The position numbers and the translations under genes are program-made. Shown here one piece after another: positions 1 to 54,515 of a stretch of 54,515 nucleotides of DNA. Under the pieces are notes generated by a model. That model worked only from the letters and a program-made list of their open reading frames with translations. It was not told the origin of the DNA and ran no database searches. Location of the stretch: the IMG/VR virus record IMGVR_UViG_3300010885_005167, positions 1-54,515 of that record; one strand, given 5' to 3'. The number at the start of each line of letters is the position of its first letter. Position 1 is the first letter of the stretch. The DNA comes from a virus.

Positions 1-932
1 TCAAATGCTACTGAAAGTTTTCTTGTGTCAACAGACTCAAGTAACTGACTCATTAGCGCTCTTTTTTCACCAGTAATTGGTGATAACAACTCGGCCATAA
101 CTTGCTTGCGTTCCATCAAATCTTTAGTAACACGAATTTCGCGTTGTACAGATTCTACGATGTTTTCTTTTTCAGCAATAGCTTGAGTTGCTTCTTCAAG
201 TGCTTGATCTTTCTTAGCAATAATCTTTAACAATTTACTTGTTTCGGATTTTTCATTAAGAAAAGAACCTGAATACTCTTGTGCAAATGCTTCATAAATT
301 TTACGTCCGAATGAATTGTTACGGGCACTATCAATATCTTCTTTCAATTGCTTGATTTCAGATGTTAACTTTTTAGTGACTGTAGCTTCTACCACTCTGG
401 CGCTTTGCTGTATGAAACTTCTTTTAATTTCTTCAAACTTGTTTTTAGCCTCGCGAACCAACTTAACTTTCGTTTCAGCTAGGTCACGCTTGTCTACTGC
501 AAACTCTCTAATCTCATTTGAAAGAGCGTGTACAATAAATTGTTCTAATTTGCTAAAGTTCTCTGCAACTTTTTTACGGTCACTTTGGAACTCTACCACT
601 TCTTTGCCTAATTGATTAATAACAAAACTTTCTAGTTTCTTAGCATCTTCAACGATCTTTCTTTGATACATTACTTTTGCTTCGGCTAGTGATTTCTTGT
701 CATTGTACAATTCAGCCATCTCTACGGCCAATCTGTCGCCTAACATCTTGTCGATTGCTTCAACCATAGTAGTCTTATCATGACTATATTTTTGTGCAAA
801 TTCTTCACGAAGTTCTGCGGTGACTTGGTCGCGATTCTCTTGAATTTTCTCTGCAAAGGCAGACTCAATAACAGAACGTGTATCTTCTGTCATTACTCCT
901 GACTCTACTAATTGTTTGAATGCGTCCAACAT
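1..932 (-). CDS. 22: Prohead core scaffold protein gp22 (3' end outside window)
   Basis: About 310 residues are visible from the ATG at 932, preceded by a good ribosome site (GAGGAG); the frame is still open at base 1, so the C-terminus is missing. The sequence is almost entirely charged alpha helix with heptad-like stretches rich in E, K, A and L and has no recognisable enzyme motif, as expected for the T4-type internal scaffold that fills the prohead and is later cut by gp21. It lies directly downstream of the gp21 protease gene, the T4 order (21-22-23), so the major capsid gene is expected just beyond the window edge. Identification rests on composition, helix pattern and order. Confidence 0.8.
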   Translation of the reverse strand, partial: MLDAFKQLVESGVMTEDTRSVIESAFAEKIQENRDQVTAELREEFAQKYSHDKTTMVEAIDKMLGDRLAVEMAELYNDKKSLAEAKVMYQRKIVEDAKKLESFVINQLGKEVVEFQSDRKKVAENFSKLEQFIVHALSNEIREFAVDKRDLAETKVKLVREAKNKFEEIKRSFIQQSARVVEATVTKKLTSEIKQLKEDIDSARNNSFGRKIYEAFAQEYSGSFLNEKSETSKLLKIIAKKDQALEEATQAIAEKENIVESVQREIRVTKDLMERKQVMAELLSPITGEKRALMSQLLESVDTRKLSVAF

Positions 933-948
933 TTATTTCTCCTCGGGC

Positions 949-1581
949 TTATTTTAGACCTTTAATAATATTAAGAAGTGATTCCTTAATATATTTCTGG
1001 GCCTTTGGATCTTCTTTTACTTCTCTAGCAACATTGAATGCTCTATTACCACCGCGTGTGTTCATGATATGCTCATAAACTGGCGTTGGATAGGCACCTG
1101 GTGCACTAGGTTGTGCAACTACATCAACTGTGATAATCTCAAAATCAGATACTTTGCCAGACATATCGTCAACGTTGCCGCTGCCTCTACTACTGACACC
1201 TAGTTTCACTCCGCTTTCAAGCATAGTACGAATTAAGTTACCCATTGGCGTAGGCAAAATTTTCATCTTGCCATATCCATTAGGACCTTCCATCCACATT
1301 TGAGTTATCATATGGGATACACGGTCCAAATTCACTTTGAGATCATCTGGATGATCTACTTCACCTAACACTGAGTAACCGCTTTGTAGTTGATCATTAA
1401 GTGTTTTCACAGCACGTTCAATTTCGTCTACAGGGTAAACACGTTGATTAGCATTGCGAATTCCACCTTGGATGGCAATACCTTTTAAATAAAGGCTCTT
1501 GCCATCCTTGTCATCAGACTCGAGTACTACTCCAGCCTGATCAAAACTCAGGTTTTCTCTTAGATAGGAAATTTGTCTCAT
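949..1581 (-). CDS. 21: Prohead core protease gp21
   Basis: 210 residues, close to the usual length of the T4 gp21 family, a herpesvirus-type serine protease that processes scaffold and capsid proteins during head maturation. Visible family motifs are GEVDHP, with the likely catalytic His at residue 77, and GVSSRG, with the nucleophile Ser at 130 or 131. An N-terminal stretch, GIAIQGGIRNANQRVYP, is typical of prohead proteases. It sits between the gp67-like gene and gp22, as in T4. The third catalytic residue is not assigned. Confidence 0.93.
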   Translation of the reverse strand: MRQISYLRENLSFDQAGVVLESDDKDGKSLYLKGIAIQGGIRNANQRVYPVDEIERAVKTLNDQLQSGYSVLGEVDHPDDLKVNLDRVSHMITQMWMEGPNGYGKMKILPTPMGNLIRTMLESGVKLGVSSRGSGNVDDMSGKVSDFEIITVDVVAQPSAPGAYPTPVYEHIMNTRGGNRAFNVAREVKEDPKAQKYIKESLLNIIKGLK

Positions 1582-1594
1582 CCTGGATCTCTAA

Positions 1595-2611
1595 TTATGC
1601 GTTACGGTTTGGAGCGCCGTTTAATGGGCTCTTTACTTGTCCGACACTAGTTTGTCCAGCTTTGTCGCCTGAACCAGAACCAACTGGGCCTGGACCAGAA
1701 CCTTTCTTCTCAGCACCGTGGCCACCTTTGACAGCGGATAAGTTCTTAACACCCATCTTGCCGCCAGGTACGTTTCCGTTGCCTGTGTTCATATTTTTAG
1801 CTGCACTTAGGAAGCCACCTGCTTTACCAGCTGGGCTTGTTCCTGTTGGGGAACCACCTTCGTGTGCTGTCTTAGCAATGTTACCAGCAGTAGCACCTGT
1901 TGTAGGTTTACCTTTGCCAGAACTTACTGGGCTACGACCTTCAACTGGAGAACCATCTTTTTCACCAGAACCAGAACCTACGTACTGACCTTGTGACTTT
2001 TGGCTACCAGACTTATCCCAGTCGTTACCAACTTTCTCAGTGTACTCACGTGTCATGCGGCGACCTTCAAATGCTGGCTTACCCATCATCATGTCGTCTT
2101 CGCCTTCTTCGTCTCCACCCATTTCTTCTTCGTCACCAAATTCACTGTCCATTCCCATGCCGGCTTCTTCGCCGCCTTGAGCTTGTTCTAGCTCTGCAAA
2201 TGCAGCTTCTAGTTCAGCGATAGCATTCTTGATGTCAAAAATTGCTTGGTCTTCTTGGTCTTCGGAACCTTCTTCGTCTCCACCCATTTCTTCTTCGTCG
2301 CCATCCATTTCTTCTTCGTCACCAACGTCGGTAGCAAATTTATCAGTTGCATCTCCGTCATCAGCTTCCATTGAATAGGAATCTTCTAAGTCCATGGATT
2401 CGTCCATTTCTTCGTCTTCTGCTGCTTCGTCAACAGACTCGTCTTCTTCTTCAGAAGCCTCATCCATTTCTTCTTCGTCAGCTTCTTCAGCGATTAAATT
2501 TTCGTAAATTTCTCTAGACATTTCAACTACGATTTGGTGAAAAAGTTCTTCAGCTTTTTCTTTATCTTCGTTGACAACGTATTCTAACATTTGTTGCATC
2601 TTTGTAGACAT
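1595..2611 (-). CDS. 67: Acidic prohead core protein, gp67-like N-terminus
   Basis: 338 residues starting at an ATG with a strong ribosome site (AAGGAG). The first ~40 residues form a short helix (MLEYVVNEDKEKAEELF) followed by a very acidic run of E and D, which resembles the plan of T4 gp67, the prohead core PIP protein (only 80 residues in T4). Residues ~45 to 185 are acidic with repeated GDEEEMGGDEEG units; the last ~150 residues are Gly, Ser and Lys rich and lack predicted structure. The position between gp20 and gp21 also fits. The size and the basic, Gly-rich C-terminal half are unusual, so the gp67 assignment is an inference from the N-terminus and location. Confidence 0.55.
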   Translation of the reverse strand: MSTKMQQMLEYVVNEDKEKAEELFHQIVVEMSREIYENLIAEEADEEEMDEASEEEDESVDEAAEDEEMDESMDLEDSYSMEADDGDATDKFATDVGDEEEMDGDEEEMGGDEEGSEDQEDQAIFDIKNAIAELEAAFAELEQAQGGEEAGMGMDSEFGDEEEMGGDEEGEDDMMMGKPAFEGRRMTREYTEKVGNDWDKSGSQKSQGQYVGSGSGEKDGSPVEGRSPVSSGKGKPTTGATAGNIAKTAHEGGSPTGTSPAGKAGGFLSAAKNMNTGNGNVPGGKMGVKNLSAVKGGHGAEKKGSGPGPVGSGSGDKAGQTSVGQVKSPLNGAPNRNA

Positions 2612-2701
2612 TGCGTGTATTCTCCTTAATTAGATTGCGCGGCAAGGCTGTATTGTGTTTTTATTTAAACCATTTTAAATAAAGGTACGGGAAATAGGCC
2701 T

Positions 2702-2724
2702 AAAACGACTCATTTCATGTCGTT
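2702..2724 (-). terminator. Weak hairpin, possible terminator before gp67-like gene
   Basis: On the minus strand AACGAC pairs with GTCGTT around a 9-base loop, followed by only a short T run. It lies in the 144-base gap between the small 82-residue gene and the gp67-like gene. The short stem and poor T tract make attenuation at best partial. Confidence 0.3.
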
Positions 2725-2755
2725 GGGCAGTAAATTTGTTAATTTTAGTAATAAA

Positions 2756-3004
2756 TTATACCGCTGCTTGTGCTTCCGGAGGAGGCGCAGCATACATTTT
2801 TCTTACTAATCCTAATTCTTCTTTTTTCTCTTGCTCTCTGGCATCACCTGCTTTACGAAGATCATTTAACATTCGTAAAGTTAATCTAGTTTTACGAAGA
2901 TCAGTTGACTTTAATATGCTAGTATCATTACTAGAATTATATCTTAGATCATCGGTTTGTTCCGATTGTGTACTATCAAAATAAATGAACTCGTTTAATA
3001 ACAT
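2756..3004 (-). CDS. Small conserved head-region protein
   Basis: 82 residues, helical and charged in the middle (LRKTRLTLRMLNDLRKAGDA) with a Pro/Ala-rich tail (AAPPPEAQAAV). It starts 8 bases after the portal stop codon and so is translated from the same message. Small ORFs in this place occur in T4-like phages between gene 20 and the core genes (T4 has 67 and 68 here), which suggests a minor head or core component. No specific function can be read from the sequence. Confidence 0.6.
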   Translation of the reverse strand: MLLNEFIYFDSTQSEQTDDLRYNSSNDTSILKSTDLRKTRLTLRMLNDLRKAGDAREQEKKEELGLVRKMYAAPPPEAQAAV

Positions 3005-3012
3005 AGAAATAT

Positions 3013-4734
3013 TTATGCCGCAGGTGGAGTTTCAGCAGGAGCACTAGCTGCACCTTCTGCTCCTGGATCTTCAGGTGGCGGCTCAGCAGTTGCAGTGTTT
3101 AATGAGGAAATATCTCCTCCCATTTGATTTGCAGTAATACCAACACTTCTAAGTTCAGCACTTGCTGGTAATGTAGAATCTTCATCTACATTTTCTTCAC
3201 GCCATAATGTTTCGTTTTCAGATACTTCTTCTGCACTTAACCCTAAGAAACGTTTTAAAGCAAAACGTTTGCTGATTTGAGGGATAGCAATCATAGTTCC
3301 AAATGTACTAACTCGTGCAGTATCCATTTCTGCTTGGCGATATGCTGCAAAGTTTTGTGGAGGATTGAACTTAACTTCGAAGATATTACTATCTACATTA
3401 ATACCTTTGTTATGCAGATACAGTTTAAACTCTGTATCAAACTGTTCATTCATTAGGGATTGTAGTCGTTCGCAGTATTTGTTGAACCGTAACTCTTGTA
3501 TATAAGCTGTCCCAACTCGTCCGTCATTGAAGCTGCTCCCGCCATCATCTGCGCCAGTTGGTAAGTAGCTACTAGGAATACGCAGAGCACGAAACAACTT
3601 GTTAGTAAAGTACCTAAGGTCATCAATTTCTCCTAAGTTAGTGCCGCCTGGTAAAGTTTCAACCTTGCTTCCTCTACCCTCTGCGGTCTGAGGGAAGAAG
3701 TAATCTTCGTTCATACTTAATGGATTATATCCTGCATCTACTACACTTGATCCACCACCGGTTGCACTAGGGATACGGCGTTGATTAACTTCATTTTTAA
3801 CACGTTCAACAAATCCCATAGCCAAGTGACTTGGCATATTACCAACGTCAATGTAGAAAATTCTACGCTCAGGCGCACGTTGTATACGATAGATTAAAAT
3901 TGCATCTTCAAGCAATTCTTTTTGTTTGTATACCTTAAACACGCTTTCTAACAAACTAGTTCCAAATGGATAGTTGTTGTCCATACCTTCGCTCATACTA
4001 ATATGAATAACATGTTTAGCATCAATTGCGTATTGATTTTCTGATCTATTAAATCTACTACCGGCAATATTGCTAGGATATGAACCAGTCATTCCTCTAC
4101 TTCCACCAGCGCCGCCCTGCCCTGTAGTAGTACCGCCACCTGCATATTGACTACCGCCACCTGTAATATTACTAGGGTTAATAGCAGTAGTTGCTAGTGT
4201 CTCTAAGTTAGGATTAAAGTCACGAATCATATATTGTTCGGGCTTCTTGCCTTCTGATTCATTAACAATGATACGGTCTACTTTGTTAGGATCAATGTAC
4301 ATCCACGACTGTGTTTCAGGGTCACGTACAAAGAAAGTATCGCCATATTTAAAACTATTACGAACAATTTTAAAAATCCTAGTTTGGAATTTATTCAACT
4401 TAGACCATTGCTGCATGTACTTTCTAATGATTTTAATCTCAGTACTAGTAGCTTGTTCTTTAAAGAATACTCTAAACGGAGTACCGTTTTCTTCGTTAGC
4501 TTGGCTGCAAAACTCTGCTAAAATGTCCAAAGCAGCATTAACTTCACTATCACTATCCATGGTGTCATACTGACCATAACGTTCTAAACGATTAGGATGT
4601 CCTGAATAAACATCTGGAAGATAACTGGAATAATTCCTATGAGCAGGACTAGTATGAGAGCCAGTAGACCCGCTAACAGGACTCAACGTTCCAGATGCGT
4701 TTACGGGAGTAAAATATTTTTTCCAACCAGCCAT
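3013..4734 (-). CDS. 20: Portal vertex protein gp20
   Basis: 573 residues, matching the T4 portal family (~520 residues). It forms the ring at the unique capsid vertex through which DNA enters and to which the neck attaches. Characteristic stretches are the early YSGHPNRLERYGQYDTMDSD, the central SEGMDNNYPFGTSLLESVFK and RAPERRIFYIDVGNMP, then RIPSSYLP. A Gly/Ser/Thr-rich insert lies between about residues 185 and 225, and the C-terminus is Pro/Ala/Glu rich. The start has an AAGG ribosome site 12 bases after the upstream tape-measure-like gene. Confidence 0.96.
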   Translation of the reverse strand: MAGWKKYFTPVNASGTLSPVSGSTGSHTSPAHRNYSSYLPDVYSGHPNRLERYGQYDTMDSDSEVNAALDILAEFCSQANEENGTPFRVFFKEQATSTEIKIIRKYMQQWSKLNKFQTRIFKIVRNSFKYGDTFFVRDPETQSWMYIDPNKVDRIIVNESEGKKPEQYMIRDFNPNLETLATTAINPSNITGGGSQYAGGGTTTGQGGAGGSRGMTGSYPSNIAGSRFNRSENQYAIDAKHVIHISMSEGMDNNYPFGTSLLESVFKVYKQKELLEDAILIYRIQRAPERRIFYIDVGNMPSHLAMGFVERVKNEVNQRRIPSATGGGSSVVDAGYNPLSMNEDYFFPQTAEGRGSKVETLPGGTNLGEIDDLRYFTNKLFRALRIPSSYLPTGADDGGSSFNDGRVGTAYIQELRFNKYCERLQSLMNEQFDTEFKLYLHNKGINVDSNIFEVKFNPPQNFAAYRQAEMDTARVSTFGTMIAIPQISKRFALKRFLGLSAEEVSENETLWREENVDEDSTLPASAELRSVGITANQMGGDISSLNTATAEPPPEDPGAEGAASAPAETPPAA

Positions 4735-4745
4735 TTTATGATACC

Positions 4746-7058
4746 TTAAAAATTAAACAAATTGCCACTTAACGATTTGGTAGCAGATACACCTTGTTTA
4801 GCATGATCAGCGGTTTCTTTACTAGCTCTAAGCAGTTCTGTTATTTGTTTATTTAACAATTGCAACTCGTTAACTACATCTTTTGATTCGTTTGCAGGTG
4901 CTGTAGATGCAGTTTTACCACCCGCTGCCGGTGAATCTGAAACTCCAACTACTTTGTTAACTAGTCCTGCAATACCAGCCGATATTGATTGACCAATGCT
5001 AGGAGTTGCATCTTTAACTTTTTGCATTGCCGCTGCAACACGTTCTAGTTTAGCAGGATCAACACTATTAAGTTTAACCACACCGTCAGCTAACATATTC
5101 ATTGCAAATGCTGCTGGTAATCCAAATACCGCAAACGGGCCAAACGCTAATAAACTAAAACCAAGTTTACCTACACCCGTCGCTGCTGATCCTAATTTGG
5201 CACCGTCTAGTTCTCCAAGTTTTCCTAAACCTTCAGCAAGGGTAGGCAATGCTTTGCCTAATATCCACGAAGCTGCCGCAATACCTGCGCCAATTGCCGC
5301 AATAGCTAGTCCAAATCCAGCAGCACCTAACACTACCATAGGATTTGCAAATGCTCTTAACCCTCCTGCAATACCTTGCATAAATGATTTAATTAAGTCA
5401 CCGGCTCCTTTACCTATAGATCCCATAGCCGGACCTATTTTTCCTAAGCCTTCGGCTACTCCGCCTACTCCTCCGGCAGTGCCCGGTATACGTCCGGCAG
5501 CGCCGCCTGCACCGCCTCCACCACCTGTAATCATATTGCCAATACCGCCAATTGCTGATTTTGCTAACATTGCACCTTTATAGGCACCAAACGCTGCAAT
5601 AAGTCCAATTACAACACCTTTAAAATCTACTAGGGTAGTTACAAGAGAATTCATTATTGGTAAGAAAAAATCAGCAACAGGCAAAATAATGCCATTTAAA
5701 ATAGTTTGTCCTAATTTTTGTAATGCTTCTTGAGTTTTAACAGCATCTTTAGCTTGTGAGTTTTCTCTTGCAGCTTTTTCCTGTGCAGCCTTGGAATATT
5801 GGTCTTCAATACCTTGTCTACCTGCTTGATGATCTTTAGCGGCTAACAATGTAGCATCTTCAATTCCTTTATATACTCCGCCATAAGATCCAACTGCACC
5901 GTTAAATCTCATTAAATTTTTTGAAGTTGCATCTCTAGTAGCTGCTTCATTTTTGCTTAATAATTCACTATCGTTACCGTATTGTTTTCTTAAAGCCAGA
6001 TCTTTCTTAATACCATTAGAGGTGTCATTACTTACTGCTGTTAATTTCCTGCCTGCTTCACCTTGAACTGCTACACCCATAGCGTTTGCTTTAGCAATAT
6101 CCATTCCGCCCTGCCCGTATAATGCACCTGCTCGTTTAACGTTAGCCTCAATAACTTCTCGTTCTTTTACTGATTTACCTGCTAAAAATATTTGGAAATC
6201 AGCAGCTTCCATTTCTGCTTTTTGTTTTTTAGCTATTTCTTCTCTACTTTTTCCAGTAATAGTTGCTAACTGATCAAGCTCTTCCATATATGCTGCTGAA
6301 CTTTTTGCTAACTGATCAGTATTTTGCATTTCTTTTCTATTGCGTCCTCCAGTAATAGAAATATAATCTATCATTCCTTGGTTAACTTGTTCTGAAGTAA
6401 ACCCTAGAGCTCTTAAATTTGTACCTGCTTCGCTACTTAATAATGCATTGCTGGCCTTGGCCCATGACCTTGCACCTTCATCTACCGTTCCACCCATCTT
6501 TGCAAAATTTGCACCATTTGCTTGTACAATTTTACTAAACTCACCCATAGTCATATAAGTGCTTGCTGCTGCTGATCGCAATTCAGTTAAACTTCCGCCA
6601 AAGTTTACACCGGCATTGGTCATTCCCTGATATTGGATAAGCATGGATTCCTGGAATCCAGCTAATTTAGAAAAGCCGCTAGCAACTTCTCCTATACCAA
6701 ATGGTAATTTAGAAAATGCATTGAATACATCACTTGCTTGACCAGTGCCGTCGGCTAGTGTTTTTCCTAATGCTATAAGCGGTGCTGTAGCACTTACTAT
6801 TCCGCCAACTGCTGCGCCGGCCGTGTATGCAGCTTTATTAAATGTGCTTAAACTAGGAGCAGCTTGTTGTAATCCTTGATTTGCAGCAGCAACAGCAGCA
6901 GGGTCTAACCCAGCTTTTTGTGCTAGTTGTGCAATTGCTGCTTTCTGTTCTTTGCTAGTTGCTAGTGATGACTGTAATAGCAATCGTAAGGTTGCTTCTG
7001 TAGCTGCATTGTTTAGCGTTACATTCTCAGTTCCAATTGTGCCGGTTACATCTGCCAT
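4746..7058 (-). CDS. Tape-measure-like tail protein
   Basis: 770 residues with the usual make-up of a phage tape measure: long helical Ala/Gln/Lys regions, a middle section resembling other tape measures (NFGGSLTELRSAAASTYMTM), and at least two long hydrophobic Gly/Ala segments near residues 475-510 and 575-605 that could insert in the host inner membrane during DNA delivery. A Gly-rich linker follows the first one. The tape measure sets tail length and occupies the tail tube. It is encoded next to the portal gene and divergently from the gp26-like gene, unlike T4, where gene 29 lies in the hub cluster. A related internal virion protein cannot be excluded. Confidence 0.65.
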   Translation of the reverse strand: MADVTGTIGTENVTLNNAATEATLRLLLQSSLATSKEQKAAIAQLAQKAGLDPAAVAAANQGLQQAAPSLSTFNKAAYTAGAAVGGIVSATAPLIALGKTLADGTGQASDVFNAFSKLPFGIGEVASGFSKLAGFQESMLIQYQGMTNAGVNFGGSLTELRSAAASTYMTMGEFSKIVQANGANFAKMGGTVDEGARSWAKASNALLSSEAGTNLRALGFTSEQVNQGMIDYISITGGRNRKEMQNTDQLAKSSAAYMEELDQLATITGKSREEIAKKQKAEMEAADFQIFLAGKSVKEREVIEANVKRAGALYGQGGMDIAKANAMGVAVQGEAGRKLTAVSNDTSNGIKKDLALRKQYGNDSELLSKNEAATRDATSKNLMRFNGAVGSYGGVYKGIEDATLLAAKDHQAGRQGIEDQYSKAAQEKAARENSQAKDAVKTQEALQKLGQTILNGIILPVADFFLPIMNSLVTTLVDFKGVVIGLIAAFGAYKGAMLAKSAIGGIGNMITGGGGGAGGAAGRIPGTAGGVGGVAEGLGKIGPAMGSIGKGAGDLIKSFMQGIAGGLRAFANPMVVLGAAGFGLAIAAIGAGIAAASWILGKALPTLAEGLGKLGELDGAKLGSAATGVGKLGFSLLAFGPFAVFGLPAAFAMNMLADGVVKLNSVDPAKLERVAAAMQKVKDATPSIGQSISAGIAGLVNKVVGVSDSPAAGGKTASTAPANESKDVVNELQLLNKQITELLRASKETADHAKQGVSATKSLSGNLFNF

Positions 7059-7082
7059 TGTTTTCTACTGGTTATATGCGTA

Positions 7083-7090
7083 TATAAATA
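7083..7090 (+). promoter_or_regulatory. T4-type late promoter (TATAAATA) for gp26-like gene
   Basis: Exact match to the T4 late -10 octamer TATAAATA, 51 bases upstream of the ATG at 7142. Late transcription would need the gp55 sigma encoded in this window. Confidence 0.7.
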
Positions 7091-7120
7091 AGTTATAGAC
7101 TTAAAGTTTATCTATCTAGT

Positions 7121-7128
7121 TATTTATC
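7121..7128 (-). promoter_or_regulatory. Probable late promoter (GATAAATA) for tape-measure-like gene
   Basis: Minus-strand GATAAATA, one base off the T4 late octamer, 62 bases upstream of the ATG at 7058. It faces the plus-strand octamer at 7083-7090, so the two late transcripts would overlap at their 5' ends. Confidence 0.5.
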
Positions 7129-7141
7129 GGAGAAAGAATAT

Positions 7142-8008
7142 ATGGAAACTACCAATCAGATTCAAAAAAACCCATTAGCAATGTTTATGCGTCAACCAAA
7201 GATTTATATTCGCCTGCCCAGCAATGGAGAATACTGGCCTGAAGGAAGTTTAGTTCCTAGCGAAACTGGTGAATATGCAATATATTCAATGACCGCTCAA
7301 GATGAATTAATGTTAAAAATACCCGATGCATTAATGAATGGACAAGCAATTGTAGATACAATTCAACATTGTGTTCCTAATATTAAAAATGCATGGCACA
7401 CTCCAAACATTGATCTTGATGTTATTTTAATTGCAATTAGACTTGCAACATACGGAGAACAGATGACTACTCCAATTAAGTTTGGAGAATTAGAACTAGA
7501 ATATTCTATCGACCTTAGAAAAGTTATGGATTCTTTACAAAATCAAATTAGTTGGGATCCTATTGTATCAATTAATGATGATCTTACAGTATTTGTTCGT
7601 CCTATCAATTACAAACAAATGTCAACATCTGCAATGCAAGCATTTGAAACTCAGAAAATAATTCAAATGGTCAATGACGAAAAAATATCAGATGCAGATA
7701 AAGTAGAAATATTCAAAGATAGTTTTTCTAAATTAACTGAAGTAACTATTGGAATGATTGGCGCTAGCATTTATAAAATAGATTCTAGTCAAGGTAGTAC
7801 TGATAATCCAACATACATTAAAGAGTTTGTTGATAATGTAGATAAAGAAAAATTTGATAAAATACAAAAACATATTGAAAAGTTGAAAGATCAAAATTCA
7901 ATTAAGCCTATTTCGGTAGCAGTTACAGATGAAATGCGTGAAAATGGTGTTACCGGAGAATCAGTAGACGTACCGTTAACATTTGATGCATCAACTTTTT
8001 TCGTTTAA
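7142..8008 (+). CDS. 26: gp26-like baseplate hub / tail assembly protein
   Basis: 288 residues. The N-terminal stretch QPKIYIRLPSNGEYWPEGS and the following region match the T4 gp26-type family (T4_baseplate) as I know it. T4 gp26 acts in hub assembly. The gene is on the plus strand, preceded by a late octamer and an AGAAAG-like ribosome site. Its last codons run ACT TTT TTC GTT TAA, which forms a -1 slippery heptamer leading into the next ORF, so two products are likely: the 288-residue form and a longer fusion. That arrangement resembles the G/GT chaperones of other tailed phages, so a tape-measure chaperone role is a reasonable inference. Confidence 0.75.
   Translation: METTNQIQKNPLAMFMRQPKIYIRLPSNGEYWPEGSLVPSETGEYAIYSMTAQDELMLKIPDALMNGQAIVDTIQHCVPNIKNAWHTPNIDLDVILIAIRLATYGEQMTTPIKFGELELEYSIDLRKVMDSLQNQISWDPIVSINDDLTVFVRPINYKQMSTSAMQAFETQKIIQMVNDEKISDADKVEIFKDSFSKLTEVTIGMIGASIYKIDSSQGSTDNPTYIKEFVDNVDKEKFDKIQKHIEKLKDQNSIKPISVAVTDEMRENGVTGESVDVPLTFDASTFFV
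7996..8002 (+). promoter_or_regulatory. Candidate -1 ribosomal frameshift site, T_TTT_TTC
   Basis: The zero-frame codons TTT and TTC preceded by T form a perfect X_XXY_YYZ heptamer two codons before the stop of the gp26-like gene. A -1 slip enters the frame of the ORF ending at 8232, and no stop lies between the slip site and that ORF. A possible stimulating stem is CTTGAC at 8020-8025 with GTCAAG at 8047-8052, although its distance from the slip site is longer than usual. Confidence 0.7.
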
Positions 8009-8013
8009 GGCTT

Positions 8014-8232
8014 TTGTATCTTGACTTGCCTGGCATAGAAGACTTGGTCAAGGAATACGAAAAAGATGCAAAAGCCATTAAAAGCGAATTATTAAAACTC
8101 TGCTGGTATATGAGAGGAAGTTTGAGTTATACTGAATCTCACCTTCTTACAGGTGAGGAGCGTGAACTAATTGGAAAACTAATTACTGAGAATCTTAATA
8201 CTACTAAAGAAACTCAAATGCCGTTCTTTTAA
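8014..8232 (+). CDS. Frameshift extension domain of the gp26-like protein (gp51 position)
   Basis: 72 residues if translated alone from the TTG at 8014; more probably the C-terminal part of a -1 frameshift fusion with the gp26-like protein, because there is no ATG and the frame is open back to the slippery site at 7996. The motif LCWYMRGSLSYTESHLLTGEE followed by a C-terminal PFF is of the short type found as the frameshifted part of tail-assembly chaperones. An AAGG just before the TTG would also permit some independent initiation. T4 has gene 51, another hub assembly factor, next to 26, so this may be its counterpart. Confidence 0.7.
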   Translation: MYLDLPGIEDLVKEYEKDAKAIKSELLKLCWYMRGSLSYTESHLLTGEERELIGKLITENLNTTKETQMPFF

Positions 8233-9071
8233 ATAATCTTACCTAAGAAGTTGCTGTGAAATTCAGCAACTACTTTCTTTTTCTTCTTTAATTTCTTTTC
8301 TTTAGCTTCTTTAATGCCTTTATCTGCTGCTGCTTTAATAGCTAGTTTGTCCTGAGAAGTTTGCTGAAATCCTGGTTTAACTTTTGCTGCATCTGCGGCT
8401 GCTTTAATTGCAGCATCTTGTTGTGAGGTAGCAGCGTTGGCTTGCTTGGTAGCAGCCATTTGTTGTTGTGCTTGCTGTTGGTCAGCTTGACCTTTAGCTA
8501 ACTTGTCTGCTGCGGCTTTGGCAGGATCGTATGTTGTTCCTTGTGGAGTAGGTGCTGCTGGCGCGGTTGATGCTGCTGGTGCTGCGGTAGGAGCAGGTGT
8601 AGCTGCTGGTGCCTCGGGTTTAGGTGTTGCAGCAATATTCTTTTCTAACTCGCCTGCTAATTTTTGTTTGCTAGGTTGATCCAATGTATCAATCTGTTTC
8701 ATTAGATCGCCAATATTTCCAGAAGTTCCTGGATTTGGTGCTGTAGGTGCTGCGCCTGGGGCAGTTCTTGCTGCGTCCGGTGCAGGAGCAACATACGGCG
8801 TTCCAGCCCCACCTGTTGATGCTGGTGTTGTACTTGCTGGCGCTGCACTACTTGCTGGAGGTGTGCCTGTTGCTGCTGGAGGTGTTCCAGACTCAGGATC
8901 CCATGATGCTTTTGCATCTTTATATCCTTGTTTAGCATCTTTCCATGCACCTGATAATCCACGACCGGCCGCACCTACTGCTCCTGCAACGTTTCCTGCT
9001 GCTCTTCCAATAAAGTCGCCAACACCTTCGTCAATTTCTTGTTGCGGTGCAAGTAATTCGTTAATTCTCAT
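8229..9071 (-). CDS. Ala/Pro-rich probable virion protein
   Basis: 280 residues, not recognised. Starts MRINELL with a GGAA ribosome site. Residues 12-50 contain a Gly/Ala amphipathic segment, residues ~55-190 are a low-complexity Ala/Pro/Thr/Ser region, then comes a Gln/Ala/Lys helical region, a strongly basic run (KKLKKKKK) and the tail EFHSNFLGKII. It converges on the gp26 frameshift ORF with a 4-base overlap and lies 11 bases downstream of another Ala/Gly-rich gene on the same strand. Composition suggests a structural or ejected protein; there is no enzyme motif. Confidence 0.6.
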   Translation of the reverse strand: MRINELLAPQQEIDEGVGDFIGRAAGNVAGAVGAAGRGLSGAWKDAKQGYKDAKASWDPESGTPPAATGTPPASSAAPASTTPASTGGAGTPYVAPAPDAARTAPGAAPTAPNPGTSGNIGDLMKQIDTLDQPSKQKLAGELEKNIAATPKPEAPAATPAPTAAPAASTAPAAPTPQGTTYDPAKAAADKLAKGQADQQQAQQQMAATKQANAATSQQDAAIKAAADAAKVKPGFQQTSQDKLAIKAAADKGIKEAKEKKLKKKKKVVAEFHSNFLGKII

Positions 9072-9082
9072 AGTGATTCCTA

Positions 9083-10471
9083 TTATTTCTTTAAGTATGC
9101 TAATACTTGTTGTTGTTCAGCAGGGGTAAGTTTTAAAATTTGAGCAAGCATGTCTGCTGTATTTACTCCAGATGCTGCTGGTGTATCTAAAGTTGGTTCA
9201 ACTGAGCCTGCAGGTGCAGGCAATGACATATCAGTATATGCCTTTGAGATAACTGCTGGATCAACTCCTGCGCCCTGTAATATTTTAGCGACTTCTTCAC
9301 TGTCCGTTGGGCTTCCTGCTTTTGCCCAGGCTTTTTGTAATGTGCTAGCATCTACCTTGTTGCCCGTGATACCAAATAATTCGTTGAGTTGATTTCTATT
9401 TAAAGATTCTGTAGTTGGTGCTGGTGGTTTTTCTCCGGCAGCACCTGCGGCTTGTCCTGCCATTGCACCTAATACCGGAGTTATCATTGCCGCTACACTT
9501 CGAGCACTATTCACAGCCGCTTGTACTGCGGTTGGTTCAATTGCCTGGCCTGCCAGTTTCATTGCCGTTTCTTGATATGAAGGATCACTAGCCGCTTGTA
9601 AAATAGAGTCCATGCCTTTCATTGCAGCCTCTTTTGCAGGATTTGAGAACATAGCTTCTGCACTACTCATATCAACTGGACCTCTGAGGCTATCAGCAAA
9701 CGCTCTGCCATACTCTGCATATTTTTTACCATCTTCTGGGTTGAGGTAAATTGTTTGGCCGTCACCAGTTATTACTTTATTTGACAAATACTGAGTTCCG
9801 TGGAATGTGCTTACAAGATCTTTTAGTTTAGTAAGAACACCAGCAGTAATACCTGCTACTGCTCCAGCTGTTGCTCCACGTCCGATAGCAGTTGATGCTT
9901 TTTGACCTTGTAGCAAGCGGTCGGCAATATTTAGAATGCCCACAGCAATTCCGGTTCCGGTTCCGACTGCAAGTGCTCCGGCACCAACTCCGCCTGCTAC
10001 TGCAACACCTAATGCCGCTGCTGCTGATCCTGCAATGGCCAACAAGAACTTGTGTAGATTAGGATTAGCTTTAGCAAACTCACCATACTTGGCTAACTTA
10101 GCAGCTAGATTAGGATTCTTTGCTGCAATAGATGTTTTAATTTCTTCAAATTTTTGATCAAATGCTTGAACTGGTCCACTACTTTGTAGCATACCTCCAA
10201 ATTTATTAAACCAAACATCACTGATCTTATCTTTGGCTGCACCAACAGCATCACCTGCTTTACCTAGCATACTTCTACCAGCACCTGTTTCTATGCTTTT
10301 GAATAGCTGTTGTATTTGTTCGGGTGCTAGCGCAACCTCACATAGTTTAGGGTGAATCTCCTTTTCCCATTTGGTAAAGTATTGATCTCCGTGACCTATA
10401 CTTTCAAAGATAGACTTACGAGGTCTATTTTCAATCTCATCTAATCTTGCAGTTATTTGTTTTATATTCAT
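9083..10471 (-). CDS. Large hypothetical protein with hydrophobic Gly/Ala core, possible ejected virion protein
   Basis: 462 residues, family not recognised. The N-terminal ~130 residues are charged and helical (MNIKQITARLDEIENRPRK at the start). Residues ~145-185 are a long Gly/Ala/Val hydrophobic segment, followed by a second near 200-215; the C-terminal part is Ala/Pro rich with a helical end (LKLTPAEQQQVLAYLKK). Such profiles occur in internal head proteins delivered with DNA. The ATG at 10471 has no clear ribosome site, and the frame stays open for 32 more codons upstream without any ATG, GTG or TTG, so the true N-terminus is uncertain. A TATAAATA octamer lies 24 bases upstream of the ATG. 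Confidence 0.6.
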   Translation of the reverse strand: MNIKQITARLDEIENRPRKSIFESIGHGDQYFTKWEKEIHPKLCEVALAPEQIQQLFKSIETGAGRSMLGKAGDAVGAAKDKISDVWFNKFGGMLQSSGPVQAFDQKFEEIKTSIAAKNPNLAAKLAKYGEFAKANPNLHKFLLAIAGSAAAALGVAVAGGVGAGALAVGTGTGIAVGILNIADRLLQGQKASTAIGRGATAGAVAGITAGVLTKLKDLVSTFHGTQYLSNKVITGDGQTIYLNPEDGKKYAEYGRAFADSLRGPVDMSSAEAMFSNPAKEAAMKGMDSILQAASDPSYQETAMKLAGQAIEPTAVQAAVNSARSVAAMITPVLGAMAGQAAGAAGEKPPAPTTESLNRNQLNELFGITGNKVDASTLQKAWAKAGSPTDSEEVAKILQGAGVDPAVISKAYTDMSLPAPAGSVEPTLDTPAASGVNTADMLAQILKLTPAEQQQVLAYLKK

Positions 10472-10494
10472 AGGAATGTTTTGAAGTAATATGT

Positions 10495-10502
10495 TATTTA
10501 TA
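10495..10502 (-). promoter_or_regulatory. T4-type late promoter (TATAAATA)
   Basis: Exact minus-strand TATAAATA located 24 bases before the ATG at 10471. It lies inside the open upstream extension of that gene. If used, the leader would be only about 15-18 bases. Confidence 0.55.
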
Positions 10503-10564
10503 AATGAACTGCGTTCATTTGCTTCTTCAGCTAACGCTTCGAAGCAATTGATTACATCGTAAAC

Positions 10565-10971
10565 GAATTAAATATTATCTAGATTAATCAGTCACACTTA
10601 GCCCACTAAAGGGCTAAGAAAAAATTGGGCATTATCTGAGTAGCACAATCACATAGTGTTAGAACTATTAGCATTTCTGCTAGCGTAGGCGGTTGACCTA
10701 TACCTACTCATTCTGTCTTAATCTACAACGGCGGCTTACAAATATACACTATCATATTTGTAAAGCGTGGAGTTTCTGTTATTACTCCATCCTTGGGCCT
10801 TACTTTTAACTCTATTCAAACAATCAAACCGCAGGCATTTTGCGATCGTGGTCCGGTTAGGATACTGATTGAGTACTCTTATCGGCAAGAGATTTCCCTC
10901 CCTGTGATCCTAGATCCAGGTGTCCGGGCACATGACATTGGCCTGTGCAAGCTATAACCGATTAACTGAGC
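10565..10971 (-). ncRNA. Unidentified structured RNA candidate in a non-coding gap
   Basis: About 400 bases with no credible ORF on either strand, between the stop of the SegE-like gene and the next minus-strand gene. It holds many short perfect inverted repeats: CTTAGCCC/GGGCTAAG (10597-10618), TAGCA/TGCTA closed by GAAA on the minus strand (10669-10682), TTACAAATAT/ATATTTGTAA with GC clamps (10734-10766), TGGAGT/ACTCCA (10768-10789), nested CAATCA/TGATTG and AACCG/CGGTT (10821-10871), and CTCTT/AAGAG (10876-10891). The GNRA-type loop favours the minus strand, which is also the coding strand of both neighbours. I tried to match it to tmRNA, RNase P RNA, tRNA and group I introns and found no convincing signature. 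Strand and ends are inferred. Confidence 0.5.
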
Positions 10972-11400
10972 CTAAGGTTTTTTAATTATATGGGAGCCAT
11001 GGACACGAACAGATATCTGTCCGTTATAATAGTCTTGTGATTCTAATACTTTGCGGTCGAATTGTTCACAGGCCTCAATGTATGATGTTTCTGCTTTACT
11101 GTTACAGTAGTGTAGTATCTCACGGGTAAACTTGTCTACCCCTATTTGTGCAATATCTGCTGTTAGTTCTACACTGGAACCATAATATGTTTGCCAATCC
11201 GATTCAATCTTGCCTCGGATCTTCTTTTTCTTCTTTGTGCCGTTCTTCAACTTTACAGTCTTGTAGGTCGTTCTACTAAATTTTGCTAATTTTTTGCCAA
11301 CATACTTACGCCCTGTGACTGTATTTGTGATAAGATAAACATATCCTATACAATCATCGGGCAGTTCAGTTACTTCTAAACCTTGATAGGTCCAGGTCAT
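10972..11400 (-). CDS. SegE-like GIY-YIG endonuclease family protein
   Basis: 142 residues. The signature GYVYLITNTVTGRKYVGKK (residues ~19-37) is a GIY-YIG motif, and the later SDWQTYYGSS is usual for the SegE-like phage family. A basic KKKKK run sits between. These small proteins are widespread in T4-like phages; members related to T4 Seg proteins cut DNA near their own locus, but activity is not shown for most. The start overlaps the stop of the preceding histone-H1-like gene (ATGA). The structured non-coding region begins immediately after its TAG stop. Confidence 0.75.
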   Translation of the reverse strand: MTWTYQGLEVTELPDDCIGYVYLITNTVTGRKYVGKKLAKFSRTTYKTVKLKNGTKKKKKIRGKIESDWQTYYGSSVELTADIAQIGVDKFTREILHYCNSKAETSYIEACEQFDRKVLESQDYYNGQISVRVHGSHIIKKP

Positions 11401-11597
11401 TGACCCATTGCCGCCTTGGCTTCCTTGCGAGCATTCTTTTCAGCAGTGATTTCATTGCGGCGAGCCTTAACAGCTTTGCCTAATTCTCCCAATGCCTTGC
11501 GAGCACGAGTACCAGCGGCAGCATTTCCTGCTTCAAATTTTGCATCCTCTGCAAGGAATTCTTCCATTTGTTCTTTAATTTGTGTTGTTGATGTCAT
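11397..11597 (-). CDS. Small basic protein, histone H1-like repeat type
   Basis: 66 residues. The core AGTRARKALGELGKAVKARR resembles the small Hc1/H1-like proteins common in phages, which are presumed to bind DNA or to interact with nucleoid proteins. The N-terminal third is acidic and helical, the rest Lys/Ala/Arg rich. It starts within the end of the AT-hook gene and ends in an ATGA overlap with the SegE-like gene, so the three are translationally linked. Function is not known. Confidence 0.65.
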   Translation of the reverse strand: MTSTTQIKEQMEEFLAEDAKFEAGNAAAGTRARKALGELGKAVKARRNEITAEKNARKEAKAAMGQ

Positions 11598-11946
11598 TTG
11601 TTTTTCCTTTTTTTGGTGGCCTACCTCTTACAGTATTCCTAATTCTTGGCGGATCTATTTTTGGTCTGCCTCTTTTCTTTGGTAGAGCTTTAATCCTTGC
11701 TTTTTCTTTTTTCTCTGCTTTGTGTTCGTCAATTAAATTTTGAGTATGTTCACTGTACACTGACATAGAAATTTTCCGCATTTCTTTTTCTAACTTTATC
11801 ATGGCAGTAATTGTTCTTCGAACTTTTGCACCACCTCTAAATGTTGGTTTATCTAGAAACGCTTGATGATAGTTATGCAATTCTATAAATCGTGAGATAT
11901 ATTCTGAATGTAATTCCTTATATAGATTGAATTTTTCATTCGACAT
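11575..11946 (-). CDS. Small protein with two AT-hook-like motifs
   Basis: 123 residues, family not recognised. The first 75 residues are helical; the C-terminal third has KKRGRPK (residues ~90-96) and VRGRPPKKGK (~105-114), both with the RGRP core of AT-hooks, which bind the minor groove of A+T-rich DNA. The gene starts inside the end of gp46 (11-base overlap), linking it to the recombination operon. A DNA-binding role in this A+T-rich genome is inferred from the motifs only. Confidence 0.65.
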   Translation of the reverse strand: MSNEKFNLYKELHSEYISRFIELHNYHQAFLDKPTFRGGAKVRRTITAMIKLEKEMRKISMSVYSEHTQNLIDEHKAEKKEKARIKALPKKRGRPKIDPPRIRNTVRGRPPKKGKTNDINNTN

Positions 11947-13717
11947 AGTCTATATCGTTGCTGTAGCTAGTAAACCCGTTCTCTTTGATAACTCTAAGAA
12001 CATTATTAACCCGCCCAACTAACTCATCCTTGTGTGATATTAAGTATATATTCTTTGATCGCTCTCTGGCCATTTTCTTTAAAACTGCCAATCCAGCTTC
12101 TACTCCTGCTGCATCCATTCCGGCATCCATAAGTTCATCTACAAACAATAGATTAATGCTTTGATACAGACCTTCCCATACATCTCTAAATGCAAAACTC
12201 ATGGATAAAATTAATCTATTTCGTTCACCTCGACTTAAATTATCAAAATCCAAGTCCTGTCCTAGCTGAGTAATCTCGATACTTAGATCATTTTGAAATA
12301 TTACTCTATGTGGTAATCCAAGTTTATCAATATAATAACTTAACCGTTTGTTCAAGTAGCTTAAATTTTGATCAATAATCTTTTTACGGATAAAAGAATC
12401 TTTATTGGTTAGAAGTTTATGTAAAAATTCTTGATGATCTTTAAGTTTTGTTAAATCATTTACTGCATTCCAATTAATTTCTTGTATAGCAGTCTTCTTT
12501 AATTCAATAATTTGTTCTTGATACGGATTGCTCTCATTAATTTTACTTGTTAAACTTTTTTCAAGTCCATCTAAATTGTTTTTATGTCCTAATGCTTCTG
12601 ATTCTGTATCGTAGAATGTTGCAGGCATACGAGGAGCATCACCAACGCCAATCTCTTCTACAATTTTGTTCAAGTCTTGTGATACTTTATCAAAATATTT
12701 CATTGCTTCACCGAGGTGTTGTACAGCAGTTGCAGTCATTTCTTCGTGTTTATGATCGTGTAGCTCTTGTTCACAGGCGTGACATATTTTATCACCTAGA
12801 CTTGCTAGTTCTTTTTCATACTTTTTAACAGTTCTTTCAGCTTGCCCTAGAGCAGATTCAAGAGTTGCCCGCTGTTTATTAAGATTTCGAATCTTAACAT
12901 CGTGCTCTTTCCATGCTTTAAGTTTAGTATGTGCTATTAACTCTGCTTCAATATCAACATTTTCAAGTCGCATCATGGCACGACCTAAGTTTTCAATGTC
13001 TGATTCTTTCTTTGTGTCCCACGCATTGCTCTTAATACCCAAGCTATCAATGCTTTTTTGTACATTTTCGTTAGCAGCCTTGATACCTTCAATTTTATAT
13101 TGTTCTTGCTGTATAAAATCTTTACTTTCTTTGACTAAAATCTTCAATGCTTCTGCTTTTTCACTCAATAAAGTAATACCTAATAGCTGTTCAATTACTT
13201 CACGCTGTTCCGCAGCCTTCATAGATAAGAACGGTTCAGTATATGTGTTCAAGGCAACCAAGTGTTTGAACATGGTATGCGTCATTTCTAGCATTTGTTC
13301 AATAGCTTTTTGTGTTTCTCTGCTATCTCCCTGACTATCATCCTCTGACTCGTCAGTCTTTAATTGATTGTCGTTAACAAACAATCTAAGTATATTGGGT
13401 TTACGGCCACGCTCAATACGATATTTGGTGCTATTCTTCTCAAACTCAACAGTGACCAACATGGCTTTACCATTAGTTTTATTAATCAAGTTTTCTTTCT
13501 TGATGTTTGTCAGTGCTTGCCCGTATAATGCATAGCTCAACGCATTAACAATAGTAGTTTTACCTGTGCCATTACGAGATCCGGTATCATCGCCACCTAG
13601 ATCTAAGTTACTTCCTAACACCAGTGTTAGTGCTTGCTTGTCAAAATCCACTGCTTGAGTTTGATTACCTACACTCAAGAAATTTTTCACGGTTATATTT
13701 TTTAGTTTAAACATCAT
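11936..13717 (-). CDS. 46: Recombination endonuclease subunit gp46 (Rad50/SbcC-like)
   Basis: 593 residues, near T4 gp46 (560). It is the ATPase subunit of the Mre11/Rad50-type complex that processes DNA ends for recombination-dependent replication and host DNA breakdown. Visible parts: Walker A GSRNGTGKTT (residues ~46-55), long coiled coils, a zinc-hook CHAC (~312-315), the ABC signature LSRGERNRL (~495-503) and Walker B LLFVDE with a following D-loop (~522-530). It starts at the end of gp47; two consecutive ATG codons (13717 and 13714) are possible. Confidence 0.97.
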   Translation of the reverse strand: MMFKLKNITVKNFLSVGNQTQAVDFDKQALTLVLGSNLDLGGDDTGSRNGTGKTTIVNALSYALYGQALTNIKKENLINKTNGKAMLVTVEFEKNSTKYRIERGRKPNILRLFVNDNQLKTDESEDDSQGDSRETQKAIEQMLEMTHTMFKHLVALNTYTEPFLSMKAAEQREVIEQLLGITLLSEKAEALKILVKESKDFIQQEQYKIEGIKAANENVQKSIDSLGIKSNAWDTKKESDIENLGRAMMRLENVDIEAELIAHTKLKAWKEHDVKIRNLNKQRATLESALGQAERTVKKYEKELASLGDKICHACEQELHDHKHEEMTATAVQHLGEAMKYFDKVSQDLNKIVEEIGVGDAPRMPATFYDTESEALGHKNNLDGLEKSLTSKINESNPYQEQIIELKKTAIQEINWNAVNDLTKLKDHQEFLHKLLTNKDSFIRKKIIDQNLSYLNKRLSYYIDKLGLPHRVIFQNDLSIEITQLGQDLDFDNLSRGERNRLILSMSFAFRDVWEGLYQSINLLFVDELMDAGMDAAGVEAGLAVLKKMARERSKNIYLISHKDELVGRVNNVLRVIKENGFTSYSNDIDYVE

Positions 13718-14727
13718 AGGCTGTTATAAATTTCTAATAAGGTTGATTTATCAAATTGTTCTGATTCGATATTGATTAATTGTTCTGAAACTATTTGATC
13801 AACGCTTTCAAATTGGGTGTCTGGATTGTCATCAATTGTGCCATCCATATTAGTTTTATCTTGTATAAGACTAATTTCGCGAATATCGTAGTCCTTGACA
13901 AATGTTTCTTTAATGAAGTTTGCTTCTTCGTAGCTAATATCAATATCAAGATTTACCTTGATATGCATTTTAGACATCATAATAGTGTCAGCATTATCAA
14001 TTAAGTCACTGAGTTTAACAGTTCTATACTTAGGACAGTCTGGCCAATCAATAAAGTTGGGTTCTCCGCCCCACTCTAAAGTCATCATTCCACGTTTGTC
14101 ATCCCATGTATCTGAGAAGTTATGGGGAAACGCATTGCCAATATATATTACTTTTTTGTTTTGTTGTCGTTTATGGAAGTGGCCACTGAAGATATAGTCC
14201 GGGGCACTAAAGTCTTCTGCTTTAAGTTCACCATGATCGGGCATTTGTACCATAGCATTCATATAAAACTTGGGTAACTCAAAGTGTCCAAACACATATT
14301 TGCTTTTGACATTCTTCATAGTCTTCCACTCGTCGCCTACTAACCAAGGTACTAGGGTGACATCGCCTAGGGTGGTAACATTATCTACGACAGTTACACC
14401 GGGAATATGGCGTCCAAACGCACTACTATGGATGTCACGCTTGTCTTTATAGAATAAATCGTGATTACCTGGAAACCAGTAGAACTGTTCAAATGCCGCA
14501 CCTAGTTTTTCAAGGCAACGAATTGATACATCGAGACTAAACAAGTTGATAGAATTTCTATTGTGATGCCAATCTCCCATAAAAATACAAGTTTCGCATT
14601 CTGCTTTTTTTGATTCTTCAATAAACCAATCTATAAATTCTTCACAATCTTGATTGTGTGTAGCAGAGTTTGATTTTAGGCCGATATGTAGATCAGTCAT
14701 GCAAGCGACTTTTTTAAATAAATTCAT
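13714..14727 (-). CDS. 47: Recombination endonuclease subunit gp47 (Mre11/SbcD-like)
   Basis: 337 residues from the ATG at 14727; T4 gp47 has 339. It is the metal-dependent nuclease partner of gp46. Phosphoesterase motifs are DLHIG (~12-16), GDWHH (~51-55), GNHD (~87-90), GHFE (~147-150) and GHFH (~182-185), giving the usual two-metal site. An in-frame TTG lies one codon upstream, but the ATG overlapping the stop of the homing endonuclease gene (TGATG) is the better start. The close coupling with gp46 supports co-expression of the complex. Confidence 0.97.
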   Translation of the reverse strand: MNLFKKVACMTDLHIGLKSNSATHNQDCEEFIDWFIEESKKAECETCIFMGDWHHNRNSINLFSLDVSIRCLEKLGAAFEQFYWFPGNHDLFYKDKRDIHSSAFGRHIPGVTVVDNVTTLGDVTLVPWLVGDEWKTMKNVKSKYVFGHFELPKFYMNAMVQMPDHGELKAEDFSAPDYIFSGHFHKRQQNKKVIYIGNAFPHNFSDTWDDKRGMMTLEWGGEPNFIDWPDCPKYRTVKLSDLIDNADTIMMSKMHIKVNLDIDISYEEANFIKETFVKDYDIREISLIQDKTNMDGTIDDNPDTQFESVDQIVSEQLINIESEQFDKSTLLEIYNSL

Positions 14728-15488
14728 CAAACTTCCTTTGCTTTATAGCCATTGTAAAATTCTCCATTTTTTGATTTTTCTAATACGGTATTTGCCCATT
14801 GGCCTGTTTGTCGTTGAAAATCACTCTTACTTAAAAAGTATAACACTTTTCCGTCTTCAGTTTCAACCTCTAATCTCTTCGAAACTTTTGTAGCACCCTT
14901 GGCACCATTTGCTTTTGCAATTTTTTTATGCTCTTCTTTATTTTCTTGTTGCCATTTAAGAATTTTATTAACTTTATTTTCTATTGCCCCCGGAACTGCT
15001 TTGTAGTATTCTTTTAATGATTCTGCTCGTCGTGCATTTATTTCTGGAGTAAATGCACGTTTAACCATTTCTTTTCTTTGTTCGGGCGTAGTATTTGCCC
15101 ACTTTGTTTTATTGTATTCTCTAAAACGATCTCCGAGTGTTGTTTTTATTAGAATCATTTCTTCTTCAGTTAGTTTATACCAACCAGTATGCCCTAATCC
15201 ATCCCCACCTCTGCTAGAATTTAAACCATTCTTATAAGAATCGTATTGTTCGATATATTTTATTTCTGCTAATGCCAATTGTCCTAGTGATAAAAATTCT
15301 CCTTCGATGACCTCGTAGGTACACTGGTCGAGGCCATGCTGCTTCATTGCTAAATGTATTTTTCTTTTAGTATTTTTTTGAGATTCTCGACAATGATCTT
15401 TCCACCTTGATTTTTTGTACTCGAGATCAGTGTCCATTCCGATGTAGACTTGATTTAACGGAATTACTGTAATTTTATAAATGAACAT
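14727..15488 (-). CDS. Free-standing GIY-YIG homing endonuclease
   Basis: 253 residues. The N-terminal FIYKI ... VYIG (residues ~2-16) is the GIY-YIG catalytic start, followed by SRWKDHC with the expected Arg (~32) and IKYIEQYDS in the C-terminal part of the nuclease. Residues ~110-215 contain basic helical repeats typical of modular DNA-binding (NUMOD-like) segments, and the end (DFQRQTGQWANTVLEKSKNG) resembles a small helix-turn-helix binding module. It is wedged between gp55 and gp47 with a one-base overlap onto gp47 and has its own late octamer upstream, the usual setting for a mobile Seg-type gene that does not interrupt a coding sequence. Confidence 0.88.
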   Translation of the reverse strand: MFIYKITVIPLNQVYIGMDTDLEYKKSRWKDHCRESQKNTKRKIHLAMKQHGLDQCTYEVIEGEFLSLGQLALAEIKYIEQYDSYKNGLNSSRGGDGLGHTGWYKLTEEEMILIKTTLGDRFREYNKTKWANTTPEQRKEMVKRAFTPEINARRAESLKEYYKAVPGAIENKVNKILKWQQENKEEHKKIAKANGAKGATKVSKRLEVETEDGKVLYFLSKSDFQRQTGQWANTVLEKSKNGEFYNGYKAKEV

Positions 15489-15512
15489 ATTTTAACCCTA
15501 AATGTATATTGT

Positions 15513-15520
15513 TATTTATA
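15513..15520 (-). promoter_or_regulatory. T4-type late promoter (TATAAATA) before the homing endonuclease
   Basis: Exact minus-strand octamer 25 bases upstream of the ATG at 15488, in the 74-base gap after gp55. It would give the homing endonuclease late expression separate from the recombination genes. Confidence 0.65.
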
Positions 15521-15562
15521 CATGTAGGATTAAAATGTTAAAGCAAACTCTGCAGATAACAG

Positions 15563-16489
15563 TCAAATACTATTTTGCTCATCTTCCTCAATATTAGATT
15601 CTTCAGACTTGGGTTGTCTAAAATGTTTATATAGTTCTGCCTGACGAGCAGTTTCTTCTGCATACTCTTGTTTGTATTGACGAGTCATACTTGGAGTAAG
15701 TCCTGCTTCTTCTAACATATCATCGCGGATGTTTTGATTCTTCTTTTCAATATTCAATACACGAGTGAACGAATTAGTTACTGCGGCGGTGTAATATGCA
15801 AAAGGATTCTCAGATTTACTTTCATCAAACTGTAGACCAATTTGACTTAATTGTAAAATAGCTTGTCCACGCATTTCTTCATTGTAAGTATATCCACGCC
15901 AATTAGATCTTTGTGCATAACGTTCACTTAATTTAATAAACATCTTACCTAAGTTTTCGGTAATACGTCCATGATCTTTAGAAAACTTACCAGTTTCAAT
16001 ATCACCCTTCCAGTGACTCTTTGCCACGCAGATTAATTCACCTGCATCATTGTATTTCCAATGTTGGTATGGAGGAAAGTTTACTTTCTCATGACTATCT
16101 GCTGTATTTTTAAGTGTCTTTTTACGACCCGGAGCAAGTGGAATATGCTCAAATGTCATAATACGGATAATAATATCAGTTTTTGCAATGGTAGTATAGT
16201 CTTCGGTACATTCTGCAAGTTTAATTTTCTTGTCACCTGCTATTCTAGCCGCGCCAAATGCTAAAATTCCCTGACGTTTTGCTCTAGCTCGTTTGGCTTC
16301 TGCTACGGTTCTAATGTTGACCTTGTCTAAATTTGTTAAAATGATATCATGTTGTTGATATGCAGGGTCAGTAAAGCTGCCAAATGAACATTTGCTTTTA
16401 TGTATCTCTGATAATAAGTCTCGATTGTTTAGATACTTTACTCTTTTCCCCGTTGGGGATATATGTGTGGGAAGGGCTGTTGTTATAAT
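15563..16489 (-). CDS. 55: Late transcription sigma factor gp55, with N-terminal extension and non-ATG start
   Basis: The part from the ATG at 16159 (198 residues) matches the late sigma factor gp55: the core NEEMRGQAILQLSQIGLQF and NPFAYYTAAVTNSFTRVLN bind RNA polymerase and late promoters. The same frame stays open to 16531 and the extra ~110 codons look fully coding (TSPTG-like start ISPTGKRVKYLNNRDLLSE). I recall long gp55 forms in marine T4-like phages beginning in this way. No ATG, GTG or TTG exists in the extension, yet a clear AGGAG sits at 16494-16498, pointing to ATT at 16489 or ATA at 16486 as start. A perfect sigma-70 promoter lies just upstream. The core call is firm; the exact start is not. 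Confidence 0.88.
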   Translation of the reverse strand: MITTALPTHISPTGKRVKYLNNRDLLSEIHKSKCSFGSFTDPAYQQHDIILTNLDKVNIRTVAEAKRARAKRQGILAFGAARIAGDKKIKLAECTEDYTTIAKTDIIIRIMTFEHIPLAPGRKKTLKNTADSHEKVNFPPYQHWKYNDAGELICVAKSHWKGDIETGKFSKDHGRITENLGKMFIKLSERYAQRSNWRGYTYNEEMRGQAILQLSQIGLQFDESKSENPFAYYTAAVTNSFTRVLNIEKKNQNIRDDMLEEAGLTPSMTRQYKQEYAEETARQAELYKHFRQPKSEESNIEEDEQNSI

Positions 16490-16493
16490 TATT

Positions 16494-16498
16494 CTCCT
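16494..16498 (-). promoter_or_regulatory. Ribosome binding site that points to a non-ATG start of gp55
   Basis: Minus-strand AGGAG, four bases before the in-frame ATT at 16489 and seven before the ATA at 16486. No ATG, GTG or TTG lies in frame downstream of it until 16159, more than 300 bases away. Confidence 0.7.
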
Positions 16499-16507
16499 GG
16501 ATGTAAC

Positions 16508-16535
16508 ATTATAGCATGGATTTTGCCAATGTCAA
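16508..16535 (-). promoter_or_regulatory. Consensus sigma-70 promoter for gp55
   Basis: TTGACA (16535-16530), a 16-base spacer and TATAAT (16513-16508) on the minus strand: both hexamers are perfect. The predicted start of transcription near 16500 is just upstream of the AGGAG, so the leader would be very short. This would let the host polymerase make the late sigma early. Confidence 0.85.
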
Positions 16536-16595
16536 CAAATGTTATACGAGCACTTTATTTATTGGTTAAATACACTACACGAGGAATTTTAGATT

Positions 16596-17423
16596 ATGGC
16601 TATTAGAGATGAATTAAATGCTGGTTTACTAGGAAGCGCCAATGATATAGGTCAGGCTATAAACCAACAGGCTGCTGCTCGTATTAAACGACAGGGTGCT
16701 ACATCATTCGGGGAACGAGAAGTACCCGGTGTATCTGAAGGCGCAGAGCCACCAACACAGCTCTCTACTGAAGCAGTGGTAATTCCTATTAATAAAAACC
16801 CGGCTACTGCTGATCTTCGTGTAAAAATAAGAGTTCCAGACAAATATCTAACCCTTGCAACAAGTGGAACTCCTAACATAGAATATACACCGTTAGTTGA
16901 TATGGGAGGAATAATCTTTCCTTATACTCCTAGTATATCATATAGTGTAAAGTCAACCTATTCAGAACAATTTCCACTACATTCTAACTTTGCATTACAG
17001 TTTTTTAAAAATAGCAGTGTTTCCGACATTACTATTAATGGAAAATTTACAGTAGAAAATAGAGAAGATGCAGAAATATATCTGTCCACAGTACTTTTAA
17101 TTAAATCATTAATGAGAATGCGGTCAGGAGGTGCAGCCATGGGTGACCCTGATAGCGGAGCACCACCGCCAATATGCAGATTAGATGCATATGGAGACAT
17201 GATGTTAAAAAATGTACCAGTAGTTATTACTGGGTTTAGAATAGAATTACCAGATAATATAGATTATTTTACTTATACAGGACCAATTAGCGGAACTAAT
17301 TCAATTCCTACAGTTTCTGTACTTTCTATAACTGTATTACCAATGTATAGCAGGAATGAAATGCAAAAATTCTCAGTTGGAAATTATGTTAATAATAATT
17401 ATAAAGGTCAAGGATATATCTAA
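16596..17423 (+). CDS. Baseplate tail-tube junction protein (gp48/gp54-like position)
   Basis: 275 residues; starts at an ATG with GAGGA upstream. The sequence has beta-rich stretches (FPYTPSISYSVKSTYSEQF, NVPVVITGFRIELPDNIDYF, VPTVSV-like VSVLSITVLPMYSRNEMQKF) that I associate with the T4-like protein encoded just before gp53, usually labelled gp48. These proteins cap the baseplate hub and start the tail tube. The gene overlaps gp53 by one base. Whether it corresponds to T4 48 or 54 cannot be settled here. Confidence 0.6.
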   Translation: MAIRDELNAGLLGSANDIGQAINQQAAARIKRQGATSFGEREVPGVSEGAEPPTQLSTEAVVIPINKNPATADLRVKIRVPDKYLTLATSGTPNIEYTPLVDMGGIIFPYTPSISYSVKSTYSEQFPLHSNFALQFFKNSSVSDITINGKFTVENREDAEIYLSTVLLIKSLMRMRSGGAAMGDPDSGAPPPICRLDAYGDMMLKNVPVVITGFRIELPDNIDYFTYTGPISGTNSIPTVSVLSITVLPMYSRNEMQKFSVGNYVNNNYKGQGYI

Positions 17424-17716
17424 TGTACAGCAATACTAGCCCCTACTATAAAACAGAAATTGTTAATGGATACATGGACGTAATGACGTTTCGTGATATA
17501 CCAAGTCAACGTGACGACACATTATTTGAAGTTACTGCTACCTACGAATTTAGACCTGATCTTCTTGCATACGATATATATAAAGATTCTAAATTATGGT
17601 GGGTATTTGCTGTTCGCAACAAATCCATATTAAACGATCCTGTATATGACTTAAAGGCAGGTGTAAAAATATACTTGCCAAAGATGTCAACCATGAAAAC
17701 AGTGTTGGGAATTTAA
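17423..17716 (+). CDS. 53: Baseplate wedge protein gp53
   Basis: 97 residues, about half the length of T4 gp53 (196). The run YEFRPDLLAYDIYKDSKLWW followed by VFAVRNKSILNDPVYDL is the characteristic LysM-like gp53 core. gp53 holds neighbouring wedges together in the baseplate rim. The gene starts in an overlap with the preceding stop (TAATG) and ends one base before the next gene, so the series is tightly coupled. The shorter length means the T4 C-terminal or N-terminal accessory part is absent. Confidence 0.88.
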   Translation: MYSNTSPYYKTEIVNGYMDVMTFRDIPSQRDDTLFEVTATYEFRPDLLAYDIYKDSKLWWVFAVRNKSILNDPVYDLKAGVKIYLPKMSTMKTVLGI

Positions 17717-17717
17717 C

Positions 17718-20700
17718 ATGGCTACTACAGCAATGGGCGATGAAGGTGGATACGGAGATGACCTTCCTAGTGCAGATGTGGAAGTAAAAACGGCCACCCC
17801 TGATGCAAACAAACAATTCAATGATCAGAGTAAACAAGAGGTTGTTAGCTTTGGTGGCGCAAATATATTAAATGGATATAGGTCAGTTACATATAATTTT
17901 ACTATTGCAGCATTGGACAACGCCGACCTTAAAAATCCTGAGTCTTATAGAGATAGTGAATTAAAATTTGTTGTATTAAAATCAGGAGGAAAAGGCCCGG
18001 GTGGTATGGTTTCATCCCCATCGGAACAAGCTTCTAGATTAGCAAAAGACAATCCCGACGAAGATCCCCGTATTAAACGCACCGTACAAGCAGATGCAAA
18101 AACCTCTATAAAATATAATGAAGAATTAGTCACAGGATTTAATAAAGAAAGTCCTGGAAGATTTGATATGTACATCAATGATGTAACTGTTGAAACTATA
18201 ATGACTACTAATGAAACTAGTAATTCAACATTACCTACTAAAATAAAATTTGATGTTATTGAACCATATAGTATCAATGGGTTTATAGAAGCATTACATG
18301 TGGCTGCTATTGCATCTGGATATACTAGTTATCTTGATGCATGTTTCTTACTTAAAATGGAATTTTGGGGATATCCTGACGCTGGTGATTTTTCGGAACC
18401 TGTACTAATAAAAAATTCGGAACGATATTTTCCATTTGGCCTTACTGAAGTAGGTGTTGATATTACTGAAAGCGGAACACGATATCAATGTAGTGCTGTA
18501 CCTTACAATGAAAGAGCATTTGGTCAAACTAATACAATTAAAAAACCTATAAAAATGGAAGGTGCTACAGTACAAGAGATTTTAGAAAATCTTTTTAAAA
18601 GTATTAACGAACAAGTTAGAGATTCTATTGATAAATCTAATTCTTCTAATTCCGGGTATGATGAATATGTTATTAAATTTCCATCCGTAGCACCAACTGG
18701 AGAATTTGTTGATACTGTTAATACAAAAATTGCCAGTAAGAAGTTAACTGAATTATTAAAAGACAATGCATTGTATGCCATGGCAGAACCCGGTGATACA
18801 CAAAAGCCTAATGCATATCAAGCAGACAATTCTAAAAAACCTACCGCTGAGCAACAGGCAAAGCAACCGGAGTCGATAAAATATACTCCTGGCAAAACTA
18901 TTGTAAATTTTCCACAAAATATTAATATCAATGATGCTATTTCAGCAGTGGTGCGCGATAGTGATTACGTTAAAGATATTTTAAAAAATATAGGAAAAAA
19001 ACCAGATTGTCCCGACCAATATGGATTTCTTGAATATTTCATGATTCAACTTAATGTGGTTAATAAGACACAAAAAAATGAAGCTGAAAAAAGAAATTAT
19101 CAAATTTATACATATCAAATAGTACCGTACAAAATACATTATACTCGTATACCTGGATACGGACAATCAATTATTAAAGAAGAAGACCTTAAAAAAATAA
19201 GTCATAGAACTTACAATTATCTTTATACAGGTCAAAATGTTGATGTTTTAACTTTTAAACTTAATTTTAATACATTATTCTTTGAAGCAGTACCTGCTGC
19301 AATGGGTAATAAAGATACTGTTGCTTCAAAATCCGCCGCAGCACCTGGAAATAATGTTGAAATTAAAAATAATACATCTGATCCAAATCTTGATGCTAAA
19401 GACCGCCGGTTAATGAATCAAGTGCCTCAGCATCCTGTTAAAGTAATAGCAACTCCTGTTACCGCATACGGTGGAAATGCAACTCAACCTAAAGATGATC
19501 CATACAGCGTCATGGCTAGGTATATGCACGATTCTGTAGTTAACTCTAAGGCCAGTATGATATCTGGAGAAATGGATATACTAGGAGATCCGTTTTATAT
19601 TGCTACTGGTGGTATAGGAAATTATAATCCTAAATCTGGTGCAAAGGGCACAACTGAAAAAGATGAAGCAGATCATTGTGCTGGATCAACACTGATTACT
19701 ATTAATTTTAGAAACCCAATTGATTTCAATAGTTTTGAAAATGGAGGCATGGCACAATTTGACAATAATAGAGTTCCGTTTAGTGGAGTATATCAAGTCC
19801 TTAATGCGGTTAGTACTTTTAAAGACGGGGTATTCAAACAAAAATTAAATATCATTAGGATGCCTGGACAGGTATTAGATTCAAATCTTCGTGCAAGTGA
19901 TCCTGCTGACAAACAATCTACTATTCCAAATAAAAAAGATGAAATAGTTCCTGATAATACAAGATCTGTTGCTCCGTCACAGCGAGCTGATTCTAATACT
20001 GTTAACACTCAATTAAACAGAGGACTACCTAGCACGGATAACAATTTTACAAATGCTTCCGGTGGTCTTGGTGGGGCACCTACAACATCATTAAATCAAA
20101 CTGCTGGGCAAATTACTAATCAATTTTCCCAAGCTTCTTCAATAGTAGGGCAAACGTTGCCCGGCGCCGAGGATGCATTATCAAATATAAGATTGCAATC
20201 ATCGGGACTTGTAAATTTAAGTCAACAATCGTTGGGGTCTGCTTCAGTTATTGCAGCCGCTTCTAATGTATTAACAGGTAACTTGCCAATAGAAAGAGCT
20301 GCTGGAATGATTGGAGGAGCACTAGCAAACTCTGCTATCAATGCTGCTCGTAATATTGCTAATATTGGATCTGGCATTGGTAAAGGTGCAACGGTATCTA
20401 TTGAGTCTACCATTCCTGCTATACCTACTATGAATGAAATAACTCGAGGATTAGATATTAGTTCTATTAAATTGCCAACTGATAGTATAAGTAATGTTAA
20501 CTCAATAATTAGCAATAATAGCATCAATGCTGTAACTGGAATAGGTGCTGGTACTAATAGTTTAGTTGGCGGTGTTGGTGATAAGATAAATGCTCTTACT
20601 GCTTCTTTATCTGATCCACAGAGCATTGCTGCAAAAGTAAGATTAGATTCAAGCAAACTATCAGGACTGAGCGGATTATTACAAAGTAAGTTACCTACTC

Positions 20701-21221
20701 AAATTACAGGAATGATTAACAGCATTCCTTCTAATGTTAATTTAACACAGGCAGCTAGTGCTGGACTTGTGTTAGATTATATTCCTGCTGATAAAATAAA
20801 AAATATTCCTGCTACTGCACCTTACGCTACTGCACCTGTAGCAAAAGCTGATCCTGCTTATGCGTCAGAGGTTGTACAGCGAGGCGGCACTACTGCACTT
20901 GAAAATTTATATGGAGTTAACAGCGTTAATGAATTATCTACCAATGTAGTTCCTGCTGAGTTAATAAATGAATCTAAAAACATAAGAGTTAACAGTTTTG
21001 TTATAAAAGATTCTTATTTAAACACACAATATCCACCAGACTTGGATCAAGTAGATGAAACTGTTGGTATTGACAAGTTAGCGTCTGTTAAATCTCAATT
21101 GTCAGGCATTACAGGACAACTAAGTATACCAGATTCAAATGTAGTAGGTTCCGTATCAAACAAATTTGGAAGTTTGAAATCAAGTCCTTTGGACAAATTA
21201 GTAAACAAATTTAATGGATAA
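17718..21221 (+). CDS. Large baseplate hub protein (gp27-like role inferred)
   Basis: 1167 residues. The N-terminal two thirds (to ~residue 730) is mixed alpha/beta with stretches of the kind seen in hub proteins of the gp27/VgrG-base type (YQIVPYKIHYTRIPGYGQSI, LTFKLNFNTLFFEAVPAAMG, FSGVYQVLNAVSTFKDGVFK). The remaining ~400 residues are low complexity, rich in N, S, G, A and I (for example GSGIGKGATVSI), and lack catalytic motifs. It lies directly before gp5, its expected partner, and no other candidate for gp27 is seen in the window. The gp27-like role is an inference from position, size and fold hints; T4 gp27 has only 391 residues. Confidence 0.55.
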   Translation: MATTAMGDEGGYGDDLPSADVEVKTATPDANKQFNDQSKQEVVSFGGANILNGYRSVTYNFTIAALDNADLKNPESYRDSELKFVVLKSGGKGPGGMVSSPSEQASRLAKDNPDEDPRIKRTVQADAKTSIKYNEELVTGFNKESPGRFDMYINDVTVETIMTTNETSNSTLPTKIKFDVIEPYSINGFIEALHVAAIASGYTSYLDACFLLKMEFWGYPDAGDFSEPVLIKNSERYFPFGLTEVGVDITESGTRYQCSAVPYNERAFGQTNTIKKPIKMEGATVQEILENLFKSINEQVRDSIDKSNSSNSGYDEYVIKFPSVAPTGEFVDTVNTKIASKKLTELLKDNALYAMAEPGDTQKPNAYQADNSKKPTAEQQAKQPESIKYTPGKTIVNFPQNININDAISAVVRDSDYVKDILKNIGKKPDCPDQYGFLEYFMIQLNVVNKTQKNEAEKRNYQIYTYQIVPYKIHYTRIPGYGQSIIKEEDLKKISHRTYNYLYTGQNVDVLTFKLNFNTLFFEAVPAAMGNKDTVASKSAAAPGNNVEIKNNTSDPNLDAKDRRLMNQVPQHPVKVIATPVTAYGGNATQPKDDPYSVMARYMHDSVVNSKASMISGEMDILGDPFYIATGGIGNYNPKSGAKGTTEKDEADHCAGSTLITINFRNPIDFNSFENGGMAQFDNNRVPFSGVYQVLNAVSTFKDGVFKQKLNIIRMPGQVLDSNLRASDPADKQSTIPNKKDEIVPDNTRSVAPSQRADSNTVNTQLNRGLPSTDNNFTNASGGLGGAPTTSLNQTAGQITNQFSQASSIVGQTLPGAEDALSNIRLQSSGLVNLSQQSLGSASVIAAASNVLTGNLPIERAAGMIGGALANSAINAARNIANIGSGIGKGATVSIESTIPAIPTMNEITRGLDISSIKLPTDSISNVNSIISNNSINAVTGIGAGTNSLVGGVGDKINALTASLSDPQSIAAKVRLDSSKLSGLSGLLQSKLPTQITGMINSIPSNVNLTQAASAGLVLDYIPADKIKNIPATAPYATAPVAKADPAYASEVVQRGGTTALENLYGVNSVNELSTNVVPAELINESKNIRVNSFVIKDSYLNTQYPPDLDQVDETVGIDKLASVKSQLSGITGQLSIPDSNVVGSVSNKFGSLKSSPLDKLVNKFNG

Positions 21222-21226
21222 CACAA

Positions 21227-23533
21227 ATGGCAACTGAAACAAGATCGCGCTCGCCTCTTCCTAAACCCGGACCGTATTTGGCCGAAGTAACCAACCATCT
21301 TGATCCTACTTATATGGGAGGATTAGAAGTTGCATTATTTGAAGGTATGCCTAGCGCCACACGATTAAAAGGTGAAACTTATGTTGTTAGATACCTAAGT
21401 CCTTTTGCAGGAAATACATCTATTAAGTATGAGGGAAATAATAGTAGTAATTTTAACGACGTTCAGAAAAGTTATGGATTCTGGGCAATCCCTCCGGACA
21501 TTGGATCAACGGTCATGGTTATCTTTATCGACGGTGATCCTAATCAAGGATTTTGGATGGGATGTGTATCCGATACTTTTCAGAATCATATGATCCCGGG
21601 CATTGCTGCTAGTAGACAGGTACAAATGACCGACGAGCAACGTAGGAAGTATGGAACTGATTATCTTCCTGTTGCAGAGTTTCATAAGAAATCAAAGGAT
21701 ATACAAAATCCTAACCCTGAAAGATTTGCTAGACCAATACATCCATTTGCTGATAGATTAATGCAACAGGGATTGTTGTTAGACACAATTAGAGGTGTTA
21801 CTTCAAGCAGTGCTCGTAGAGAAGTACCAAGTGGAGTATTTGGCATATCAACACCCGGCCCCTTAGATACCAGCGCCGGTGCAAAACGTGGTGCAATTGG
21901 GTACTCTAACACTGCTCAAGCACCTGTAAGTAGATTAGGCGGTAGTACGTTTGTTATGGACGACGGTGACGTTAATGGGCAGAATGAACTGGTGAGATTG
22001 CGTACTCGTACCGGACATCAAATCCTTATGCATAACAGTCAAGACTTGATCTACATTGCTAATAGTGCAGGTACAGCATGGATTGAATTGTCATCTAATG
22101 GTAAGATTGATATCTATGCACATGACTCTGTAAGCATACATAGTGAACAAGATTTTAACTTCCTTGCTGATAGGGATATTAATTTTGAAGCTGGTCGTAA
22201 CATACACGTTAAAGCTGGCAAAAATATGGAAACTAATATCACTGGTTACAATTATTTGACAGTAGACAAGGATCAAAAAATTGCAGTTAGAGGCACACAC
22301 GATGAAACCATTGGTGATACTGTTAAGATCACAGTGGGTAATAGTTACAATTTAGGATCTGCTAAAGATATTAAATATGCCGCCGAAGGAGCAATTAGTT
22401 TGTCTTCGGAAGGCAATATAAACATTGGTACTGCTGCGCAACTTAATCTTGGTGCGAATGGTAATATTGTAGGATCTGGGGCTAATATTCATTGGAACGG
22501 ACCTAGTGCCGGACCACCTACTCAGCCAGATCCTGCAGAAGTTCCACCAGATCTACCATTGTTTAGTTTGCCTAACAAATTAGTTAGTGCTGGTTGGGCA
22601 AATAGTGTGTTTTACAACACCGGTACTATTAAAACTATTATGCAGCGTGTACCAACGCATGAACCATGGCCGCAGCATGAGAATATTAATCCTCCGCAGT
22701 TTTCACCTCAAGCAACGGATGTTACATTAGCAGATAGAACTGCATCTGGAATACCACCTAATCCTGCAATGGGAGTACAAGAGTCTACTAATCCTCCTGA
22801 TGTAACTCCAGGAACTTGCACACCTGAATATTCTAAAGACATTAATGCCAGTTCATCACAAGAGGGTATTAGTGCTATTAAAGCAGCTTGTGCCAAGTAC
22901 GGTATTACTACACCAATTGCAATTGCATCATTGCTTGGTATTGCAGGCGGTGAATGTAGATGGAAACTTGTCGAAGAAGGATTTAAATATTCTGCAGATA
23001 GATTGTTACAAGTATTTCCTAGTGTGTTTAAAGGCGATACAGCACTTGCTCAACAGTATGCAGGCAATCCAAACAATACATTACCTGAATTCTTATATGG
23101 TAGTACTACTGCCAAAGGCAAAGGATTAGGTAATACACAACCGGGCGACGGTGGCAAATATATTGGCCGCGGTTATATTCAATTAACTGGTCGTAGCAAT
23201 TATGCTAGATATGGAACTATGATTAGTAAAGATTTGTTAGCTACTCCTACCTTGCTAAATGATGCCACTGTTGCCGCTGAAGTTGCCGTTAAGTATATGC
23301 TTGATAGATGCAAAGTATCACAGTCTGATCCTGGTTATTTTGAAGCAGCGTGTAAAGCAATTGGATTCAATACACCTGATATTCATACTCGCAAGAAGGG
23401 ATACTATGAGTGTTTTCTTGGACAACTAACAAGTTCGTCTAATGTAACTGACCGTTATGGCGGTATGATTACTGATAGTTCAGGAAACCCTATTAGGACT
23501 GGTACAGACACGTCGCCTGTGCGTAAACCCTAA
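21227..23533 (+). CDS. 5: Baseplate hub spike gp5 with C-terminal GH19 muralytic domain
   Basis: 768 residues. Residues ~14-125 match the gp5/VgrG OB-fold (PYLAEVTNHLDPTYMGGLEV, GFWAIPPDIGSTVMVIFIDG). Residues ~265-430 form repeated short beta strands typical of the triple beta-helix spike (ISLSSEGNINIG). Residues ~530-755 are a glycoside hydrolase family 19 domain: GGECRW with the likely catalytic Glu at 576, GLGNTQPGDGGKYIGRGY and IQLTGRSNY (about 650-660). It would cut peptidoglycan during tail penetration. In T4 the enzyme is a GH24 lysozyme placed between OB-fold and helix; here it is a different fold at the C-terminus. Confidence 0.93.
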   Translation: MATETRSRSPLPKPGPYLAEVTNHLDPTYMGGLEVALFEGMPSATRLKGETYVVRYLSPFAGNTSIKYEGNNSSNFNDVQKSYGFWAIPPDIGSTVMVIFIDGDPNQGFWMGCVSDTFQNHMIPGIAASRQVQMTDEQRRKYGTDYLPVAEFHKKSKDIQNPNPERFARPIHPFADRLMQQGLLLDTIRGVTSSSARREVPSGVFGISTPGPLDTSAGAKRGAIGYSNTAQAPVSRLGGSTFVMDDGDVNGQNELVRLRTRTGHQILMHNSQDLIYIANSAGTAWIELSSNGKIDIYAHDSVSIHSEQDFNFLADRDINFEAGRNIHVKAGKNMETNITGYNYLTVDKDQKIAVRGTHDETIGDTVKITVGNSYNLGSAKDIKYAAEGAISLSSEGNINIGTAAQLNLGANGNIVGSGANIHWNGPSAGPPTQPDPAEVPPDLPLFSLPNKLVSAGWANSVFYNTGTIKTIMQRVPTHEPWPQHENINPPQFSPQATDVTLADRTASGIPPNPAMGVQESTNPPDVTPGTCTPEYSKDINASSSQEGISAIKAACAKYGITTPIAIASLLGIAGGECRWKLVEEGFKYSADRLLQVFPSVFKGDTALAQQYAGNPNNTLPEFLYGSTTAKGKGLGNTQPGDGGKYIGRGYIQLTGRSNYARYGTMISKDLLATPTLLNDATVAAEVAVKYMLDRCKVSQSDPGYFEAACKAIGFNTPDIHTRKKGYYECFLGQLTSSSNVTDRYGGMITDSSGNPIRTGTDTSPVRKP

Positions 23534-23554
23534 TTTTCATTGAATAAATATAAT

Positions 23555-23992
23555 ATGCCTTACAAGAATTTAGAAATTAATCCTGCTAATTATAGCGAAC
23601 AACATACTGATAAATTAAGTCAGTACTATAAAGGTTTTAGCACAGCTAATCCTACCAACCGGGGTTCTAAACTTTATGATTTTGATTTAGTTAAGCAAGA
23701 TATTCTTAATCAATTTAATACACGTAAAGGTCAGCGTGTAATGAATCCCACATTTGGTTCTATTATTTGGGAAATTTTAATGGAACCACTAACTCCGCAA
23801 ATAGAAACTTTATTAAAAAATGATGTTACTAAGATTTGCAACTCTGATCCTCGAGTATATCCTTTACGGATATTAGTTAACGAATTTCCTCAAGGATATT
23901 TGATTGAAATTACATTAGCAATGAAAAATACCAATCAAACAAGCGTATTGAAATTAGCATTTAATCAGGCAATTGGACTAACTGTACAATAA
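23555..23992 (+). CDS. 25: Baseplate wedge protein gp25
   Basis: 145 residues from the ATG at 23555; T4 gp25 has 132. The core NQFNTRKGQRVMNPTFGSII is the hallmark of the gp25 / T6SS TssE family, which links wedges to the sheath and starts sheath polymerisation. The in-frame TTG at 23540 would add five residues but offers no better ribosome site. It follows gp5 by 21 bases and precedes gp6, an order common in T4-like phages. Confidence 0.95.
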   Translation: MPYKNLEINPANYSEQHTDKLSQYYKGFSTANPTNRGSKLYDFDLVKQDILNQFNTRKGQRVMNPTFGSIIWEILMEPLTPQIETLLKNDVTKICNSDPRVYPLRILVNEFPQGYLIEITLAMKNTNQTSVLKLAFNQAIGLTVQ

Positions 23993-24012
23993 AACACCCA
24001 CTTAATTTATAC

Positions 24013-24020
24013 AATAAATA
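24013..24020 (+). promoter_or_regulatory. Possible late promoter (AATAAATA) before gp6
   Basis: AATAAATA, one mismatch to the T4 late octamer, 14 bases before the gp6 ATG at 24035 in the 42-base gap after gp25. A very short leader would result, so this is tentative. Confidence 0.35.
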
Positions 24021-24034
24021 CGGTATAGAATATT

Positions 24035-27000
24035 ATGATACCATCAACTAACACAAAACTACTAGTCAGCGAAGATTGGAAGAAAGTTTATCAATCTTTC
24101 CGTAATGCAGACTTTAAGAGCTACGACTTTGAAACTCTTCGTCGTACAATGATTTCTTATCTTCAGGAAAAATATCCTGAAGAATTCAACGACTTTATTG
24201 ATAGCAGTGAATACATTGCTCTTATTGATGTCATTGCATATCTTGGTCAGAATCTAAGTTTCCGCATTGATTTAAATGCTCGTGAAAACTTTTTAGAAAC
24301 TGCTCAACGTCGTGATAGTATCCTACGTCTTGCACAGTTGGTTAGTTACAATCCTAAAAGAAATGTACCAGCAAGCGGATTTTTAAAACTTACAGCAGTT
24401 GCTACTTCAGATACTGTATATGATTCTAATGGTACAAACTTAGCAAATACTGTTATTGGATGGAATGATCCAACCAACCCAGATTGGTATCAACAATTTA
24501 TTAATATTATAAATTCTGCAATGTCTACCAATTTTGGTAATCCAACCAATCGTGCAACTATTGATGCTGTGCTTACTGAACAATACAAGATTAACAGTTC
24601 GTCAGTTGATGTTCCTGCATTTAGTTTTTCTAAAAGCATCAACGGAACATCGATGAATTTTGAAGTAGTATCATCTACATTTGATGACCAAACGTATGTA
24701 TATGAATCTCCGCCAACACCGGCTAGTGCATTTGGAATTACATACAAGAATGATAATCAAGGAAGTAGCAGCGCAAATACAGGGTTCTTCACACATTTCA
24801 AACAAGGTAGTTTAAATGTTGCAAGATTCTCATTAGATAATCCTGTGCCTAATGAAATAGTTGGAATCAATACTCCTAATATTAACAATACTGATACATG
24901 GTTGTGGCAGTTAGATAAGAATGGAAATTTTTCAACACTATGGACACCGGTCTCTTCTTTAATTGGTAATAATGTAATATATAATAGTATCAATAAGAGT
25001 GTTAGATCTATCTATAATGTTAATACTCGAGAAAACGATCAAATTGATTTAACTTTTGCAGATGGTGTATTTGGCGAATTACCTAGTGGAAGTTTTAGAT
25101 TCTTTTATAGACAAAGTAATGGATTAACTTATGTAATTAAACCAGAACAAATGAGTGGAGTTTCTGTTAGTATCCCTTATGTAAATGCATTAGGGCAGAA
25201 TCATACATTACAAATGACATTGAGTTTACAATATACTGTTACTAATAGTTCAGGACCTGAAACCAATGCCAGTATACAATTAAAAGCACCGCAGGCATAC
25301 TATACTCAGAATAGGATGATTACTGGGGAAGATTATAATATTGCTCCATTAACCGCAGGTTCGGATATACTTAAAATAAAAAGTGTTAACAGAATTTCCA
25401 GCGGATTAAGCAAATATTTTGATCTTAGTGATGTTAGTGGCCGCTATAGTAAAACAAATATATTTGCCAATGACGGAATACTTTATAAAGAAGACAAAAC
25501 AAATATATTTGAATTTGAGTTTTCTAGTAGAAATCAAGTATTAGCAGTTGTTAAAAATCAAATTAATCCAATTGTTTCTTCTCCTTTGTTAAGATCTTTT
25601 TATATTGATCAATTTCCAAGAATATCATTAACATCTATTAATTCTATTACATGGAATCAAACTAATGTTATTTCAGAAGAAAGTCGTGGATATTTTAAGG
25701 TAGCAGGAATTCCTTCAGCAGTAAGTGTATTTGCTGACAATAATTTAAAGTATATAGTTCCAGGATCTATTATAAAGTTTGTTGCTCCTTTAAAGAACAA
25801 CACTACGCCGCAGTATTTTGATCAAAAGAATGCATTAAAAACTGTACCGTTATCTGGAGTTATTCCAAATGGAGGACGTCCTTACATATGGGCCACAGTT
25901 AAACAAGTAATTGGTGATGGTTCTAATTATGGCATTGGTAATTTGTCTGACGGAACAGGACCTGTTATTTTTTCAACACGAGTTCCCCAGGGCGCTATTC
26001 CTAGTGAAATCATATACAAGTATAACAGCATTTTAAGTTATGCTATAGAAACTGAAATTGCTAATATTTGTATGACTCGAAGAAATTTTGGGTTAACTAT
26101 TGATAACACCACAAGAGACTGGCAGTTCATACTTAATTCCAATTTAAATCTTACTAATCCTTTTAGTCTGTTTAATCAATTTGATTCTACTGATCAAGGA
26201 AAAGATTCTAGTTGGTTATTTTCTTTTGTGTGGACTGGCAGAAGTTATGTTGTAAAGTATAGAACAACAGATTATCTTTTTGAAAGTGAATTAGAAACTG
26301 CGTTCTTTAATGATGCATCAACGGTAAATTACGATTTCAGTACCAATACTGTAATTAAAGATAAAATTGTTGTGCTTTCAATAAATTCTACAACAGCAAC
26401 TAATACTATTGGATTAGGATACGATCATACATGGCAAATTGACGGGCCTGTAGTTGAGCCCGATGGATACATTGAGCCAACAAAAGTTAAGGTTAGTTTC
26501 TACGATGAAACTAATACAGGACAAATTTTAGATCCAAATTCGTTTGATGAAATTGTTGGTGATCAGTATATATATTTTGAGAAAAATAGTGACAGCACTA
26601 GATATGTTTTAAGTGCCGCAGATATATTACCGTTTAGTACAGATACAGATTTTTATGCATATAAAACTGCCAACCCTACTAACTTTGGAAGTTTATTTTA
26701 TTTCTACGATCCTGCAATTAATGTAGTAAAGTATTGGTCTACTGCAACTGCATCGTTAATATATACAGATCAATATATTGGAAAAATTGGAAGATCTGAT
26801 ATTAAATTCCATTATCAACACAACAGTGGTAATGAAAGAAGAATTGATCCTAGTAAATCAAACATTATTGATATCTATGTATTAACTAATACCTACAATA
26901 GTAACATAAGAAGTTGGTTATTAGGAAATATATCAACTGAACCATTACCTCCAACTAGTCAAAGTCTTGGGCAAAATTATCTTTCAGCATTAACACCTAT

Positions 27001-27436
27001 CAAAGCCATTAGTGATGAAATTGTATTTCATCCTGTACAGTATAAAATATTATTTGGATCTAATGCCAATGTTAATTTACAAGCAAAATTTAAAGCAGTT
27101 AAAAATCCTGATAAAATTACAACTGATAACTATATAAAAACACAAATACTTGCAGCGATCAATGATTTCTTTGCATTAGAAAATTGGGAATTTGGACAAA
27201 GTTTTCACTTCAGTGAACTATCAACTTATATTATGAATGTACTTACTCCGTATATTACTAACTTTATTATTGTGCCTGTGGCAAATAATGGATTTGGAAG
27301 TTTGTATGAAGTGGCATGTTTATCAAATGAATTGTTTATAAGCGGAGCAACAATCGGCGACATTGAAGTTATTGATGCAATTACCGCATCTCAATTAAAA
27401 TCTTCTTCAACAATTATAACAAACAGTGGAACCTAA
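24035..27436 (+). CDS. 6: Baseplate wedge protein gp6
   Basis: 1133 residues; T4 gp6 has 660. The N-terminal region (SEDWKKVYQSFRNADFKSYD, IDVIAYLGQNLSFRIDLNAR, ENFLETAQRRDSILRLAQLV) is a clear gp6 match, and residues ~395-450 (APQAYYTQNRMITGEDYNIAPL) belong to the conserved baseplate-J-like core. gp6 dimers form the continuous inner ring of the baseplate that reorganises on contraction. The C-terminal ~500 residues are much longer than in T4 and beta rich. The stop is one base before the ATG of the next, giant gene. Confidence 0.95.
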   Translation: MIPSTNTKLLVSEDWKKVYQSFRNADFKSYDFETLRRTMISYLQEKYPEEFNDFIDSSEYIALIDVIAYLGQNLSFRIDLNARENFLETAQRRDSILRLAQLVSYNPKRNVPASGFLKLTAVATSDTVYDSNGTNLANTVIGWNDPTNPDWYQQFINIINSAMSTNFGNPTNRATIDAVLTEQYKINSSSVDVPAFSFSKSINGTSMNFEVVSSTFDDQTYVYESPPTPASAFGITYKNDNQGSSSANTGFFTHFKQGSLNVARFSLDNPVPNEIVGINTPNINNTDTWLWQLDKNGNFSTLWTPVSSLIGNNVIYNSINKSVRSIYNVNTRENDQIDLTFADGVFGELPSGSFRFFYRQSNGLTYVIKPEQMSGVSVSIPYVNALGQNHTLQMTLSLQYTVTNSSGPETNASIQLKAPQAYYTQNRMITGEDYNIAPLTAGSDILKIKSVNRISSGLSKYFDLSDVSGRYSKTNIFANDGILYKEDKTNIFEFEFSSRNQVLAVVKNQINPIVSSPLLRSFYIDQFPRISLTSINSITWNQTNVISEESRGYFKVAGIPSAVSVFADNNLKYIVPGSIIKFVAPLKNNTTPQYFDQKNALKTVPLSGVIPNGGRPYIWATVKQVIGDGSNYGIGNLSDGTGPVIFSTRVPQGAIPSEIIYKYNSILSYAIETEIANICMTRRNFGLTIDNTTRDWQFILNSNLNLTNPFSLFNQFDSTDQGKDSSWLFSFVWTGRSYVVKYRTTDYLFESELETAFFNDASTVNYDFSTNTVIKDKIVVLSINSTTATNTIGLGYDHTWQIDGPVVEPDGYIEPTKVKVSFYDETNTGQILDPNSFDEIVGDQYIYFEKNSDSTRYVLSAADILPFSTDTDFYAYKTANPTNFGSLFYFYDPAINVVKYWSTATASLIYTDQYIGKIGRSDIKFHYQHNSGNERRIDPSKSNIIDIYVLTNTYNSNIRSWLLGNISTEPLPPTSQSLGQNYLSALTPIKAISDEIVFHPVQYKILFGSNANVNLQAKFKAVKNPDKITTDNYIKTQILAAINDFFALENWEFGQSFHFSELSTYIMNVLTPYITNFIIVPVANNGFGSLYEVACLSNELFISGATIGDIEVIDAITASQLKSSSTIITNSGT

Positions 27437-27437
27437 C

Positions 27438-30400
27438 ATGGCGGATAACAAAAAATCAGTTAACCTTTTACCTGAGTATTTAAAAACTGATAAGAATTCA
27501 AAATTCTTATCTGGTACACTTGATCCTCTAATACAAACGCCTCAGTTAGAACGTATTGACGGATTTGTTGGTTCAAAAATATCTCCAAATTATGATCCTA
27601 CTACTGATTTTTATATCAATGAAGATTCTAATTTAAGAACTAATTATTCTTTAGAGCCTGCATTAGTTTTTAAAGATAAGGAATCTAACATTACTGATGT
27701 AGTTTCGTTTGATGATATTATTAATGAACTTGAAATTCAAGGTGCTAAAACTAATAATCTTGATAGACTATTTAGATCAAAAATTTATTCATATGATCCT
27801 TACATAGACTGGGACAAACTAGTAAACTATAATCAATACTATTGGTTAGTGAACGGACCTGATTCAATTTTAATAGATTCAGCTGTTAATGTTGACACTG
27901 ATATTATTGGCATGGAATCATATACAATGCCTAATGGTTACGATTTATCTAATGGCATGAAAATTAAATTTTCTCTACAGACCATAACAACTGCTTCTCA
28001 AAATAAAGAATTTTACGTTGAAGGTGTAGGTACCAGTATCAAGTTGGTCGCGGTAGATCTTCTACAGGTAAACGATTCAGTATCGTATATTTACAATGAA
28101 ACATTTGATAGTGATGCATTTGATAGCTACCCATTTGACGGCGATAGTAAGCTACCAACTCTTCCTGAGTATGTAACAATTAATAGATCTAGCAATGATC
28201 TAAATCCATGGTCTCGTTATAATCGTTGGTTCCACGGTGAAATTATTCGTATCACTTCAGAGATTAATAATCAGACAACTGTTTATCCTGTAACTTTAAA
28301 AGCAAAAAGACCAATTGTTGAATTTAAACCTAATTTGCAATTGTATAATTTTGGTATTGAAGGGATTGAAAATATTGATTTAATTGATACAAATACAGTA
28401 AATGTTTTTTCTGATGTAAATGGAACTGTTGGATACTATGTAGATCAAGTATTGCTTGAACAAGGACAACGAGTAGTGTTTAATGCTGCTGGAGATCCTA
28501 GTGTCCGAGAAAAAATTTATCAAGTAAATTATATTAATAATATTCTAACTCTAGAAGAAGTTGGAACAGCATTGGATCAAAATTCAATGTCGGTTAATTA
28601 CGGATTACTAAATCAAGGAACAAGCTGGCATTACAATGCAAGTACTTCTAAATGGGTTGGTTCACAACAAAGAACCCATATAAATCAAGCACCATTGTTT
28701 GATATTTTTGATAGTAATAATGATAGTTTTGGAAATAAAGAGCCTGGTAGTTCTAATTTTATTGGATCAAAAATATTTGGATACGATGTTGGAACAGGCA
28801 CGGCTGATAGTGTTTTGGGATTTCCATTAAAGTATCAAAATAGCGTAGGTGTTGGTAGTTACTTGTTTAAGAATTACTTTATGTCCGATGTTGTTAATAT
28901 CACTACTAATGGTGTAAGTTCTAATTCTACTACTGGAATTGGATATTTTAAAATTAATATACCGTATGGTACTACACAGTATCCTAATGTTTGGCAATCT
29001 TCTGTGGATAATCCAATTCCAGTCGTTGAAATACAAACAGTTATTAACAGTACTAGCACGTTAAAAATTTCTTCCTTTAATCAATTAGATAGTCTTTCAG
29101 TATCGGCGTTGATTAATAATTCTTATGCTGCTGTAACTATTAATACGGCTACACTAACTGTAACATTTGATAAGACTCTTAAAATAAATGATGTAGTGTC
29201 ATTAGAAATAGTTACTAATTCTATTCCTAACAGTAATGGATTTTATAAGACTCCTCTAAGTCTAACTAATAATCCTTTAAATGGACCTATTACTGATATG
29301 ACCTTAAGTGAACTTGAAAATCACTTATTGACTATGGTTAATCGTATTGATAATTTTTCTGGAGTATTTCCTGGAACTAGTAATTTACGAGACTTATCTG
29401 ATTATACAAAGTTTGGAACACGACTAATTATTAATTCTAATCCAATCGCATTTGCTCAAATGTTCCTTGGAAAGAAAGAACACAATGTAGTTGATGCACT
29501 TAGGTTAGCGGCTGATCAATACAATCAATTTAAAATGAATCTATTAAGAGTTATTGCCAAAATTGATAGCAATGTCTCTCCTGCGGCTGCTCTTGATATT
29601 GCATTACTTGAAATTAATGCTAGTAAAAATTCTTATTCTTCCTACTACAGATCTGACATGTTAGGGTATGGAGGTAATAAAGTTGTACGTTCAAGCACAG
29701 TTACTAATGTTAATATAGTTACATATCCAATCGGCAATGATTTTGACCTTACCTCATTAAGTTTTAAATCTGTATTAGTTTATGTTAATGATGAGCAGTT
29801 AGCAGTAGGCGAAGATTATACTGTTTTACATAATGAAATAACTTTTACCAATTTATTATCACTTGGGGATGTTATAGATATTTGTTATTATCCAGATACT
29901 TTAGGTTCGTTTGTTCCTGCAACTCCTAGTAAATTGGGATTATATCCTGCATATGCTCCTGCAATTTATTTTGATAGTTCTTATATAGGTAACGATGTAA
30001 ATGTTATTCAAGGGCATGACGGAAGTATATTACCAGCATACAATGATTATAGAGATGCTATAATACTTGAATTTGAAAAACGTGTTTACAATAATATAAA
30101 AGTATCATACGATGCAACGGTATTTGATGTTAATGCTGTTATTCCCGGCGCATTTAGAAAAGACAAGTATGTTTTATCAGATGCAACCGATATCCTAACA
30201 AAAGATTTTATTAAATGGACAGGAACATATAATATTGATGCATATACCAATAATTCTTTTGATGAAGGAAATCCGTTTTCTTGGAATTATAAAGGTAGTG
30301 TTGGACAATTAGGAAACACTGTGCCTGGCCACTGGAGAGGTATTTACAAATATTTCTATGACACTGATCGTCCACATACCCATCCTTGGGAGATGCTTGG

Positions 30401-33400
30401 TTACTCTTCTAAACCATCATGGTGGGATACTTATTATAGTTGGACAGACAATGCTAAAAGATCTGCTTTAATATCTGCAATTATTAATGGAAAAACTAAC
30501 GAACCACCGTCCATTAAGGTTAACCGTAATTATGCTCGTTCTTTATTTTTATATATTGTTCCAGTTGATAATTCTGGAAATTTAAAAGATCCTGCATCGT
30601 TCTTAGTAAGTGCAAATGGATATACTGAAAAAACATCTAAGTGGGTATTTGGTGATCAAGGCCCTGCAGAAACAGCATGGAGAAAAAGTAGCTACTGGCC
30701 ATTTGCATTGAATGCAGCCGCTGCATTACTTGATCCTTGTACCTATACATCAACAATGTATGATACCAGTAGAACACAATTAAATCAATTAGGTCAAATA
30801 AATTACCTAACTGACGATCTTTATTTAAATCTTAATAAACTTCTAATAGAAGGTCCTGTACAAACAGCTGGGTTTGGTGTATACATTGTTGAAAAAGGTT
30901 TACAAAAAGATTTAAATTATCGAGATACGTTGAATCAAGATTTTGATTATCTTGATTTTAATTTATTCCATAAGGTAGGTGGATTTGTTAGTAAGGATAA
31001 ATTACAAATTCTTATTGATTCAATTGATCCATTATCGCAAGCTCAGGGTGTAGTACTACCACCAGAAGATTATACATTATTATTAAATGTAAGTAATCCA
31101 ATTAAATCAGCTAGCATATCGGGTGTCATTGTACAAAAATTTGAAGGCAAATTTATTGTTAAAGGATATGATAAAATTAATCCTTATTTTGAAATTCTTA
31201 ATCCAATAAGTTTAAACTCAGCAGGTGCCCTGTCTGTTGGCGGAAAATCTGAACAATTTACTGAATGGGCCAGTGTAGTTAATAATGGAAATAGTGGACT
31301 TAGCTCTATTGACATTACCTCTACACAATCAAATACAACACGGTATTATAAACCAGGACAACTTGTACGATATAATGGAACATTTTATAGAGTAAAAGTT
31401 GGTCACACAGCACAGTCTACATTTAACCTTGCATTATTCTATCCATTGCCATCATTGCCAGTTACTGGTGGTGCCACAGTACAATTGCCATCAAGATTTG
31501 AAACAACTGTAACTAAAGTTCCTTATGGAACAAGCTACACATCTGTACAACAAGTATACGATATGTTACTTGGTTATGGTGCATATCTCAAAAGTCAGGG
31601 ATTTATATTTGATGAATTTAATACGGATTTAAATGAAATTATAGATTGGAAATTTACTGGAAAAGAATTCTTATACTGGTCTACACAAAATTGGGCCGAC
31701 GGTAACTTAATTACATTAAGTCCATTTGCAGATTATTTAAAATATTCTTTTGCGGATTCAATTGTTGATAATATTTCTACGGGAAAATATGAATATAGTT
31801 TGCTAAAAGCAGATGGAAAATCATTTCCTATTGATAAATTTAGATTAGCACGAGAAGACGGCGTATGCACTATTACAGCAGTTGATACCCAGGAAGGTAT
31901 ATTTTTTGCAACATTGAATTCTGTACAAAAAGAACATGGAATGGTCTTTAATAATTCTACAATATTCAACGATACAATATATGACATTGAAACTGGATAC
32001 AAACAACGAAGAATAAAACTTTCAGGATTTAGAACTTTAAATTGGAATGGCGATTTGTCCAGTCCTGGATTTGTATACGACTCGGTAGATATAGTTGATT
32101 GGAAAACATATTCAACATATCTCCCAGGTAAAGTTGTAAGATACAACGGAGCATATTACGAGTCTAATATTAAGATTGTTAATGATGCTACATTTGATTT
32201 TGTCAAGTGGACTAAACTAAACAGTAAACCAGAATCAAACTTGCTTCCTAATTTTGATTATAAAATTAATCAGTTTGAAGATTTTTATAGTTTAGATATT
32301 GATAATTTTGATTCTGCTCAACAACAGTTAGCGCAACATCTAATAGGATATACTCCACGGACATATTTAAACAATATTTTCACTAATCCAGTTAGCCAGT
32401 ATAAATTCTATCAAGGTTTCATAAGAGAAAAAGGAACTAAGAACGCAATTGACAAATTAGCTAAAGTTGGTAAATTTACTCGTCAGGGCGAAGTTTCTAT
32501 AACAGAAGACTGGGCATTTAGAACAGGAGAATACGGCGGGTTCTCAACTTATAACGAACTTGAATTTACATTGCATGAAGGAATTTCTTCTGAAAATCCA
32601 TACGCTACTAAAATAGTTAACAGTATTCCTACTGATGCAAACCCCTTACTTAATTATGTTCAGTCCGCATCGTTATTATTAACACCAAATAATTTTGATC
32701 CTACTGCATCATTTATTACATATCCTAGCACATACGATGATAATAATATAGAATTACCAATGGCAGGATATGTACGGGCCAACGATGTAACAGTTACCGC
32801 TTACAATAAAAACAGTCTCTTAGATATTGCAAATAATTCTTTAATTAAAGAAGGCGATACTATATGGCTAGGATTTTTAGAAAATGGAAGTTGGACAGTT
32901 TATCGATATGCTAAACAATCTGCTAAAATTGCTGGAGTATTTTTAAGTGCGCCAGGCGAAAGTATTACATTTACTTCTGATATCAATCACGGACTATCAG
33001 TGGGAGATATAGTTTCTGTAGTTAGATTTAATGATCAAGTAAATGGAATTTATATAGTAAGTAGTATCCCTAGGTTGGATCAATTTACTGTAGCGTCAAC
33101 TTTGGTTACTATAGTTGATGCTACCTTGTTAAGTTATGGTGCATTATTTAAATTTGAAAATGTAAGATACAATAATACAGAACAACTTGCCGGCACTAAA
33201 GATGTTTTAACAGCAAACTATGGAGAAAAAGTTTGGATTGACAGTGGTGAAGATGGAAAATGGAAAGTATACGAAAAGGTAAAAAATTATTCTACAGCGT
33301 CAAATATTTACAATACATTATCATTTCCATTAGGGCAGAAATTAGGAACCGCAATATATGCCACTGACAATTCTAATGTAGTATTAGCTTCGGCTCCTGG

Positions 33401-36400
33401 ATTTGATCCTTCAGTATTTCCTGTTGTTAAAGTTCCGGGTATTGGTAGAGTGTGGGTATACTTTAAAAACGCAATTACTGGAACGTTATCTAAACAATTT
33501 GAATATGCGTTAAACAGTATATCTAAAACTTACTGCAATATCTCAATATCTTCTGACTTTGGATACTCGTTATCATACGATACCAATAAAAAATTATATG
33601 TTGCAGGTGCACCTGCTGCAACTAATGTTAGAGGTCCTAATTCTCCAACTGGAGTAGTTACACTTAGTACAGGTGCCGGTAATGTAAGATCATTTACTTC
33701 AGAAGGTTTGGTTAAGATTAGTAGTAAAAAGACCGTAATTAATCAAGAACAAACTGAAGCAGTCTTATTAAATCCATACCCGGCCTCTAATGATAAGTTT
33801 GGACATTCTATATATGTAGCATCAACCTCGGCCACTGCATCGTCTATGTTGTTAGTTTCAGCGCCAGGGAACAATACTGGAAGGGTTCATGCCTATTCTA
33901 TTACTCGTGCTACCTTAACTGCACCAATTAGTGTTGCAGCACATTCTCAAGGAATTACCCTAGCATCACATGTGGCGTTAACTAACGGAAGTCAATTTGG
34001 ACATAAGATTGCTGGCTCTGATAGTGGTAATATTATTGCTATTAGTGCTCCAAATTATACTGCTACTAATATCACTGGTGTTGTTCAACTGTTTAACAAA
34101 AATTTAAATTGGATACAAACAATATATTCACCGTTTGGCACTACTGAGGCATTTGGAAACGAAGTTAGTGTTTCCGCAGATGGAACATATATTTTTGTTT
34201 CATCAATTAATACTAAAACAGTAGGTGAACCATACGGCAAAGTTGCTGTATATAAATTTAATGGTACAGTTGCAACGCTACATCAGATTATTAATAATCC
34301 ATTCCGTCACAACAATTTAAAATTTGGAACTGCAATCTCTATTAGTAAAGATAACGAAACTCTAGTTATAAGTGCATTAGGAATTAATGAATCTAATATA
34401 CTATATTTTGATGTTGATACTAGAACTGGTGAAACAACATTTGATGGTGGTACCACTCAATTTTCTGCACCAGTTCCTGAATCTGGTACTGTATATGTGT
34501 TTAACAATCTTGAAGGATATTTTATACCGTCAGATGAATTAACAAATTCCTATATACTAACTAGCAGTAGATACGGAGCATCTGTTGCAGCTACTAATAA
34601 TAGAATATTCATTGGAGCACCATCAACTGCGTCATCAGGATCTGATAATTCTACATTATTTCAATATGATAAAATTGACAACGGATCTAGTAGTTGGAAT
34701 CTATTAAGACAGCAAGAAGATTTAGTAGATGTATCTACTATTAATAGAATTGCGTTAATTGATTCACTTAAAGAAGAAGTGACTGAATATCTTGAAATTA
34801 TTGATCCAGTAAAAGGAAAAATTTCTGGATTGGCAGAGCAAGAATTAAAATATAGATCTGCATTTGATCCTGCTACCTATTCAATAGGATTGGCTAATAA
34901 TATTGTAGATGCTGATACCAGTTGGATTGATGAGCACGTTGGAGAACTTTGGTGGGATCTAAGTACTGTAAAATATACTTGGTACGAACAAGGCGATGAA
35001 ATTTATAGAAAAAACAATTGGGGTAAATTATTCCCAGGATCTAGTGTAGATGTTTACGAATGGGTCAAGTCTGATTTACTACCTAGTGAATGGGCTGCTC
35101 AAGCAGATACCAATAGTGGACTAACTAGTGGCATTAGTGGACAACCTAAATACCCTAATAACAGTAGCATATCAGTTAAACAATTGTTCAATAATGTAAC
35201 AAACTCATTTGAGAATGTATATTATTTCTGGGTTAAAAATAAAGTAACAGTTCCTGGTGCTAAAAATAGAAGAATTAGTAGCTATCAGGTATCTAGAATT
35301 ATTTCAGATCCTCTTACTTATGGATTGAAATTTGCTGAAATAGTATCTCCAAGCAGTATTGCATTTGCTAATATTCAAACATCATTAATTGGTAATCGTA
35401 TAAGTGTTAATATTGCATCAGATAGCGGTATGAATAATATTCCACGACATACAGAATGGATATTATTATCAGAGGGAACTGCTAACAGTGTACCAACACC
35501 GCTGTTGGAGAAAAAATTAATTGATAGTTTGTTAGGACATGATCTAAATGGGAATGCTGTACCTGATATTTTCTTAACTTCTAGAAATAGATATGGAACA
35601 GGAATACGTCCTCAACAAACTCTGTTTAAGGATAGAATTGGTGCTTTAAGAAATGTAATAGAATTTGCTAACTCAGTATTGATTAAAAATATAATAACAG
35701 CTGGAACATATAATTTTGATACATTAAATCTTCAAGAGCCATTGCCTGATCTTTATACCAGAGAATATGATTTAATAGTTGACAGTAGAGAAGTACGTAA
35801 TGCAGTTGATTCTTCATTATTTGAACAAGCAACAATTGAATGTGTTATTTCTAATGGCAAAATTGCATCAGCAACTATTGTTAATCCAGGGTATGGATAT
35901 AGTCTTGCACCATCAGTAACTATAGTTGCAGATTTGTCTGGTGCAGAATTATTAACTGAAATAAATGCAAATGGCCAAGTAGTTGCAGTAACTATTTCAA
36001 ATTCAGGTTCTGGATTTGTTAATGTTCCTCAATTAATAGTACGACCGCATACTGTTGTTATAACAACAGATGCCGAATGGCAAGGACTTTGGACCAAACA
36101 TCAATTTGATTATAATGCTCGTGATACTAATACAGATCAAGACAGCTGGTGGATTAGAATTAAAAATCAAACATACAATACTCCCCTTTATTGGAACAAT
36201 GTAGATTGGGTTGATGATACTTTTAATCAATTTAAAGATTATCAGTATGTAATTAATACCACTGAAGAAATTGCTTCGTTATATGATGTCGCAGTTGGCG
36301 ATTATGTTTATATTAAAAATTTAGGCGATGGTAACTATGCTATACTTGAAAGAGTATCCACAGAGGGAAATTTTTCACCATTCTATAATATTGTTTATAG

Positions 36401-39400
36401 AAAAGCAGGTACTATACAAATTAATGAATCAATCTGGAATTACAATAATTTAAATTATGATTACGATATTGCTACATTGGATGAAACACTTTATGATCAA
36501 ATTCCTGATTTAGAAGTATATTATATATTGCAAGCATTAAAGAATGATATATTTGTAAATGATTTAAAAATCAATTGGAATCTATTCTTCTTTGCAGCGG
36601 TAAGATATGCATTAACTGAGCAGAAACTTTTAGATTGGGCATTTAAAACTTCATTTATAAATGTTACTAATCAAGTGGGTGTATTGGATCAACGTCCTGT
36701 TTATAAATTAGATAATGAGCAATATTTTGAAGAATATGTTAGAGAAGTTAAACCTTATCATTCAAATATAAGAACTTATACTTCTAAGTATACATACCTT
36801 GATGATCTTTACGATCTAACTCTTACTGATTTTGATTTTCCAAGTCAAGCGTGGACAGATAATCATACCTACTCAGTTGGGTCTGTTATTGTTGCAGAAT
36901 CAGGTACTGGATATACTACTACTCCAGTAGTAACTATTAATGGCGGCGGACCAAATGTTACTACTACTGCCACTGCTGAAGCATATCTAAGAAGCGGTGG
37001 AGTATATAAGATATTAATTACAGACCCAGGTGCTGGTTATACTGAATTACCTTCTGTATCTATTACTGGAACCAACCTTACTAATGCTACTGCATCAGCT
37101 ATATTATTAAATCAAACAGTTAGAAAAAATACCGTTGGACTTAAATTTAATAGAGTTAGTTCCGCATCTGAAATTGGTGATCTTCAAGTTAATGATACAT
37201 TTACTTGTTCTGGTAGAGATGATAAATTTGTATTGTCTTGGTTAGCGGAACCTAATAAATTAAATATTCAACCTACATTGGATGGAAGATTAATTCTTTC
37301 CTCTGACTATACTATTGAATATTATACAGAAACATATAATGATTATTCTAAAAAATATTCAAGATTTGTTTTCTTAAATTATGTTCCTGCAAAATATCAA
37401 GTGTTTAATATTACCTATAATAAGAGTATTCAATTATATACTGCTGTAGATATGATTGAACAATTATATACAGGAACTTTTGCAATTTCATCGTTAATGA
37501 CAGGAACTGTATTCCCTGGATCTGTCGTACAAGGGTTACCTTTTAATTATTCAATTCCTTGGGATACAAACAATTCCTATGATGTTGATTCATGGAGTGA
37601 CATTGTAACAGATTATACATCTGCAAAATTAGTTGCTAATGCTACAACTGGAACAACAATTTTGTATCTTAATACTACTACTGGAATTGTTCCATGGCAA
37701 GAAATTAATTTTACAAATTATTCTACAAATGTAATTAGGAGTAATACAGTCGTTTCATCTGTAAACTCAGTTCTTAATTATATAACTATAGATAATAGTT
37801 ATTATAATATTAGATACGGTAAATCTACATCAACTAATGTTGGAACAGAGATAATATTTAAAACTATAACAGCATTCAACGGAGGTATAGTTGAAGGTGA
37901 TAGAATCACTGTTGACGGTATTGACGACTATGGATTTAATGGCACCTATCAAGTATCGTCTATTATTGACATTGATAGATTTGCTGTAATTTCCACTGTA
38001 GAACTTTCTACAACAACTACATATCCGTCAGCAGCATCGTCAGCAACTTTATTTTCAGTATTAGAAAATATTGAAACAAACGGCATATACATTGATCGTA
38101 TTGTAGATAGATTTAGTTACAATACCGAATCGTTTGTAGTAGATACGCAATATGCATATGATGATGTTTCTAAAATTGTAATATTTAAAGACGGGTTATT
38201 AGCACCTATGCTAACTGGTATTCCAATAATTGGACCATATCCAGCACAGGAATATTATAGAGCAGTAAAATCTAGCAATGGCAGATTAGTATTAGAATTT
38301 TATCAAATGACAGATGCTTATTACGATCTTGATATTAATCTATACAGTGATCCAACAATTGAATTTTGGAATACAGCCGGTATAATTGCTGGATTGTCAA
38401 CTACTACAACTGTAATTTCTAGCACATTTAATGTAGACCCAGTTAATTATACATTAGATGGAGATTCTTTCTTAAATGTTAGATCTGGATATGCTCCAGA
38501 AGAAGCAGTAAACGGAACAGTATTAGATAGTTTAGGTATTAATGTTTATACTAAGGGTGAAGATTCAACCGCATTAGTTTATTCAGGATCGTTCTTAGTT
38601 ACTCCTAACGATACTAGCGAGGCATTGACTATTCCATGGGCATACGCAGGTATTATGGTACACTTCAATGGAGAAAAGTTTACACAGGTAGCTAATCAAA
38701 CCGAATTCACTTTATCTACACAATTCTATATGGTTGGAAACACTATTCACATGGCACCTCAAACAGTAACAGGTCGTGCTGGATTTACTGCAATATCTAT
38801 TGGCGGCGACTATTCCGTAATTGATGGTAACATGGTAACAGTTAATAATTCAAGTCTAGTAATTGTGGAAAGTTTAGCAAGCATACGTGATATAAAGAAA
38901 GTGTATGTTTTAATTGATGGGCAAGAAGTTGGAGAAATTTTTACACCTATTGAGTTGGCAGATGGAACCGGCCGTGCATCGGTAGTTGTTACGGGGCTTA
39001 ATCCAACTCGTACTCATACAGTTGAAGTATGGTTCTTCCAGTCAGATTATACCAACTTCAATAGAGTACACGAAGAAATCTTTACAGTGAGCGGATCAAC
39101 TGTTGAATTGTTAGTTGCACCAAAAAAATCAGAACCTGTAAGTGCTCAAGTAATTGTTGAACAAAACGGACTAAGATTAACTCCTCCAGCAGTTAGCTAT
39201 TACAAAGTGGAAAATAATCAACGTATATATAAAGTAGATAATAAACATGTCCGTGATCCTAACACTTATACTGCTAATGATGTATCTGTATATGTTAACG
39301 GTGTTACATTACGCCCTGGATTTGAATATGTATTAAATGAATCTAATAATACTATTACTATTGTTCAGGGATTGTTAAGAAATGGAGATGTAATTGCAGT

Positions 39401-40763
39401 AATGGGATTAGTTAGTGGAGAATATGAGTACCTTATTGATGGAAATATAGTATCTCTAAACACTCCTATTATTGGTGCTACATTAAGAGTTATATCATTT
39501 ACTGATCATGATAACATGTTAATTAGGACAGAACAGTTTGACGGATCTCCATACAGAAAGTTTGCAATGTCACTTCCTCTGCCAGCTGACGATTATGTAT
39601 GGGTATATGTTGACGGCGTTCCTTTAACAGCTAGATATGATTTTGAAATTTTAGATGATTCAAGAACTATACAAATTAGCGATGCAATAAAAGTTACTTC
39701 ATCCTCTACTGTAATTGTTACTACAATTAATCCAGCATCGTTTGGTACAGATATTCTTGGATATAGAATATTTGAAGATATGTTTGGAAAGCAAGGTATT
39801 AACCGTTTAGCAGATTTTTACACAACTTCGTTATCTAGTCCTTTACATGCTGATGATTCTGAAATTTATGTAGTGGATGGTAGTAAATTAATTTCGCCAA
39901 ATCCTGCAACTAATAGTCCTGGAGTTGTTATTATTGATGGAGAGCGCATTGAATTCTTTAAGAAAGATAATAATCGTTTAAGTCGATTAAGAAGAAGTAC
40001 TCTTGGTACAGGTCCTGCAGATGTATCTGCAATTGGAACAAAAGTAATTGATCAAAGTTTTTATCAAGATCTTCTCGGTACTGAAGTTATTTTAGTACAA
40101 AGTACATCAACAACAGCTACTACCTATGCTATTAGCGAAGTAGGAAATTCTGTTATTGGTGACGGAATTACTTTTGTACAAGGGGTGGATCTAGTTGATC
40201 AAGTTAGTGTTTATTATGGCGGAAGACAGTTACGTAAGAGTCCGTTGTACTATCACGATACTGCTATTTCTTATGATCCAACTGTTGATAGTGTTAGCAT
40301 ATTACCTCCAGAATTTACAATTACTATTAATACGCCAAGAACACCTTTGTTAGTTAATGACTCGGTTACCGGTCGACCTCCTACCGGATCGGGTTGGGTG
40401 TTCCATGAAACCACAGCCACCATGCAGATACAGCCAGGATGGATCATGCAGGATGCTAGCGGTGCTAGATACACAGTTACCTATTCAGGGCATAATACTT
40501 TGTTTAACGGCTGGGGAGTTGGATTTGCAAATAGTATAACTATAGCATGGCCATTGACATTTATTGAACCTAAAATACAACAACTTACCTTAAATATTTC
40601 AGATACAAATGGGATTGATACCGATATAAAAATTGTGCAAAAGAAAGGTCAAGTTTGGACTGGAACTGGCATAGTTTCTTTATTGGCTAGTACATCTATA
40701 CAAGCTACTTTCTTGCAAGATAAGAAAGCAATATTACCTGATAGATATTATTATGGAGAATAA
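27438..40763 (+). CDS. Giant baseplate/tail structural protein (4441 residues)
   Basis: One uninterrupted frame of 13.3 kb. I take the ATG at 27438, not the upstream in-frame GTG at 27426, because it directly follows the gp6 stop. It occupies the place of T4 gene 7 (1032 residues). The first ~250 residues include NQYYWLVNGPDSI, recurrent in T4-like baseplate giants. Internal modules: two carbohydrate-binding-like GxxVRYNGxxY segments (~1300 and ~1563), FG-GAP-like repeats (FGHSIYV, FGHKIAG, FGNEVSV; ~1960-2400), four GxGYxxxPxVxI units (~2815, 2855, 3150, 3195) and several fibre-type units VNGVTLRPGFEYVL (~780, 3955, 4057). It probably combines wedge attachment with surface-exposed binding modules. 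Function is inferred from position and repeats. Confidence 0.75.
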   Translation: MADNKKSVNLLPEYLKTDKNSKFLSGTLDPLIQTPQLERIDGFVGSKISPNYDPTTDFYINEDSNLRTNYSLEPALVFKDKESNITDVVSFDDIINELEIQGAKTNNLDRLFRSKIYSYDPYIDWDKLVNYNQYYWLVNGPDSILIDSAVNVDTDIIGMESYTMPNGYDLSNGMKIKFSLQTITTASQNKEFYVEGVGTSIKLVAVDLLQVNDSVSYIYNETFDSDAFDSYPFDGDSKLPTLPEYVTINRSSNDLNPWSRYNRWFHGEIIRITSEINNQTTVYPVTLKAKRPIVEFKPNLQLYNFGIEGIENIDLIDTNTVNVFSDVNGTVGYYVDQVLLEQGQRVVFNAAGDPSVREKIYQVNYINNILTLEEVGTALDQNSMSVNYGLLNQGTSWHYNASTSKWVGSQQRTHINQAPLFDIFDSNNDSFGNKEPGSSNFIGSKIFGYDVGTGTADSVLGFPLKYQNSVGVGSYLFKNYFMSDVVNITTNGVSSNSTTGIGYFKINIPYGTTQYPNVWQSSVDNPIPVVEIQTVINSTSTLKISSFNQLDSLSVSALINNSYAAVTINTATLTVTFDKTLKINDVVSLEIVTNSIPNSNGFYKTPLSLTNNPLNGPITDMTLSELENHLLTMVNRIDNFSGVFPGTSNLRDLSDYTKFGTRLIINSNPIAFAQMFLGKKEHNVVDALRLAADQYNQFKMNLLRVIAKIDSNVSPAAALDIALLEINASKNSYSSYYRSDMLGYGGNKVVRSSTVTNVNIVTYPIGNDFDLTSLSFKSVLVYVNDEQLAVGEDYTVLHNEITFTNLLSLGDVIDICYYPDTLGSFVPATPSKLGLYPAYAPAIYFDSSYIGNDVNVIQGHDGSILPAYNDYRDAIILEFEKRVYNNIKVSYDATVFDVNAVIPGAFRKDKYVLSDATDILTKDFIKWTGTYNIDAYTNNSFDEGNPFSWNYKGSVGQLGNTVPGHWRGIYKYFYDTDRPHTHPWEMLGYSSKPSWWDTYYSWTDNAKRSALISAIINGKTNEPPSIKVNRNYARSLFLYIVPVDNSGNLKDPASFLVSANGYTEKTSKWVFGDQGPAETAWRKSSYWPFALNAAAALLDPCTYTSTMYDTSRTQLNQLGQINYLTDDLYLNLNKLLIEGPVQTAGFGVYIVEKGLQKDLNYRDTLNQDFDYLDFNLFHKVGGFVSKDKLQILIDSIDPLSQAQGVVLPPEDYTLLLNVSNPIKSASISGVIVQKFEGKFIVKGYDKINPYFEILNPISLNSAGALSVGGKSEQFTEWASVVNNGNSGLSSIDITSTQSNTTRYYKPGQLVRYNGTFYRVKVGHTAQSTFNLALFYPLPSLPVTGGATVQLPSRFETTVTKVPYGTSYTSVQQVYDMLLGYGAYLKSQGFIFDEFNTDLNEIIDWKFTGKEFLYWSTQNWADGNLITLSPFADYLKYSFADSIVDNISTGKYEYSLLKADGKSFPIDKFRLAREDGVCTITAVDTQEGIFFATLNSVQKEHGMVFNNSTIFNDTIYDIETGYKQRRIKLSGFRTLNWNGDLSSPGFVYDSVDIVDWKTYSTYLPGKVVRYNGAYYESNIKIVNDATFDFVKWTKLNSKPESNLLPNFDYKINQFEDFYSLDIDNFDSAQQQLAQHLIGYTPRTYLNNIFTNPVSQYKFYQGFIREKGTKNAIDKLAKVGKFTRQGEVSITEDWAFRTGEYGGFSTYNELEFTLHEGISSENPYATKIVNSIPTDANPLLNYVQSASLLLTPNNFDPTASFITYPSTYDDNNIELPMAGYVRANDVTVTAYNKNSLLDIANNSLIKEGDTIWLGFLENGSWTVYRYAKQSAKIAGVFLSAPGESITFTSDINHGLSVGDIVSVVRFNDQVNGIYIVSSIPRLDQFTVASTLVTIVDATLLSYGALFKFENVRYNNTEQLAGTKDVLTANYGEKVWIDSGEDGKWKVYEKVKNYSTASNIYNTLSFPLGQKLGTAIYATDNSNVVLASAPGFDPSVFPVVKVPGIGRVWVYFKNAITGTLSKQFEYALNSISKTYCNISISSDFGYSLSYDTNKKLYVAGAPAATNVRGPNSPTGVVTLSTGAGNVRSFTSEGLVKISSKKTVINQEQTEAVLLNPYPASNDKFGHSIYVASTSATASSMLLVSAPGNNTGRVHAYSITRATLTAPISVAAHSQGITLASHVALTNGSQFGHKIAGSDSGNIIAISAPNYTATNITGVVQLFNKNLNWIQTIYSPFGTTEAFGNEVSVSADGTYIFVSSINTKTVGEPYGKVAVYKFNGTVATLHQIINNPFRHNNLKFGTAISISKDNETLVISALGINESNILYFDVDTRTGETTFDGGTTQFSAPVPESGTVYVFNNLEGYFIPSDELTNSYILTSSRYGASVAATNNRIFIGAPSTASSGSDNSTLFQYDKIDNGSSSWNLLRQQEDLVDVSTINRIALIDSLKEEVTEYLEIIDPVKGKISGLAEQELKYRSAFDPATYSIGLANNIVDADTSWIDEHVGELWWDLSTVKYTWYEQGDEIYRKNNWGKLFPGSSVDVYEWVKSDLLPSEWAAQADTNSGLTSGISGQPKYPNNSSISVKQLFNNVTNSFENVYYFWVKNKVTVPGAKNRRISSYQVSRIISDPLTYGLKFAEIVSPSSIAFANIQTSLIGNRISVNIASDSGMNNIPRHTEWILLSEGTANSVPTPLLEKKLIDSLLGHDLNGNAVPDIFLTSRNRYGTGIRPQQTLFKDRIGALRNVIEFANSVLIKNIITAGTYNFDTLNLQEPLPDLYTREYDLIVDSREVRNAVDSSLFEQATIECVISNGKIASATIVNPGYGYSLAPSVTIVADLSGAELLTEINANGQVVAVTISNSGSGFVNVPQLIVRPHTVVITTDAEWQGLWTKHQFDYNARDTNTDQDSWWIRIKNQTYNTPLYWNNVDWVDDTFNQFKDYQYVINTTEEIASLYDVAVGDYVYIKNLGDGNYAILERVSTEGNFSPFYNIVYRKAGTIQINESIWNYNNLNYDYDIATLDETLYDQIPDLEVYYILQALKNDIFVNDLKINWNLFFFAAVRYALTEQKLLDWAFKTSFINVTNQVGVLDQRPVYKLDNEQYFEEYVREVKPYHSNIRTYTSKYTYLDDLYDLTLTDFDFPSQAWTDNHTYSVGSVIVAESGTGYTTTPVVTINGGGPNVTTTATAEAYLRSGGVYKILITDPGAGYTELPSVSITGTNLTNATASAILLNQTVRKNTVGLKFNRVSSASEIGDLQVNDTFTCSGRDDKFVLSWLAEPNKLNIQPTLDGRLILSSDYTIEYYTETYNDYSKKYSRFVFLNYVPAKYQVFNITYNKSIQLYTAVDMIEQLYTGTFAISSLMTGTVFPGSVVQGLPFNYSIPWDTNNSYDVDSWSDIVTDYTSAKLVANATTGTTILYLNTTTGIVPWQEINFTNYSTNVIRSNTVVSSVNSVLNYITIDNSYYNIRYGKSTSTNVGTEIIFKTITAFNGGIVEGDRITVDGIDDYGFNGTYQVSSIIDIDRFAVISTVELSTTTTYPSAASSATLFSVLENIETNGIYIDRIVDRFSYNTESFVVDTQYAYDDVSKIVIFKDGLLAPMLTGIPIIGPYPAQEYYRAVKSSNGRLVLEFYQMTDAYYDLDINLYSDPTIEFWNTAGIIAGLSTTTTVISSTFNVDPVNYTLDGDSFLNVRSGYAPEEAVNGTVLDSLGINVYTKGEDSTALVYSGSFLVTPNDTSEALTIPWAYAGIMVHFNGEKFTQVANQTEFTLSTQFYMVGNTIHMAPQTVTGRAGFTAISIGGDYSVIDGNMVTVNNSSLVIVESLASIRDIKKVYVLIDGQEVGEIFTPIELADGTGRASVVVTGLNPTRTHTVEVWFFQSDYTNFNRVHEEIFTVSGSTVELLVAPKKSEPVSAQVIVEQNGLRLTPPAVSYYKVENNQRIYKVDNKHVRDPNTYTANDVSVYVNGVTLRPGFEYVLNESNNTITIVQGLLRNGDVIAVMGLVSGEYEYLIDGNIVSLNTPIIGATLRVISFTDHDNMLIRTEQFDGSPYRKFAMSLPLPADDYVWVYVDGVPLTARYDFEILDDSRTIQISDAIKVTSSSTVIVTTINPASFGTDILGYRIFEDMFGKQGINRLADFYTTSLSSPLHADDSEIYVVDGSKLISPNPATNSPGVVIIDGERIEFFKKDNNRLSRLRRSTLGTGPADVSAIGTKVIDQSFYQDLLGTEVILVQSTSTTATTYAISEVGNSVIGDGITFVQGVDLVDQVSVYYGGRQLRKSPLYYHDTAISYDPTVDSVSILPPEFTITINTPRTPLLVNDSVTGRPPTGSGWVFHETTATMQIQPGWIMQDASGARYTVTYSGHNTLFNGWGVGFANSITIAWPLTFIEPKIQQLTLNISDTNGIDTDIKIVQKKGQVWTGTGIVSLLASTSIQATFLQDKKAILPDRYYYGE

Positions 40764-41439
40764 ACTACCGGGCAATACAAAGATAAATACCGTTATGGAT
40801 AATAAAAACATGAGTAACTCACCTAAAGATTCAACCCTTACTGACAAAGGTACTGTCAGCATTCAAGGACATATTAAAATATTTGATCCTACAACTAAAG
40901 AAGTCTTCATTGATAAGAGAAACGCCATTCATTATGAAAACTTTTCAATTGCACTTGCACAAAGTATTTCAAACCAAGTGAATGGTACAATTGCAGAAAT
41001 GGTATTTGGAAATGGCGGAACAAGGGTAGATCCAACTGGAATTATCACTTACTTAACTCCTAACACTGTGGGTAGTGATGCTTCATTATATAATCAAACT
41101 TATTATAAAACAGTTGATGCAAGACGTCCATCTTCTTTAGATCCTGCAAGAAATTTCATGGAAAAAAGACACATTAACGGAACTGCCTATAGTGATGTGC
41201 TAATAAGTTGTCTTTTAGATTTTGGTGAACCAAGCAATCAATTGGCATTTGATACCGGAACATCGGCATCCACTAATTATATATTTGATGAATTAGGACT
41301 AAAATCTTATAGCGAGTCTGGACCAAATATGGGTTCTTTAATTACTCACGTTATCTTTCATCCTGTACAAAAGTCATTGAATAGAATGATTCAAGTTGAT
41401 TACACAATAAGAATACAAAGTATTAGTACTGGAATTTAA
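40753..41439 (+). CDS. Tail/baseplate structural protein in gp8 position
   Basis: 228 residues from the ATG at 40753, which overlaps the giant gene by 11 bases. ATG codons at 40795 and 40810 are alternatives; the latter gives MSNSPKDS and would suit the octamer at 40783. The body (NAIHYENFSIALAQSI, MVFGNGGTRVDPTGIITYL, YIFDELGLKS) is a type I know from T4-like phages as an uncharacterised virion protein near the fibre genes. Beta-rich, without catalytic motifs. It might connect fibres to the baseplate, but a direct match to T4 gp8 is not evident. Confidence 0.6.
   Translation: MENKLPGNTKINTVMDNKNMSNSPKDSTLTDKGTVSIQGHIKIFDPTTKEVFIDKRNAIHYENFSIALAQSISNQVNGTIAEMVFGNGGTRVDPTGIITYLTPNTVGSDASLYNQTYYKTVDARRPSSLDPARNFMEKRHINGTAYSDVLISCLLDFGEPSNQLAFDTGTSASTNYIFDELGLKSYSESGPNMGSLITHVIFHPVQKSLNRMIQVDYTIRIQSISTGI
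40783..40790 (+). promoter_or_regulatory. Possible late promoter (GATAAATA)
   Basis: GATAAATA, one mismatch to the T4 late octamer, inside the 5' part of the ORF that starts at 40753. It would suit initiation at the ATG at 40810 and separate expression of the fibre genes. Confidence 0.4.
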
Positions 41440-41440
41440 T

Positions 41441-42430
41441 ATGTCTCAAACAGATTACATCTTACATTTTTCAGATCCGACTACTACCACTACGATTACA
41501 GTTACCTCAAGAGCAACTGGAACAGGAATAAACAATACATCAACTAGTTTAAACTTGGTAGGTGCAGGTTATTCAAATTATGGTTTTCCAACTGCTCAAA
41601 ACTTTTTGAAGTTATTAGAAAATTTTGCAAGCCCAACGCAACCTCAACATTCAATTAAAGGTCAGTTATGGTATGATACTAGTAGCAATGTACCTGTATT
41701 AAGAATTAATAATGGAAAGTCTACACTAGACAAGTGGCCTAGTGCAAGCGGTATATATCAACAAGCAACTAATCCTAGAGATACTGGATTTTCTAGTAGC
41801 ATTCTTGATGGTGACATATGGGTTGATACAAATAATAACCAACTAAAAATAAGTAATGCCGGTACATGGACCATTGTTGGTCCAAACTTAGTAACTGGTG
41901 TTAGTAAGACAGGAATTGAGGCTACTACTGCTTCAAGCATTACTGGAGTTAGCTATCCTATTATAAAAAATTGGGTTAATGGAAATGTTGTTGAAATTAT
42001 TTCTTATGATGCATTTACTCCTAGAACTGTTATTGATGGTTTTTCAACTATTAAAGTTGGAACAAATTTAACAAATAAAATTGTTTCAAAATATAATGGA
42101 TTAGCTGATAGAGCTTCTTCATTAGAAATTTCACCAGGGGTACTTGTTACTGCTGCTAATGTTTTTACACAATCGGATTATAGTACCAGTGTATCGCCAA
42201 ACTTGGTAATAACCGGAATGATAGTTGGTTACGGAATTAATTCAAATATTCCCGATGGATATCTAAAGTGTGACAATAGTGCAGTTTCAATATCTGTATA
42301 TCCTGAATTATATGCTAAGATTGGTACAACACACGGTACCGCAGGGTCTGGAACATTTAGAACTCCTAATATGACAACATCCACACCAGTGGCATCTGGC
42401 ACATATCTAACATATATCATAAAGACATAA
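41441..42430 (+). CDS. Tail fibre protein 1, with tail-collar domain
   Basis: 329 residues. The N-terminal third carries the module shared with the next two genes: LVGAGYSNYGF, NFLKLLENFASPTQP, GQLWYDT and a second DGDIWVDTNNNQLKI. The C-terminal ~70 residues form a phage tail-collar domain (NIPDGYLKCDNSAVSISVYP ending FRTPNM), found in short-fibre and collar proteins of T4-like phages. It probably takes part in host surface binding. One base separates it from the preceding stop. Confidence 0.8.
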   Translation: MSQTDYILHFSDPTTTTTITVTSRATGTGINNTSTSLNLVGAGYSNYGFPTAQNFLKLLENFASPTQPQHSIKGQLWYDTSSNVPVLRINNGKSTLDKWPSASGIYQQATNPRDTGFSSSILDGDIWVDTNNNQLKISNAGTWTIVGPNLVTGVSKTGIEATTASSITGVSYPIIKNWVNGNVVEIISYDAFTPRTVIDGFSTIKVGTNLTNKIVSKYNGLADRASSLEISPGVLVTAANVFTQSDYSTSVSPNLVITGMIVGYGINSNIPDGYLKCDNSAVSISVYPELYAKIGTTHGTAGSGTFRTPNMTTSTPVASGTYLTYIIKT

Positions 42431-42433
42431 ACT

Positions 42434-43408
42434 ATGGCATACATTATATATAACACCGACGGTACAGTTCTTGTGTCTCTAGCAGTGGGAGATGTTGATA
42501 ATAGCACTACTAGTTTAGACCTAATTGGAAAAAACGTTGACAATTACGGTCAGTATGCTAATAACAATCTTGTTGGACTACTAACAAATTTTGCATTTAA
42601 TATACAACCACGTAGTCCTCAAATTGGACAACTTTGGTATGATACAGATAATGCCAGACTAAATGTCTATAATGGAACTTCATTTAATCCTCCCTACGGT
42701 GTACAAGTAAGTGGAACAACACCTACTCAACCAAGTGAAGGTGACTTATGGTATGATACCATTAATAGCCAATTAAAAATTCGTAATGGATCTGTATACA
42801 GAACAATTGGGCCCGACGTGTCTGGATTGTATGGTAAGTTTGGAATTTCAACTGCTCCTACAGTATTGCGAGATGATGATACAGATGTAGCACAAGCTGT
42901 TGGAGTGATGTATTCATATGGTACTGCCATAGGATTACTTACTAATGCAACATTTAATATGTCAGCAGCCGATTCACTTAATTACTTTAATACTTCTACT
43001 ACTTCTACAGTAGTAAAAGGTGTTACTGCACTTAACGATCTAGATGTCAAGGGAAATTTATATATAGATGGTATTAGACAAATACCACCTATTCAAACAT
43101 TAACCACTTATTACGATGTTAGTAGCTTTGGTGATCCTGATAATCCTGTTAATTTAGAAACTGGTAATATTGCTATTGGCAATTTTCTTGCTCTAATATT
43201 CAGTACTGCAACTAATACGTTACATAATGAAGTTGCTTATCCGTTGTATTCGGATGCAAAAGTAGTTTGTTATTACAATAGCACTCCGTCTGTTCGACGA
43301 TTTCAGTTAATTGTTGATCCATTGCATCCTGGTGTTCAAATTTGGAAATCATATGATGTTTATTATAGTGATGGTATTGGTGCATTGACCAATGTGGTAG
43401 TAATATAA
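42434..43408 (+). CDS. Tail fibre protein 2 (paralogue)
   Basis: 324 residues. Residues ~25-125 repeat the shared fibre module (LDLIGKNVDNYGQY, GQLWYDTDNARLNVYNG, EGDLWYDTINSQLKIRNG, IGPDVSG). The C-terminal ~130 residues differ from both neighbours and end in a beta-rich region (ALIFSTATNTLHNEVAYPLY) without a collar or autoprotease-like domain. Position and shared module imply a receptor-binding or fibre role with an independently exchanged tip. Confidence 0.7.
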   Translation: MAYIIYNTDGTVLVSLAVGDVDNSTTSLDLIGKNVDNYGQYANNNLVGLLTNFAFNIQPRSPQIGQLWYDTDNARLNVYNGTSFNPPYGVQVSGTTPTQPSEGDLWYDTINSQLKIRNGSVYRTIGPDVSGLYGKFGISTAPTVLRDDDTDVAQAVGVMYSYGTAIGLLTNATFNMSAADSLNYFNTSTTSTVVKGVTALNDLDVKGNLYIDGIRQIPPIQTLTTYYDVSSFGDPDNPVNLETGNIAIGNFLALIFSTATNTLHNEVAYPLYSDAKVVCYYNSTPSVRRFQLIVDPLHPGVQIWKSYDVYYSDGIGALTNVVVI

Positions 43409-43420
43409 GGAATAAACAAA

Positions 43421-44728
43421 ATGTCATATACTCTAAATAAAACTAATGGTGCTGTACTTACAGTAGTACAAGATGCATCAGTTGACCTAAGTACCGATTT
43501 AAAATTTCTAGGTAGAAATTATGCAGGTTATGGTGAATTTCAAAATGAAAATTTTATAAAATTATTGGAAAATTTTGCCAATACATCAGAACCACCAAAG
43601 CCAATTGAGGGTCAAATTTGGTACGATACAGCTAATAAACAATTAAAAGTTTATGATGTTACTGCATGGAAAGGTGTTGGAAATATTGATGTTAGTTTAG
43701 ATAATCCTTCAACTATTAGAAATCCCGCACGAGGTGATTTGTGGTATTATACAGCTGGTGAGCAGTTATATGCGTACAATGGATCTGAATATACATTAAT
43801 TGGACCTCCAACGGGCGCAGATACACAAGCTGGATGGAGAGGCGATTACGAACAATCTACCATTCAACCAAATGTTCCAATTTACAATATCAAAGCAGTT
43901 ATAGGTGCTGATATAATTGCAACAGTATCGGCCGACGAATATATATTGCAAAATGATACAACTGGAAATAATTATCCATTATATGCTGAGCAGTCTCCAC
44001 CAAAAAAATTGTATAAGGGTATAAATTTATCTGATGCACACCCTACAACTGGAATTTCTGCAACATTTAATGCCAGTACATATGCATATACCGGCGGTAC
44101 TATATTATGGGGAACTGCTGCTCATGCAATTGCGGCATCAACTGCCACCGTTGCAGGCGGTATAAGCAATCAAGTAAACACAACTACTTCTGGATATTTT
44201 CCAGTATCTTTTGTTGTAATTGATCCTGCAACGTCTTCTTCTGGTATAACTACAGTGGTAGGTAAAAGTAGCGTAAGCTGGGGATTTAATTATAATCCAT
44301 CTACTAACTATGTACAAGCAACTAGATTTGAAGGTATTGCAACTAGTGCATTATATGCTGACCTTGCTGAACGATACGAAGCAGATGCGGTCTATGAAGC
44401 TGGCACCGTTTTAGTAATTGGCGGCGATAAAGAAGTCACAGTAACCACTAGATATGCTGATACAAGGGTAGCGGGCATAGTGAGTAAAAACCCAGCCTAT
44501 ATGATGAATTCTGCGGCAGGAACTGACGAAACTCATCCCTATATTGCCTTAAAAGGTCGAGTTACGTGTAAAGTTATAGGTCCTATTATGAAAGGTGATC
44601 TATTAGTAACAAGCGCACATCCAGGGTATGCTACAACTACCACTCATCCAGAAATAGGAACCGTAATAGGAAAAGCCCTCAAAGGTTGCTCCGAAGGCTT
44701 TGGTACTATTGAAGTGTTGGTAGTCTAA
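43421..44728 (+). CDS. Tail fibre protein 3 (paralogue) with C-terminal chaperone-type domain
   Basis: 435 residues, preceded by AAGGAA. Residues ~25-130 repeat the shared module (LKFLGRNYAGYGEF, GQIWYDTANKQLKVYD, RGDLWYYTAGEQLYAYNG, LIGPP). The last ~130 residues (ADLAERYEADAVYEAGTVLV, RVAGIVSKNPAYMMNS) are a domain common at the ends of phage fibres and related to peptidase-type intramolecular chaperones that may aid trimer folding. It converges on thyA with a 4-base overlap, which ends the plus-strand virion block. Confidence 0.75.
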   Translation: MSYTLNKTNGAVLTVVQDASVDLSTDLKFLGRNYAGYGEFQNENFIKLLENFANTSEPPKPIEGQIWYDTANKQLKVYDVTAWKGVGNIDVSLDNPSTIRNPARGDLWYYTAGEQLYAYNGSEYTLIGPPTGADTQAGWRGDYEQSTIQPNVPIYNIKAVIGADIIATVSADEYILQNDTTGNNYPLYAEQSPPKKLYKGINLSDAHPTTGISATFNASTYAYTGGTILWGTAAHAIAASTATVAGGISNQVNTTTSGYFPVSFVVIDPATSSSGITTVVGKSSVSWGFNYNPSTNYVQATRFEGIATSALYADLAERYEADAVYEAGTVLVIGGDKEVTVTTRYADTRVAGIVSKNPAYMMNSAAGTDETHPYIALKGRVTCKVIGPIMKGDLLVTSAHPGYATTTTHPEIGTVIGKALKGCSEGFGTIEVLVV

Positions 44729-45606
44729 ACAGCCATTGGTGCTTTGATTGCTGCATAGCAATTGTAGTTAACTAATTTAATATCATCCATTGTGAATTTA
44801 GAGATATCTAAAATATCTTCATTAAGGATTAATGATGGAAATTCTAAAGGTTCTCTAGTTAACTGCTCTCTAACTTGTTCCAAATGATTTTCATATATAT
44901 GAGTATCACCAAAGGATATAATTAGTTCGCCTACTGACAGATTGCATACTTTTGCAATCATGTGAGTGAACAAAGCATAGCTAGCAATATTAAACGGCAC
45001 TCCGAGAAACATGTCTGCACTACGCTGATACATGTGGCAACTTAATTTACCATTGCTTACATAGAACTGCGCCATCATATGGCAAGGTGGTAATGCCATT
45101 GATTCTAACTCGCCGGGATTCCATGCACTAATAATATGTCTACGTCCGTATGGATCTTTTTTAATACCATTAATCAATGTTTGTAACTGATCTATATGCT
45201 TAACTGCCATACGATTTGCACCAAACACCGGAGCACGCCATTGTCGCCATTGAACACCATATACTCGACCCAAGTCGCCTTTGAATCTTGCTTTTGGTTT
45301 CCAATAGTCTGCACTAGCATTTTCAGACCAAATAGTATTTTCTGTGCTATTACGGCTACCGTGTAGTATTTCTTTTAGACGATTCTCATCTCCGCTACCT
45401 TCAATAAACCATAACAGTTCACTAACAACTGATTTCCAGGCTAACCGTTTTGTGGTAATTGCTGGAAATCCTTGTTGTAGGTCAAATTTTAATTGTAGTC
45501 CAAATTTACTAATAGTTCCAACGCCGGTGCGATCCGGGCGATGTTCACCTGTTTCTAAAATTTCTTTTAGAAGAGTTAGATATCCTTGTTCTTGATGCAT
45601 TATCAA
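44725..45606 (-). CDS. thyA: Thymidylate synthase ThyA
   Basis: 293 residues, in the normal range. It methylates dUMP to dTMP with methylene-tetrahydrofolate, raising the dTTP pool for replication. Motifs: RPDRTGVGT (folate/phosphate region), the catalytic Cys in LPPCHMMAQFYV (C175), the QRSADMFLGVPFNIA block, and the DTHIYENH end motif. It overlaps the preceding gene (TGATAATG arrangement at 45603-45606); an ATG at 45600 is an alternative start. T4 td carries an intron, but this copy is uninterrupted. Confidence 0.97.
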   Translation of the reverse strand: MIMHQEQGYLTLLKEILETGEHRPDRTGVGTISKFGLQLKFDLQQGFPAITTKRLAWKSVVSELLWFIEGSGDENRLKEILHGSRNSTENTIWSENASADYWKPKARFKGDLGRVYGVQWRQWRAPVFGANRMAVKHIDQLQTLINGIKKDPYGRRHIISAWNPGELESMALPPCHMMAQFYVSNGKLSCHMYQRSADMFLGVPFNIASYALFTHMIAKVCNLSVGELIISFGDTHIYENHLEQVREQLTREPLEFPSLILNEDILDISKFTMDDIKLVNYNCYAAIKAPMAV

Positions 45607-46250
45607 GCAATCTCAACAGACTTTTTTGATTTTGTTTCTTTTGCTTTGGGAGGATCAATAGCATCTGCCATTCTACGGAAATTAGCAGCATCTTTTGCCA
45701 GCTTGTCAGCTTTGGAGCGATATTGTTTTGCTACTAGTACTGGATCAGAAATGTCTTCACTAGATTCAGCAACTACTGATTTTACTGTAGTATGAATTAC
45801 TTCATCTGTTGTAATGATTTCTTCCTTACCACGAGTTGTTTCTGTGGGTTTTTGACTTCCATCGGACACTGCTAGGTCTTCTATTTTAATTCCCTTTTGA
45901 GTAGCAATCAGTTGATTGACCTCATTTAGTGGAATAGCAGTTTTATTGTTTGGAGTCATTAGCACAATGTTAGTTGGAACTTTTTTAAGGTGCCCATTGG
46001 AATGTAGGAATTGCAACATAACAGTTCCGTCGGGAAAGCGTCGCACGGCTAATACATCTGCAAGTTCATTGGCTTGTTGTCCAGCATCGCTTTCAATCAA
46101 GCTCATTAATGAATCGTGATATGAATCAGTTAATCCGTTGGTTCCTACCACTAATGCGTTAGCAGGCTCTCCGGGCAAAGCCCGGTAAACAACCGCAACT
46201 CTTGCTGAATTGTTCTTCATTTTTCCTACATGTTTTGTATCGTTAGCCAT
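45603..46250 (-). CDS. Conserved T4-like phage protein of unknown function
   Basis: 215 residues. The N-terminal half is conserved-looking (NDTKHVGKMKNN, DSYHDSLMSLIESDAGQQAN, HLKKVPTNIVLMTPN) and resembles proteins I know from many T4-like aquatic phages, all uncharacterised. The C-terminal half is charged, low complexity and ends in a basic KETKSKKS region. It is the second of a run of genes leading to thyA. No catalytic motif is visible. Confidence 0.65.
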   Translation of the reverse strand: MANDTKHVGKMKNNSARVAVVYRALPGEPANALVVGTNGLTDSYHDSLMSLIESDAGQQANELADVLAVRRFPDGTVMLQFLHSNGHLKKVPTNIVLMTPNNKTAIPLNEVNQLIATQKGIKIEDLAVSDGSQKPTETTRGKEEIITTDEVIHTTVKSVVAESSEDISDPVLVAKQYRSKADKLAKDAANFRRMADAIDPPKAKETKSKKSVEIA

Positions 46251-46265
46251 GCGAATCTCCTTATA

Positions 46266-46478
46266 TTATTCTGCGGCTGCAGGTTGATCTTCAGCTTTTG
46301 GAGGCATTGCTGCATTCAAAAATACATTGAGTTTGTCGTACATTGTACCAACTGCTGTCATTTCGTTAGCAGCAAACGCACCGCGCCGACTAGCAACTTC
46401 TACAATTGAACGCAGATTTGCTAAGTCGGTGAGCGTAAGCTCTGGCTGTTGTGTTGCTTCTTGAGTCTGTTCTTCCAT
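46266..46478 (-). CDS. Small conserved phage protein
   Basis: 70 residues. The core LTDLANLRSIVEVASRRGAF followed by MTAVGTMYDKLNVFL is a pattern I recall in small uncharacterised proteins of T4-like cyano- and pelagiphages. Helical, with an acidic Glu/Gln head and a Pro/Ala tail. It lies between two other small genes of the thyA group. Function unknown. Confidence 0.65.
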   Translation of the reverse strand: MEEQTQEATQQPELTLTDLANLRSIVEVASRRGAFAANEMTAVGTMYDKLNVFLNAAMPPKAEDQPAAAE

Positions 46479-46487
46479 TTTAATTCC

Positions 46488-46769
46488 TTATTGTTTTATT
46501 AAAAATTGGCATCCTAATGCTAGCATGGTAAGTTCTTTAGGATCTTCTATTCCTATTTCAGTAATAGAAATAAGTTTCCTATTGTTATCCAAACCAAAAC
46601 TATCTCGGATAGCATATCTGCTATCCAGGTTATATTCGATCCAATGCTCGATGTCCTTAACATCAAATCTATGCTCTATTGCAAGTTTAGAAAAATGCTC
46701 TGGAATAAAAGTTAATTTTCTTAACCCTAACACCGACAAAGCATTTACTGTTCCTCTATTTAGAGACAT
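46488..46769 (-). CDS. Hypothetical protein
   Basis: 93 residues, not recognised. Mixed alpha/beta with FIPEHFSKLAIEHRFDVKDI near the start and a hydrophobic end (LTMLALGCQFLIKQ). An AGGT ribosome site and a TATAAATA octamer lie just upstream, and it follows the VWA gene by 12 bases. No motif suggests a role. Confidence 0.5.
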   Translation of the reverse strand: MSLNRGTVNALSVLGLRKLTFIPEHFSKLAIEHRFDVKDIEHWIEYNLDSRYAIRDSFGLDNNRKLISITEIGIEDPKELTMLALGCQFLIKQ

Positions 46770-46781
46770 TATATACCTACT

Positions 46782-48059
46782 TTATTTATAATAAGCAGTC
46801 TGGCCGAAGGGTGCAATTATGGAATCATTGCCGTGAACAACAAACAATGCATCGCAATAATCCTCATCACCCCAACTACCGCAAGGGTATCCATCAGTAA
46901 ACATAATGAATTTCTTTGGAATAATGTCTTCATTCTTCATAAATTCGTAATTAACATCAAAGTCAGTACCACCACCGCCCTTAACTTCATAGCTCAAAAT
47001 GTCATCAGCAGCATCGGGAGTAAACCGTGCGTAGTTGTATACTTGGGTATCAAAACACCAGAGATCCAAACGGAAATCTTTGTATTCATCCATAATACCT
47101 TTAACTTCGCTGATAAAGTCTTTGGCCATTGCGTCCGAAATACTGCCACTCATATCAATTGCTACAGACACATCAATTGTTTCTTCATTCATCATTCCGG
47201 GCAGGATAGCACCGCAATGTTGACTCTTACGATTTGGACGAGCAAAACTAAAATTGCTTTTAAAGATACTTTGGATGTTCATACGCAAAATTTGACGCCA
47301 ATCCATTTTAGGCTCAGTAAAATCACTGATCATACGACGGATACCTGCTGGCACTCGACCAGCACCGGCGGATTGTGCAGCCGCCAATACAGCTTCTTTC
47401 ATTTCTTCACGGATAGCCTTCTTTTCTTCTTCAGTTAGTTTAGGACGACCTTTGCCGTTCCCGTCCTTGTTGCCCTCTCCGTTGCCCTCTCCATCGCCAT
47501 CTCCATCGCCATCTCCATCTGCGTCATCCAGATGTTCGTCTAGCAGTTCACCAAGAGATTTAAAATCAATCTTGTCTGCTTTTTCGTATATCTCAGCATA
47601 GATTTCTTCGTAGCTCTTGCCACGATACTTGTCATCTTGATAAATTTTAATGAAGTTTGGAACTACACCAATACGTTCATCTTTAAGAATTTGATTAGCA
47701 GCATAGTCAGCTGCAATATTAGACAGCACTGGATCTCGACTGTCGCGGCGTCCCATGTGATCAAACACGTTATGCAGAACTTCGTGAGCAAACCCAAACT
47801 CTGCTTCCTTAGGAGTTAGTTTTTGTACAAAGCCGTTATTGTAATAGAATGTGCGGCCGTCTGTTGCCAATGTAGAGCACCAGTCGCTAGCATCAACTAA
47901 CTTCATCCGTGTAGCAAGATTACCAAAGAATGGATGCCTCAACAGCAAACCCACACGAGCTGTAATAAGTTTTTCAATAATTTTATTTTTTTCAAAATCA
48001 GAAAATTGGCGAGATGTCCAATCTTTTGGCATGCGTTCTTGTTTCATTACTTTAGACAT
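46782..48059 (-). CDS. VWA-domain protein with N-terminal metallopeptidase-like domain
   Basis: 425 residues. Residues ~25-165 form a putative metallopeptidase domain of the DUF2201 type with HEVLHNVFDH (HExxH at 92-96). Residues ~178-205 are an Asp/Gly/Glu-rich repeat linker (DGDGDGDGDG). Residues ~295-425 are a VWA-like domain with the MIDAS motif DMSGS (302-306), a conserved Thr in GGGGTDF (~365) and TDG (~388-390). Such proteins typically work with MoxR AAA+ ATPases, and one is encoded just upstream. The partner and substrate are unknown. It has a good ribosome site (GGAAAGGA) and its own promoter with an overlapping palindrome. Confidence 0.85.
   Translation of the reverse strand: MSKVMKQERMPKDWTSRQFSDFEKNKIIEKLITARVGLLLRHPFFGNLATRMKLVDASDWCSTLATDGRTFYYNNGFVQKLTPKEAEFGFAHEVLHNVFDHMGRRDSRDPVLSNIAADYAANQILKDERIGVVPNFIKIYQDDKYRGKSYEEIYAEIYEKADKIDFKSLGELLDEHLDDADGDGDGDGDGEGNGEGNKDGNGKGRPKLTEEEKKAIREEMKEAVLAAAQSAGAGRVPAGIRRMISDFTEPKMDWRQILRMNIQSIFKSNFSFARPNRKSQHCGAILPGMMNEETIDVSVAIDMSGSISDAMAKDFISEVKGIMDEYKDFRLDLWCFDTQVYNYARFTPDAADDILSYEVKGGGGTDFDVNYEFMKNEDIIPKKFIMFTDGYPCGSWGDEDYCDALFVVHGNDSIIAPFGQTAYYK
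46783..46790 (-). promoter_or_regulatory. T4-type late promoter (TATAAATA) for the thyA-side genes
   Basis: Exact minus-strand octamer overlapping the stop of the VWA gene and 13 bases before the ATG at 46769, followed by an AGG ribosome site. It would allow late transcription of the genes toward thyA. Confidence 0.5.
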
Positions 48060-48078
48060 AGTGTATCCTTTCCGTGTA

Positions 48079-48095
48079 AGTGTATATTATACACT
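48079..48095. promoter_or_regulatory. Perfect palindrome over the VWA promoter, probable operator
   Basis: AGTGTATATTATACACT is an 8+1+8 perfect inverted repeat. It covers the -10 hexamer of the minus-strand promoter for the VWA gene, the usual geometry for a repressor site. No regulator gene is recognised in the window. Confidence 0.6.
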
Positions 48096-48114
48096 AAATT
48101 TATCAAAAGAGCAA
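48086..48114 (-). promoter_or_regulatory. Sigma-70-like promoter for the VWA gene
   Basis: TATAAT (48091-48086) with TTGCTC (48114-48109) at a 17-base spacing on the minus strand. The -10 is perfect; the -35 shares only TTG with the consensus. It lies just downstream of the MoxR terminator. Confidence 0.6.
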
Positions 48115-48116
48115 GT

Positions 48117-48141
48117 AAAAAGGCCCTCTCGGGCCTTTTTT
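48117..48141 (-). terminator. Strong intrinsic terminator after the MoxR-type gene
   Basis: On the minus strand AAAAAGGCCC, loop GAGA, GGGCC and a T5 run form a classic rho-independent terminator that overlaps the stop codon of the MoxR-type gene. The symmetrical A/T flanks also allow function on the plus strand. Confidence 0.92.
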
Positions 48142-49222
48142 AACCTTCCATTGCTATCAGAATGTATTTTCCATATTTGGCATGGAAACGATCAAAGTTC
48201 TTCAACTTACTAGCATCAAACGGCAGTTTGTAAGTAGTCAACGCAACTTTAGAAGCCATAACAGTCAACTCAGTTGGAAAGTTATCCATAATAAACGCAA
48301 AGAAATTGTCTGCTTGAGCGTCCCAATCTTTAACTTTCTTGTCATACGCATCCTGTAATTCATAGCACAGGCTAATGCTCAATGAATACATAGCGGAAAT
48401 TTCTTTAATCTTACAAGAAGTAACTGTACCTTTTAGGATAGCAGTTGGATCAGGCATCTGTTTAGCAACACGACGGTGTGCCATAAACTTAATTGCCAGT
48501 CCTTCACCAATTGCACCAGCCACCAGGTCGGTCAATGTAGATTCATCCAAGTCGTCATCTGTCAACAGTTCGCTAACAAAACTCCAGCTACGTGGTGTAG
48601 CAAAGGCACGGCTTGGAGATTTTGGATCAAAGTCGTACAAATCTTGCTTGGCAAAACCAACATAACCAACAACTTGCTCATGCACCTTGTTCTTAACTGC
48701 CCATTCTTGCCAATCTTCGTAGTCTGATTTCAATTCAACGTGAACAAAACGGTTAGCCAACGGAGCAGGCATACGATATGTAACACCTTTATCGCCATCG
48801 CGGTTACCAGCTGCAACAATACTCACGCCTTTTGGCAAATGGTATGTGCCAACACGACGATTAAGCACCAATTGGAATGCTGCTGCCTGTGTAGCAGGAG
48901 CCGCAGAGTTCAACTCATCCAAGAACAGGATAGCAGTAGAATCTGGATCTGTAGGCAGTTCTGCAGGAGGTGCCCAAGTCATTGTATTAGACGTGGAGTT
49001 GTAATATGGAATACCTTTAATGTCAGTGGGTTCCCAAAGACTCAGACGAACGTCGATAACTTCGCGTCCTTGTTCGTCGCCTAGTTGTTTAACAATATCG
49101 GACTTGCCAATACCGGGAGGACCCCACATAAACACTGGACGCTGGATTTTAACGCATTTACGAATGCTCCGTTTTGCCTGATTAGGAGTAACGGTGCGAG
49201 TGGTACTAATTGCTTCTGCCAT
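48140..49222 (-). CDS. MoxR-type AAA+ ATPase
   Basis: 360 residues. Walker A GPPGIGKS (34-41), Walker B ILFLDE (98-103), sensor-1 Asn in AAGNRDGDKG (~140) and the arginine-finger region PAPLANRF (~152-159) define a MoxR-family AAA+ ATPase, a chaperone-like class that remodels or activates partner complexes. The C-terminal ~150 residues are helical. It lies upstream of the VWA/metallopeptidase gene, the typical partner type. It is framed by its own perfect sigma-70 promoter and a strong terminator, so it can be made independently and early. The target in the host or virion is unknown. Confidence 0.9.
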   Translation of the reverse strand: MAEAISTTRTVTPNQAKRSIRKCVKIQRPVFMWGPPGIGKSDIVKQLGDEQGREVIDVRLSLWEPTDIKGIPYYNSTSNTMTWAPPAELPTDPDSTAILFLDELNSAAPATQAAAFQLVLNRRVGTYHLPKGVSIVAAGNRDGDKGVTYRMPAPLANRFVHVELKSDYEDWQEWAVKNKVHEQVVGYVGFAKQDLYDFDPKSPSRAFATPRSWSFVSELLTDDDLDESTLTDLVAGAIGEGLAIKFMAHRRVAKQMPDPTAILKGTVTSCKIKEISAMYSLSISLCYELQDAYDKKVKDWDAQADNFFAFIMDNFPTELTVMASKVALTTYKLPFDASKLKNFDRFHAKYGKYILIAMEG

Positions 49223-49281
49223 AGTGTAATCTTTCTAAAAATTAAATTAATATTGTAGCGGTTTGCTGCTCCAATAAAATA

Positions 49282-49310
49282 ATTATACAGCAATCTTCGC
49301 TTTATGTCAA
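49282..49310 (-). promoter_or_regulatory. Consensus sigma-70 promoter for the MoxR-type gene
   Basis: TTGACA (49310-49305), exactly 17 bases, TATAAT (49287-49282) on the minus strand: a full consensus promoter. The -35 overlaps the stop codon of the upstream gene. The leader to the ATG at 49222 is about 50 bases. Confidence 0.9.
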
Positions 49311-49687
49311 GTCATTTCTGCAGATCTTTTATGTGCTCTTTGAATTTTTTCCAAATTTCCAGAGAATAAAATCAGCTGAATAGCCATTCTTTCTCCAAAC
49401 AGGTAGATTTCTTTTGGAGTTAGATAAAATGGGCAGTCAATATTGTTATCTATCCATAGTAATAATGCATTAGAAAGGAACATAGGATCCTCAAAAACCA
49501 CTCTATGGCATTTAATATCAGCTTTTAAAAGGCTTTCGTATCCTTGATCAGTTAACCCAAGTCCACCTTTATTCTTGAGTCTAGGGTTTAGCCAAATAGT
49601 TCGACGAAGTTTATCAATGGATTTATCGTCAACAGGAAAATTTAGTTGTTCTGCTACTATCTTAGTAATTTTAAGTTTTAGGTTCAT
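49307..49687 (-). CDS. Hypothetical protein
   Basis: 126 residues from the ATG at 49687; an in-frame GTG at 49702 would add five residues but the ATG has the better spaced GGTGA. The sequence is mixed with LRRTIWLNPRLKNKGGLGLT and a helical C-terminus (ERMAIQLILFSGNLEKIQRA). It overlaps the end of the next upstream gene. Small proteins of this kind recur beside the RNase H gene in T4-like phages, but no function is known. Confidence 0.55.
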   Translation of the reverse strand: MNLKLKITKIVAEQLNFPVDDKSIDKLRRTIWLNPRLKNKGGLGLTDQGYESLLKADIKCHRVVFEDPMFLSNALLLWIDNNIDCPFYLTPKEIYLFGERMAIQLILFSGNLEKIQRAHKRSAEMT

Positions 49688-50027
49688 CGGTGATTTTTTC
49701 ACCAGTTGTTAGTTTGTATACAGAAAACTCCGTTGTGCCAAACATTTTGTTTAACTTTTCTGACAAATTAAATGCATGTCCGCTGTTGGCAAACGAAACT
49801 TTCTTATATTTTGCTCCTATATCCTGTGCAACTATACTACTGGTTTTTAGATTAATCGGTTTATCTTTGTAAAAAACTGACCATACGGCATCAGACTCTA
49901 AAACTTGATCAGTTTTGTAGGATTTTTTATTTGTTATTTCTAACAGAATGGTTGGTTTAGGTCTGCTCAAAGTATACGCTCCAATAGTGCGTATATATTT
50001 AGCGGTTTTCCTAAAACTTTCCACCAT
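49671..50027 (-). CDS. Hypothetical protein
   Basis: 118 residues, not recognised. Basic N-terminus (MVESFRKTAKYIRTIGAYTL), then beta-rich with KKVSFANSGHAFNLSEKLNK near residue 75. It starts within the end of the preceding gene and its own end overlaps the next, so four genes here are chained by short overlaps. No motif suggests a role. Confidence 0.55.
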   Translation of the reverse strand: MVESFRKTAKYIRTIGAYTLSRPKPTILLEITNKKSYKTDQVLESDAVWSVFYKDKPINLKTSSIVAQDIGAKYKKVSFANSGHAFNLSEKLNKMFGTTEFSVYKLTTGEKITDEPKT

Positions 50028-50226
50028 CCATTTTAACTTCTACAGTAGATGATGCTGCTGCAAGATGATCTAGTTGCCCAGATAGTCTAGTCATTACTAC
50101 TGCTAGACTATGCTGTAAGTCGGATGCTTCTTTAATACTCAATGTTACAACTTTTTGATTGCTTTTAATTGCAATTCTAGTTTTATCTAAGAAGTCTTCA
50201 ATAGGTAACGTGTTAAGTTGTTTCAT
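50011..50226 (-). CDS. Small helical hypothetical protein
   Basis: 71 residues, mostly helix (LSIKEASDLQHSLAVVMTRL) with a short charged tail. Overlaps both neighbours by 14-17 bases. No recognised family; possibly a small oligomeric accessory factor. Confidence 0.5.
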   Translation of the reverse strand: MKQLNTLPIEDFLDKTRIAIKSNQKVVTLSIKEASDLQHSLAVVMTRLSGQLDHLAAASSTVEVKMDGGKF

Positions 50227-50695
50227 TTTTGTTTAATGTGTTAAGAACGGCCTTCATTTCTTGTGAAGTTTTAAATGGGCCTTGATACGGATTCCGTTCA
50301 AGAGTGATTAATTTTGGGCAATAACTACGTAACCAACCTTTTTGGAATTGTATAACATAGTATCCTGCACAGTATCTACTCTTACTTTTAAGATTTTTTG
50401 TATAAAGCGGAAGCCGACTTTTAACATTGTATACTGGATTATACGGTTTAGTTCTACATGGATAATTGTAGATAGTATGTGTAAGGGGTTCTATCTCAAA
50501 CTTTTGCGACTTCTTCTTATCAACTGTTGCTAAATTATCAACAATCTCTTTATAGTTGTCAATTTCAACAGTCTTACCACGCCGCAAGAATATATAACCT
50601 TTCTTGCTTTTAGCAATAGAGCCAATTTTCTTGCCGCTATCTTCAATGATCCATTCTTTATTAGGGATTAATACTTTTGAAATTGTTGCATTCAT
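50213..50695 (-). CDS. Conserved T4-like phage protein of unknown function
   Basis: 160 residues. The central block (YPCRTKPYNPVYNVKSRLPL, YVIQFQKGWLRSYCPKLITL, ERNPYQGPFKT) matches a type I recall next to the RNase H gene in many T4-like marine phages. Basic, with four cysteines that do not form an obvious zinc motif. It starts with an ATGA overlap on the exonuclease stop, implying coupled translation and perhaps a replication-linked role. Confidence 0.65.
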   Translation of the reverse strand: MNATISKVLIPNKEWIIEDSGKKIGSIAKSKKGYIFLRRGKTVEIDNYKEIVDNLATVDKKKSQKFEIEPLTHTIYNYPCRTKPYNPVYNVKSRLPLYTKNLKSKSRYCAGYYVIQFQKGWLRSYCPKLITLERNPYQGPFKTSQEMKAVLNTLNKNETT

Positions 50696-51684
50696 GCTAC
50701 ATACCTCGCATTAAGTGGTTCAGCGTAACTAGTGATTTGCTCACTAATCTTAACTAGATCATATTCGGAACATAGTTTTAACAAACGCACTCCAACCTGT
50801 GCAATGTTCTTTTCTGCTGTTGTAGCTGTACTGATTGTTTCGTTGATTAAAATCTTAATATCAGCAGGTTGTGCAGACAAATCACAAAGTTGTACATTAC
50901 GATTGTAATCATCTAACACTTTATGCTCAACACCTTCGTGGTCTGACCAACGCTGTAACATCATGTTGTTCCAAGAGTAGCCTTTTGAGTTGCGATCTTC
51001 AAATGCTTCACGGAGACCAACTTTATTCTTTGTACCCTTCTCGCGAACACCCGGATAAGCACTAAAGATATTATCACTTGTATCGCCGCGCATACATTTT
51101 TCAAAAAGTAACCATTGTGGATCAGGAGCAGGCTTTACTTCTCCAGTTTTTTTATCTTTAATTCTCTTACCTTTATCGTCAAAGTACCCTTCGTGTGTAG
51201 TTGTAATTTGCATCACACCGTTATATTGTTTGACATTGGGCGCAATTAATTGTGCAAAGTCACCATCAGTTGAGATTACAACATGAGTATCATCTGGATG
51301 ACTTTTAACCCAACCACCAATTAGATCATCTGCTTCTAATTGAGGATGCTGTAATACAGTACAATTGGTCTTGTTAGTAATATAATCTTTAAACTGATCA
51401 AACGTTTCCCAAAATACTCGGTCTTCTTCTGCCTCTCGTGGACTTTGAGCAGCACGAGCTTCAGTACGTTGTCGCTTGTAAGGAGCATATACATCCTTAC
51501 GCCAGCTACGCCCCTCTAAAAAGAAGATAACGTGATCGCCTTTAAATTCGCGCCACGCTTTTCGCACACTGCCTAATACTGTGGCAAGACTCATTCCGAT
51601 CTTATCATTCAAGTCGCCACGAGTAGCGTGTCTTGCCCGAAAGAATGTGTTTGCTGTATCTACAAGAATATATGTTTTGTTCAT
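50692..51684 (-). CDS. rnh: RNase H / 5'-3' exonuclease (T4 Rnh, FEN family)
   Basis: 330 residues; T4 Rnh has 305. It removes RNA primers and adjacent DNA on the lagging strand. FEN-type metal-binding residues are visible: ILVDTANTFFRARH (D9), EADDLIGGWV (acidic cluster), VISTDGDFAQL and MRGDTSDNI, with VYAPYKRQR forming the helical arch region. It starts at the end of the preceding small gene (one-base overlap) and heads the chain of small genes to 49307. Confidence 0.95.
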   Translation of the reverse strand: MNKTYILVDTANTFFRARHATRGDLNDKIGMSLATVLGSVRKAWREFKGDHVIFFLEGRSWRKDVYAPYKRQRTEARAAQSPREAEEDRVFWETFDQFKDYITNKTNCTVLQHPQLEADDLIGGWVKSHPDDTHVVISTDGDFAQLIAPNVKQYNGVMQITTTHEGYFDDKGKRIKDKKTGEVKPAPDPQWLLFEKCMRGDTSDNIFSAYPGVREKGTKNKVGLREAFEDRNSKGYSWNNMMLQRWSDHEGVEHKVLDDYNRNVQLCDLSAQPADIKILINETISTATTAEKNIAQVGVRLLKLCSEYDLVKISEQITSYAEPLNARYVA

Positions 51685-52037
51685 TAAGAAATCTCTGTTC
51701 GTCCATCGCCAATATTATTGACATTAATATAACCACTTCCACGTTTATCCATGTTTACTCCGGACTCAGTTCCTATATTTCTGCATAGGTCCTGAAACCA
51801 TTGATCAACTACAGATTCATCTGTATCTCCTTGATATCCGTTTGTTCTTAATTGTAGCACAAAGTATTCATTCCAGTCAAGTTCAAAGAATCCGTTGCGG
51901 ATGTCATCTTTATTAACATGAGTGTCCAGTACAGCTATCCACGGCTCTTTCTTTGCAGTTGCAATTTCTTTTGCTGTTTTTTCAATAATACCAGTTGTTT
52001 CTGGTTTGCTAAACATTTTTTTAATAAAATTAATCAT
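51684..52037 (-). CDS. Conserved T4-like phage protein of unknown function
   Basis: 117 residues from the ATG at 52037, which overlaps the upstream stop (ATGA); an ATG at 52058 would add seven residues. The first 15 residues are basic and amphipathic (MINFIKKMFSKP), followed by a charged linker. The main block (PWIAVLDTHVNKDDIRNGFF, ELDWNEYFVLQLR, VDQWFQDLCRN, RGSGYINV) is well conserved in T4-like phages as I remember them, always uncharacterised. The neighbour is the replication exonuclease. Confidence 0.7.
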   Translation of the reverse strand: MINFIKKMFSKPETTGIIEKTAKEIATAKKEPWIAVLDTHVNKDDIRNGFFELDWNEYFVLQLRTNGYQGDTDESVVDQWFQDLCRNIGTESGVNMDKRGSGYINVNNIGDGRTEIS

Positions 52038-52276
52038 TGTTTTCCTCTTAACATCCAAAATAAAAATTCTGACTTCTCTATGTAGTAATCACCATGTACA
52101 ACAAGATTCATATCTTCTCTAACTTGTCGCGATCCTTTGTAACACTGTTTACCCCATAGTGACTTTCCAGATAGATAACACTTTCTTGGAAGCCAGCATA
52201 GCTGCAACTTCCAATTGTTTACTCGATATAGTCCCCATTCTTGAGGTTCAAGATCTACTAGGTCATCCATTGGCAT
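52034..52276 (-). CDS. Hypothetical Trp/Cys-rich small protein
   Basis: 80 residues, unusually rich in Trp and Cys (NNWKLQLCWLPRKCYLSGKS, LWGKQCYKGSR). The ATG overlaps the stop of the 31-residue membrane gene by one base. The pattern WLPRKCYLSGKSLWGKQCYKG resembles small phage proteins of unknown role. No metal site can be asserted. Confidence 0.55.
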   Translation of the reverse strand: MPMDDLVDLEPQEWGLYRVNNWKLQLCWLPRKCYLSGKSLWGKQCYKGSRQVREDMNLVVHGDYYIEKSEFLFWMLRGKQ

Positions 52277-52371
52277 TATTCTCTATCCACTCTAGATTCT
52301 TCGTTAGAACGATAGCACATATATAGTACACCTACTATATATCCAAGTAAGAATCCCCAAAAGAATGTCAT
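52276..52371 (-). CDS. 31-residue single-span membrane protein
   Basis: A short frame with an ATG overlapping the queE stop (TGATG at 52373-52369). It encodes MTFFWGFLLGYIVGVLYMCY followed by the charged tail RSNEESRVDRE, the shape of a small inner-membrane protein with one helix. The stop overlaps the ATG of the next gene (TAATG). The overlaps at both ends argue that it is a real, translationally coupled gene. Confidence 0.7.
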   Translation of the reverse strand: MTFFWGFLLGYIVGVLYMCYRSNEESRVDRE

Positions 52372-53222
52372 CAAGTGCCCCACTCGTTCTTAAACAACGG
52401 AACCTGCAATCGATCACTGTAACGCACGCCTGCGTTCATTGCCATAATAGCCACTGCCTTGTTGTTTAGTGCATAGACACTTTCTACACCACCAACTGGC
52501 ATTAGATAAACGTGTCCTTCAAATCCTGCATCACGGAATTGTTTAGTTGCTTTCATAGCATCTTCAAAGTCTTGTTCAGTAGCAATAACAAACTTCAAAT
52601 ATGCTGTGCCAACTTCTTCATATTCACATACAACTTCTGGACAAATAGCATCTTCCCACTTCTCACCACTGCAAGGTAGTTTAGCACTTACACTGAATGT
52701 AAGTTCTTTACCCACTTCGCTATTCCACTTGGTCAAATAGCTTTTAAATTCTGGAGTAAGCTTCTGAGTACCATTTGTTTCAAAGGTGATCTCTTTCAAC
52801 GCCTTCATTTTAGGATTGTTCAGCAAGTCTGGATAAGCACGTTGCCAACCTAACAATGGCTCACCACCTGTGATAACAAGATGTTCATCCTTCCATTCAT
52901 GATATGGAATAATTTCCATAATGCGATCTGTAATTGCTTCGCTAGTAAGCATTGGACTAAGATCCTTAAAGTCGGGATGCCAACTAGCATAGCTGTCACA
53001 CCCTGTACTAACTAACGGTAGTTCATTATACTCTTTAAATGGATGCATAGCATTCATAACAGCAATGGTGTCTGCCTCTTTGCTTAGTTCACCCCGTGGC
53101 ATACCAAAGCCCCTACAAGAAAAATTACAACCAAAGGTTCTAAGGAACACGCTGGGCACCCCCATATATCTGCCTTCTCCCTGTATACTATAAAACAATT
53201 CTGCAATTTTAATTTTTGACAT
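52371..53222 (-). CDS. queE: 7-carboxy-7-deazaguanine synthase QueE (radical SAM)
   Basis: 283 residues. QueE rearranges carboxytetrahydropterin to 7-carboxy-7-deazaguanine, the precursor of preQ0 used in queuosine or in phage 7-deazaguanine DNA modification. Visible: FYSIQGEGRYMGVPSVFLRT, cluster Cys at 32 and 36 (GCNFSC) and probably 75 (TGCDSYASW), and the SAM-binding VITGGEPLL. Between the second and third Cys there is an insert of 38 residues, against 2 in the canonical motif. It starts one base after the galE stop. No other deazaguanine gene is in the window. Confidence 0.92.
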   Translation of the reverse strand: MSKIKIAELFYSIQGEGRYMGVPSVFLRTFGCNFSCRGFGMPRGELSKEADTIAVMNAMHPFKEYNELPLVSTGCDSYASWHPDFKDLSPMLTSEAITDRIMEIIPYHEWKDEHLVITGGEPLLGWQRAYPDLLNNPKMKALKEITFETNGTQKLTPEFKSYLTKWNSEVGKELTFSVSAKLPCSGEKWEDAICPEVVCEYEEVGTAYLKFVIATEQDFEDAMKATKQFRDAGFEGHVYLMPVGGVESVYALNNKAVAIMAMNAGVRYSDRLQVPLFKNEWGT

Positions 53223-53223
53223 A

Positions 53224-54204
53224 TTATATTTTTTTCATCCAATCTAAAGTAGTTGATACTATTGTATCTAACTGGCTATATTTAGGTTTCCATTGAGTAT
53301 CAGAAATAAAACATTGCGGATCTGCAATTAATTTATCAGGGTCACCAAACCTTCTAGGACCAAAATTATAATCAACTGCTTGACCTATAGCAGAGTTAAC
53401 TGCCTGTAATATTTCGATATTACTTATACCTTTACCTGTACCTAAATTGTACGCTTTAAATGTACTATAGTCAAGTGTGTTAGCAAGTAACAATGCCTGA
53501 ACATGAGCATCTGCAATATCGGATACATGCAAATAATCTCTTATACAGGTGCCGTCAGGAGTTAGAAAGTCATTACCATTAATAGTTAGTGTACTTTTTT
53601 CTAAAGCACTTTGTACTACCCTTGGAATTAAATGGGTGTCATTCCAGTTATTTCCTAATTCGCCTTCGGGATCACATCCAGATGCATTAAAATATCTTAG
53701 TGCAATACCTTTGTGTCCATATGCACGAACATGACTTTCAATTATGTATTCACACATTTTCTTGCTATGTCCATATGGACTAACGGGTATACCTTGTGCA
53801 GATTCCGCAATAGGAACAATACAATCATTACCATATGTTGCAGCACTACTACTAAAAATAATAGTACCAGTCCACCCAGCTTGAGAAAGATCGTCTAGCA
53901 TTTGATTTGTCTTAGCCACATTGTTATTATAATACTCGCCAGGATTGTCTATGCTAGGACCAACAAGACTTGTACCAGCAATATGTATAATTGCATCAAC
54001 GTTGTTTATTTTGGCAACTTTTGCAGTAATATTTACAAAGTCATCAACAATCAATTCATCTAAGAATTGAGCAGCAGCTGGAATTGTCATTTCACGATCA
54101 ATACCAATTACACGATATCCAGCACGACGAAAGGCCTTGGCGGTATGACTACCGATAAAGCCCATCGCACCTGTGATAATTACTTGTTTAGTATTTTGTG
54201 TCAC
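53224..54204 (-). CDS. galE: UDP-glucose 4-epimerase-like NAD-dependent epimerase (GalE family)
   Basis: 326 residues, the usual length for GalE. Extended SDR motifs: TGAMGFIGSH (NAD-binding, 11-20), HIAGTSLVGPS, FSSSAATYG (Ser near 119-120), YGHSK (Tyr144/Lys148) and ALRYFNASGCDP. It would interconvert UDP-glucose and UDP-galactose or a related sugar nucleotide, suggesting supply for glycosylation of phage DNA, proteins or host surface. It overlaps the preceding glycosyltransferase-like gene by 17 bases and is followed directly by queE. Exact substrate cannot be read from sequence. Confidence 0.9.
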   Translation of the reverse strand: MTQNTKQVIITGAMGFIGSHTAKAFRRAGYRVIGIDREMTIPAAAQFLDELIVDDFVNITAKVAKINNVDAIIHIAGTSLVGPSIDNPGEYYNNNVAKTNQMLDDLSQAGWTGTIIFSSSAATYGNDCIVPIAESAQGIPVSPYGHSKKMCEYIIESHVRAYGHKGIALRYFNASGCDPEGELGNNWNDTHLIPRVVQSALEKSTLTINGNDFLTPDGTCIRDYLHVSDIADAHVQALLLANTLDYSTFKAYNLGTGKGISNIEILQAVNSAIGQAVDYNFGPRRFGDPDKLIADPQCFISDTQWKPKYSQLDTIVSTTLDWMKKI

Positions 54205-54515
54205 GAGTATGTTTTCTGTAGTCAGTACTCATACGCAACATATCTTCGCCGTTACCCTGCAAAATATCAATTACACGATCAATAGTACCATCATTATAAT
54301 CACTGATCTTGCCCATGTTAGGATGAGGTGTATCCAATAATGCATCTAACTTATCCATTGCATCTTCTATACTCCAAGGAACATAGAGTCGAGTATGGTC
54401 ATTAGAAAAAGTTTCAGGGAAAGACCGATAAGCAGGGTATAGAACATTACACCCAAGACTATCTGCTTCACTGACTGTGTTGGAAACCCAATCTTGAAGG
54501 GCGCAATTAAACACA
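54188..54515 (-). CDS. C-terminal part of a glycosyltransferase-like protein (5' end outside window)
   Basis: About 108 codons are visible and the frame is open at the window edge. The segment NVLYPAYRSFPETFSND followed by LYVPWSIEDAMDKLDALL looks like the C-terminal end of phage GT-B-like glycosyltransferases I recall near sugar genes in T4-like phages. The overlap with galE fits a role in sugar transfer. The diagnostic nucleotide-sugar binding parts are not in the window, so the identity is tentative. Confidence 0.5.
   Translation of the reverse strand, partial: VFNCALQDWVSNTVSEADSLGCNVLYPAYRSFPETFSNDHTRLYVPWSIEDAMDKLDALLDTPHPNMGKISDYNDGTIDRVIDILQGNGEDMLRMSTDYRKHTRDTKY

Follow-up and report, generated by a model that had tools for sequence, protein, structure and literature searches.

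Predicted −1 frameshifting at a gp26-like tail assembly chaperone gene of a phage related to the jumbo T4-like phages

Introduction

Vladimirov and colleagues reportedly found that frameshifting in the genes of tail assembly chaperones (TACs) is conserved in several groups of T4-like phages. The TACs of T4-like phages were identified in that study (Vladimirov, Gautam & Davidson 2022, Virology 566:9-15, as cited in PMC10885494 and PMC12846349). According to these papers T4 itself has separate genes for the short and the long chaperone. PMC10885494 describes some T4-like phages in which two chaperone genes, one short and one long, take the place of a frameshift, and PMC12846349 mentions poly-T slippery sequences as a known feature of T4-like TAC-N genes, both with reference to Vladimirov et al. 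2022. Frameshifted T4-like chaperones, which the sequence-only reading of the present locus was not aware of as a standard annotation, had already been published.

Here we describe a gp26-like gene in a viral DNA of 54,515 nucleotides (IMG/VR record IMGVR_UViG_3300010885_005167; the whole stretch that was analysed is referred to as the window). On the sequence evidence the phage is related to T4 and the gene very probably encodes its tail assembly chaperones, TAC-N and a frameshifted TAC-NC; the gene is kin to those of jumbo T4-like phages. It shares with the T4-like TACs described in the excerpt of PMC12846349 the protein family and a poly-T −1 slippery site at the end of TAC-N. Other tailed phages are known to use such frameshifting, and it has been described in some of the T4-like ones, so that we see in this locus a well-supported further example and not a new type of system. 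What the present analysis adds is this lineage, the covarying stem and the cousins with a +1 frame, whereas the kind itself is already known; a literature search on frameshifting in jumbo-phage chaperone genes found nothing on point.

Results

Layout of the locus

The following features are used throughout (coordinates of the window):

7142..8008, + strand: TAC-N, gp26-like gene, 288 aa (zero frame, predicted short form); based on the ORF, PF12322, phrog_150 and relatives
7996..8002, + strand: slippery heptamer T_TTT_TTC, in phase; based on sequence and conservation in relatives
8003..8008, + strand: 6-nt spacer GTTTAA, containing the zero-frame stop TAA at 8006-8008
8009..8022, + strand: 5′ arm of the putative stimulatory stem, GGCUUUUGUAUCUU; based on covariation and alignment fold
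8063..8076, + strand: 3′ arm of the putative stimulatory stem, AAGAUGCAAAAGCC; based on covariation and alignment fold
8002..8232, + strand: TAC-C, domain encoded in the −1 frame (76 codons and a stop), attached to TAC-N through the predicted slip
Predicted TAC-NC junction peptide in the window: ENGVTGESVDVPLTFDASTFFR

The 3′ end of the gp26-like ORF reads ACT TTT TTC GTT TAA, and T_TTT_TTC at 7996-8002 has the correct X_XXY_YYZ phase relative to the gp26-like frame, just as the sequence-only reading had claimed. That reading had also described the −1 frame as an open ORF of 72 codons that carries LCWYMRG and lacks an ATG. The frame is indeed without a stop from 7987 to 8232 and contains the motif, but 72 is the count from the TTG at 8014, and the absence of an ATG extends only to the M of CWYMRG, the first in-frame ATG, which lies half-way through the domain. 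After a tandem slip, decoding is predicted to restart at CGT 8002-8004; the fusion would therefore consist of 287 zero-frame and 76 −1-frame residues, i.e. 363 aa. Among the 46 ORFs of at least 100 aa on both strands of the window, the gp26-like ORF is the only one that combines an in-phase XXXYYYZ motif near its stop with a −1 extension past the stop (221 nt).

Conservation of the slippery heptamer

All 44 relatives of the first set carry the heptamer in phase, at a distance of 13-28 nt from the zero-frame stop. In a non-redundant set of 44 genes, which takes in cyanophage ACG-2014g, Stenotrophomonas phage Moby and Vibrio phage Va3, T_TTT_TTC is found in phase in 43, including these three, and the exception, XacN1, has T_TTT_TTT. 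The codon 5′ of the heptamer is always NNT, represented by nine different codons that encode T, N, S, D, H, R, A or Y. Measured against the codon frequencies in the rest of these genes, this constancy alone has a probability of about 10^-12 and the constant TTT.TTC choice one of about 10^-29, values that treat the sequences as independent although they are related; the other Phe codons of these genes are 341 TTT and 150 TTC. Since the preceding NNT is constant across different amino acids, amino-acid conservation cannot account for the heptamer pattern; judged by its conservation in phase, the heptamer at the 3′ end of the gp26-like gene is not a chance occurrence.

A covarying stem downstream of the heptamer

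In the alignment fold a long-range stem, formed by 8009-8022 and 8063-8076, begins exactly 6 nt 3′ of the heptamer, which falls in the range of about 5-9 nt of stimulatory −1 structures. Pairing and covariation were scored on a gapless alignment of 25 sequences: the stem has 14 pairs with 89.7% paired cells, as compared to 31-55% if the partner is slid by 1-3 columns, 8 of the 14 pairs show compensatory changes in which both sides are altered, and the covariation is 0.289 versus 0.114 in shuffled alignments, the score being reached in 0 of 500 shuffles. Among 151 scanning windows over gene and junction this is the sole strong consensus structure (−11.8 versus −0.65), and the sequence of the window itself folds at z −4.7.

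Phosso, Atu_ph07, PA5oct and XacN1 have their own stems of 10-11 bp, all starting exactly 6 nt past the heptamer, and a marine group (L039, L041) has a shorter hairpin of 8 bp, which by itself is not significant. In the RaK2/121Q/CBB group, where the heptamer is present, a convincing conserved stem was sought and not found, so that a stem is not required throughout. A RaK2-like register with 80% pairing was dropped, as it consists partly of G-U pairs with few changes. A search for an AGGAG-type upstream stimulator, as in dnaX, found none, the motif scan yielding scattered short matches only; no Rfam family fits the stem, and the excerpts of PMC10885494 and PMC12846349 contain no mention of a long-range covarying stem. 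The alignments strongly support the view that heptamer, spacer and stem constitute a textbook −1 frameshift cassette.

The −1 frame domain

For 22 sequences of equal length the −1 frame yields pS 0.66 and pN 0.34, its third codon position varies most, and both other frames are interrupted by stops in 22/22. In most sequences an RxxLL motif comes after the slip point, in most cases 5′ of any ATG. By these substitution patterns, the −1 frame encodes a conserved domain. TAC-C alone gave no family match in profile searches (Pfam, PHROG), the C part gave only chance-level matches to PDB sequences, and the TAC-C structure model gave weak matches, all to uncharacterised phage proteins.

As to start codons, the PA5oct −1 ORF contains no ATG, GTG or TTG past the slip. 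In a few relatives the junction does contain an ATG, but all of these (Phosso, Atu_ph07, 121Q, Va3 and Moby) keep the heptamer; where an ATG stands at the junction (L001, L004, L020, L031 and L052) a separately started C product is possible. No relative was found to combine a well placed ATG and a ribosome site with the lack of a slippery sequence.

The downstream ORF is annotated differently in public records. In cyanophage ACG-2014g (L066, KJ019071.1) a 'gp51 base plate hub assembly catalyst' of 31 aa is annotated at 3277-3372, which is only the tail end of the −1 domain from an internal ATG; the full −1 domain is joined to gp26 via T_TTT_TTC at 3172. A hypothetical protein of about 50-70 aa is annotated 3′ of the gp26-like gene in enterobacterial and Xanthomonas jumbo phages (L049-L055, L057), with starts at an ATG that lies either at the junction or inside the conserved domain of the −1 frame, and the records of PA5oct, Paride and RaK2 leave the −1 ORF without annotation. 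In Ackermannviridae phage 0507-KN2-1 (L067, NC_022343.1) the −1 frame continues uninterrupted beyond the end of gp26 (3229-3405); the C domain looks similar, but there is no XXXYYYZ site.

Relationship to T4 gp26 and gp51

Profile matches of the gp26-like protein are to PF12322 (30.7 bits against a cut-off of 24.5; E 3e-7) and phrog_150 (E 3e-11), and its viral-structure matches include baseplate hub proteins, e.g. of SP-15 (E 3e-10). Its named relatives come nearly all from large T4-like phages, e.g. RaK2, GAP32, CBB, 121Q, PA5oct, Atu_ph07 and Phosso. T4 gp26 and T4 gp51 each match both PF12322 and phrog_150. In hhalign the fusion profile is collinear with the gp51 family, reaching residue 247 of 249 (E 2.5e-5); the same comparison without the C domain gives E 4.9e-4, and the C domain alone is marginal (E 0.044). 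As the fusion is collinear with the gp51 family to its end, we equate the predicted fusion with gp51 and the short form with gp26. The equation of the downstream ORF by itself with gp51 is thereby corrected, since it is the whole fusion that aligns with the gp51 family.

The gp26-like N part has no relative among PDB sequences, and Foldseek of the N model against the PDB gave no match with E <= 0.001. HK97 gp13 (2OB9; VIA-align Z 5.6, rmsd 4.7, 98 of 107 residues) was set aside as a fold match of the N domain as it is tied with unrelated rows of equal Z.

Gene neighbourhood and variation within the family

Next to the gp26-like gene lies a further feature:

4746..7058, − strand: gene for a virion-type protein of 770 aa, running divergently to TAC-N; putative tape measure protein, judged by position and length

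In most of the fetched jumbo records the gp26-like gene is, as in the window, divergent from the gene for a virion protein of 700-830 aa beside the portal gene, and in most jumbo relatives a homolog of the 770-aa neighbour is found between portal and gp26-like gene; the PA5oct homolog is MS-detected, according to its annotation. Profile searches gave no support for the 770-aa protein as tape measure protein, the match to PHROG being weak; its position and length suggest that it may have this role. A tail-tube gene was not found beside the gp26-like locus of the window. The order sheath, tube, gp26, small ORF, tape measure is found in Flavobacterium phage immuto and Bacillus phage SP-15, and Mel-JY01 has the same order with an unnamed long gene at the tape measure place. 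Elsewhere in the window, GIY-YIG-type endonuclease-like ORFs, recognised by eye, at 14727-15488 (−) and 10972-11400 (−) flank gp46/gp47-like genes on both sides.

In Mel-JY01, immuto, RM378 and SP-15 (L048, L061, L062, L063) the second ORF is in the +1 and not in the −1 frame. The shift-site sequences are TTT TTT TGG in Mel-JY01 and RM378, TTT TTT C in SP-15 and TTT CTT TGG in immuto, and the arrangement points to a +1 (or −2) shift among members of this family.

Discussion

In the mechanism that we propose, most ribosomes would terminate at TAA 8006-8008 and release TAC-N (288 aa, gp26 type), whereas a fraction would pause at the 3′ stem that starts 6 nt past T_TTT_TTC. Both Phe tRNAs may then re-pair one base back, and translation in the −1 frame would yield TAC-NC (363 aa), the putative equivalent of T4 gp51. 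If the analogy to lambda gpG/gpGT holds, the tape measure protein would be covered by TAC-N, and the minor form would use its TAC-C domain to bring in subunits of the tail tube. That ribosomes slip at the heptamer, and at what rate, we infer from sequence. The production of a short gp26-like form and a fusion by a −1 slip, as put forward in the sequence-only reading, is strongly supported by the heptamer, the −1 domain, the stem and the collinearity with gp51. The suggestion that these assembly factors are tape-measure chaperones likewise stands as the best reading: TAC-N and TAC-NC may well function as chaperones, a role supported by the gp51 link and by the fact that in immuto and SP-15 the gene sits between the tube and tape measure genes.

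Of the alternatives, the one that survives best, although it is very unlikely, takes the downstream ORF for a gene of its own, whose small product arises through translational coupling to the zero-frame stop or re-initiation there, from TTG 8014 in the window and from an ATG in some relatives. It would fit the ATG within the first codons of L001, L004, L020, L031, L052, L068 and L069, the TTG at codon 5 in 14/22 sequences and the many records in which only an internally started hypothetical protein is annotated. However, codon 5 is TTA, TTT or CTG in 8/22, the sole SD-like AAGG of the window is 3 nt from the TTG and within the stem region, and PA5oct offers no start codon of any of the three kinds. 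Moreover, a separate start gives heptamer and stem no reason for conservation, and in T4 the N and C parts form one uninterrupted protein. Still less probable is transcriptional slippage, in which slipping of RNA polymerase at the T6 run gives mixed mRNAs whose translation is normal. The run is present, and XacN1 and some +1-type relatives even have T7 runs, yet six Ts are short for efficient polymerase slippage, the X_XXY_YYZ phase is preserved in every −1 case and the stem starts at the 6-nt spacing expected of a ribosomal stimulator. Least credible of all is conservation of the Phe-Phe codons and the −1 frame for protein reasons only, without any programmed shift, for although the Phe pair is kept at the gp26 C-terminus even in T4 gp26 (EFFELL), where the slippery codons are absent, the TTT TTC choice and the T in third position of the preceding codon are constant, in contrast to the other Phe codons of these genes, and the stem covariation speaks against amino-acid-only conservation.

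Programmed −1 frameshifting thus being the preferred reading of the locus, we regard it as rather probable that one chaperone family of large T4-like phages reaches its long form by several routes: in one clade a −1 shift with a stem (loop of about 40 nt) that starts 6 nt past the heptamer, in another clade the heptamer without an obvious stem, an apparent +1 shift in Mel-JY01, immuto, RM378 and relatives of SP-15, and the split genes of T4. If so, the stem would be a type of stimulator so far undescribed for phage chaperone genes. Our findings assign a probable role to the gp26 gene ('baseplate hub') that many large T4-like phages carry, account for the small 3′ ORF that is left unannotated, or started at an internal or junction ATG, in the examined records, and provide a testable, strongly supported frameshift cassette. 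They also bear on the old puzzle of the T4 assembly factors gp26 and gp51, as gp51 corresponds to the predicted frameshift fusion, fixed as a gene of its own.

How the locus relates to known systems may be summarized as follows. T4 gp26 matches the short form and the gp51 family, one uninterrupted protein, is collinear with the fusion, but T4 has two separate divergent genes where the window has one gene and a predicted shift. The TAC of Vandenendeviridae phage Adele, as described in the excerpt of PMC12846349, has an open, conserved −1 frame after a T-rich slippery motif that ends TAC-N, just like the present locus, but it belongs to another phage group, its motif is GTTTTT and no stem is described in that excerpt. 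With lambda gpG/gpGT the locus has in common a short form and a −1 fusion with a C-terminal domain, the slip occurring just before the stop, a likeness of architecture. In lambda, however, the tape measure gene follows the pair within one operon, whereas the candidate tape measure gene of the window is divergent, and the covarying 3′ stem distinguishes the window locus from gpG/gpGT.

Follow-up and report, generated by a model that had tools for sequence, protein, structure and literature searches.

A gene for the late-transcription sigma factor gp55 in an environmental virus record no longer carries the ATG with which its closest relatives begin, and comparison with those relatives identifies the defect as a private loss of the start codon, with no inherited rare start behind it. 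We put at about one half the probability that the loss is real, arose by a small in-frame change, and leaves the long-type gp55 of this T4-like jumbo phage to be initiated at a near-cognate codon. The DNA analysed, termed the window throughout, is the whole of a single 54,515-base IMG/VR virus record from the environment.

A full-length late sigma factor gene without a standard start codon

The gp55 frame of the window lies on the minus strand, where reading the letters for open frames gives 322 codons from 16531 to 15563, bounded upstream by an in-frame TGA at 16534-16532 (Table 1). Its earliest ATG, GTG or TTG is the ATG at 16159, as an initial annotation of this DNA had pointed out. The same annotation took the codons upstream of 16159 for genuine gp55 sequence, and this assignment stands. 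In the protein translated from the ATT at 16489 on, residues 15-278 match profile positions 5-276 of 286 in PHROG 12791, annotated as 'sigma factor for late transcription' (E 4.8e-84); taken by itself, the stretch of 110 residues ahead of 16159 also matches this family (E 2.8e-12). A Pfam search with the same protein gave no significant match. This upstream part also aligns with relatives from its first residues on. Relative to the close homologue L001, 97 of 104 residues are identical before 16159 (dN/dS 0.036) and 187 of 198 after it (dN/dS 0.031). By this measure the codons before 16159 are under strong purifying selection, equal to that on the rest of the gene. Most of this selection predates the start loss; it indicates that the region was coding and says nothing of coding now.

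The window protein is an ordinary member of a long-type gp55 family. Isolated jumbo phages of Pseudomonas, Klebsiella, Agrobacterium and Serratia (PA5oct, RaK2, Atu_ph07 and Serratia phage BF) carry the same long gp55, with annotated coding sequences of 834-879 bases, and share with the window the full-length match, the N-terminal core and an inserted domain. The genes inspected in these phages start with ATG, whereas the window record is without one. A distant DNA search of isolated phages returned only 11 partial matches. The initial annotation had counted ~110 extra N-terminal codons, a count that is apt relative to T4 gp55 and fails against the protein's own family, whose length is the same; nor do these codons form an N-terminal extension, because the additional residues are inserted within the protein, behind helix 1 (see below). 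Since gp55 is single-copy in all seven long relative contigs searched, a spare copy is not expected.

Table 1. Coordinates of the gp55 gene, its control elements and candidate late promoter motifs in the window
Feature	Position	Strand	Basis
gp55 stop-to-stop frame, full-length long-type late sigma factor	15563..16531	-	ORF reading and PHROG match
TTGACA, -35 of a sigma70-type promoter; overlaps in-frame stop TGA 16532-16534	16530..16535	-	common to L001/L002
TATAAT, -10 element, spacer 16 bases	16508..16513	-	common to L001/L002
AGGAG Shine-Dalgarno sequence	16494..16498	-	common to L001/L002
ATT, candidate near-cognate start, 4 bases past AGGAG	16487..16489	-	use inferred
ATA, candidate near-cognate start, 7 bases past AGGAG	16484..16486	-	use inferred
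GCCCTT where closest relatives have ATG	16472..16477	-	alignment with L001/L002
YLNNRDLLSEIHKSK core, predicted first helix of the sigma region 2 fold; corresponds to T4 gp55 from residue 10 on, including N13	16388..16435 (approximate ends)	-	model and fold alignment
Predicted inserted domain, ~140 residues between helices 1 and 2 of sigma region 2	15959..16387 (approximate ends)	-	model and fold alignment
ATG, first standard in-frame start, internal Met	16157..16159	-	ATG in 204 of 205 relatives with motif found
TATAAATA sites	7083, 10495, 15513, 46783	+, -, -, -	motif search of window

The start codon is missing from the window alone

We examined 251 gp55 loci, obtained by three scans of viral sequences and one of bacterial genomes, together with five isolated phages, merging loci of one contig that had been fetched twice only when the gene sequences were identical. 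The core pattern was present in 243 loci, representing 173 distinct genes; in 169 of these an in-frame ATG precedes the core by 4-20 codons, and the other four have GTG or TTG. Inspection of the other eight loci found ATG in seven, while L258, cut by a contig end, was left out of the count. Distinct relatives with a readable N-terminus thus start just before the YLNNRDLL-type core, with ATG in 176 of 180 and GTG or TTG in four; among these 180, we found no gene lacking all three codons and none that starts at the equivalent of 16159. The genes with GTG or TTG (L133, L137, L170 and L173) are all distinct and were all recovered with the L089 query.

The closest relatives, L001 and L002 (94% identity to the window), reveal what was changed. 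Their 21-base leader, AGGAGAATAATTATAACAACA, is the same as that of the window and was found in no further contig; directly after it they read ATG CCC ACA CAT where the window reads GCC CTT CCC ACA CAT. The suggestion that the start ATG had been mutated is thereby supported. Because no relative shares the defect and L001 and L002 keep the ATG after the same leader, sequence comparison favours a private loss over an inherited rare start. The change relative to L001 keeps the reading frame, and two routes to it would fit: exact loss of the three bases of the ATG from an ancestor encoding M-A-L-P-T-H, or replacement of the ATG by GCCCTT. No convincing donor for the GCCCTT stretch was found elsewhere in the window, where one match with two mismatches lies at 12166.

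A serious competing account, to which we give a substantial probability short of even odds, attributes the missing ATG to an error in the sequence or its assembly, or to a consensus that captured a minority or defective genome; gp55 of the living phage would then begin with ATG, as in its relatives. None of the 180 distinct relatives is without a standard start, GCCCTT at this place was seen in no other viral contig, and, among the records open to searching, which may leave out some very close to the window, we located no second copy of this virus by a search for near-identical contigs or for an exact 29-base stretch of gp55, so that the change is known from this one environmental record. Moreover, the gene affected is described as essential for T4 late transcription (PMC7892883).

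Several features argue against an error. Usual sequence errors affect single bases, whereas here several bases differ and the frame is cleanly kept. Other window genes with relatives have intact starts, and none has its start so far inside the conserved region; the record is thus not generally faulty, as no other gene in it shows such a lesion. A survey of starts in the window did flag plausible genes at 7088, 9083, 10972 and 40675, along with many frames overlapping other genes, and inspection explained these four by ATG positions, neighbour overlaps and leader, leaving no case for general decay. Finally, the first codons of gp55 vary naturally among relatives. With other starts intact, the change in frame and the first codons variable, a real DNA sequence is favoured.

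Near-cognate codons lie close to an intact Shine-Dalgarno sequence

The control elements upstream of gp55 were read correctly in the initial annotation: a TTGACA/TATAAT promoter and an AGGAG Shine-Dalgarno sequence are in place, and the whole set is common to L001 and L002. Downstream of AGGAG the in-frame codons are ATA (16492), ATT (16489), ATA (16486), ACA, ACA, GCC (16477) and CTT (16474). As proposed there, ATT 16489 and ATA 16486 are the fitting candidates; ATA 16492, only 1 base from AGGAG, is too close. Two out-of-frame ATGs at 16517 and 16509 lie within the promoter and run into stops before or just past AGGAG, and were rejected. A search for special RNA structure in the gp55 leader found none (z 0.17).

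Shine-Dalgarno spacers in the relatives are long, mostly 10-14 bases after GGA, and the ATG of L001, 16 bases after AGGAG, has among the longest in the gp55 family. Of 56 distinct relative leaders, 25 contain a near-cognate codon that is in frame and suitably spaced from the Shine-Dalgarno sequence; ATA, ATC or ATT appears in the other two frames in 19 and 5 leaders. Spacer lengths are distributed 20/20/16 over the three frames and so are not kept in a reading frame. These counts led us to reject near-cognate codons as a conserved feature of the gp55 family. Since such codons arise by composition in so many relative leaders, the ATA and ATT of the window are weak evidence of use, and since they are common and the spacer is not kept in frame, nothing marks them as selected starts. 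Their position near AGGAG would be permissive for initiation without proving it.

Starts of this type have precedents. The infC gene and Staphylococcus aureus cvfC1 and ccpN have AUU or AUA starts near a Shine-Dalgarno sequence, as do the window candidates. Output from AUU and AUA sites in S. aureus is described as ~10% of that from AUG, and up to 30% for ccpN (PMC13009471). Different species share the cvfC1 and ccpN starts, however, and the Shine-Dalgarno motifs there are extended (PMC13009471); window gp55 has neither feature: its AGGAG comprises five bases and is not of the extended type of known non-canonical starts. A sigma factor precedent is sigR of Streptomyces, which starts at GTC and is repressed by IF3 (PMC5472188). 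Like window gp55, it encodes a sigma factor and has a Shine-Dalgarno sequence ahead of a non-standard start, but the sigR start was shown by experiment and operates within a sigma/antisigma circuit (PMC5472188), whereas that of gp55 is deduced from one record.

This precedent, together with the retention of a strong promoter and AGGAG, lends some plausibility to a selected low-output start, in which the late sigma factor would be throttled by a near-cognate codon and IF3 as in sigR. A device of this kind, keeping gp55 levels low, had been put forward in the initial annotation. It finds no support in the relatives: wherever the N-terminus can be read, ATG, GTG or TTG is present, and conservation of a weak start is thus not seen. 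Nothing indicates that less gp55 would be favoured, and the long Shine-Dalgarno spacers of relatives allow low output without loss of the ATG. We regard selection for low output as improbable.

An internal start would remove the promoter-reading helix

To place 16159 within the protein, we used an AlphaFold model of window gp55 built from 82 sequences (pLDDT 86.8, pTM 0.75), which replaces a poor model from 35 close sequences (pLDDT 57) and supersedes its fold search. The best structural match is T4 gp55 in the open complex (PDB 7d7c chain F; Z 13.8, rmsd 2.9 A, 123 of 137 residues aligned), with model residues 18-275 on residues 10-153 of 7d7c_F; the next best fold row has Z 10.6. The first aligned pair sets Y-L-N-N-R-D-L-L of the window on T4 gp55 residues from 10 on. 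T4 gp55 has the same sigma region 2 fold, including the N-terminal helix, but lacks the ~140 residues that the window protein is predicted to carry between helix 1 and helix 2. The C-terminus of window gp55 is acidic and is modelled with low confidence.

The model also aligns, through residues 18-248, with residues 110-447 of Escherichia coli sigma70, with only 92 residues aligned. The sigma70 segment at the place of the insertion is known as its non-conserved region. According to the model, the long gp55 insertion sits where sigma70 has this region, and this holds whatever the start codon.

Helix 1 lies ~80-90 codons before 16159. N13 of T4 gp55 is reported to contact base -9 of the late promoter, and its replacement by alanine to impair open-complex formation (PMC7892883). 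On the other side, the same report describes the gp55 N-terminal region as poorly conserved and absent from many homologues, with reference to the disordered end before helix 1 (PMC7892883). A 198-residue product from 16159 would, judging from the model, be without helix 1 and without half or more of the inserted domain. Because helix 1 of sigma region 2 lies before 16159, this product should not recognise late promoters. Since helix 1 is needed for promoter contact in T4, gp55 should work only with an upstream start.

Translation from 16159 into a short gp55 of T4-like length is accordingly the least credible reading, and we rejected it as the main one: 16159 is the first standard start codon and the part that remains still matches late sigma family phrog_234 from residue 158 on, but the codon has no Shine-Dalgarno-like motif upstream in the window or in any of 205 relatives, falls within the conserved inserted domain, removes helix 1 with its NN motif, and has upstream of it codons under purifying selection, though mostly older than the loss.

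A proposed route to full-length gp55

Loss of the ATG followed by near-cognate initiation remains the reading that we prefer. Provided that the sequence is correct, translation must begin upstream of 16159, because a start there costs helix 1 and has no Shine-Dalgarno-like motif. The start ATG would have been lost from a gene that is otherwise intact, as are its promoter, its Shine-Dalgarno sequence and the complete protein it encodes. The ribosome presumably still binds AGGAG and would initiate at a near-cognate codon of the shared leader, most likely AUA 16486 and otherwise AUU 16489. Both are closer to usual Shine-Dalgarno spacing than the lost ATG, and these better-spaced codons were probably present before it was lost. 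The product would be full-length gp55, made in reduced yield and sensitive to host IF3.

More tentatively, and in our estimation somewhat unlikely, a free-living jumbo phage would rely on AUA or AUU to start its essential late sigma factor after loss of the ATG, which would tie late-gene timing to host IF3, and the better-spaced near-cognate codons of the ancestral leader would have made the loss survivable. Were this true, a natural loss of the start codon would be tolerated in a gene that is essential in T4, and close relatives with ATG behind the same leader would offer a clean natural test of AUA and AUU starts. In the parts available to us of the literature on jumbo-phage gp55 and on non-standard phage starts, no phage late sigma factor with a non-standard start is described. 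A gene caller limited to ATG, GTG and TTG starts would shorten window gp55 to 198 residues and so lose the promoter-reading helix.

Gene neighbourhood and candidate late promoters

In the isolated jumbo phages gp47 follows gp55 directly, and apart from one inserted ORF the same is true of the window, where the order gp55-gp47-gp46 is kept (gp47-like, 13714-14727; gp46-like, 11936-13723). The inserted ORF, at 14727-15488 on the minus strand, encodes a GIY-YIG homing endonuclease (PHROG 314, E 7.2e-15; PHROG 5123, E 1.1e-11). Among 80 close relatives, L009 alone carries a related ORF here (52% identity). In 78 of the others the gp55/gp47 spacer measures 43-74 bases; that of L070 is 644 bases and has no match to the window endonuclease.

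Candidate late promoter motifs of the TATAAATA type are rare in the window, with four sites against 9.64 expected; three of these precede an ORF start by 23-51 bases, a placement like that of T4 late promoters. One, at 15513-15520, is just upstream of the GIY-YIG ORF.

Elsewhere in the window, a single plus-strand frame of ~4,440 codons (27420-40763) matches PHROG 10938, a virion structural protein family with a profile 3,324 positions long, and PHROG 460 (head closure Hc2) near residue 2,800.
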